Shown in pieces: positions 1-34,574 of a stretch of DNA of 34,574 nt. The stretch's first letter is position 1; the number at the start of each line of letters is the position of its first letter. Below the pieces are notes generated by a model. It was not told the DNA's origin. It did not search any database and saw only the letters and a list, made by a program, of their open reading frames with translations. The stretch is from positions 1-34,574 of the forward strand of contig CAKMKJ010000008.1 of NCBI GenBank assembly GCA_927443345.1, written 5' to 3'. The stretch comes from an uncultured Anaerolineaceae bacterium (GTDB taxonomy: Bacteria > Chloroflexota > Anaerolineae > Anaerolineales > Anaerolineaceae). Position numbers and translations under genes: made by a program.

Positions 1-1290
<1,290 letters not shown>

Positions 1291-1407
1291 TTATGATTAG
1301 GAATTGCAAATAGCATTCTCTCAATACAAGGTAGAAAAGGTAGATTCTTTATTTTTGAGTACAACTCCTTTCTAAAGTGATTTGTATGACCAGGATCGAT
1401 TTGAATA

Positions 1408-2490
1408 TCACTTTGTTTCTTGTTGTTTTTGCAATGCAATACGGTCTTGCATCCTTGCTTGAACCTGATCGATAATGACTGCAAGCACGATAACTGCGCC
1501 CTTGATTACTTTTTGCCAGAAGGAAGAAACACCCATCATGATTAGACCATCACCCAAAACGCCGATGACAAATGCTCCAATTAGGGTTCCGCCAATACTT
1601 CCACGCCCGCCAGCTAAAGATGTACCACCTAGAACCACTGCAGCAATCGCAGTTAGTTCAAAGGTATCTCCGGTAAGCGGATGAGCAGCTACGAGTTGTG
1701 AAGCAATAATCAACCCAACCGTAGCGGAACAAAAACCGCTAATACTGTAAACAATTATTTTTGTTTTGTTGATACGGACGCCTGAAAGTTCTGCTGCACG
1801 TTCATTGCCGCCAATTGCATAAACATGCCTACCGAATGCCATACGAGTAGTGACTATGTAAGCAATGATCGAAAACGCCACCATAATCCAGATTGAATAA
1901 TTGACGCCCAAAAAATCACCAGCCCCTAGAATCTGAAAACCAGTATTCCCATATTCGGGCCGTCCAACGATGTTAGGGAAGGTGTAACCATTGTTGCGCA
2001 GACCAGCTAAACCGCGAGCTACATATAACATGCCCATGGTAGCAATAAACGGGGCTACATTGAAGCGAGTGATAATAAAGCCGCTGATAGTACCCATCAA
2101 TGTGCCGATAGCAAGAGAAATGACCACTATCATCCATGTATGTGGATAAATAATTATGCCAAGCTGCGGCAATTGAATACCTTCATTGATCAAACCACCA
2201 GCGATCATGGCGGTCAATCCAACAATTGAACCAACCGACAGATCAATACCACCCGACAGGATCACAAATGTCATTCCGATTGCCAAAATGGCATTAATGG
2301 CAACGTGCTTTGTGATGATGACAACATTGTCAGGACTGACAAATTGAGGTGACAAAGAGGTAAAAACAACTAAAACCAGAATTAACGCGATAAAAGCGCG
2401 GCCTTTCAGTAAAAATTGCTGCACATCAGTTTTAGTGATTCGGCGTTTATTCTTCGATTCTTGCAATTTTGGGTTAGTTCCCTGATCCAT
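1408..2490 (-). CDS. Sugar ABC transporter permease, RbsC type
   Basis: Membrane subunit of a ribose/xylose-type carbohydrate importer (BPD_transp_2 family). The 360-residue protein is very hydrophobic after a charged N-terminus (SKNKRR), with about nine or ten membrane segments. Family-typical stretches are visible: GMTFVILSGGIDLSVGS near residue 80 and AAVVLGGTSLAGGRGSIGGT near residue 280. The frame extends upstream to 2523, but ATG 2490 is preferred because GGAGGT lies seven bases before it. This start overlaps the end of the ATPase gene by 17 bases, so the two are translationally coupled. It works with the ATPase, the DUF2291 protein and the binding protein on either side. Confidence 0.93.
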   Translation of the reverse strand: MDQGTNPKLQESKNKRRITKTDVQQFLLKGRAFIALILVLVVFTSLSPQFVSPDNVVIITKHVAINAILAIGMTFVILSGGIDLSVGSIVGLTAMIAGGLINEGIQLPQLGIIIYPHTWMIVVISLAIGTLMGTISGFIITRFNVAPFIATMGMLYVARGLAGLRNNGYTFPNIVGRPEYGNTGFQILGAGDFLGVNYSIWIMVAFSIIAYIVTTRMAFGRHVYAIGGNERAAELSGVRINKTKIIVYSISGFCSATVGLIIASQLVAAHPLTGDTFELTAIAAVVLGGTSLAGGRGSIGGTLIGAFVIGVLGDGLIMMGVSSFWQKVIKGAVIVLAVIIDQVQARMQDRIALQKQQETK

Positions 2491-4060
2491 TATTATTACC
2501 TCCGTTTGATGGGCCGTGACCAATGGCAGAAGCCAAGACTAATTTTTCTTCAGTTGCCTCGTCGTGAGTAAATTCTCCAGTTATTGCGCCTTTAGACATT
2601 ACAATAATTCGGTCAGACAAGGCCAAAACTTCTTTTAGTTCAGATGAGACAAAAATAACGCCGTACTTTTGCAAAGCCAGTCTATTCATAATCTCAAAGA
2701 TTTCAGATTTGGCTCCAACATCAATTCCACGGGTAGGCTCATCAAGAAGAAGTACTTTAGGTTTTGTCAATAACCCTTTTGCAACAACTACTTTTTGTTG
2801 ATTACCGCCACTCAATGAGGTAATTGGTTGCTGAGTGCTCGCCACACGAATGGATAATTCTTTTACCTGTTGATCTGTAGCGATTTTCTCTTTTTTACTC
2901 AACAGGAATATTCTTTTCATGTAGTTCTTTAAACTTGCAAGAAGCATATTATCTTTTACAGATAGTGTCTGAACCAAACCATACCGTTGTCGATCTTCTG
3001 GTACCAAAACAAATCCCGCTTTTATGCGTTCAGTCACTGATTTTGAGGTTATTGGACAGCCATTCAGCCAAATCTTGCCTTTGGTTTGCAGTTTCGCTCC
3101 TGCAAGACAATCGACCAAATCAGACCGACCAGCGCCCATCAGGCCATAAAAACCCAGGATTTCACCTTCACGTAGATCGAAAGAAAGATGGTCAAGTAAA
3201 TATCCACCTCCGATTCTTGGTAGTGTAAGGTCTTCAACCTTTAAAAGAACTTCTCCGATTTCATGTTCACGGCGGGTAAACAAAGCTGCGGGATTTCTTC
3301 CAACCATTTTTTCAATAAGCCAGGGAACGGTTACATTTGAAGCCTCTTCATCAGCAACCTTTTTGCCATCCCTAAAGACAGTAATGAAATCACCTATCTG
3401 AAGAAGCTCTTCCAGTTTATGAGAAATATAAATAATCGAGACTCCATGAGCCTTCAGATCACGGATGACACGGAAGAGAATTTCAACCTCAGAAGCACTT
3501 AATGCCGAAGTGGGTTCATCCATGATCAACACACGCACATCTTGCGCCAAGGCTTTGGCAATTTCAACAATTTGCTGCTGCCCAATTCTCAACTCTCCCA
3601 CTAATTCGTTGGGGTTGATACTTTGCTCAAGTCGATGAATTAAATCAATCGCCTTCTGCTTTTCATTTTTTTTATCAATTATTCCGTTTTGACAAATTTC
3701 TCTTGCAAGAAAAATATTGTCTACAACGCTAAGGTTTAAACAAAGGTTCAATTCTTGATAGATGATTCCGATTCCGAGTCGGCTGGCATCTAATGGTGAT
3801 TTAAGGTTTATTTCTTTACCATCCAGCAATACTTTTCCGCTGGTGGGCTGTTCAACGCCAGCAAGGATTTTCATCAGTGTTGACTTACCTGCGCCATTTT
3901 CTCCAATAAGAACGCTTACTTTTCCTTTATGCACATTGAAGGAGACATCGTCCAATGCAACTGTGCCAGGAAAAACCTTGGTAATGTTATGAGCAGTCAA
4001 GACAATAGTATCTGCCTCGACAGGAGAACCCACATCCAAAACAGGATCTTTTTCTAGCAT
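2474..4060 (-). CDS. Sugar ABC transporter ATP-binding protein, RbsA type (two ABC domains)
   Basis: Energising subunit of the sugar importer; it has the double-ATPase layout of RbsA/XylG/MglA. The first domain carries Walker A GENGAGKST (about residue 54), a signature region (ELRIGQQQIVEIAKAL) and Walker B VLIMDEPTSAL. The second has the degenerate Walker A typical of the family (GLMGAGRSD), the signature LSGGNQQKVVVAKGL and Walker B LLLDEPTRGID. The length of 528 residues is slightly above the usual 500. The extra Gly/Asn-rich tail (GGNNNGSGN) is encoded by the ribosome-binding site and start region of the permease gene. GGGAGAC precedes ATG 4060. The preceding DUF2291 gene ends five bases upstream. 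Confidence 0.95.
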   Translation of the reverse strand: MLEKDPVLDVGSPVEADTIVLTAHNITKVFPGTVALDDVSFNVHKGKVSVLIGENGAGKSTLMKILAGVEQPTSGKVLLDGKEINLKSPLDASRLGIGIIYQELNLCLNLSVVDNIFLAREICQNGIIDKKNEKQKAIDLIHRLEQSINPNELVGELRIGQQQIVEIAKALAQDVRVLIMDEPTSALSASEVEILFRVIRDLKAHGVSIIYISHKLEELLQIGDFITVFRDGKKVADEEASNVTVPWLIEKMVGRNPAALFTRREHEIGEVLLKVEDLTLPRIGGGYLLDHLSFDLREGEILGFYGLMGAGRSDLVDCLAGAKLQTKGKIWLNGCPITSKSVTERIKAGFVLVPEDRQRYGLVQTLSVKDNMLLASLKNYMKRIFLLSKKEKIATDQQVKELSIRVASTQQPITSLSGGNQQKVVVAKGLLTKPKVLLLDEPTRGIDVGAKSEIFEIMNRLALQKYGVIFVSSELKEVLALSDRIIVMSKGAITGEFTHDEATEEKLVLASAIGHGPSNGGNNNGSGN

Positions 4061-4065
4061 GTTTT

Positions 4066-4767
4066 TTAGTCTCCCAATTCTATGTGGGTCGGCACAATGC
4101 GAATTTCTGTCATATCAATTTGAATTATGTTAAATGTGCGAATACTAAAAGCACCTTCAACCATAATTGTTTTTCCAATCCAACTGCTTTTATCTTCACT
4201 ACCGAGAATGTCAGTAAGAACGCGCTTATTAATTTCAGACGCCACTTTGCCATATTCAGTTTGTTCTTTAAAATCACCAAAACTAATAAAACCACCCGCA
4301 TCTCGAACTGAAGTTTCATCACTTGGGATACGCGTTCCAATGTACATGAGAACTTTAATTGGTCCTGTGTAATCATCGACCTGAATTTCGATGGTGCCAG
4401 TACTTGATTCGGTGTTCACAGCGGTAACTTTTCCGGTGGTCTTGACCATGTAAACATGCGATTCACCAACAGTGATCAGGCCAAATTCATTTGCGATTGG
4501 AGCCAGGGTTTCTTTTTGAACAATTCCGCTTGCATCTGGTGTTATTTTCACAAGTACATCGGCGAGATTTACTGATTTTTCATCATAAGCCGGTAACAGT
4601 GTTGACATCCAGATTTCGTCGACATACTTCGCTGGATCAAAGGCTTCATTTTGGACTGCTTGTTGAGCACTCTCAATTGTGACCACGGTGAAACCGAAGC
4701 GCACCATGAAACCCAAAACGATGATGACAATTACAGGAAAGATGAATTTGGAAAGTTTTTGTTTCAT
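4066..4767 (-). CDS. DUF2291 family membrane-anchored periplasmic protein
   Basis: A 233-residue protein of the DUF2291 family, which is known mainly from neighbourhoods of ribose-type ABC importers; its function is not established. One N-terminal membrane helix (residues about 8-29) precedes the main domain, and no lipobox cysteine is present, so it is probably anchored by an uncleaved helix. Visible family features are the segment YVDEIWMSTLLPAYDEKSV, an OB-like beta-rich middle (GTIEIQVDDYTGPIKVLMYIG) and a C-terminal GKTIMVEGAFS strand pair. It lies between the kinase (four-base gap) and the ATPase (five-base gap), so it is part of the operon and probably assists the transporter outside the membrane. 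Confidence 0.82.
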   Translation of the reverse strand: MKQKLSKFIFPVIVIIVLGFMVRFGFTVVTIESAQQAVQNEAFDPAKYVDEIWMSTLLPAYDEKSVNLADVLVKITPDASGIVQKETLAPIANEFGLITVGESHVYMVKTTGKVTAVNTESSTGTIEIQVDDYTGPIKVLMYIGTRIPSDETSVRDAGGFISFGDFKEQTEYGKVASEINKRVLTDILGSEDKSSWIGKTIMVEGAFSIRTFNIIQIDMTEIRIVPTHIELGD

Positions 4768-4771
4768 TAAT

Positions 4772-6280
4772 TTATCCTTCTTTGGTTTGATTCAAGATCT
4801 GATTTACGGCAAGATGCCAATTTTCCAATAAACCATCAATTGTTTTTACATCCCGTTTTGGTGTAAATTTGGTGTACTCAGCAGGCAATGCCGCTAATTC
4901 ACTTTGTGTAGCAAAAATTTTCAATCCTAATGCGCCACTATAAACTGCTCCCAAGGCCGATAGTTCTGGTAATTGTGAAGCCAGCAAAGTGTTTTGATTT
5001 AAATCAGAAATAAATTGCATTAAGAATGAATTGCTCACCGCTCCGCCATCACCATGAACTGTCATCAGGTCAACCCCTGCATCTTTACTCATTGCGTTAA
5101 TGACATCTGTAACGATAAACCCTATCGATTCCAATGCAGCACGTACGATATGAGCTCTTGTAGTTGAAGGTGTCATGCCTAAAATGGCTGCTTTTACATC
5201 TGAACGCCAGTAAGGAGCGCTCAACCCAACAAAGGCAGGAATGAAATGAACACCCCCATTATCAGGAACAGATAAAGCCAATGCTTCTGTTTCGGCAACA
5301 TTTGTAATTAACTGCATCTGGTCTCGCAACCAAGTGATGGTTGCCCCGGTAAAATTGATAATCCCTTCAAATGCGTACGTTGGAGCCCCGTCCATTACCC
5401 ACGCCAGAGCCGTCACAGTACCGCTATCAGATAGCCGCTTTTCGTGACCAATATTCAATAGAATAGAGGATCCAGTTCCAAAGGTGACTTTTGCACTACC
5501 AGGCTCAAAACACCTTTGGGCAAACAATGCTGCCTGAGAGTCGCCCATAACGCCATAGATGGGGATACGTGTGTTGAGGAAACCAACCAAATCCGTATCC
5601 CCAAACCAGGCTTTACTTTCGCGCACTTCAGGGAGAAGAAAGAAATCCACACCAAACACGTCACATAACGCTTGACTCCATGACAGCTTTTCAATGTCAT
5701 AGAAAAGTGTTCGTGAGGCATTGGTATGGTCTGTTGCATACACTTTGCAATTCGTTAATCGGTAGATCAAATAGGAGTCAATCGTGCCGAATAACGCAGA
5801 GCCGTCTTTTAATCGGTCTTGCAAATCAGGCCTTGAGTCTAGCAACCACCGTAATTTACTGGCCGGAAAGTAAGTATCGATCTTCAATCCAGTCAATTCA
5901 TGCACCAAACCCTCTTTACCGGCGCTGACCAATTGGTCACAAATAGCAGCACCACGGCGGCATTGCCAGACAATAGCATTGCAAAGAGGATGACCTGTTT
6001 CTTTATCAAAAATAACAAATGTTTCTCGTTGGTTGGTAATACTAAGTGCTAATAGATTGTTCCATTTTTCAGTATGGCGAGACAACAAAGCCGTGGTGGC
6101 TTTCAAAGTGTTTTGGAATATTTCTTCTGCATTGTGTTCAACCCAACCTGGTTTAGGATAAATCTGTTGATGAGAACACGTTTCTTGATCTACAAGACAC
6201 CCCTCCTGAGAAAACAGGAGTGCTTTTGTAGCAGAAGTGCTTTGGTCAATCGCAAGAAATAACCCGGCAGAATTTACCAT
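4772..6280 (-). CDS. FGGY-family carbohydrate kinase, glycerol-kinase-like, substrate unknown
   Basis: An ATP-dependent sugar or polyol kinase of 502 residues, the normal FGGY length. The N-terminal phosphate loop is AIDQSTSATKALLF. Regions resembling glycerol kinase follow: ITNQRET, NAIVWQ, a Tyr in KIDTYFPASKLRW, TDHTNASRT, and FGTGSS for nucleotide binding. In glycerol kinase the substrate is held by Arg-Glu, Trp, Tyr and an Asp-Gln pair. Here the last pair reads Asp-Ser (GDSQAALF), so one substrate contact differs and glycerol need not be the substrate. AGGAAAAA precedes ATG 6280, six bases after transketolase C. Between a sugar importer and a split transketolase it most likely phosphorylates a ketose or a related compound. 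Confidence 0.88.
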   Translation of the reverse strand: MVNSAGLFLAIDQSTSATKALLFSQEGCLVDQETCSHQQIYPKPGWVEHNAEEIFQNTLKATTALLSRHTEKWNNLLALSITNQRETFVIFDKETGHPLCNAIVWQCRRGAAICDQLVSAGKEGLVHELTGLKIDTYFPASKLRWLLDSRPDLQDRLKDGSALFGTIDSYLIYRLTNCKVYATDHTNASRTLFYDIEKLSWSQALCDVFGVDFFLLPEVRESKAWFGDTDLVGFLNTRIPIYGVMGDSQAALFAQRCFEPGSAKVTFGTGSSILLNIGHEKRLSDSGTVTALAWVMDGAPTYAFEGIINFTGATITWLRDQMQLITNVAETEALALSVPDNGGVHFIPAFVGLSAPYWRSDVKAAILGMTPSTTRAHIVRAALESIGFIVTDVINAMSKDAGVDLMTVHGDGGAVSNSFLMQFISDLNQNTLLASQLPELSALGAVYSGALGLKIFATQSELAALPAEYTKFTPKRDVKTIDGLLENWHLAVNQILNQTKEG

Positions 6281-6286
6281 TTTTTC

Positions 6287-7252
6287 CTATCGTTGTTCGA
6301 GAAGTTGAGTAGCTGTCTTTGCGAGCCCTTGAGGTGAAATGCCATAATGTTTGAATATTTCGCCTTGACTGCCGGTCACAGTATGTTCATCCGGGATACC
6401 CACAATTTTAAATGGACGATTGATTCCAGCCTGCATCAGAAATGAAGCCACTCGGCTACCCAATCCACCATTTATACTGTGTTCTTCGACAGTAATAACA
6501 ACCTTTGATTTTTCTACGGCTTGTCGAACAGCGAGTTCATCAAAAGGGCGCAGGCTATGAACACTCAGAACACAACATTTAAGTCCCTCACTGACAAGGT
6601 CTTGACTTGCTAAAAATGCCGGCGCAACCGTCTCGCCAATTGCAATAAAGACAACATCATATGAATCCTGGTTTGGCGTCAGTTGAATTGCTTTGCCAAT
6701 TTCAAAATATGTTTCAACATTATGAAGATGAGGCATGGCCTTTTTACCAAATCGAATATAGAGCGGCCTGGGATGGTTAATTGCTGCCTGGATTACTTTT
6801 TGTGTTTCAAAATTATCTGCAGGAGCAACAATATCAATGTTGTTAATGGCTTGCATCACGGCAAAATCATGCAAGGAATGATGGGTGGTTCCAAGTGCAC
6901 CATAACTAACCCCTGCACTGATGCCAATAATCTTTACGGGGTGGTCAGAATATGCAACATCATTTTTTATTTGTTCCAGCGAGCGGGCCGTCAGAAAGCA
7001 AGCTGGTGAGATTGTAAAAACTTTTTTGCCCATTGATGACAAACCAGCAGACACACCCACAAGGTTTTGTTCGGCAATGCCAATCTCAACAATCTGTTGA
7101 GGAAATTTTTCAGCGAATGGTGTAACACGACCAGAACCACGAGAGTCACTGGTGCAGATCAAGATATCACGATCATTCTCAGCTAATTCGATTAATGTCT
7201 GTGCAAAAAAATCAAGGTTGGTTTTTCCGAGAGAGAGTGTAGTATCAGCCAT
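6287..7252 (-). CDS. Transketolase C-terminal subunit (pyrimidine-binding and C-terminal domains)
   Basis: The second half of a split transketolase, 321 residues. The pyrimidine-binding domain includes the catalytic-type glutamate segment VEIGIAEQNLVGVSAGL (about residue 55-70) and the PACFLTARSLEQIKNDVAYSD region. The C-terminal transketolase domain follows (VVFIAIGETVAPAFLA, then VITVEEHSINGGLGS). It must pair with the N-terminal subunit to bind thiamine diphosphate at the interface. Its start overlaps the end of that gene by eight bases, which points to coupled translation. The reaction moves a two-carbon unit from a ketose phosphate to an aldose phosphate. Split forms of this kind often serve dedicated catabolic operons. 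Confidence 0.92.
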   Translation of the reverse strand: MADTTLSLGKTNLDFFAQTLIELAENDRDILICTSDSRGSGRVTPFAEKFPQQIVEIGIAEQNLVGVSAGLSSMGKKVFTISPACFLTARSLEQIKNDVAYSDHPVKIIGISAGVSYGALGTTHHSLHDFAVMQAINNIDIVAPADNFETQKVIQAAINHPRPLYIRFGKKAMPHLHNVETYFEIGKAIQLTPNQDSYDVVFIAIGETVAPAFLASQDLVSEGLKCCVLSVHSLRPFDELAVRQAVEKSKVVITVEEHSINGGLGSRVASFLMQAGINRPFKIVGIPDEHTVTGSQGEIFKHYGISPQGLAKTATQLLEQR

Positions 7253-8117
7253 TTGAGTTCTCCACTTTCTGCTCAGCTAAATCAAGTTCTTGAATGGCCA
7301 ACGCGTACTCTTCATCTGTCGGAACACGGTGATGCCAGCCGACGTTATCTTCCATAAAACTAATCCCTTTACCTTTTATAGTATGCGCTAAAACCAGGTT
7401 CGGTTTTTCTTCTTCAAAGGGCAATGTATCAAACAGAGCCGCTAATTCACCAACATTGTTTCCATCTACATGACGAACCGCAAAACCAAATGCTGAAAAT
7501 TTTTCATCCAAAGATTCCATTGCCATTACATTTTCTGTGCGCCCGCTGATTTGAAGCGTGTTGCGGTCAACAATAGCAACCAGATTGTCAAGTTTATAAT
7601 TTGCTGCACTGGCAGAAGCTTCCCAAATTGATCCCTCGGTTAATTCTCCATCACCCATGATAGTAAAAACCCGATTATCACGATGATCCATTTTGGCAGC
7701 CAAAGCCATACCCACCGAAATTGATAATCCGTGCCCGAGGGCGCCAGTATTTTGTTCTATACCAGGGATGCTACGTGTCGGGTGACCAATAAATGGTGAG
7801 TTATATTTTTCTATCGTGTTTAGCTCATCAATTGTATAAAAACCCTGATCGAGAAGCACCGCATACAACGCTTCAACTGAATGCCCTTTACTGTGAACAT
7901 AATGATCACGATCAATATCACCAAAATTCTTTGTGGTAATGTTCATGGTTTGGTTGTAAAGAACATTAAGAATATCCACACATGAAAGACTTCCACCGGT
8001 GTGGCCTGCTTTTGCTGAATAAATAAGAGAAAGGATTGTTTTTCGGTATTGAATTGACTTAAATTCCAATAATGCCGTTTTTTCTCGTGAAATCAGGTGA
8101 TCTGAAGTGGATATCAT
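7245..8117 (-). CDS. Transketolase N-terminal subunit (thiamine diphosphate-binding)
   Basis: The first half of a split transketolase, 290 residues, and the first gene of the catabolic operon. It shows SAKAGHTGGSLSCVDIL near the N-terminus, HSKGHSVEALYAVL, GHGLSISVGMALAAK and the thiamine diphosphate/Mg motif MGDGELTEGSIWEA followed by the Asn of DNLVAIVDRN. The C-terminal HTIKGKGISFMED segment is also typical. ATG 8117 lies just downstream of AGGA. A perfect palindrome overlaps this start region, so a repressor could block both promoter escape and initiation. It acts with the adjacent C-terminal subunit. Confidence 0.93.
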   Translation of the reverse strand: MISTSDHLISREKTALLEFKSIQYRKTILSLIYSAKAGHTGGSLSCVDILNVLYNQTMNITTKNFGDIDRDHYVHSKGHSVEALYAVLLDQGFYTIDELNTIEKYNSPFIGHPTRSIPGIEQNTGALGHGLSISVGMALAAKMDHRDNRVFTIMGDGELTEGSIWEASASAANYKLDNLVAIVDRNTLQISGRTENVMAMESLDEKFSAFGFAVRHVDGNNVGELAALFDTLPFEEEKPNLVLAHTIKGKGISFMEDNVGWHHRVPTDEEYALAIQELDLAEQKVENSNG

Positions 8118-8129
8118 GAATAATTATTC
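8118..8129. promoter_or_regulatory. Candidate operator O1, perfect 12-bp palindrome
   Basis: GAATAATTATTC is a perfect palindrome. It lies directly upstream of the transketolase start codon and upstream of the -35 box of the divergent regulator promoter. A near-identical site (GAATATTTATTC) sits at 8195-8206, with centres 77 bases apart. Inference: binding sites of the adjacent SorC-family regulator. Confidence 0.55.
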
Positions 8130-8133
8130 CTAG

Positions 8134-8162
8134 TTGGATATTTATTTTGCTAATGCTATAAT
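8134..8162 (+). promoter_or_regulatory. Promoter of the SorC-family regulator gene
   Basis: A -35 box TTGGAT (8134-8139) and a perfect -10 box TATAAT (8157-8162) are 17 bases apart. The -10 box overlaps that of the opposing promoter almost completely, so the two promoters should exclude each other. Confidence 0.72.
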
Positions 8163-8186
8163 ACAATATGAAAATAGAAAATCCAA
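8158..8186 (-). promoter_or_regulatory. Promoter of the transketolase-kinase-transporter operon
   Basis: On the minus strand TTGGAT (8186-8181) and TATTAT (8163-8158) are separated by 17 bases. The arrangement mirrors the plus-strand promoter with the same -35 hexamer. Transcription would begin near 8151 and pass through the O1 palindrome before the transketolase start. Confidence 0.68.
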
Positions 8187-8194
8187 CAAAAAAC

Positions 8195-8206
8195 GAATAT
8201 TTATTC
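8195..8206. promoter_or_regulatory. Candidate operator O2, near-palindrome
   Basis: GAATATTTATTC differs from the O1 palindrome at one position. It lies upstream of the operon -35 box and downstream of the regulator transcription start. Together with flanking GTTGGAT sequences, the 8116-8139 and 8181-8208 blocks form one large inverted repeat centred on the shared -10 region. Confidence 0.5.
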
Positions 8207-8237
8207 ATAACCAAATTTTTATTCAAGGGGTTTTTAC

Positions 8238-9194
8238 ATGGCTCGTATCGATGAACTTCGCATGATTGCTCGAGTTGCCCGTTTATATTACGAAATGGAC
8301 AAAAGGCAATCAGAAATAGCTGAACAACTTGGCTTATCACAGACTACAGTATCGCGCCTACTTAGCCGTTCGAAAGAAGAAGGTATCATCCGCATATCGA
8401 TCAATATGCCAAAGGGTGTATATACTGAACTGGAAGAAGCCCTGGTCATGAAATTCAATTTGCGAGACGCGATTGTTGTCGATAGCCTGGATAATGATGA
8501 AAATTTGATACAACGAGATTTGGGGGCAGCCGCGGCTTACTATCTTGAATCTGCGATCCGCCCCAATGAAATCATCGGAATATCCTCCTGGAGTGCAACA
8601 CTTTTAGCTCTGGTTGATGCGCTCCATCCACTACCGCGCAAAGCAGGGGTTAAAGTTGTTCAAATACTGGGAGGGGTTGGTAATCCATCAGTTGAAGCAC
8701 ACGCCACTCGATTAACATCCCGGTTGGGGCAACTTGTTAATGGTGAAGTTGTTTTTTTACCTGTCCCCGGAATTTTAGCCTCAGAAGAAGCCCGCAACAT
8801 TCTTTTAGGCGACGATGTTACCAAAAACGCTTTGCAGTTGTTTGATAGCGTCACCACAGCATTAGTTGGGATTGGCGCATTGGAACCTTCTCCTCTGCTG
8901 GCAGAAAGCGGTAATATTTTTTCGGCACATGATATGGAAATGCTACACCAAGGCAAAGCGGTTGGAGATGTACTGCTTCACTTTTTTGACATAAATGGAA
9001 ATCTGGTCGACACCGGTATGGATAAACGGGTAATCTCGATGGGGTTGGCTCAATTAACCAAAGTAAACCGCGCGATCGGTGTGGCAGGCGGGTCAAGGAA
9101 ATACTCAGGAATTTTAGGAGCCCTGCGTGGTCATTGGGTAAATATTTTAATAACAGACAGGTTTACAGCAGCCCGCCTTGAAAAGGAAGACTAA
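8238..9194 (+). CDS. SorC-family sugar-binding transcriptional regulator
   Basis: A 318-residue regulator with an N-terminal helix-turn-helix (KRQSEIAEQLGLSQTTVSRLLSR, about residues 22-45) and a C-terminal sugar-phosphate-binding domain of the SorC/DeoR-C type. The latter is recognised from IGISSWSATLLALVDAL, VVQILGGVGNPSVEAHATRL and the GVAGGSRKYSGILGALRG ending. Members of this family respond to a phosphorylated sugar made by the pathway they control. The gene is divergent from the catabolic operon and shares its control region. AAGGGG precedes ATG 8238 by eight bases. The chemoreceptor-like gene follows 98 bases downstream and may be cotranscribed. Confidence 0.92.
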   Translation: MARIDELRMIARVARLYYEMDKRQSEIAEQLGLSQTTVSRLLSRSKEEGIIRISINMPKGVYTELEEALVMKFNLRDAIVVDSLDNDENLIQRDLGAAAAYYLESAIRPNEIIGISSWSATLLALVDALHPLPRKAGVKVVQILGGVGNPSVEAHATRLTSRLGQLVNGEVVFLPVPGILASEEARNILLGDDVTKNALQLFDSVTTALVGIGALEPSPLLAESGNIFSAHDMEMLHQGKAVGDVLLHFFDINGNLVDTGMDKRVISMGLAQLTKVNRAIGVAGGSRKYSGILGALRGHWVNILITDRFTAARLEKED

Positions 9195-9292
9195 TCAGTT
9201 TAAAAATTTTATAGTTGCACAGTCCTGGACGTAAGTGAGCATCTTTAGAGTCATTAATCGTACACACTTCTGGTCGTGGAGGAAAAATCGCT

Positions 9293-11680
9293 ATGCATAT
9301 CATTGTAGGATTTCTCGCACAGGCTGTTCTAACCTTGGCATTATTTTTCACCACTTACAGCATTTATAATAAACCATTCCTTAGCATTCTTTTAACAGCC
9401 CCCTTTTCGATATTTTTTGCAGTTATGATGGGAAGCTATTTTTCAAAAACCTTACGCAAAAAACAAAAGGACGTGATTGATGAATCACTATCATCAATCG
9501 CGATTGCGCAAGATTCTGAATTGTTATCTGCTGCAAACGCCAATATTTCTCAGTTAGCCGAAAAAGTATCCACGATTGCCAATATGCTGGGACATGCTTC
9601 AGGGTACATGGATACGCTAACGCATCAAACTGAAGTAAATACGAAGGATATCACCAAAGCAATTGACCAGGTGGTAAGCGGAACCAGCCAGGAAAATGAA
9701 TCCATTCAATTAGTAGCGCACCAATTAGAAATGATGGCAACGGCTACTGAAGGCATAGCCATAGGCGCACAAGATCAAGCAAAATCTGTGGGAAACGCTA
9801 CTGAAATTTCACATACCGTAAATAAAGCTATTGAAGAAATCGCTGTAAAAGCCTCCAACGCGGCCAAAGCATCTGCGCAGGCTGCTGAGGCCGCCAATGA
9901 AGGCGGTAAAACAATTAATGCCACCGTAAAGGCCATTAACAATATTCGCGAAAAAGTTGGGCAGTCAGCAGAAAAAGTAAGAGAAATGGGCACACGCTCT
10001 GAAGAGATCAGCATCATTGTTGAAAAAATAAAAGACATCGCTTCTCAAACCAATCTATTGGCATTGAATGCAGCCATTGAGGCTGCACGTGCGGGAGAAA
10101 TGGGCCGCGGGTTTGCAGTGGTTGCCAGTGAAGTCAGAAAACTGGCAGAAAACTCCGTCATTGCCACAAAAGATGTAAATAACCTTGTTTTAGCCATCCA
10201 AAAGAGCGCGCATGAAGCTGTCACAACCATGGATATGGGTGTAGATGAAGTTCAGAATGGTGTTGAACTGGCAGAGCAATCTGGTAAAGCTCTAGAAACC
10301 ATCATCTCAACTTCAGATACCGTTCATCAGGAATTAAAGGATGTTGTCAGTCTGACCAATCAACAGATTACCTTGAGCAGAGAACTTGGCAATGCCATGG
10401 AATCCGTTTCTGCTGTAGTAGAAGAAAATTCTGCTTCGTCAGAAGAAATGTCGGCTGAAGCAGATAACATTGCCAAAGAAATAGAAAATATTGCAGAGAT
10501 CAGCGCCAAAAATAGTGTAACGGCCATCGGTGTATCGAAATTAACTACCGAAATTTGCACCCTGGTAGCTGACTCAACTGCCTCTGCACAAACCCTGGCA
10601 GAGATGGCCTCTTCATTACAAAACCTTGTTTCAGCATATGACAACAGTTTAAACGAGATTGTTATTCCAACTAAAACGTACACTTCTCATCTAAAGCCTA
10701 CCGTTGGAATAATTATTCCTAAAAAAATTGCCTTCTGGGAAACAGCCATTAAGTTTGCTCAAAAAGGAGCAGATGAATTAGGGGCAAAGCTGATCGTGTG
10801 TGATTCAGAAGAGAATCCAGTGATAATGGAAAATCATATAACCAACCTGGTAAACCAGAAAGTTGATGGTATTCTGTGGGTTCCGTATTTTGGCCTGGGT
10901 CGAAAAGGATTGACCCTGGCAAAAAACGCTGGAATTCCTGTTTTACTGATTGATTCTTATGAGGGAGGTCTGCAACCGCAATCGGAAGAGTTTCCAAACT
11001 ATCTGGCTTTTGTTGGCCCGGCTGATGAGACAGGCGCATATGAAATGGGGAATTATCTGTTGAATCATTTATCCCCTTCAAAGGAGGGTAAGAAATTTAT
11101 AGCCTCTCTAGACGGTACTGAAGGCGCACCAGGGGCCATTATTCGCCATAAAGGATTAATTCGGGCAATGAAAGAACACTCTGAAGCGGTATTAATTTCT
11201 TCAAAAACTGCCAACTTTGATTTTGAAACAGCAAAGATATGTATGCAAGAAATGTTGAATGAATCGCCACAAATCCAGGGGGTTTGGGCAGCAGGTGATG
11301 CAATGACGCAAGGTGGAATCGAAGGTGCTAAATTGGCAGGACGCCATCCGGGTAAAGATATCTTTTTTGTGGGCATGGATCTTGATTCTGAAAGCCTTAA
11401 AGCCTTACGAAACGGAGAACAGTTATTTGATATAGGCGGACATTGGCTTCAATTTGGTTTCGGCTTGAGTATCCTTTATGATAGCCTGAACGGGTATCCA
11501 ATGCCAAAAGGCCGTTCAATTGTAAAACTGCCGTTATTACCTGTGACGCGTGAAAAGGTAGACCGGTTTGAAAAGGATTTTCCTAACGGCATTCCGCTGT
11601 ATGATTTCATACAAAAATCCAGAGCATACAATCCAAATGCGCCAGTTTCATTTTTTGAGATGAAATATTCAACAGAATAG
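9293..11680 (+). CDS. Methyl-accepting chemotaxis-type receptor with C-terminal sugar-binding domain
   Basis: A 795-residue fusion. Two membrane helices at residues about 2-24 and 28-50 are joined by a loop of a few residues (NKPF), so there is no outside sensing domain. The basic SKTLRKKQK after helix 2 places the rest in the cytoplasm. A long coiled-coil signalling domain follows, with the receptor hairpin tip at residues 248-269 (DIASQTNLLALNAAIEAARA) and ending near 455. No clear HAMP domain is seen. Residues about 468-770 form a Peripla_BP_4-like fold: VGIIIPKKIAFW, DGILWVP, GIPVLLIDSYEGG, GVWAAGDAMTQGGIEGAK and FFVGMDLD. No signal peptide or further membrane segment separates the two parts. 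Inference: it senses a sugar inside the cell and signals through CheA/CheW encoded elsewhere. GGAGGA precedes the start. Confidence 0.88.
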   Translation: MHIIVGFLAQAVLTLALFFTTYSIYNKPFLSILLTAPFSIFFAVMMGSYFSKTLRKKQKDVIDESLSSIAIAQDSELLSAANANISQLAEKVSTIANMLGHASGYMDTLTHQTEVNTKDITKAIDQVVSGTSQENESIQLVAHQLEMMATATEGIAIGAQDQAKSVGNATEISHTVNKAIEEIAVKASNAAKASAQAAEAANEGGKTINATVKAINNIREKVGQSAEKVREMGTRSEEISIIVEKIKDIASQTNLLALNAAIEAARAGEMGRGFAVVASEVRKLAENSVIATKDVNNLVLAIQKSAHEAVTTMDMGVDEVQNGVELAEQSGKALETIISTSDTVHQELKDVVSLTNQQITLSRELGNAMESVSAVVEENSASSEEMSAEADNIAKEIENIAEISAKNSVTAIGVSKLTTEICTLVADSTASAQTLAEMASSLQNLVSAYDNSLNEIVIPTKTYTSHLKPTVGIIIPKKIAFWETAIKFAQKGADELGAKLIVCDSEENPVIMENHITNLVNQKVDGILWVPYFGLGRKGLTLAKNAGIPVLLIDSYEGGLQPQSEEFPNYLAFVGPADETGAYEMGNYLLNHLSPSKEGKKFIASLDGTEGAPGAIIRHKGLIRAMKEHSEAVLISSKTANFDFETAKICMQEMLNESPQIQGVWAAGDAMTQGGIEGAKLAGRHPGKDIFFVGMDLDSESLKALRNGEQLFDIGGHWLQFGFGLSILYDSLNGYPMPKGRSIVKLPLLPVTREKVDRFEKDFPNGIPLYDFIQKSRAYNPNAPVSFFEMKYSTE
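10706..10719. promoter_or_regulatory. Internal copy of the operator-like palindrome
   Basis: GGAATAATTATTCC is a perfect 14-bp palindrome inside the receptor gene, at the start of the ligand-binding domain (codons for GIIIP). Thirteen bases are identical to the O1 site at 8118-8130. It may be a real auxiliary site or a chance result of the codons for a conserved strand. Confidence 0.25.
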
Positions 11681-11700
11681 TTACTTATTCATTATGAAAA

Positions 11701-11744
11701 AACAATTGAGTTATATAAATCAAACTCAATTGTTTTGTTTTAAT
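11701..11744 (+). terminator. Intrinsic terminator after the chemoreceptor gene
   Basis: A perfect 12-bp stem (AACAATTGAGTT at 11701-11712 with AACTCAATTGTT at 11723-11734) has a ten-base loop and is followed by TTGTTTT. An A-run on the other side could make it work from both strands. Confidence 0.85.
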
Positions 11745-12019
11745 ACCAATCTTCGTCCTACATGAGATCACGGCCAAATTTATTGTGTTGACTATTAAAT
11801 TTTTAAAAGCTCATCGACAATCAAATCAGCTTCAGAAAAAATCGAATGAGTGGTGAATGCAATTTAAGCAATTGACAATGCAATTTCGTTAAGAATTGTG
11901 GTAATTTTACAAAAATGAAATAAGAATTTACCGAATGGAGTTTATTTTTGTGAGCATTAAAACTAAAGGTGCGCAGAGCGGTGGCTCGAATTTCACACCC
12001 TCTACGGGTGCCCTGAACC
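11745..12019. other. Intergenic stretch without a recognised gene; direct repeat of tRNA flank
   Basis: No convincing gene is seen. GGAGTTTATTTTTGTGAGC at 11938-11956 nearly repeats the sequence at 12039-12057 that abuts the 3' end of tRNA-Lys. It is followed by GGCTCGAATTTCAC, resembling a tRNA 3' half, and a small hairpin CACCC-TCTAC-GGGTG near 11996-12010. A full tRNA fold could not be built, so this may be a decayed tRNA duplicate. Confidence 0.35.
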
Positions 12020-12045
12020 AAACAAAAACTCCCCGGAGGGAGTTT
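12020..12045 (-). terminator. Intrinsic terminator of the tRNA-Lys gene
   Basis: On the minus strand AAACTCCC and GGGAGTTT pair around a four-base loop (TCCG) and run into TTTTGTT. It starts eight bases after the end of the tRNA. Confidence 0.85.
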
Positions 12046-12052
12046 ATTCTTG

Positions 12053-12124
12053 TGAGCGCGAAGGGGCTCGAACCCTTAACCAACGGCTTAAAAGGCCGCT
12101 GCTCTACCATTGAGCTACGCGCCC
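12053..12124 (-). tRNA. tRNA-Lys (anticodon UUU)
   Basis: A complete 72-base cloverleaf is visible on the minus strand. The acceptor arm GGGCGCG pairs with CGCGCTC (one G-U pair), with discriminator A. The D arm is in GTAGCTCAATGGTAGAGC. The anticodon stem GCGGC/GCCGT holds the loop CTTTTAA, giving anticodon TTT. The T arm AGGGGTTCGAGCCCCTT pattern is intact in slightly altered form (AAGGGTTCGAGCCCCTT). CCA is not encoded. It has its own promoter and terminator. Confidence 0.96.
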
Positions 12125-12136
12125 AAGAACGGCTGA

Positions 12137-12165
12137 ATTCTATCACGGCAGGCAAAGAGCGTCAA
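12137..12165 (-). promoter_or_regulatory. Promoter of tRNA-Lys
   Basis: On the minus strand TTGACG (12165-12160) and TAGAAT (12142-12137) are separated by 17 bases. The -10 box ends 12 bases before the tRNA 5' end. Confidence 0.75.
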
Positions 12166-12189
12166 TAAGATTTGCCATTAAAATAAAAA

Positions 12190-12212
12190 ACCAGGCGGAG
12201 GTTCCACCTGGT
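12190..12212 (-). terminator. Intrinsic terminator after the aminotransferase gene
   Basis: On the minus strand ACCAGGTGG and CCGCCTGGT pair (one T-G pair) around a five-base loop and are followed by TTTTTTATTTT. It lies 17 bases after the stop codon. Confidence 0.85.
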
Positions 12213-12229
12213 CTTGTTGTTTCGATATA

Positions 12230-13300
12230 TTAGCCTTGCTTCATGAAATCGGACATGCTTTCAAGCAGTGTATCAACATCTGCAAGAGAGGTTTCACCCA
12301 TGGTGGCCACACGGTAAGTAATGTCTTTGAGCTTGCCGTAACCATTGGCAATGCGCATGCCGCGGGTTTGAAGGAATTTGTTCAAGGCGCTGATCTCCCA
12401 ATTGTGTGTGTTCTTGACGTTCACCACAGTTTTGGAACGATAGCCTTCTTTGGCCAAAACTTCCATACCATTGGCCTGAGCCCAATCCTGCACTTTTTTA
12501 GACATGGCAGCATGGCGTGCAAAACGGTTGTCGAGACCTTCTGCAAAAATGCGATCCAACTGGAAGTCTAATGCATAGATCAAAGACATGGCCGGGGTCA
12601 TGGGGGTGGAATCTTTGAGGCGATGTTTTTCCATCAGGAGCAGGTCGAAATACCATCCGCGGTTGGTGACGGATTCGGCTTTTTTCATCGCACGATCTGA
12701 AGCACCTGCCAGGGATATGCCAGGGGGCAGCGCCAGGCATTTTTGTGAGCTGGTCAACAAGAAGTCGATCCCGAGGGCATCCATTTCAATTTTGACTCCG
12801 CCCAGAGATGAAACTGCATCCACCAGAATGAGAGTGTCGGGGCTGACCTCCTTGACCACGGCGCAAAGTTCCTTGATCGGATTTTCGACGCCGGTGGAGG
12901 TTTCATTGTGTACGATGGTGACGGCTTCATAATGTTTTTGTTTAAGAGCATCTCGCAGCATATCAGGCGTAATGGCTTCGCCCATTTCAACTTCAAGCTT
13001 GTCCGCTTTTTTGCCGTTGGCGATAGCAACATCGTTCCAACGCTGGGCAAATGACCCATTGACGCAAGAAAGCACGGTCTCTTGAACGAAATTTCGGATG
13101 CCCGCTTCTTGCATGCCAGACCCTGAACATGAACCCTGGAATATGCGGGTTTGTGTATAGAACAGGTCTTTGGATTTTTCAGCAGTTCTTTGGAATATGG
13201 CCTCAAAATCTTTGCTGCGATGCGGAATCATCGGCTTCGTTTGAGCAGCCAAAACTTCTGGAGCGACATCGACTGGACCAGGAACAAACATACGGCTCAT
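12230..13300 (-). CDS. Class V aminotransferase (alanine-glyoxylate / serine-pyruvate type)
   Basis: A pyridoxal-phosphate enzyme of 356 residues that transfers amino groups between small amino acids and oxo acids. The cofactor lysine is Lys187 in LLTSSQKCLALPPG, and Asp161 in LILVDAVSSLGG should contact the pyridine nitrogen. HNETSTGVENPI and the GSGMQEAG loop (phosphate binding) are typical of the alanine-glyoxylate / phosphoserine-type subfamily. Exact substrates cannot be told from sequence. A role in serine or glycine metabolism with the dehydrogenase at 23124-24065 is possible but they are 10 kb apart. It follows the small membrane protein and sortase genes on the same strand and ends at a terminator. 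Confidence 0.9.
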   Translation of the reverse strand: MSRMFVPGPVDVAPEVLAAQTKPMIPHRSKDFEAIFQRTAEKSKDLFYTQTRIFQGSCSGSGMQEAGIRNFVQETVLSCVNGSFAQRWNDVAIANGKKADKLEVEMGEAITPDMLRDALKQKHYEAVTIVHNETSTGVENPIKELCAVVKEVSPDTLILVDAVSSLGGVKIEMDALGIDFLLTSSQKCLALPPGISLAGASDRAMKKAESVTNRGWYFDLLLMEKHRLKDSTPMTPAMSLIYALDFQLDRIFAEGLDNRFARHAAMSKKVQDWAQANGMEVLAKEGYRSKTVVNVKNTHNWEISALNKFLQTRGMRIANGYGKLKDITYRVATMGETSLADVDTLLESMSDFMKQG

Positions 13301-13361
13301 AATACTCTCCTTATCAAAACCTGCACGGTTAACCCCATTAATTATGCAATGGGTTGATTGA

Positions 13362-13562
13362 TTAGCGCAAGAAGAATGACAGTATCACTAAAATGGTAAT
13401 GAATGATCCGGCCATGATGCCAATTTTGGCAAGATCTTTCTTTACGTAGGTGTAATCGGGATTAAATTCAGCTACTGCAGGGCGATTGGTCTTGACATGT
13501 GCTGAAGTAGTAATTGGTGCAGAAGCAGTGGTGACTGATCGTTTATTGTTTGAGTTTGCCAT
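13362..13562 (-). CDS. Small single-helix membrane protein, unknown
   Basis: A 66-residue protein. The first 45 residues are polar and rich in Ser, Thr and Asn, and a C-terminal hydrophobic helix (about 47-65, IGIMAGSFITILVILSFFL) ends in Arg. This gives a tail-anchored layout. It starts 29 bases after the sortase gene, with a good RBS (AAGGAG) upstream, so it is likely a real cotranscribed gene. No family is recognised. It could be a partner of the sortase, but no sorting motif is present. Confidence 0.7.
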   Translation of the reverse strand: MANSNNKRSVTTASAPITTSAHVKTNRPAVAEFNPDYTYVKKDLAKIGIMAGSFITILVILSFFLR

Positions 13563-13591
13563 TTGTTTCTCCTTGTTTCATTTTTTCAGAA

Positions 13592-14503
13592 TTAGTCTTC
13601 TTGTAAAATTGCGGTAACCACGATGCGCTGGGTATCAATGCGATAGGGATAACACGAAATCATGGTTAATGTTTTCTCCGGGGTTGGCGCCATCAGATCC
13701 ACTCTGGTGGGCTCAACTATTTGTGTACCAGTTATGACATAAGTAAAAGAGCGATCTTGCGTGGTGATGATTACCGTATCACCAGTTTTCAGCTTGTCGA
13801 GATCTTTGAATAACTCTCCAAAAATATCATTGTGGGCTGAGACCACGACGTTGCCGACTTCACCTGGGTTGGCTGTGCCTACATGCTGACCAACACCTTT
13901 TTTCAACTGTTCCCAGCCGTCTCCTAAAACAATTGGAGCACTCACACCAATCGCTGGAATCTGAATCTGCCTTGCCTGCTGCGCACCCGGTGTCGGAATG
14001 GGCAGATCAGCGTAACTCTGCATGAGCGGTCTGAGATGCTCAGGGATTTCTGCATCATTCGGCCTGACTTCTACGCCTTCGACGGGGGCGGTGTGTCCGC
14101 TTGGGAGTACAACCGCGGTAATCAAGGCGGTAGGGGTAAGTTGTGGCATTGCAAGCGCACCAGCGGTTTCTTCATTAAGAAGGTTAAGCACATTGAACGC
14201 TTGAAATATGATCACGACCAGACCCACGATAGCTAAAATCTCAACAATAAAAAGAAACCGCTCCATCCCCTTTTTTCGGCGATTCCGTGCACGCCGACGA
14301 TTGGTTAAGGTTTCCTCCTCTGGCTCGTCATCATCCCCTGGAATCACATTGGGGATAATCGGATTTTCAGTTTCAACCTGAATCACACGACCAGTTTTAC
14401 GGAATGACTCGAGCCTGGCTTCCCGTTCGGCGCGTCTTTTTTCCACGAGGAGCTGTCGCAATTCTTCTGAAGTAAATTCCTCAATAGATCGCTGACGTGG
14501 CAT
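13592..14503 (-). CDS. Sortase family cysteine transpeptidase
   Basis: A 303-residue membrane-anchored sortase. Residues 1-80 are charged and cytoplasmic, a membrane helix spans about 83-104, a Pro/Thr-rich linker follows, and the catalytic beta-barrel occupies about 175-300. The catalytic residues are all present: His224 (VVSAHND), Cys284 (LTMISCYPY) and Arg293 (TQRIVV). The domain looks like class D/E-type housekeeping sortases, but the class is not certain. It cuts a C-terminal sorting signal and attaches the protein to another polymer or pilin. No LPXTG-type substrate or pilin gene lies within the window. The N-terminal cytoplasmic tail is longer than usual. Confidence 0.9.
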   Translation of the reverse strand: MPRQRSIEEFTSEELRQLLVEKRRAEREARLESFRKTGRVIQVETENPIIPNVIPGDDDEPEEETLTNRRRARNRRKKGMERFLFIVEILAIVGLVVIIFQAFNVLNLLNEETAGALAMPQLTPTALITAVVLPSGHTAPVEGVEVRPNDAEIPEHLRPLMQSYADLPIPTPGAQQARQIQIPAIGVSAPIVLGDGWEQLKKGVGQHVGTANPGEVGNVVVSAHNDIFGELFKDLDKLKTGDTVIITTQDRSFTYVITGTQIVEPTRVDLMAPTPEKTLTMISCYPYRIDTQRIVVTAILQED

Positions 14504-14539
14504 CAGATTTCCTGTTCTTCCCGGGTTTTACCCTGACTG

Positions 14540-14545
14540 ATTATA
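14540..14545 (-). promoter_or_regulatory. -10 box upstream of the sortase gene
   Basis: A perfect TATAAT on the minus strand lies 36 bases before the sortase start. No good -35 box is visible 16-18 bases upstream. Confidence 0.4.
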
Positions 14546-14590
14546 ACCGATTTAGTCTGGTTGCTCTTAAATAAAAATAGTTGCGTGGAT

Positions 14591-14619
14591 GAGACACTAT
14601 TTTGCATTCATGTTAAAAT
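14591..14619 (+). promoter_or_regulatory. Promoter of the HAD phosphatase gene
   Basis: GAGACA (14591-14596) and an extended -10 TGTTAAAAT (TAAAAT at 14614-14619) are 17 bases apart. The start codon with its AAGGAAAA site follows at 14644. Confidence 0.45.
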
Positions 14620-14643
14620 GAGGTTTAACAAAAAGGAAAATTT

Positions 14644-15411
14644 ATGAGTAAAAACTATTTAATTGATATGGACGGCGTCCTGGTCACCGGAAAAACCTTA
14701 ATCCCTGGTGCGGAATTATTTATTGAAAAGATGCTGGATGCAGGAACGAAGTTTCTCATCCTGACCAACAATCCGCTTTATACACAGCGCGACCTTGAAC
14801 ACCGCTTGAACTCGATAGGGTTGAAAGTGCCGGCTGAAAGCATTTTCACCTCTGCGATTGCAACTGCGCGTTTTCTGCAAAATCAAAACCCCAACGGCAC
14901 TGCCTACGTGATCGGCGAAAGCGGATTGACCCAGGCAATGCACGAGGTGGGTTATGTACAAACCGACACTCACCCTGATTATGTCGTTCTTGGTGAAGTC
15001 AATAACTACAATTTTGAAATGATCGCCAAAGCCGTCCGTCTAATCAATGATGGGGCGATGTTCATCGCTACAAACCCCGATTCAACCGGACCCACCGAAG
15101 CAGGTGTCGTGCCCGCGACAGGTGCGCTGGCAGCCTTAATCGAAAAGGCAACCAACCGGGCACCTTTTTTTGTGGGCAAGCCCAATCCACTGATGATGCG
15201 CAGCGCTATGCGCTATTTAGGCGTGCATTCTGAAAATACGATCATGGTCGGCGACCGCATGGATACCGATATCGTGGCTGGCGTGATGAGTGGTCTTGAA
15301 ACCATCCTCGTCTTAACCGGCGTCTCGAGAAGAGAAGATGTAAAACGCTTTCCATACCGCCCCACACAGATCCTGAACTCCGTTGCGGATATCATCATCA
15401 CTGCAGAATAA
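14644..15411 (+). CDS. HAD-IIA (NagD-like) sugar phosphatase
   Basis: A phosphatase of the haloacid dehalogenase superfamily, 255 residues, with the class IIA cap. Motif I is IDMDGVL (nucleophile Asp8, acid/base Asp10), motif II LTNN near residue 41, motif III Lys in FFVGKPNP, and motif [12 protein letters not shown]. The substrate is probably a small phosphorylated metabolite; members act on nucleotides, p-nitrophenyl phosphate or sugar phosphates. AAGGAAAA precedes ATG 14644. The metal exporter gene follows 12 bases downstream, so the two may be cotranscribed. Confidence 0.9.
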
Positions 15412-15423
15412 TCGAGACTATTT

Positions 15424-16362
15424 ATGATATCCAAGAATAACGGTTCCATTCAGAAAAGATTTATCTATTCTATTGTCTTAACCAGTTTAATTTTGGTGGC
15501 CGAGGTCATCGGCGGATTGGTTTCAGGTTCGCTGGCGCTGCTCTCTGACGCAGCCCATGTCTTCATGGACATTTTTGCACTGGTACTCAGTTTTGTGGCG
15601 TTGAAGTTGGCCATTCGACCACCAGATGATAAACACTCTTTCGGCTGGTTCCGGCTTGAAGTCGTGGCTGCTTTGATTAACGGCGCTTCGTTGTTTATTA
15701 TTTCTATCGGTATCTGGATTGAAGCGGTAAAACGATTTCAAAACCCGGTCGCTATTAAAAGTACCGAGATGTTCGTCATTGCCGTGATTGGTTTGATCGT
15801 CAACCTGGTTGTGGCGTTTATTCTTGGCGGTCATGATCACGATCAAACCGGACATAACCATGATCATGGTCATAAAAAAGTCAGTGAAAAACGTAATCTG
15901 AATGTACAATCTGCATTTTTGCATGTGCTCGGAGATGCCATTTCTTCCGTGGGTGTCATTGTGGCTGCGGTGATCATACACTTCACCAAGGTTTCGTGGA
16001 TTGACCCGCTGATTTCTATATTGATCGGAGTGATCATTTTTGTCAGCGCCTTCCGTGTTTTGAAACGCGCCATGCATATCTTGCTTGAAGGTGTGCCTGA
16101 AGGACTTTCGATCATGGAAATCAAAACACGCATGTCAACCATTAAAGACGTGAAGGCTGTATGTGACTTGCACGTGTGGAACCTCGGTTCAGACCAGGTA
16201 TCACTGAGTGCACATGTGATATTAGATGAGGAGCTCGAGACCCAACAATCCACAGTGATGGATCAATTGAAAGTGCTTTTGGATGAAGAGTTTCACATCC
16301 AGCACACGACCATCCAGTTTGAGACTAAACCTTGCAGCAGCGGCCACGGTGGGTGTAATTAG
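15424..16362 (+). CDS. CzcD-like cation diffusion facilitator (zinc-type)
   Basis: A proton-driven exporter of divalent metal ions, 312 residues, with six membrane helices and a C-terminal cytoplasmic domain (about 215-305). The transport site has the HDHD set typical of zinc/cadmium/cobalt CzcD proteins: His45 and Asp49 in helix 2 (DAAHVFMD), His167 and Asp171 in helix 5 (HVLGD). The loop between helices 4 and 5 is His-rich (residues 136-150), a common metal-gathering loop. The C-terminus ends in a Cys- and His-containing stretch (CSSGHGGC). Substrate is inferred to be mainly Zn(II). Confidence 0.92.
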   Translation: MISKNNGSIQKRFIYSIVLTSLILVAEVIGGLVSGSLALLSDAAHVFMDIFALVLSFVALKLAIRPPDDKHSFGWFRLEVVAALINGASLFIISIGIWIEAVKRFQNPVAIKSTEMFVIAVIGLIVNLVVAFILGGHDHDQTGHNHDHGHKKVSEKRNLNVQSAFLHVLGDAISSVGVIVAAVIIHFTKVSWIDPLISILIGVIIFVSAFRVLKRAMHILLEGVPEGLSIMEIKTRMSTIKDVKAVCDLHVWNLGSDQVSLSAHVILDEELETQQSTVMDQLKVLLDEEFHIQHTTIQFETKPCSSGHGGCN

Positions 16363-16419
16363 TCGCGGAATCACGACAAAAATTATCCAATACCCATCAA
16401 AAACATGGTAAAATAAAAT

Positions 16420-16508
16420 TTCCAGGCGGAGCACTCAGCCTGGAACCCATGAAGGATTAAACCCTCAAAGGTGCAAGCTCTTTTTTAGAGCTGCCCTTTG
16501 GGTTTTTT
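16420..16508 (+). promoter_or_regulatory. Structured leader with terminator before a metal exporter gene (candidate riboswitch)
   Basis: An extended -10 box TGGTAAAAT (TAAAAT at 16409-16414) would start RNA near 16421. The RNA begins with a perfect 8-bp hairpin, TTCCAGGC (16420-16427) with GCCTGGAA (16438-16445). After a 13-base linker comes a long stem (AAACCC and AAAGG on the left, CCTTT and GGGTTT on the right) with T-run 16503-16508, a convincing intrinsic terminator placed before the RBS AGGAG. This is the layout of an attenuator. The AACCC at 16444-16448 could compete for the GGGTT arm. It matches no riboswitch class I can recall, including the manganese (yybP-ykoY) and NiCo types. Confidence 0.5.
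16459..16508 (+). terminator. Intrinsic terminator inside the leader
   Basis: The stem pairs AAACCC...AAAGG with CCTTTGGGTTT and continues into GCTC/GAGC around a T-rich loop, then six T. It is only 23 bases before the start of the second CDF gene, so it may end transcription from the first exporter or regulate the second. Confidence 0.8.
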
Positions 16509-16530
16509 GTTAAACAGGAGTTGAATCATC

Positions 16531-17430
16531 ATGCGCTGGGTAAGAGATTATCAACCACAACAAGACCAAAACAAGTTATATCGAAATGCCATAATCATCA
16601 CACTCGGCGGCAACTTGCTGCTGTCTGCTGCCAAAGGGATTGTTGCCGCTATTTCTGGCAGTGCGGCCATCTATGCTGATGCGGCCAACTCCATATCTGA
16701 TGTCGTCTATTCGCTGCTGATGGTGCTTGGGCTGTGGATGGCCATGCAGCCGCCCGACCTCTCGCATCAACAGGGGCATTCGCGTTTCGAGCCTGTGGTG
16801 GGGCTGCTCGTCACTTTATCCATGGCGTTCGCAGGTTATGAAGCAGCACGAAATGCATACGCGAGATACTCAACAGGCGGTGAAAGCATTGCGCTTGGTT
16901 TACCGATCATCATCCTGCTGAGCAGCGCCTTGATTAAAGCCGGCATGTTTGTGGTGATCAGACGGATCGCAAAACAGCTTTCGAGCCCAACCTTGAATAC
17001 CACCGCTAAAGATAACTTGAGCGATGTACTCGCCACCATGGCAGCTTTTATTGGTGTTTTGGGAGCCAGCTTCATCCATCCGCTAGCAGACCCGATTGCC
17101 GGGTTTGTTGTAGCGTTGTGGATTTTCAGACAAGCTTTTTTGGCAGGTAAAGAAAACCTGGGATTTCTGACTGGCAAGAGCGCCAGTACCGAGGATGTCA
17201 AAGCTTTCATTGCCGCTGCTGAAGAGATACGCGGCGTGCTGCGCGTGCATCACATCATGACCGACTACGTCGGTCCGCGGTTGATGCTGGATTTGCACAT
17301 TAATGTCGAAGGCAGCAAAACCTTGATCGAAGTGCATGAGATAACAGATCGAGTGATCAAACGACTTGAGGAATTTTCAGAAGTTGACCGCGCCTATGTG
17401 CATGTCGAACCCGATGACTGGGTGGATTAG
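16531..17430 (+). CDS. Cation diffusion facilitator with NDDD metal site (manganese/iron-type)
   Basis: A second proton-coupled metal exporter, 299 residues, not closely similar to the first. Helix 2 carries Asn53 and Asp57 (ADAANSISD) and helix 5 Asp161 and Asp165 (KDNLSD). This NDDD set is known from manganese exporters of the MntE type, whereas zinc-type CzcD proteins have HDHD. There is no His-rich loop. The C-terminal domain (about 210-297) has the usual ferredoxin-like fold and a His pair (RVHHIM). AGGAG precedes ATG 16531. Expression is probably controlled by the terminator-containing leader upstream. Metal assignment is an inference. Confidence 0.9.
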   Translation: MRWVRDYQPQQDQNKLYRNAIIITLGGNLLLSAAKGIVAAISGSAAIYADAANSISDVVYSLLMVLGLWMAMQPPDLSHQQGHSRFEPVVGLLVTLSMAFAGYEAARNAYARYSTGGESIALGLPIIILLSSALIKAGMFVVIRRIAKQLSSPTLNTTAKDNLSDVLATMAAFIGVLGASFIHPLADPIAGFVVALWIFRQAFLAGKENLGFLTGKSASTEDVKAFIAAAEEIRGVLRVHHIMTDYVGPRLMLDLHINVEGSKTLIEVHEITDRVIKRLEEFSEVDRAYVHVEPDDWVD

Positions 17431-17519
17431 GCAAAGGAAAACCAGCATTAATTACATAGCAGCACTCACCACTCGCTTTAAATTTGAAAAAGAGTATGAT
17501 AAATACATCTTGATTCGAA

Positions 17520-17906
17520 GTGAGAATCGCCGTGCAAACCCTCCCCCTCCACTTTTACGACGACCCGATTGAAGTCATTTTCAAGGTGCCACCCACCTAT
17601 GAGAAGAGCCCAGACTGTCCGCAGGGGTTCACCTGGCGGGGCAACAATTATCTGATCATAGAAGCGCTTGAAGAGTGGGTGGATTTTGAGCGCCGCGGAA
17701 AAAGCGCGCGCAACATGAAACCGACACATGCAGCCACCGCCCGCATCAGAGGGTCATGGGGAGTGGGCAGGTATTACTTTCGCGTGAAAACCGAATCTGG
17801 GCAATACTTTGAGCTGTATTACGATCGCGCCCCTGAAGACTGTGACGACCGCAAAGGAAAATGGTTCCTAAAAGGCGAAAGAAAGCCCACAACCGCCAAA
17901 GAATAA
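17520..17906 (+). CDS. DUF6504-like hypothetical protein
   Basis: A basic, soluble protein of up to 128 residues with no membrane segment. The N-terminal half (FYDDPIEVIFKVPPT, then FTWRGNNYLIIEALEEWVDF) resembles the small DUF6504 family, and the C-terminal half has RYYFRVKTESGQYFELYYDRAP. Function is unknown. The first possible start is GTG 17520; GTG 17532 is equally possible because GAAGTGAG lies a suitable distance before it. It stands alone between the CDF gene and a long intergenic region. Confidence 0.7.
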   Translation: MRIAVQTLPLHFYDDPIEVIFKVPPTYEKSPDCPQGFTWRGNNYLIIEALEEWVDFERRGKSARNMKPTHAATARIRGSWGVGRYYFRVKTESGQYFELYYDRAPEDCDDRKGKWFLKGERKPTTAKE

Positions 17907-18278
17907 TTAATAATCAATAAAATTAATATATTTATTCTATTTCTTTAATTATATCAAATAACACATTGACATTTCTAATTTTAATGATACTATTGTTTCG
18001 GAAGGCTTGCTATTTGACAAGTTTTCTTTACCGAAGCATCAGATGTATCATAGTTTTTATAGATTGAATTATCGAAAATCGCAGTTCAACAACAAATAAC
18101 ACCCGATCTGCCTGCAGAGTTTAAGGACGTAAAGATCAAAATCCCTTATACTTCTCAAAGATGGGTTTCAAGATTAATGCAGACACTGGCCAACCAAATG
18201 GCTAAAACTGGAATCGCAATCAAGAATACGCTTGTAAAATTAGATAAAAAAGAAACCTTTAAATAATTCGAGGCACAT
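17907..18278. other. AT-rich intergenic region with promoter and a short open frame lacking a usual start
   Basis: Most of 17907-17965 is very AT-rich. A strong promoter lies at 17966-17993. From 18063 to 18266 there is an open frame of 67 codons (residues such as PDLPAEFKDVKIKIPYTSQ), preceded by in-frame stops and without ATG, GTG or TTG near its beginning. It could begin at ATT 18063, at an internal ATG, or be a gene fragment. Nothing else is recognised. Confidence 0.4.
17966..17993 (+). promoter_or_regulatory. Promoter upstream of the DUF2089 operon
   Basis: A consensus -35 box TTGACA (17966-17971) and an extended -10 box TGATACTAT (TACTAT at 17988-17993) are 16 bases apart. The start of RNA would be near 18000, leaving a leader of about 280 bases before the DUF2089 gene. 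Confidence 0.65.
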
Positions 18279-18701
18279 ATGGTAAATAAATCTTTGAGTA
18301 AATGTCCGGTTTGTGATGAAGACCTGGTGGTCACACGTTTGTATTGCGTCAACTGCAACACCACCATAGAAGGTCATTTTGTTGCCGAACATACTCCCTT
18401 TGGAAACCTCAGTCCGGAACAAATGCAGTTTCTGCTCACCTTCGTGCGCTGTGAGGGTAAGTTGAACCGCATGGAAGATGAAATGAAACTCTCGTACCCC
18501 ACCCTGCGCAGTCGTTTGAACGAGATTGTACGGGCGCTCGGTTATGAACCCGGCAAAGAAGAAGCCCCTGTTCAGCTTTCGGCTGAAGAAAGGCGTGCAA
18601 TTCTCGAAGACCTCGATCAAGGCACGATCACCTGGGATGAAGCTCAGGCCAGATTAAGAGGCGAGAAATATGTTGAATCCAAACCGGCGCAGGCAGAGTA
18701 A
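18279..18701 (+). CDS. DUF2089 family zinc-ribbon / helix-turn-helix protein
   Basis: A 140-residue protein with an N-terminal zinc ribbon (Cys9, Cys12, Cys23, Cys26 in CPVC and CVNC) and a helical middle that looks like a DNA-binding helix-turn-helix (SPEQMQFLLTFVRCEG, then LSYPTLRSRLNEIVRALG). The C-terminus has a short SHOCT-like helix pair (DQGTITWDEAQARLRG). The family is thought to be regulatory; its target is unknown. It is cotranscribed with the next gene (two-base gap), and a strong promoter lies 280 bases upstream. The upstream region may hold a leader peptide or regulatory RNA. Confidence 0.88.
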   Translation: MVNKSLSKCPVCDEDLVVTRLYCVNCNTTIEGHFVAEHTPFGNLSPEQMQFLLTFVRCEGKLNRMEDEMKLSYPTLRSRLNEIVRALGYEPGKEEAPVQLSAEERRAILEDLDQGTITWDEAQARLRGEKYVESKPAQAE

Positions 18702-18703
18702 CC

Positions 18704-19099
18704 ATGGCTACCAGTGAAGAGCGTCTAAAAGTTTTAAAAATGGTTCAGGAAGGCAAGATCACTCCTGAAATGGCTGCCGAGCTGCTTAAAGCCCTGGATG
18801 CCGGCGCTAAAAAGCCAGCCCAGGATGATACTGCGAATGCGGTCTTTCCGGGATGGGATGGCGGAAAATTTTTCAGAGTGCGGATCACTGACACTGATAC
18901 AGGCCGTACGAGAGTGAATGTGCGTCTGCCGTTGGGGATGGTCAACGCCGGTGTACGCATGGGGATGCGTTTCTCTCCTGAAGTCGAAGGTCTGGATGCA
19001 GCCAAACTGGCTGAGGCACTCTCTAAAGGCGAAACTGGTCAAATCATGGATATTTACGATGATGAAGATGGTGAACACATAGAAGTTTACATCGAATAA
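18704..19099 (+). CDS. SHOCT-like / YvlB-LiaX N-terminal domain protein
   Basis: A 131-residue protein. The first 30 residues (EERLKVLKMVQEGKITPEMAAELLKAL) form the SHOCT-like helix pair found at the N-terminus of YvlB/LiaX envelope-stress proteins. The rest is beta-rich (FFRVRITDTDTGRTRVNVRLPL) and ends in an acidic strand (DIYDDEDGEHIEVYIE). There is no membrane helix or signal. It is paired with the DUF2089 gene, a frequent combination, which suggests that the two proteins act together, perhaps as regulator and effector. Function is not established. Confidence 0.8.
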   Translation: MATSEERLKVLKMVQEGKITPEMAAELLKALDAGAKKPAQDDTANAVFPGWDGGKFFRVRITDTDTGRTRVNVRLPLGMVNAGVRMGMRFSPEVEGLDAAKLAEALSKGETGQIMDIYDDEDGEHIEVYIE

Positions 19100-19182
19100 A
19101 CTTCCTTTACGTATAAAAAACAAAACACAATAGTCACTGGCTCACGCCATGTGTGCTCTATGATATTAACTGATGAGGATTT

Positions 19183-20460
19183 ATGGAAAATACAACGTAT
19201 GAAATTGGAAAAGACTGGATGAAGAAGTTCGTGCCGATATGGTCAGCACAACTCTTCTCGTTATTAGGCAGCAGTCTGGTGCAATTCGCCCTGATCTGGT
19301 GGATCACCCAACAAACCGGGTCTGCAACCTACCTGGCTATGGCTACTTTGGTGGCTGTTCTGCCCGAGGTGCTGCTTTCACCCTTTGCCGGTGCGCTGGT
19401 AGACAGGCTCAACCGCCGTTATGTGATGATTGCAGCAGACGTGGCAATTGCGCTCCTAACTTTGAGCCTGGCGATTTTGTTCGCCTTTGACATGGTGCAG
19501 ATCTGGCATGTCTTTGTGGTTATGTTTTTACGATCAATTGGCAGTGTTTTCCACTGGCCGGCGATGCAAGCCTCAACTTCGCTAATGGTGCCAGAAAAAC
19601 ACCTGGCCAGGGTAGCTGGCATCAACCAGGCATTGCGGGGAGGCTTAAGCATCATTGCGCCTCCACTTGGTGCGCTGTTAATGTCTGTATTGAAGTTCTA
19701 TCAGGTGATTGCGGTGGATGTAATTACAGCGATCATCGCTGTATCACCGCTGCTTTTTATCCGCATCCCCCAGCCCGTCCGCGCGGATGCAGGTGTGACG
19801 TTGACACCCAAAGTACTGCTAAAAGATGTGGCCGAAGGCTTTAGATATATGAAAAACTGGAAGGGGCTGCTTTACCTCACCTTTCTGGCAGCCACGCTAA
19901 ACTTCTTACTGGTACCTGCCGGAACGCTTTTACCTCTGGTGGTTACCCAGCACTTCAAAGCCGGGGTATGGGAACTCAGTGCATTGGAATCCAGCCTGGG
20001 GATTGGCATAGTAATCGGTGGATTGTTGTTGGGAGTTTGGGGTGGATTTAAGAATAAGATCGTCACCAGTCTAACTGGAATCATCGGGCTCGGCATGGGC
20101 GTCTTGGTCTTTGGCCTCGCCCCAGCCAACGCCTTCTGGATGGGTCTCGCAGGCATGGTGTTGCTAGGATTTATGAACCCCATCGCAAACGGGCCAATAC
20201 AAGCGATCATGCAAAGCAAGGTAGCGCCTGAGATGCAGGGCCGCGTCATGGGCACAACCAGCGCAATATGCACAGCCATGATGCCGCTTTCGTTGTTGAT
20301 TATGGCCCCAGTGGCTGAATTGTTAGGTCTTCGTGTGTGGTATTGGGTGGGTGGCGGTCTGACCATGTTTATCGGCCTGGCCGCATTTTTTATCCCATCC
20401 ATTTTGTCGCTGGACAGTTCACAAAAAGATGTTTCGACTGCTCAGATCGCAGCGGATTGA
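19183..20460 (+). CDS. MFS exporter, macrolide-efflux-like
   Basis: A 425-residue proton-driven transporter of the major facilitator superfamily, with about 12 membrane helices. The N-terminal half has the MFS motif A-like loop (GALVDRLNRRYVMIAAD) near residue 75 and the start WSAQLFSLLGSSLVQFALIWWITQQTGS is typical of MefA-type drug exporters. The middle loop DVAEGFRYMKNWKGLL also belongs to that group. The substrate is unknown; small amphipathic drugs or metabolites are likely. GAGG lies shortly before ATG 19183. It is the last gene before a convergent lipoprotein gene, and a palindromic repeat lies between them. Confidence 0.88.
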   Translation: MENTTYEIGKDWMKKFVPIWSAQLFSLLGSSLVQFALIWWITQQTGSATYLAMATLVAVLPEVLLSPFAGALVDRLNRRYVMIAADVAIALLTLSLAILFAFDMVQIWHVFVVMFLRSIGSVFHWPAMQASTSLMVPEKHLARVAGINQALRGGLSIIAPPLGALLMSVLKFYQVIAVDVITAIIAVSPLLFIRIPQPVRADAGVTLTPKVLLKDVAEGFRYMKNWKGLLYLTFLAATLNFLLVPAGTLLPLVVTQHFKAGVWELSALESSLGIGIVIGGLLLGVWGGFKNKIVTSLTGIIGLGMGVLVFGLAPANAFWMGLAGMVLLGFMNPIANGPIQAIMQSKVAPEMQGRVMGTTSAICTAMMPLSLLIMAPVAELLGLRVWYWVGGGLTMFIGLAAFFIPSILSLDSSQKDVSTAQIAAD

Positions 20461-20469
20461 TTATTGTCG

Positions 20470-20531
20470 GGGCACGTTGCACCTCTCGCCATAAAAACGG
20501 CTCAGGTGTGCATAAATCGCACAACGTGCCC
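20470..20531. repeat. Palindromic intergenic repeat, copy A
   Basis: A perfect 10-bp inverted repeat (GGGCACGTTG with CAACGTGCCC) encloses 42 bases that contain a nested CACCT/AGGTG pair. The left part (CGTTGCACCTCTCGCCATAAAA) matches copy B at 28645 in 19 of 22 positions, and both lie between convergent genes. It may act as a bidirectional terminator or be a REP-like mobile palindrome. Confidence 0.6.
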
Positions 20532-20538
20532 TTACATT

Positions 20539-21507
20539 TTACGGTTTGAGCGTGAGCGTCCAGCTTGCGAGGGCGTTATCAATACTTGGCAGCAAGAGCG
20601 ACCTTTGCCGAATGGTCATGCGCACCGGGGTGGAAATACCCACATCGTATGGGATATCCGCGCTGAAGGGCACATAATTGAGCTTTTCTGATCCTCGTGG
20701 TAGTTTTACGAGCTGGGTTTCAAGTACTCCGCCAGACTCCGTTAAAAGCTCAATGATTATTGGATTGCTGTTATAAGAATGAGCAAATCCAGCTACACGT
20801 ACTAAACCGCCACTTATTACCGCTTCATCTTTGAGAGACTGTACAATGTAAGGCTGTTTAATGAAATCAAAGGCGTTAATATCGCTTTTGCCAATTTGCA
20901 TTAAAAAGATCTGTGTAGCGGTTTGGGCGATTCGTCGGCCAAACTGATCGGTTGTGGTGATTACCAACATGGCAGATTCACCAGCGCTTGGAATTTCAAA
21001 GCTAATCTCTTCAAGTAAATTTGACCAACCAGAATCTGCTGTTGACAGCTTGAGCAATTGATCGTGGATCAAGCGCCCATCCTCGCCAAACAACTGCATG
21101 CTCACCAGACCGTTAGCCCCCGGAAAAACGCTGGCCTGCACCGTGAATGGAGAAGCCAACTGAGACATGCTGCCCGGTGTTATGATCTGGATCAGCGCAT
21201 TTGGAAATTTTTTTTCATTTACGGTTGGTTCAAGGGTGGCAGTATCTTGTGGTGTTGGCTGCGTAAGCACAATCGGCGGGATGGATGTGCCTTCCAGGGT
21301 TTTTATCACCATCGTCGGACCAGATGGCATTTTTGTGGGGGTGGCTGTAAGGGATAAGACACTGGTAGCCTGAGCCGGGGTTGTGCTGTCAAGGATAGCA
21401 TTTTGCATGGGTGTGATTACTGGTGCTGTACCTGTTTTGGGAGCACAACCAGACATAACCATTACGAAGATCAAACAAACAATTACATGCGTGATGATAA
21501 GCTTCAA
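20539..21507 (-). CDS. Lipoprotein, unknown function
   Basis: A secreted lipoprotein of about 322 residues. TTG 21507 is preferred as start: AGAGGAAA stands seven bases before it, and the longer frame from 21594 would read through the terminator of the neighbouring gene. The signal peptide (KLIITHVIVCLIFVMVMSGC) has its lipobox cysteine near residue 20. A Thr/Pro-rich linker of about 90 residues follows. The C-terminal 200 residues contain two beta-sandwich-like segments (ITPGSMSQLASPFTVQASVFP, then ISGGLVRVAGFAHSY), similar to Ig-like or Gmad2-like domains in outline. No enzyme motif is seen. Possibly a cell-surface or wall-binding protein. Confidence 0.75.
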   Translation of the reverse strand: MKLIITHVIVCLIFVMVMSGCAPKTGTAPVITPMQNAILDSTTPAQATSVLSLTATPTKMPSGPTMVIKTLEGTSIPPIVLTQPTPQDTATLEPTVNEKKFPNALIQIITPGSMSQLASPFTVQASVFPGANGLVSMQLFGEDGRLIHDQLLKLSTADSGWSNLLEEISFEIPSAGESAMLVITTTDQFGRRIAQTATQIFLMQIGKSDINAFDFIKQPYIVQSLKDEAVISGGLVRVAGFAHSYNSNPIIIELLTESGGVLETQLVKLPRGSEKLNYVPFSADIPYDVGISTPVRMTIRQRSLLLPSIDNALASWTLTLKP

Positions 21508-21553
21508 TTTTATTTCCTCTAACAATAACCTATGATATTGATCTATTAAAGTA

Positions 21554-21585
21554 TACAGGCCTTGCGCGTCCACGCAAGGCCTGTA
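21554..21585 (-). terminator. Intrinsic terminator after the carboxypeptidase gene
   Basis: A perfect 13-bp stem, TACAGGCCTTGCG with CGCAAGGCCTGTA, has a six-base loop. It lies 15 bases after the stop codon of the M32 gene on the minus strand. The T-run is weak on that strand (TACTTTAATA). Confidence 0.75.
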
Positions 21586-21599
21586 CAGAAACAAAAAGA

Positions 21600-23102
21600 T
21601 TAGAGATTGTAGATTTCGGTGTATTTTGTCTGAAGATAGCGGATATATGGTTCAGGCGTTATGCTTGAGCCGGTCACCTCTTTAACTAAAACCTGAGGTT
21701 CAAATTTGGCGCCGTGCTGATGGATCTTAAGTCGCAGCCAGGAAAGTAGTTCATCGAATTTACCTTGTTCGATCTGGGCTTCAAGGGTCGGGATGTCTTG
21801 ATTAATCTTTTCCCACAACTGTGATGAAACGAGATTGCCCAGGGCATACGTCGGGAAGTAGCCAATGCTGCCGGTTGACCAATGGACGTCTTGCAACACG
21901 CCCTCACTATCTTTGGAAGGCACCACACCCAAATAATCTTTCATGCGGGTATTCCAGGCATCGGGCAGGTCTTTGACTTTCAGAGACCCTTCCATGAGTG
22001 CGATCTCAAGCTCGAGCCGAAGCATAACGTGCAGGTTATAAGTGGCTTCATCCGCTTCAACCCGAATCAGAGAAGGTTCAACCTTGTTGATGCCCTTATA
22101 GAAGGCATCCAGACTGACGTTGCCAAGTTGAGACGGAAAGAGTTTCACCAGTTTGGGATAGAAGAACTTCCAGAAGGGCATGGAACGACCGATGAGATTT
22201 TCCCACATTCGAGACTGGGATTCATGCACTGCCATGGAGGTGCCGGTGGCCAGGGGAGTACGTGCCAGGGTATGGCTAACACCCTGTTCATAGAGAGCGT
22301 GTCCGCCTTCGTGCATAGTACTGAATAAGGCTGATGCGGCCCTTTCAGGATCGAACCGGGTGGTAATGCGGACGTCATCAATGCCAAATCCGGTAGTAAA
22401 TGGATGTACTGCCTTATCCTGTCGTCCGCGGTTCCAGTCATAACCAAAGTGGGTGATCACATCCACACCGAAATCCCACTGACCTTTTTCATCATAAGGG
22501 ATGTGCAGGAAGCTGTCATCAATCACGGGTTTGGCGGCGATGGCTTTTAAGAGCTCCACCTGCTGCGGACGCAGTTTGCCGAAGATTTCTTTTACTTCAC
22601 TGGTCTTGAGTCCGGGTTCAAAATCATCCAACAGGGGATCGTAGACATGATCCCAGGGTTTGAAGAAGTCAGCATATTGGCGGCGTAATTCAACTATTTT
22701 TTCGAGATGCGGAAGGAAAAGCGCAAAATCATTTTTAGCCTTTGCTTCTTCCCAGACACTTTGGCCGATTGTAGTTTCCTTGGCGAATTCTGCGACCCAT
22801 TGGGTTGAAACTTTAACCGCTTTCTCATATTCATGCGCCACACGTTTGATCACGCAAGCGTCATCAGAGCGGGGATCAAGAGATTCCGCATAAGGTTTAA
22901 GATCTTCCAACAATTCGCCTACTTCAGCCGAAGTGAATTTATCATGCATCAACCCGGCAATCGTTTCAAGAATATTGCCCCGATCTTCAGCCCCACCACG
23001 GGGCATGTTCACTTGTTGATCCCAACCCAGCAGCGCTTCAGCCCTGCCCAGATCGGTCACTTCTGCCATAATCTTGTTAAATTTCTCGAGTTTTTGATTC
23101 AT
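21600..23102 (-). CDS. Carboxypeptidase M32 (Taq type)
   Basis: A zinc metallocarboxypeptidase of 500 residues, the usual length of family M32. The zinc motif HEGGH lies at residues 264-268 (STMHEGGHALYEQG), with His264, Glu265 and His268. Other family features are the beginning (LGWDQQVNMPRGG), GFGIDDVRITTRFDP, the ESQSRMWENLIGRS segment with the third ligand glutamate, and IRVEADEATYNLHV. It trims C-terminal residues from peptides in the cytoplasm. AAGGAAAA precedes ATG 23102. The dehydrogenase gene ends 21 bases upstream, so the two form an operon with a terminator behind it. Confidence 0.95.
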   Translation of the reverse strand: MNQKLEKFNKIMAEVTDLGRAEALLGWDQQVNMPRGGAEDRGNILETIAGLMHDKFTSAEVGELLEDLKPYAESLDPRSDDACVIKRVAHEYEKAVKVSTQWVAEFAKETTIGQSVWEEAKAKNDFALFLPHLEKIVELRRQYADFFKPWDHVYDPLLDDFEPGLKTSEVKEIFGKLRPQQVELLKAIAAKPVIDDSFLHIPYDEKGQWDFGVDVITHFGYDWNRGRQDKAVHPFTTGFGIDDVRITTRFDPERAASALFSTMHEGGHALYEQGVSHTLARTPLATGTSMAVHESQSRMWENLIGRSMPFWKFFYPKLVKLFPSQLGNVSLDAFYKGINKVEPSLIRVEADEATYNLHVMLRLELEIALMEGSLKVKDLPDAWNTRMKDYLGVVPSKDSEGVLQDVHWSTGSIGYFPTYALGNLVSSQLWEKINQDIPTLEAQIEQGKFDELLSWLRLKIHQHGAKFEPQVLVKEVTGSSITPEPYIRYLQTKYTEIYNL

Positions 23103-23123
23103 AGCGTTTTTTCCTTTTTAGGC

Positions 23124-24065
23124 TTAGGTTACTTTCCATCGTAATGACTGCCCATTCAGAGCTGCCAATACTTCTTCGGCAATATCGTTGGATGCCCGAC
23201 GTTGGGCTTCAATAGTTTGAGCACCAACATGCGGTGTACAAACCAGTTTGGGGTGGGTCACCAAGTCTGTCAGACCGGGTGGTTCTGCTGCAAATACATC
23301 AAGTGCAGCACCGGCAACCTTACCGCTGTTTAGGGCTTCAAGCAAAGCTGCCTCGTCAATCACACCGCCGCGAGCTGCACAAATGAGATAGATGCCCTTT
23401 TTCATTTTACTAAAAGCATCTGAATTAATCATACCTCTTGTCTCATCGGTGAGGGGTAAATGCATGGTGATCAAATCAGATTGCTGCAGAAGCTCATCCA
23501 AAGTGACGGGGTTGCCACCACGGGATGTAATTTCATCTGCGGGAACCATAGGGTCGTAACCCAAAATAGTCATGTCAAATGCCGCAGCTCGTTTGGCCAC
23601 CGAAGCGCCTATGCGTCCGAAACCAATCACGCCCAGGGTTTTGCCGCTCAATTCAAAACCTTCCAATTCTTTCTTCAGCCACTTGCCAGCTTTTATGGAG
23701 GAATCAGCCAGCGCAATTTGACGAACAGCACTCAGCATCAGCGCCATGGTCAGCTCTGCCACCGCGGTGGTTGTCGCCATCGGAGAATTCACAACAGTCA
23801 CACCGTGAGTCTTGGCAGCAGCCAGATCGATATTATCCACACCAACACCGGCACGGCCAACTACTTTTAGATTTTTTGCAGCTTCAAAAACAGCCGTGGT
23901 CACCTTTGTGCGGCCACGGATAATTAATGCATCAAAATCGACAACTTGTTTTATCAAATCCTCAGGAGATATACCTGTCATTTCCACTACATCGGCAGAT
24001 TTTTTCAAAATCGCAACTCCATTGGAATCAAGACCATCAGTAATCAAGATTTTCCACTCAGACAA
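23124..24065 (-). CDS. D-3-phosphoglycerate dehydrogenase-like 2-hydroxyacid dehydrogenase
   Basis: An NAD-dependent 2-hydroxyacid dehydrogenase of 313 residues. The cofactor fold has GVIGFGRIGASVAKRAAAF (about residue 145) and the catalytic residues are visible: Arg in AARGGVIDE, Glu in FAAEPPG and His in CTPHVGAQT. It most resembles the catalytic part of SerA, which makes 3-phosphohydroxypyruvate for serine synthesis, but it lacks the C-terminal regulatory ACT domain and so should not be serine-inhibited in the usual way. The start is TTG 24065 with GGAGG six bases before. A different hydroxyacid substrate cannot be excluded. Confidence 0.88.
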   Translation of the reverse strand: MSEWKILITDGLDSNGVAILKKSADVVEMTGISPEDLIKQVVDFDALIIRGRTKVTTAVFEAAKNLKVVGRAGVGVDNIDLAAAKTHGVTVVNSPMATTTAVAELTMALMLSAVRQIALADSSIKAGKWLKKELEGFELSGKTLGVIGFGRIGASVAKRAAAFDMTILGYDPMVPADEITSRGGNPVTLDELLQQSDLITMHLPLTDETRGMINSDAFSKMKKGIYLICAARGGVIDEAALLEALNSGKVAGAALDVFAAEPPGLTDLVTHPKLVCTPHVGAQTIEAQRRASNDIAEEVLAALNGQSLRWKVT

Positions 24066-24139
24066 TTGTGTCCTCCTCTTCCTTTTTAATTAAATCTTAA
24101 TTAATTTTACTCCAATTCGCGAAGTCCGATGAGAGGTAA

Positions 24140-24167
24140 TTGAGGTAAACAGGTTGAATGGTACAAT
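24140..24167 (+). promoter_or_regulatory. Promoter leading to a probably leaderless mRNA
   Basis: TTGAGG (24140-24145) and an extended -10 box TGGTACAAT (TACAAT at 24162-24167) are 16 bases apart. The start of RNA would fall at about 24173-24175, exactly at the GTG start codon 24174, which has no ribosome-binding site. Confidence 0.6.
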
Positions 24168-24173
24168 TTATAC

Positions 24174-24779
24174 GTGAACAACATAAAGAATACTCTCGAA
24201 AACCGCATCAATCCGCGGATGTATGATTCAGAACCTCTTAAACGCTGCTGTTTGGAGGATTGTATTGGCGCATGCTGCGTCTTTGGCGTTTGGATTGATC
24301 CCCGCGAAGTGGAAGATATCATCGCCAATGCTTCGTTAATCTTGCCTACAATGCCTGAATCTGCAAAAAACCCGGGTGAGTGGTTCGTTCCTGTTGAAGA
24401 CACCGATGAACACAGTCCAAGCGGAAAAGTGCTTCACACCGCAGTTGAAAATGCCCCCTGGCATTACGGCAACACCGCCTGTGTTTTTTGCCTGACCGAT
24501 GGAAAATGCGCATTGCAAGTAGCTGCCGTAGCAAATAACCTTCATCCGTGGCGCTTCAAACCCTTTTACTGCCTTATTCATCCTATTGACCAAGATGAAC
24601 TAGGCCGTTTTACCGTCGATACAGTGGATGCCCTGCTGGCTGAAAAAGGAAGCTGTCTGAGAGCATCAGATGAAACCATCCCATTAATCGAATTATTTGC
24701 CCCTGAATTGGAATACTTGTTGGGTGAAAAAACTTACCAGGCCTTACAAGAGGTTGCCGCTGAAAAGCGGAAGGGATAA
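24174..24779 (+). CDS. DUF3109 / YkgJ-like cysteine-cluster protein
   Basis: A 201-residue cysteine-rich protein that probably binds a metal ion or cluster. Near the N-terminus is CCLEDCIGACC (residues about 25-35), and further on CVFCLTDGKCALQ and FYCLIHP. This cysteine order is that of DUF3109 and related YkgJ-type proteins, whose function is not established. GTG 24174 has no RBS, but the promoter is placed so that the mRNA should begin at this codon. An internal ATG at residue 16 has no RBS either. The GNAT gene follows after six bases. Confidence 0.8.
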   Translation: MNNIKNTLENRINPRMYDSEPLKRCCLEDCIGACCVFGVWIDPREVEDIIANASLILPTMPESAKNPGEWFVPVEDTDEHSPSGKVLHTAVENAPWHYGNTACVFCLTDGKCALQVAAVANNLHPWRFKPFYCLIHPIDQDELGRFTVDTVDALLAEKGSCLRASDETIPLIELFAPELEYLLGEKTYQALQEVAAEKRKG

Positions 24780-24785
24780 ATCAAG

Positions 24786-25268
24786 ATGAGTAAAAGAATT
24801 CTGCCCCTTGATTCTGGTGATTTCGAACAAGTCAAAGAAATCATCATTAAGGAATGGGGCAGCGATTATGTGATCATTCACGGTGACATTATCCATCCAG
24901 CAGAATTACCCGGCTATAAAATCATGGACGACGAAAAAATGGTCGGATTGGTCACCTGTTTGATTAAAGGACAGGAATGTGAAATCGTTACACTTAACAG
25001 CTTCCGTGAGGGAGAAGGTATTGGTGATGCACTAATACAAGTGGTGGAATCTTATGCCCTTTCGCATCAGTGCAAGACTTGCAAGCTTGTAACCACAAAC
25101 GACAATTTAAATGCCCTCGGTTTTTACCAAAGACGAGGTTTTTATATATCAGAGGTAAGCCCTGGTGCAGTTGATGAAGCCAGAAAAGTCAAAATTTCCA
25201 TCCCCTTGGCTGCTGAAAATAACATCCCTATCAGGGATGAAATCACCCTAATAAAGCAAATTGGTTGA
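24786..25268 (+). CDS. GNAT family N-acetyltransferase
   Basis: A 160-residue acetyltransferase of the GNAT fold. The acetyl-CoA-binding loop is FREGEGIGDALIQVVESYA (about residues 75-93), followed by the strand CKLVTTNDNLNALGFYQRRGFY, the usual motif B region. The acceptor substrate cannot be inferred. It lies six bases after the DUF3109 gene, with AGCGGAAGG shortly before its start, so it is cotranscribed. Its C-terminus (EITLIKQIG) is typical of the short single-domain members. Confidence 0.9.
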   Translation: MSKRILPLDSGDFEQVKEIIIKEWGSDYVIIHGDIIHPAELPGYKIMDDEKMVGLVTCLIKGQECEIVTLNSFREGEGIGDALIQVVESYALSHQCKTCKLVTTNDNLNALGFYQRRGFYISEVSPGAVDEARKVKISIPLAAENNIPIRDEITLIKQIG

Positions 25269-25340
25269 TGGATAATTTTCAAGTCAATGATTTTAAGATA
25301 AAATAAGGTAAATTTAGTCTGATTTTTTACAGGATGTCCA

Positions 25341-26504
25341 TTGAAAAAACTATGCTTAATTACCGGCTCTTTTTTGATCGTTTTAGCGGTTCAATTGATC
25401 GCCAATCCACCCTCACCAGCCCTGGCTGATGTGACCAATTCAAACACAGGATTGTGCATTCCAGGCGAAAGCGACCTTTTCAGTACGCAAGACTGCCAGA
25501 TGGCAGGTCCTGCCAAAACGTTGGATGAACTGCAGCAACAAGGAATTACATTTCCTGCAGCGCCATTATATGTAGCCAATCCTCCGGCCAGCCTTGGCGA
25601 TGTTTCTTTTTCATATGCCAAAGTAGTAGAATATGAAGAAATACCCCTGTATGATTCGCTCGAAGCTATCAGTGCAGAACAAACCAAGAGTAAATTGCCC
25701 TCCAGCCGAATAAAATATGTTTCTTTATATGACAAAGCCGAAACGGAAATGGGTCTTTATTACAAGATCGCCAATGGCAAATGGATCAGCAGGGAACATA
25801 TTTCCAAGGTAGGCGTACAGTTCTTTCAAGGTTATGAATTTAAAGAAAACCCAACCGTTTCATTTGGCTGGATCCTGGACGTAACCAAATCACGCAGCGG
25901 ACCATTTTCTAATGCACCTGAAACTGGCAAAGAATACTTCCGCTACGACGTTGTAAACGTCTACGATTCAGTGATGGAAGGTGAGCTGGAATGGTTAATG
26001 ATCGGTCCAAATGAATGGATCAACCACCGATTCATTAGTCGGGTAATCCCCAACACTGAAAAACCTGCGGGGGTTGAAACAGATCGATGGATTGAGATCA
26101 ATTTATACGAACAAGTCATGCTGGTTCATGAGGGGGATCGCATTGTATACGCCACCCTCGTAACCACAGGGAGTGAACCATTTTTTACCCAACCAGGTGT
26201 TTTCAAAATTTACAAAAAGATAGATCATGAATATATGCGCGGATCTTTTGAAGCAGACCGTTCAGATTATTACTATCTTGAAGACGTGCCCTATATTATG
26301 TATTACGATCAGGCACGCGCGCTCCACGGCGCTTACTGGCATACAAATTTTGGGTATAAGTCTTCTCACGGGTGTGTAAACCTCTCGATAGCCGACTCAC
26401 ACTGGCTGTTTGATTGGGCTAATATGGATGAAACAGTTTATGTTTGGGACCCGTCTGGAAAAACACCAACCGATCCTGAATATTATGGTGCCGGCGGCGC
26501 GTAA
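25341..26504 (+). CDS. L,D-transpeptidase (YkuD domain), secreted
   Basis: A cell-wall enzyme of 387 residues that cross-links or modifies peptidoglycan with a catalytic cysteine. The start is TTG 25341, followed by KK and a hydrophobic signal (residues 5-20) with a probable cleavage near ALAD. Residues about 60-240 contain two SH3-like stretches (YVANPPASLGDVSFSYAKVV, then YDSVMEGELEWLMIGPNEWI). The YkuD domain begins near residue 250 (RWIEINLYEQVMLVHEGDR), with HGAYWH and the active site SHGCVN, Cys345 with His343. Its presence indicates a peptidoglycan-like wall or at least periplasmic polymer. It has its own downstream terminator. Confidence 0.92.
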   Translation: MKKLCLITGSFLIVLAVQLIANPPSPALADVTNSNTGLCIPGESDLFSTQDCQMAGPAKTLDELQQQGITFPAAPLYVANPPASLGDVSFSYAKVVEYEEIPLYDSLEAISAEQTKSKLPSSRIKYVSLYDKAETEMGLYYKIANGKWISREHISKVGVQFFQGYEFKENPTVSFGWILDVTKSRSGPFSNAPETGKEYFRYDVVNVYDSVMEGELEWLMIGPNEWINHRFISRVIPNTEKPAGVETDRWIEINLYEQVMLVHEGDRIVYATLVTTGSEPFFTQPGVFKIYKKIDHEYMRGSFEADRSDYYYLEDVPYIMYYDQARALHGAYWHTNFGYKSSHGCVNLSIADSHWLFDWANMDETVYVWDPSGKTPTDPEYYGAGGA

Positions 26505-26635
26505 TTTTTATGTGATTTGCTTATGATCTTTTTGAAAGAAATCAACTTTGGTGTTTCATCTTATGAAAACTATCCAGTCAAAGTAAATGTCAACTGGTTT
26601 GAGATTAGCGAGCCCTAAACCTGCCTTATGAGAGA

Positions 26636-26667
26636 ACGAGCTTCCGATTTGGAAGCTCGTTTTTTTA
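26636..26667. terminator. Bidirectional intrinsic terminator
   Basis: A 10-bp stem ACGAGCTTCC / GGAAGCTCGT with a five-base loop is followed by seven T on the plus strand. It ends the L,D-transpeptidase unit, and on the other strand it lies directly after the rhomboid stop codon. Confidence 0.85.
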
Positions 26668-27441
26668 TACAGCGATGAACTTGCCTATCACACCAGCAGT
26701 AAAAAGCCCTGCCGAAAGCATTACCGCCCAGCGTAGTTCGTCACGGCCAATCATATCAACCAATTCAATACCATTTTCGCTGTTGGTTTTAACCACAAAT
26801 TTGGGGCCAGCCACCCAGGCGAAGATCGCACCGCCAACCAACCCGCCAATATGACCCCAATAGTCAATGCCTGAGTTGGCACTGAACCCTAACGAGAGAT
26901 TGATGGCGAGCACCAATCCCAGGTTGATCAGCATGGATTGTGATTTGCTGCCAAATAATTTGCGATTTTTCAAAACCAGAACCCCCTGAGCCGCGGCCAA
27001 ACCAAAAATTGCGGTTGAAGCCCCCAGTGAGGGATTGGCAGAAAACAGGAAAGACAACACATTACCGGTATATCCTGCAATCAAGTACAAAACCAGGTAA
27101 CGCCAGTGACCATAAAAATGTTCAAGCCCTCGTCCAATAATAAACAGAGCATACATGTTGAACGCCAAATGGAGGAGGCCACCGTGAAGCAGCATTGGCG
27201 TAAGTAGACGCCAGATTTGTCCGCGCAGAATCATCTCATTAATTTTGCCACCCAAGACAAAAGGCAAATCCATGCCACTAAGAAAGGTCTGGGAGAGGTA
27301 TTGAAGTGCGAACATCAAGATGGTAACCCCCAATATTACGTAAGTCACCATGGGCTTTTTAGCTTTGGTTCGCAAAAAGACAGGAACGCGCCCCTCACCT
27401 GGTTGAACAGGTGGCGGCGTTTCAGAATTAGGGAGGGTCAT
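26665..27441 (-). CDS. Rhomboid family intramembrane serine protease
   Basis: A 258-residue membrane protease that cuts transmembrane helices. The catalytic dyad is Ser142 in LGASTAIFG and His197 in YWGHIGG. Other rhomboid features are WRLLTPMLLHGGLLHLAFNMYAL (residues about 77-99, with oxyanion-region His and Asn) and GRGLEHFYG. There are six core helices plus a seventh hydrophobic segment at the C-terminus (MLSAGLFTAGVIGKFIAV). The first 30 residues are Pro-rich and cytoplasmic. It follows guanylate kinase with a one-base gap. Confidence 0.93.
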   Translation of the reverse strand: MTLPNSETPPPVQPGEGRVPVFLRTKAKKPMVTYVILGVTILMFALQYLSQTFLSGMDLPFVLGGKINEMILRGQIWRLLTPMLLHGGLLHLAFNMYALFIIGRGLEHFYGHWRYLVLYLIAGYTGNVLSFLFSANPSLGASTAIFGLAAAQGVLVLKNRKLFGSKSQSMLINLGLVLAINLSLGFSANSGIDYWGHIGGLVGGAIFAWVAGPKFVVKTNSENGIELVDMIGRDELRWAVMLSAGLFTAGVIGKFIAV

Positions 27442-27442
27442 A

Positions 27443-28066
27443 TTAAATCAACTTTCTGTGGTGGACTTTGTGATGTTCGACATTAATAATAGAGAGAATA
27501 TCATTCACAGCCTTATCAAGACAGTTTTCAGCATTCACGACAACATAGTCGAAAAGGTCAATTTTTTTGACTTCTTCTATGGCAGTATCAATGCGCACTT
27601 TCAGGTTTTCTGGTGATTCTGTGTTGCGGGCTTTCAATCTACCAAACCACTCATCAATATTGCTAGGGATGAGGAATATGAGAACCGCTTCAGGATACAA
27701 CTTCCGAAAAGTCTCAGCACCTTGCACATCCACCTTAATGACAACATCCTTACCGCTTTTTAACGCATCATCAACCTGCCAACGCGGAGCACCCTTATAA
27801 TCATCATAGACCATAGCGTATTCAATGAACTCACCATTTTCGATCCGTCTGGCGAACTCTTCACGAGAGAAGAAGAAGTAATCTCGGCCATCCACCTCAT
27901 TTGGACGAGGCAGCCGGCTGGTGGCGGTGACCACAAAATGCAGCCCACAATTACGTTCTCTCAACCCTTGCAGCACGGCATCTTTACCAATGCCTGAAGT
28001 GCCCGAAATGACAATCAATAATGGCTGGGGGCGATATAGATCGAAACTTAACTCATCCAATTCCAT
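27443..28066 (-). CDS. gmk: Guanylate kinase
   Basis: Converts GMP to GDP with ATP in nucleotide metabolism. The protein has 207 residues from ATG 28066; a GTG three bases earlier is too close to AAGGAA to be likely. The P-loop is SGTSGIGKDAV (about residues 21-31), instead of the more usual GPSGxGK. TSRLPRPNEVDGRDYFF holds the GMP-binding Arg and Tyr-type contacts, and VIKVDVQGAETFRK and RLKARNTES belong to the family. The substitutions in the P-loop are seen in related Chloroflexota proteins, as far as I recall. It is cotranscribed with the rhomboid gene. Confidence 0.9.
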   Translation of the reverse strand: MELDELSFDLYRPQPLLIVISGTSGIGKDAVLQGLRERNCGLHFVVTATSRLPRPNEVDGRDYFFFSREEFARRIENGEFIEYAMVYDDYKGAPRWQVDDALKSGKDVVIKVDVQGAETFRKLYPEAVLIFLIPSNIDEWFGRLKARNTESPENLKVRIDTAIEEVKKIDLFDYVVVNAENCLDKAVNDILSIINVEHHKVHHRKLI

Positions 28067-28084
28067 CACGTTCCTTTTAAGATT

Positions 28085-28113
28085 TTCAGATACACGTTTT
28101 CAAAGATTATAAT
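28085..28113 (+). promoter_or_regulatory. Promoter of the FmdB-type gene
   Basis: TTCAGA (28085-28090) and a perfect TATAAT (28108-28113) are 17 bases apart, 32 bases before the ATG. Confidence 0.5.
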
Positions 28114-28145
28114 GGATATTGTCCAATTTCTGATTGAGGGTTTGC

Positions 28146-28541
28146 ATGCCTACCTACGAATTCCGCTGTGCCGACTGCCGTAAGAGATATGAAGTGTTTT
28201 TAAGCTTCGCAAATTATGACGATTACAAGGGCCAATGTCCGCATTGTGAGTCAAACAATGTTGCCCGCTACATCCGCAAGGTGCGTTTCGCGCTTGGTGA
28301 TCGTTCGCGTTTGGCGACGCTGGCTGACCCAGAGAACCTGAACGCGCTTGAGTCTGACCCGCAAGCTTTGGGCAAGATGATGCGTGAGATGAAAACCCAA
28401 CTAGGCACCAATGATCTGCCCGGCGAGTTTGATGAAGTGGTTAACCGCCTTGAAAGAGGGCAATCTCCTGACGAAATTGAACGCGACCTGCCTGAATTAT
28501 CGGATAATTCCGGCGGTGAGACGATGGATGTGGATTTATAA
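28146..28541 (+). CDS. FmdB-type zinc ribbon protein
   Basis: A 131-residue protein with an N-terminal zinc ribbon (MPTYEFRCADC, Cys8 and Cys11, then Cys31 and Cys34 in CPHC), the FmdB/CxxC family hallmark. The rest is polar and acidic (residues about 50-130, ALGKMMREMKTQLG, then GQSPDEIERDLPELS) and probably helical. The family has been proposed to be regulatory; its role is unclear. ATG 28146 is chosen over TTG 28134 because the family starts at MPTYE and GAGGG lies five bases before it. Confidence 0.88.
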   Translation: MPTYEFRCADCRKRYEVFLSFANYDDYKGQCPHCESNNVARYIRKVRFALGDRSRLATLADPENLNALESDPQALGKMMREMKTQLGTNDLPGEFDEVVNRLERGQSPDEIERDLPELSDNSGGETMDVDL

Positions 28542-28548
28542 TTTTTTC

Positions 28549-28577
28549 TCACGCAAAGCTGCAAAGTACGCAGAGAA
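28549..28577. repeat. Degenerate CGCAAAG-type short repeat
   Basis: The sequence has ACGCAAAG, TGCAAAG and ACGCAGAG in register at 9-11-base spacing. Similar CGCAAAGACGCAAAG arrays occur between genes in many environmental bacterial genomes. Its role is unknown. Confidence 0.35.
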
Positions 28578-28644
28578 TATCTTTTTGTAAATCTTGTTAC
28601 TATTGGTGTAACCTGATTGATGTAGATATATTGTAATAGGAATT

Positions 28645-28694
28645 CGTTGCCCCTCTGGCAATAAAACACTTGAGAACCCATTAGCTGCGCAACG
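28645..28694. repeat. Palindromic intergenic repeat, copy B
   Basis: CGTTGC and GCAACG pair around 38 bases. The left part matches copy A at 20475 closely (CCTCT, GC and ATAAAA blocks in the same spacing), while the right part has diverged. Like copy A it separates convergent genes. Confidence 0.55.
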
Positions 28695-28699
28695 ACCCC

Positions 28700-29941
28700 C
28701 TACCTGATTTCGTCCTGCAGGTCATCAAAACTGTTCATCTTGCCGATGGTACGAAGAAAATCAGCCAGAGAGGCGCATTGTTCACGCAGCATCCGCACCG
28801 CTGGCCCCACCGGATCTTGACCCGCGGCACCGCCCGGTGTGGCAGCATATGCTCCATAAAAAGCAAAATAAGCCTGGTTGAGTTTACGAATTTCATATCC
28901 TTGAGCCACAAAGCGGATACGCCGCTCTTCCATGTATTGTTCGGCTTCAGCGATTTTGCCCTCTGCAAGCAGCTCATCCACACGCACACGGGTGGAGTGC
29001 ATTTCAGCTCTGAAGTCAAAAGTTGCATCAGGCCATCTTAACGATGTCAATCTTTGGTCTTCCTCAATTAATGACAAAAAATCTGGATAATAGCGTTCAA
29101 ATACCTTCTTACTGATTTCGTTGCCAGCAATAGATGCGGCTGTTTCATTCATGGTACGCAATTCAGGCGAGGTGTCGTAATTCAATCCCAACGGCCTAAG
29201 CGTGAGATAGTTATGAGTCCATTCATGTGCAATTGTGTCTAATATCCACAGAAAGTTAGACGAGCGCATGACCATAGTTGGATAGATACCAATGCCGCCC
29301 ACATCCACAATCAGAACAGATTCACCGGTGGCTTTTTCGACTTGGCCTTCTAACTGGTTGATCTGCTCCAATGTCAGGTCAGCCAACAATGAAATATTCA
29401 CCTCTTGCTGTATGCTATCTCGCGGCGAGGCGATCAACGCTTTGGGAAGCGGAGTGGTATGAAACAACAGCGGTGGGACAGCACTGCCGAGCTTTGCGAT
29501 GCCTTCTTCAACGAGGATTTCGGTCACCTGCCCCTGCAAGATGGATTCAACCAACGGCGTTAGTGAAACAATACTGGCTTGCAGTGCCTTTTGCTGTGCA
29601 AGATCATCCCGGGCAGCAGCATCCGGGTCAATAACAGAGGGATCAGCATATACTTGCTGGATTTTGTTCTGGAGGACTTCCAATTGTTTGGTCATGTCAA
29701 TGTAATGCATGACAAGCTGATGTTGTTGAACATCACTTAACATCCGCCAGGAATTCATGCCAGATTGGCCTATTTTTGTTATAAATGCATTAATATCCCA
29801 TGAAATGTAATCGAACTCTAAAGGCCGGGTATATTGCCTGGCTTTATCGGTTGATGTGGAAAGAGAAGGCGTGGATAGGGTAAAAAATACTGCCAGAAAG
29901 AAGAATAAGATCAAAAATCGACTGAGAGCCCATGATTTCAT
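28700..29941 (-). CDS. Secreted or membrane-anchored HExxH metallopeptidase, family unknown
   Basis: A protein of 413 residues from ATG 29941. The N-terminus is a signal or anchor helix (residues 5-20, ALSRFLILFFFLAVFF). Zinc motif HEWTH lies at 239-243 (TIAHEWTHNYL), and a likely third ligand is Glu266 in MNETAASIAGNEI, giving a gluzincin-like layout. The region before it (residues 70-210) is helical. I do not recognise a named family. A frame extends to 30001, but TATAAT lies just before ATG 29941, so the shorter form is preferred. It is divergent from the MacA-like gene. Confidence 0.78.
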   Translation of the reverse strand: MKSWALSRFLILFFFLAVFFTLSTPSLSTSTDKARQYTRPLEFDYISWDINAFITKIGQSGMNSWRMLSDVQQHQLVMHYIDMTKQLEVLQNKIQQVYADPSVIDPDAAARDDLAQQKALQASIVSLTPLVESILQGQVTEILVEEGIAKLGSAVPPLLFHTTPLPKALIASPRDSIQQEVNISLLADLTLEQINQLEGQVEKATGESVLIVDVGGIGIYPTMVMRSSNFLWILDTIAHEWTHNYLTLRPLGLNYDTSPELRTMNETAASIAGNEISKKVFERYYPDFLSLIEEDQRLTSLRWPDATFDFRAEMHSTRVRVDELLAEGKIAEAEQYMEERRIRFVAQGYEIRKLNQAYFAFYGAYAATPGGAAGQDPVGPAVRMLREQCASLADFLRTIGKMNSFDDLQDEIR

Positions 29942-29948
29942 GTTTGAA

Positions 29949-29954
29949 ATTATA
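29949..29954 (-). promoter_or_regulatory. -10 box just before the metallopeptidase start
   Basis: A perfect TATAAT on the minus strand ends seven bases before ATG 29941, so the transcript should begin at or next to the start codon. No good -35 box or RBS is seen. Confidence 0.5.
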
Positions 29955-30027
29955 CCGTGTTCGCTTTGAGATGAAAAACAAGAGCAACTTTGTGATGCCA
30001 TGCTCGTATATTAGTGTTGTATAAGAT

Positions 30028-30055
30028 TTGCTCCAAAACCTCTAGACTTTATTAT
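30028..30055 (+). promoter_or_regulatory. Possible promoter of the MacA/MacB-type operon
   Basis: TTGCTC (30028-30033) and TATTAT (30050-30055) are 16 bases apart, about 107 bases before the start codon at 30163. Confidence 0.35.
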
Positions 30056-30162
30056 TGCGCAGTAGTATAGTTCTATCTCGAACTAAATTGGACCAAGGAT
30101 TGTCGTCGCTGAAAATGAAAAATTTAACGAAAGAATCTGAGATTTCAGACAGGAAAGGTACT

Positions 30163-31581
30163 ATGAAAAAATCAACAAAATCCAAAGTAATAACCTGGTC
30201 AGTAATTGGTGTTGTCCTTTTAGGCATTATCGCCGTGATTGTAGTTAACAACATCAATGCCAGCAAAGCCGCTGCTGCCACAATGCAAACTCAGGTTCTA
30301 GAAAAAGGTGACTTGACTGCCATTGTTGGTGCAACCGGCACCGTGCGCGCCAACCAATCTGCTTCGTTAGTCTGGCAGACCAATGGACGCATCGAATCTA
30401 TCAATGTTGTTATCGGCGATAAAGTAAAGACTGATGAAGAACTGGCAACCCTTGCCCAATCCTCATTGTCGCAATCCATTATCCTGGCGCAGTCAGATCT
30501 GGTAACTGCACAGCGTAACCTTGATGAGCTGATCAATTCAGACACAGCCCGCGCCCAGGCACAGTTAAACCTGGCAAATGCACAGCAAAACTATGACAAA
30601 GTACGCTGGAATGCTGTCTATGCTGATAAACCTCGTGAAACCAGTCAAAACACACTGGATTCTGCCAGTGCAGCCGTGGTGATTGCCCAAGATCGGGTTG
30701 ATAGAGCACAAAAAGAGTATGACAAGTACGGAGAATCATCAGAAACGGATCTGCTTAAAGCAAATGCACTAAGTAATCTGGCAGCCGCCAAAAAAGCATT
30801 AGCAGAAGCAAAACTAAGCCTGAATTATTATAACGACGCTCCTGATACTAAAGAAGTATCCATCTCTTCTGGTGAAATTGCGGTTGCCAAAGCCAAATTG
30901 GATGATGCCCAACGCGAATGGGATCGTTTGATGGATGGACCTGATCCTGCCGATATCGAAGCTGCAAAAGCCCGTGTGGCAGCCATTGAAGCTACCCTAA
31001 ATTTGGCAAAAATTTCTTCTCCCTTTGCAGGAGTGATCACTGACGCTGCTGGCATGGTTGGTAATATTGTCAATCCCAACGCTTTCGCCTTCCGCGTGGA
31101 CGACCTCTCACAGATGTTTATTGACGTTGAAATTCCTGAAGTAGATATCAACCGCATCAAAGTTGGACAGGTCGTCGCCATGACTTTTGATGCAATTAAC
31201 GCTGCTGAATACCAGGGCAAAATTGTAGAAGTTGCCCGTATCGGTGCAATCTCGGCTGGTGCCGTCAACTTTAAAGTCACCATCGAAGTGCTTAACCCCG
31301 ACGAACAAGTTATGCCAGGCATGACGGCTGCGGTAAATATAGTCGTCAGCGATCTTAAAGACGTTTTGACCATTCCCAACCGAGCTGTGCGTCTTGTTGA
31401 AGGAAAACGTGTCGTCTATATTTTGAAAAATGGCGTTGCAACCAAAGTTGAAATTGAAATTGGATCTTCTTCAGACACCTTAAGTGAAGTCATTTCTGGC
31501 GATCTCAAAGCTGGTGATGTGTTGATCTTGAACCCATCCACTGACTTTTCCAGCATGATGAGCGGTGGACGTCCCTTCTAG
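30163..31581 (+). CDS. HlyD/MacA-type periplasmic adaptor of an ABC exporter
   Basis: A membrane fusion protein of 472 residues. ATG 30163 is chosen because AGGAAAGG stands just before it and the product starts KKSTKSK followed by the anchor helix (residues about 10-30). The order is: lipoyl-like strand (DLTAIVGATGTVRANQSAS), a long helical hairpin with Ala/Gln-rich coiled coil (about 100-270), the second lipoyl half (LAKISSPFAGVITDAAGMVGN), and beta-barrel domains ending near residue 465. In MacAB-like systems it links the inner-membrane ABC transporter to the outside. The ATPase and permease follow directly. Confidence 0.9.
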   Translation: MKKSTKSKVITWSVIGVVLLGIIAVIVVNNINASKAAAATMQTQVLEKGDLTAIVGATGTVRANQSASLVWQTNGRIESINVVIGDKVKTDEELATLAQSSLSQSIILAQSDLVTAQRNLDELINSDTARAQAQLNLANAQQNYDKVRWNAVYADKPRETSQNTLDSASAAVVIAQDRVDRAQKEYDKYGESSETDLLKANALSNLAAAKKALAEAKLSLNYYNDAPDTKEVSISSGEIAVAKAKLDDAQREWDRLMDGPDPADIEAAKARVAAIEATLNLAKISSPFAGVITDAAGMVGNIVNPNAFAFRVDDLSQMFIDVEIPEVDINRIKVGQVVAMTFDAINAAEYQGKIVEVARIGAISAGAVNFKVTIEVLNPDEQVMPGMTAAVNIVVSDLKDVLTIPNRAVRLVEGKRVVYILKNGVATKVEIEIGSSSDTLSEVISGDLKAGDVLILNPSTDFSSMMSGGRPF

Positions 31582-31588
31582 GATCAAA

Positions 31589-32272
31589 ATGACAGATAAT
31601 GTGATTCATGTTAATGAACTAAGAAAAATCTACAAGATTGGTGAGATTGAAGTGCACGCGTTGGATGGCGTTTCTTTCAGCATTGAACGCGGCGAGGTTA
31701 TCTCAATCATGGGACCTTCTGGTTCTGGTAAATCAACCTTGATGAACCTGCTCGGTTGTCTTGACCATCCCACCGATGGCAGCTATATCCTTGACGATGA
31801 AGAAGTCTCCGAACTAGATGACGACCAACTGGCAGGCATCCGTAACCGAAAGGTAGGGTTTGTATTTCAAAGTTTCAACTTATTGCCAAGAGCGACCGCG
31901 TTGGCAAATGTCGAACTACCCATGCGCTATGCCGGACAAGTGCCCGATCGAAGAAAACGGGCTTCAGAAGCACTCGAATCCGTGGGGTTGGCAGACCGGG
32001 TCCATCACCGACCAACTGAACTTTCAGGCGGTCAACAGCAGCGCGTTGCCATTGCCCGAGCCCTGGTTAATAATCCTTCAATCCTGATGGCAGATGAACC
32101 AACTGGCAACCTCGACAGCAAATCTGGCAAAGAGATCATGGAACTGCTCTTGAACCTCAATAAAGAAATGGGCACCACCCTGATCATCGTGACCCATGAT
32201 CCCAGGATTTCTGAACAGACCCAGCGGATAATTAGACTGGTGGATGGAAAGATTGCGGAGGCTGCAGCATGA
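31589..32272 (+). CDS. MacB/LolD-type ABC exporter ATP-binding protein
   Basis: The ATPase subunit, 227 residues. It has Walker A GPSGSGKST (about residue 40), Q-loop FVFQSFNLLPRATALANVELP, signature LSGGQQQRVAIARAL, Walker B ILMADEPTGNLD and the H-loop VTHDPR, all of the MacB/LolD/FtsE subgroup. ATG 31589 is chosen (AGGATCAAA before it) rather than the GTG at 31565 that overlaps the adaptor gene. It drives efflux by the FtsX-type permease encoded next. Its stop overlaps the permease start (ATGA). Confidence 0.94.
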   Translation: MTDNVIHVNELRKIYKIGEIEVHALDGVSFSIERGEVISIMGPSGSGKSTLMNLLGCLDHPTDGSYILDDEEVSELDDDQLAGIRNRKVGFVFQSFNLLPRATALANVELPMRYAGQVPDRRKRASEALESVGLADRVHHRPTELSGGQQQRVAIARALVNNPSILMADEPTGNLDSKSGKEIMELLLNLNKEMGTTLIIVTHDPRISEQTQRIIRLVDGKIAEAAA

Positions 32273-33495
32273 ATCTCGGACAAGCCATTATTGAAGCGCT
32301 CGAAAGCGTTAGTTCTAATAAATTGCGCTCTTCCCTTACCATTTTAGGTATCGTTATAGGTGTAGGCGCTGTCATTGCCATGTTAGCTGTGGGCAACGGC
32401 GCACAAGAAACCATCACCGGCTCAATCAGCGGTATCGGCAGTAATCTATTGTTTGTGTTCAGGGGCAACCAAACTGAAGAACTCAGCCACGTAGAGCCTT
32501 TGACGCTTCAAGATGCCAACGCCCTGCTGGATCAATTCCAGGCTCCTTCGGTCGACAAGGTAGCGCCTATTTTGAGCGATAACCTACAAGTCACTTATGG
32601 CGGCGAGAAAACCAATCCAACTGTCTACGGCGTTACCTCAAGTTATAAAGATGTGCGTAATTACAGTATGTCAGAAGGAGAGTTCATCACCGATGAACAA
32701 AACCTCGGCCGTGCATCTGTAGTGCTGATCGGGGTGGATGTGGCCGACAAACTCTTTGGCCGGCGTGATGGCCTGGTCGGTGAAACTATCCGCGTCGAGG
32801 GACAGCCCTTCCGCATCACAGGCGTATTGGTATCTAAAGGCGGCGGGTCGTTTGGCTCTGAAGACAATGTGATCATGGTTCCCTTTTCAACCGCGCAAGC
32901 CAGGTTGATGCGGCGCAATCGCGATTCAGTAGATACCATCTTCGTCAGTGTGTTAGAACCTGAATTGATGAAACAAGCCAGCGATGAAATTTCACAAATT
33001 CTGCGCGAACGCCACCGCACCAGCATTGGCGCAGATGACTTCACTGTCTTCTCACAGGATGACTTTGTGGCCACAGCCAAAACGATTACTGGCGTGTTGA
33101 CCATCTTCCTGGGCGGCATCGCAGGCATCTCACTGCTGGTAGGCGGTATCGGCATTATGAATATCATGCTGGTATCCGTCACCGAACGTACCCGCGAAAT
33201 TGGTCTGCGCAAAGCATTGGGTGCTCGTAAAAAAGATATCCTGATCCAGTTTCTGACTGAATCTTCGCTGCTCAGTTTGCTCGGAGGAATTATCGGTATC
33301 GGGCTGGGTTGGTTGATCGCCTTCATTGTTGGCAGGATTGCCGTTGCCAGCGGCACACCCTTCAACCCCGTGGTTGGCGTGGATGCCATTATTCTGGCAA
33401 CCGTCTTTTCTACTGCAGTAGGTCTGTTCTTCGGTATTTATCCGGCTAATAGAGCTGCCAATCTGCAGCCTGTTGAAGCACTGAGATACGAGTAA
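32269..33495 (+). CDS. MacB-type ABC exporter permease (FtsX family)
   Basis: Membrane subunit, 408 residues. A first helix (residues about 20-42, SSLTILGIVIGVGAVIAMLAVGNG) precedes an extracytoplasmic MacB_PCD domain of about 220 residues. Three helices follow in the FtsX domain (FLGGIAGISLLVGGIGIMNI, then the REIGLRKALGARK loop and two more helices), ending NRAANLQPVEALRYE. The export substrate is unknown; antibiotics, peptides or lipoproteins are typical. It overlaps the ATPase gene by four bases and is followed by a strong terminator. Confidence 0.94.
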   Translation: MNLGQAIIEALESVSSNKLRSSLTILGIVIGVGAVIAMLAVGNGAQETITGSISGIGSNLLFVFRGNQTEELSHVEPLTLQDANALLDQFQAPSVDKVAPILSDNLQVTYGGEKTNPTVYGVTSSYKDVRNYSMSEGEFITDEQNLGRASVVLIGVDVADKLFGRRDGLVGETIRVEGQPFRITGVLVSKGGGSFGSEDNVIMVPFSTAQARLMRRNRDSVDTIFVSVLEPELMKQASDEISQILRERHRTSIGADDFTVFSQDDFVATAKTITGVLTIFLGGIAGISLLVGGIGIMNIMLVSVTERTREIGLRKALGARKKDILIQFLTESSLLSLLGGIIGIGLGWLIAFIVGRIAVASGTPFNPVVGVDAIILATVFSTAVGLFFGIYPANRAANLQPVEALRYE

Positions 33496-33514
33496 ACGAT
33501 TTGATATATGTTTC

Positions 33515-33553
33515 AACCTCCCCAAGCGGAACATCCGCTTGGGGAGGTTTTTT
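33515..33553 (+). terminator. Intrinsic terminator of the exporter operon
   Basis: A 16-bp perfect stem (AACCTCCCCAAGCGGA with TCCGCTTGGGGAGGTT) has a three-base loop and is followed by TTTTTTATT. Confidence 0.92.
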
Positions 33554-33740
33554 ATTGGATTCATCCTCGGTAATAAGGTGTTGGATGAATTATGTTGATT
33601 CATTCTTTCGTGCTTGTCGGAGTTGGGATCGCTTCGCATTGACAATGAGAATGGCAAATTGATACAGATTTGCGCCAATTGTTGACCATTGAAGGGGTGA
33701 GTGGCAATGCTCGGGAAAACAGAGAAGAATTGGTACTGTT
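33554..33740. other. Intergenic stretch without a recognised feature
   Basis: This segment joins the exporter terminator to the insertion sequence end. No convincing ORF, promoter or RNA is seen. It may hold debris from insertion of the element. Confidence 0.4.
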
Positions 33741-33822
33741 ACCAAAAGTTCAAAAGTGGACACGTTTAAAGATGAAAAGTGGACACTCTGGTAAGAAAGC
33801 GAATTAACGATCAAAAGTGGAC
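33741..33822. repeat. Insertion sequence end with three AAAAGTGGAC repeats
   Basis: AAAAGTGGAC occurs at 33752-33761, 33775-33784 and 33813-33822, spaced 23 and 38 bases. These resemble the repeated transposase-binding sites near the end of an element. The outer boundary is probably near 33741-33762; the other end is outside the window, so no target duplication can be checked. Confidence 0.6.
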
Positions 33823-34574
33823 TCCACGGAATTTTGAGGATGGCATTGTAAACGAATAAACCATCTTGCGATCAAACCAAACGCGAACTTCAACTAAATC
33901 AGAATTAATAGGGAAAAGATGAAGATCAACATCCTCTCTGATGGGGACATGAGGAATCACAATTTCAGAACCAGCGACCTTGATTTTGTTATAACCGTTG
34001 GTTGTGCGAGTATCATGTAGACAAAAAACATCCTTAAGTGATGAATAAGGTTTTGGTACAACGAAAGGCCGAAATAGACTATTGCCAGCCTTTTTAGCAA
34101 TATCGTAACGCACAGAAGGAATCTCTCCAGTTGTAGAGTGTACCTGATGGTTGTTGTAACGATCCACTTCGTTATTTAGTATCTGGCGAGCACCTTCCAT
34201 GGATGATATTCCATCAAGGGCACAAGTTCGAACAATCCTGTCTTGCAGCCAGCGAAAGGGTCTTTCGATTTTGCCTTTAGCCTGTGGAGAGAGGGCATAA
34301 GTAACCTCAATATTGAGTAAACGCATAACTTGCCGCCACTGGGGATCAACATCGTCAGTACGTAAGACATGATTGCGATAGATACTATCTCGCTCTTCGA
34401 TAAAACGAAAAACGCGTAAGTTATCTACATAATAGCGAACCGGAAAACCATTCTTAACCAATACTGTTTGAGCAGCTTGAATATGAGCCCAAGATGTTTC
34501 ATGAGCAAAAAAATCTGCAAATAGTAGTTTTCGGCTGAAGTCATCCAGAGAAGTTATTAATGTCCATTTTTCAT
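33811..34574 (-). CDS. Integrase-core (DDE) transposase, partial at the right edge
   Basis: The C-terminal 253 residues of a transposase; the frame is open to the window edge and the N-terminal DNA-binding domain is missing. The rve catalytic core is visible: first acidic residue in TSLDDFSRKLLF, second in RYYVDNLRVFRF, and the glutamate in QAKGKIERPFRWLQ. The C-terminal beta domain (KIKVAGSEIVIPHVPIRED, then VEVRVWFDRKMVYSF) is typical of this widespread group. I would place it loosely near IS481/ISNCY-type elements without certainty. The gene looks intact where visible. Confidence 0.85.
   Translation of the reverse strand, partial: EKWTLITSLDDFSRKLLFADFFAHETSWAHIQAAQTVLVKNGFPVRYYVDNLRVFRFIEERDSIYRNHVLRTDDVDPQWRQVMRLLNIEVTYALSPQAKGKIERPFRWLQDRIVRTCALDGISSMEGARQILNNEVDRYNNHQVHSTTGEIPSVRYDIAKKAGNSLFRPFVVPKPYSSLKDVFCLHDTRTTNGYNKIKVAGSEIVIPHVPIREDVDLHLFPINSDLVEVRVWFDRKMVYSFTMPSSKFRGVHF

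Follow-up and report, generated by a model that had tools for sequence, protein, structure and literature searches.

How would a chemoreceptor use a solute-binding protein (SBP) fused behind its signalling domain, and on which side of the membrane would such a sensor lie? The question is raised by a gene in the window, the whole stretch of 34,574 nucleotides from an uncultured Anaerolineaceae bacterium analysed here, whose product a sequence-only reading had taken for a chemoreceptor with a cytoplasmic sugar-binding domain at its C-terminus. In our analysis, it is probably a membrane-anchored chemoreceptor that senses a sugar-like metabolite in the cytoplasm. The fusion, the signalling tip, the kinship of the SBP domain and the pathway genes are read from sequence and the topology is predicted, while ligand binding, ligand class, coupling and output are what we infer. 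The relevant features of the window are the following.

1-1278: SBP gene that follows the sugar operon, cut by the contig end
1408-8117, minus strand: divergent sugar operon, comprising a split transketolase, an FGGY kinase, a DUF2291 protein and a sugar-type ABC ATPase and permease
8238-9194, plus strand: SorC/DeoR-type regulator directly upstream of the fusion, with a 98 bp gap (Pfam, neighbourhood)
9293-11680, plus strand: MCP-SBP fusion gene, 795 aa (open frame, Pfam domains, ortholog)
9296-9370, plus strand: predicted membrane helix 1, residues 2-26 (hydropathy, AlphaFold2 helix)
9374-9439, plus strand: predicted membrane helix 2, residues 28-49 (hydropathy, AlphaFold2 helix)
9464-10639, plus strand: MCP coiled-coil hairpin, residues 58-449, with no HAMP match (AlphaFold2 helices 58-266 and 268-449)
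9866-10417, plus strand: MCPsignal domain, residues 192-375 (Pfam PF00015)
10067-10096, plus strand: tip NAAIEAARAG, residues 259-268 (sequence position)
10412-10456, plus strand: two methylation-site-like motifs, residues 374-381 and 381-388 (pattern match only)
10640-10693, plus strand: variable linker, residues 450-467 (ortholog alignment, AlphaFold2)
10694-11677, plus strand: SBP-type (type I periplasmic-binding) domain, residues 468-795 (Pfam, models, fold matches, tree)

The fusion gene is a single uninterrupted frame from the ATG at 9293 to the stop codon at 11680. A Pfam scan of its product returned MCPsignal with E 2.4e-41 and, at residues 469-690, Peripla_BP_1 (PF00532) with E 3e-11, both above cut-off, and no match to HAMP (PF00672), to any helix-turn-helix family or to CZB (PF13682), the last of which separates the protein from the TlpD/CZB receptors. 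The tip is intact, and the SBP-type domain is complete to its C-terminal signature FEMKYS, which is common to free SBPs. Both the order of domains that had been read from the letters, in which an MCP signalling hairpin precedes an SBP fold, and the completeness of the signalling domain are therefore borne out by the Pfam matches, the former also by the structure model. The expectation of a Peripla_BP_4 domain held in part: this family (PF13407) matches the ortholog described below with E 2.5e-29, but not the fusion protein itself at E 0.001. A third methylation-site-like motif occurs at residue 130, again as a pattern match only to the usual consensus.

The strong hydrophobic segments of the protein are confined to residues 1-19 (hydropathy 2.13) and 29-47 (2.05); the third-best value, 1.22 at residues 408-426, falls within the coiled coil. 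The two N-terminal helices are separated by a very short loop, as had been proposed, and the second runs into a basic stretch, SKTLRKKQK, which would be expected to face the cytoplasm. An AlphaFold2 model of the full-length protein, of low confidence (pLDDT 58.5, pTM 0.28) and usable as an outline only, places helices at residues 2-26, 28-49, 58-266 and 268-449, followed by a low-confidence linker and an alpha/beta domain from residue 470, in agreement with the topology predicted from hydropathy. The model is too weak for domain contacts and is silent on how the SBP touches the bundle. Among the fold matches for the hairpin is the cytoplasmic domain of a T. maritima receptor (2ch7). Modelled alone, the C-terminal domain reaches pLDDT 77.2 and pTM 0.75, and it matches sugar-binding proteins of ABC transporters, among them the ribose-type 2ioy (Foldseek TM-scores by target length of 0.85 for 2ioy, 0.83 for 2vk2, 0.87 for 5dte and 0.78 for 3h75).

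With both membrane segments at the N-terminus, the sugar-binding fold is predicted to lie in the cytoplasm. The contrary arrangement, in which the SBP would reach the outside through an unseen membrane crossing or as a separately translated, exported product, draws on the signal-like segments with which its nearest free relatives (L022, L023 and L015) begin, as judged by inspection. We regard it as very improbable, given that hydropathy and inspection of the fusion protein reveal no signal peptide or additional membrane segment before or within the SBP domain, that nothing resembling a membrane helix occurs at residues 440-470, where the sequence-only reading had located a possible objection, that the linker contains no signal-like stretch, and that neither ortholog shows a membrane-like segment between hairpin and SBP or inside the SBP by hydropathy. 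What we find is thus a folded SBP domain at residues 468-795 of a chemoreceptor, cytoplasmic by prediction, and not an exported, transporter-coupled SBP, since it lacks a signal peptide and is fused behind an MCP.

Is the fusion itself real? The genome is a draft of 94 contigs, and an assembly artefact or fused pseudogene might be suspected on that ground. The same architecture is nevertheless present, in an intact frame of 802 aa, in a second metagenome-assembled genome, Chloroflexi MAG WY2.bin104 (G759, L021:8579-10987), which is colinear with the fusion throughout at 62% identity, and the MCP/SBP junction is internal to a contig in both genomes. Identity between the two proteins is highest in MCPsignal (140/185 positions, 76%), followed by the coiled coil on its C-terminal side (48/71, 68%), the SBP (207/327, 63%) and the coiled coil on its N-terminal side (75/135, 56%), and is lowest in the membrane part (13/55, 24%) and in the linker (5/22, 23%, residues 447-468). 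Nonsynonymous divergence (dN) amounts to 0.259 for residues 56-446 and 0.258 for the SBP, so selection would keep the receptor part and the SBP to an equal degree; dS is saturated, and dN/dS was therefore not used. Substitutions concentrate at third codon positions in both MCPsignal and the SBP. A misjoin of two genes, raised beforehand as a possible objection, was rejected on the colinear ortholog and the equal dN of the two halves, and we hold an artefact or pseudogene to be exceedingly improbable.

The length of the protein behind its tip supports the same conclusion. Across 32 distinct MCP frames from the loci compared, the distance from the start of the tip motif to the C-terminus was 193-239 residues in 28, 314 and 323 in two, and 537 only in the fusion and its ortholog, which points to a hairpin of ordinary length followed by an extra domain. 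Of the frames of intermediate length, the one from the same genome as the fusion (L003:8594-10987) has a C-terminal CZB domain; the other is L052.

The fusion is rare, with two carrier genomes found in our searches. A collection scan with one genome for each of 84,980 species, which reaches close relatives only, gave three loci: the colinear fusion L021 and two free SBPs from Burkholderiales (L022 and L023). At E 1e-20 the SBP part matched in 6 of 396 genomes of the class, and a frame above 700 aa occurred only in the fusion's own genome (at most five candidates scored per genome). Linker and SBP together matched at E 1e-25 in two of 400 genomes of the order (at most four candidates each), namely the own genome and G253, where the match is a free SBP, and in none of the 11 other genomes of the same genus in that search. 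Full-length profile searches matched the ortholog's genome alone among 146 genomes of its family (at most six candidates each) and the own genome alone among 350 genomes of the phylum (at most two), and thus returned no further SBP-after-MCP fusion in either set; with so few candidates scored per genome, distant fusions of this kind can escape. One genome of the ortholog's family set, G799, has the contig coordinates of G253, which would place the own genome and that of the ortholog in one family.

The sequence-only reading had leaned on the gene neighbourhood, a SorC regulator beside a sugar operon, as a pointer to sugar sensing. That argument proves weak, because the link is not conserved. 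In G253 (L080) the operon is present, with transketolase subunits 60 and 54% identical, an FGGY kinase 56%, one ABC ATPase 56%, DUF2291 33% and SorC 53%, and the expected receptor site is occupied by a GTPase that we read as Der; the receptor is absent there. Conversely, SorC had no match at E 1e-30 in G759, where another set of catabolic genes precedes the receptor, including those for a PfkB kinase, a KDPG-type aldolase and a zinc alcohol dehydrogenase. As the operon occurs without the receptor and the receptor without SorC, we did not adopt the operon as a guide to the ligand. D-apiose, considered as ligand because of the split transketolase and the FGGY kinase, was dropped when a literature search gave no support, and papers on SBPs for threitol or erythritol contributed nothing either. 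The FGGY kinase is close to glycerol kinase, and the neighbouring sugar-type ABC transporter has an SBP gene of its own. Apart from tRNA, no Rfam family scored above threshold in 7000-13000 of the window.

LacI/GalR regulators use the SBP fold as an intracellular sugar sensor, with DNA binding as output, and a regulator could in principle have donated the C-terminal domain. A tree of 21 rows joins the two fused domains as sisters (support 100/99) and groups them with the free SBPs L015, L022 and L023 (97/90), whereas three regulators of the own genome, named LacI-type by inspection, form a separate group (100/99). The tree is midpoint-rooted, and the program flags long branches, that of LacI_C43 with other rows and that of the window's own ABC SBP, so that the deep split between LacI and SBP is less sure than the grouping of the fused pair with the three free SBPs. 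A LacI origin is not favoured on these groups and on the missing helix-turn-helix match; by sequence and tree position, the C-terminal domain is akin to transporter-type SBPs.

Among its relatives, the domain is 46-47% identical to L022 (Paraburkholderia) and L023. The former adjoins a short-chain dehydrogenase (by inspection) and Dak1/Dak2 kinase proteins, and the latter an aldehyde dehydrogenase, a PdxA-like protein (by inspection) and a PF07005/PF17042 kinase-type protein. A relative on a Mesorhizobium plasmid (46.5%) adjoins genes annotated aldA, pdxA and 'four-carbon acid sugar kinase', and the free relative in G253 adjoins fucose-isomerase-type, Dak1, Dak2 and RpiB-type proteins. Judging by these four neighbourhoods, the ancestral ligand may have been a C4 sugar, polyol or acid; that the fused copies still bind such a compound is a tentative proposal, to which we give somewhat less than an even chance. 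Another free relative, in Shinella, is unannotated.

The binding pocket, compared over part of the rows of the tree, retains F481, D554, R618 and H717 in both fused copies, and position 642 is aromatic in both (F in the fusion, Y in the ortholog). At one pocket position each, the two copies depart from the residue conserved in the free SBPs compared: the fusion has G668 where the ortholog and those SBPs have N, and the ortholog has A where the fusion (D696) and those SBPs have D. We take these two positions to correspond to N190 and D215 of RbsB. The fused copies may bind a different ligand, perhaps a phosphorylated one, or bind less tightly, and sugar binding by the fused domain is best described as presumptive.

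How could an SBP behind the hairpin act on its tip? In an MCP, the two ends of the hairpin meet at the membrane-proximal base, the usual place of action of HAMP domains. An SBP attached to the C-terminal end through a short linker would therefore hang beside the HAMP site. We propose that the two helices, with their short loop, anchor a CheA/CheW-type hairpin in the membrane and that an SBP, captured from an ABC-transporter gene minus its signal peptide, is tethered to the C-terminus of this hairpin through about 18 linker residues, beside the membrane-proximal bundle base. This Venus-flytrap domain would close around a ligand in the cytoplasm (a short sugar, a polyol, a sugar acid or a phosphate of these), closure would alter the packing or dynamics of the bundle base, and CheA would read the change at the tip. 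With adaptation by CheR/B/C/D, flagellar movement would be biased, resulting in taxis guided by how much of a substrate or metabolite the cell contains.

Coupling from a C-terminal domain to an MCP tip is supported by Helicobacter pylori TlpD: its signalling has reportedly been reconstituted (PMC6715182), and its crystal structures link the C-terminal CZB site to the kinase interface (PMC12871147). Comparable coupling for SBP-type sensors was not found in the open full-text literature searched. The TlpD C-terminus is also reported to serve placement (PMC13001251), and the same role could be imagined here, with the SBP as a structural or docking tail, used for polar placement or contact with a metabolic enzyme, and the signal entering as membrane or energy state through the two helices. 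The pocket residue lost from each fused copy would fit such a tail, as would the fast divergence of membrane part and linker between the orthologs. Yet the SBP is as constrained as the receptor part by dN, and the majority of the compared pocket positions are retained, which makes a mere tail unlikely and argues for the sensory reading.

The output of the proposed sensor can be approached through the pathway genes of the genome. As the sequence-only reading had advised, we searched it for cheA and cheW and found one CheA-type frame, whose domains are Hpt, P2, dimer, ATPase and CheW, together with five free-standing CheW frames (CheW profile search), alongside 12 MCPsignal matches. A cluster on contig C48 holds CheA, CheC, CheD, a CheY-type receiver, CheB, CheR, CheX and CheW, and the same contig carries two flagellin-type matches. 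The tip of the fusion is closely like those of the genome's other receptors, and the protein should therefore join the same arrays. Motility of the organism is here a reading of its genes, and a receptor that senses a cytoplasmic ligand might instead use this CheA to control, for example, gene expression, c-di-GMP or pili. The single CheA-type frame and the flagellin-type matches on its contig speak against such an output, which we judge improbable, and favour swimming.

If the sensory reading is right, cells would steer by how much of an imported sugar, or of its phosphate, they contain, which would be metabolism-dependent taxis in a direct molecular form. Most accounts of how metabolism is coupled to swimming invoke redox and PTS inputs, and a covalent cytoplasmic sensor of sugar type would make taxis on an imported substrate testable with one protein. 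Its linker and C-terminal position would likewise offer a test of whether a C-terminal helix can drive the receptor bundle base, and the fusion would illustrate how a secreted transporter part is turned into an internal receptor domain. The closest functional precedent is indirect sugar chemotaxis in E. coli, where RbsB or MglB docks on Trg. There, too, a ribose-type SBP informs a chemoreceptor, but it is free and periplasmic, whereas that of the fusion is covalent and predicted to be cytoplasmic. The fused domain has in common with the SBPs of sugar ABC transporters (RbsB, YtfQ, L022) the fold, the full length and the FEMKYS signature; unlike them, it has no signal peptide, is joined to a receptor, is predicted to be cytoplasmic and has no known transporter partner.

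Ligand domains behind the signalling domain are themselves known, and the earlier remark that no characterised example of this order exists was too strong. PMC7390727 recognises a receptor subfamily, so far poorly characterised, in which the ligand domain is C-terminal and belongs to one of at least 17 Pfam domain types; some archaeal cytoplasmic receptors have C-terminal ligand domains (PMC9680633), and a crystal structure is available for TlpD with its C-terminal CZB domain (PMC12871147). TlpD and its kin resemble the fusion in bearing a sensor after the signalling hairpin and in the cytoplasm, the latter by prediction for the fusion. TlpD differs in being soluble, whereas the fusion is membrane-anchored, in a hairpin of about half the length of that of Tsr, and in a small helical zinc domain formed partly by the last helix of the hairpin (PMC12871147), where the fusion has an SBP of 328 residues joined by a linker. 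In the open full-text literature searched, a scope that excludes the itemised 17 types of PMC7390727, we noticed no description of an SBP domain placed after MCPsignal; what appears new in the literature searched is an SBP in this position on a membrane-anchored receptor with no HAMP match.

A second type of receptor in the same genome bears on intracellular SBP sensing. This further MCP is split over contigs C87 and C60, which overlap by 141 bases, and presents, in order, two membrane segments, a late part of Peripla_BP_4 (profile positions 91-235 in the C87 piece and 198-253 in the C60 piece), an early part (positions 8-94, E 3.5e-7, under the family's cut-off) and MCPsignal. A full-length relative of 840 aa, BCY19493.1 from Leptolinea sp. 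HRD-7, is 53% identical to the C60 piece and 37% identical to the C87 piece. Like the fusion, receptors of this type (L081-L090) combine two short-looped membrane helices, an SBP fold predicted to face the cytoplasm and an MCP output, but their SBP stands before the signalling domain and is circularly permuted, while that of the fusion stands behind it. Taken with the fusion, they make intracellular SBP sensing in this bacterial family more likely. We see an even chance that, in this family (the Anaerolineaceae, if the Leptolinea record represents it), transporter-type SBPs became cytoplasmic chemoreceptor sensors at least twice and by two routes, appended whole behind the hairpin or permuted in line between anchor and hairpin.

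Matches to the permuted receptor at E 1e-15 occurred in 14 of 147 genomes of the family; ten of these cover the permuted region, nine in uncut frames of 844-867 aa and the tenth in the own genome, and the remaining four are partial, with frames below 400 aa. In the nine uncut receptors (one per genome), the two most hydrophobic windows fall within residues 1-75, and no other window exceeds 1.43. By profile matching, the SBP is circularly permuted, with entry and exit at the hinge region, and lies in line between anchor and hairpin. In the native order, the first part of the profile alone matches weakly (-0.2 to 9.1 bits). When the SBP pieces are put in their natural order, the profile matches each of the nine proteins in a single uninterrupted stretch and scores higher than on the native sequence (e.g. 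63.6 vs 51.9 bits), the match spanning nearly the whole profile in four and starting at about position 51 in five. In a control with 30 shuffles of the moved piece per protein, the rejoined score was never reached in any of the nine (e.g. best shuffle 51.2 vs 63.6 bits), and the smallest margin, seen in both L082 and L083, was 4.5 bits.

A second kind of chemoreceptor carrying a solute-binding protein (SBP) domain, here in circularly permuted form, is conserved in 10 of 147 genomes of the same bacterial family, the genome that holds the window among them, where one such receptor is split between two contigs:

L081:3245-5767, plasmid AP024711.1: permuted-SBP receptor of Leptolinea sp. HRD-7 (BCY19493.1)
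L082-L090: permuted-SBP receptors, further loci
G000:C87:1-969 (-) and G000:C60:1-1785 (+): permuted-SBP receptor of the window's own genome (loci L064 and L009)

In these proteins two membrane helices are followed by a circularly permuted Peripla_BP_4 fold, in which profile positions of about 94-254 precede positions 8-94, and then by MCPsignal; the receptors are predicted to face the cytoplasm. Once the pieces were rejoined, the SBP score rose in all nine receptors compared in this way (9/9), exceeding 30 shuffles in each case. The Leptolinea protein is annotated as 'hypothetical protein'.

The genome that holds the window also encodes another MCP, adjoining cheW genes:

L003:8594-10987, contig C24: MCP with C-terminal CZB domain (E 1.4e-10)

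Downstream of the colinear ortholog of the window's fusion receptor (locus L021), the following frames were found:

L021:12656-13120: PAS match, weak and under the cut-off (E 0.0043)
L021:13123-13812: 230-aa protein, MCP match fragment only (E 0.005, below cut-off)
L021:14714-16702: full-length MCP-like frame

The first two may represent a receptor that has decayed or been split.

The neighbouring ABC transporter has its SBP gene at the end of the contig, where the gene starts repeating before the sequence runs out:

Window 67-300 and 970-1203: direct repeat, 234 bases, 93% identical, start-to-start distance 903 bases

Since SBP domains in tandem are also present in locus L018 (617 aa), the repeat may reflect a genuine SBP tandem or else an edge effect of the assembly.

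Between the FGGY kinase and the ABC ATPase of the sugar operon lies a further gene:

Window 4066-4767 (-): DUF2291 protein

Pfam describes this family as a predicted periplasmic lipoprotein. Because the surrounding gene set recurs, in altered order, in another genome of the order (G253, locus L080), the protein's role in the sugar-operon system seems to be conserved. The window of this Chloroflexota genome also encodes a sortase-family protein at 13592-14503 (-) (PF04203, E 9.5e-32).
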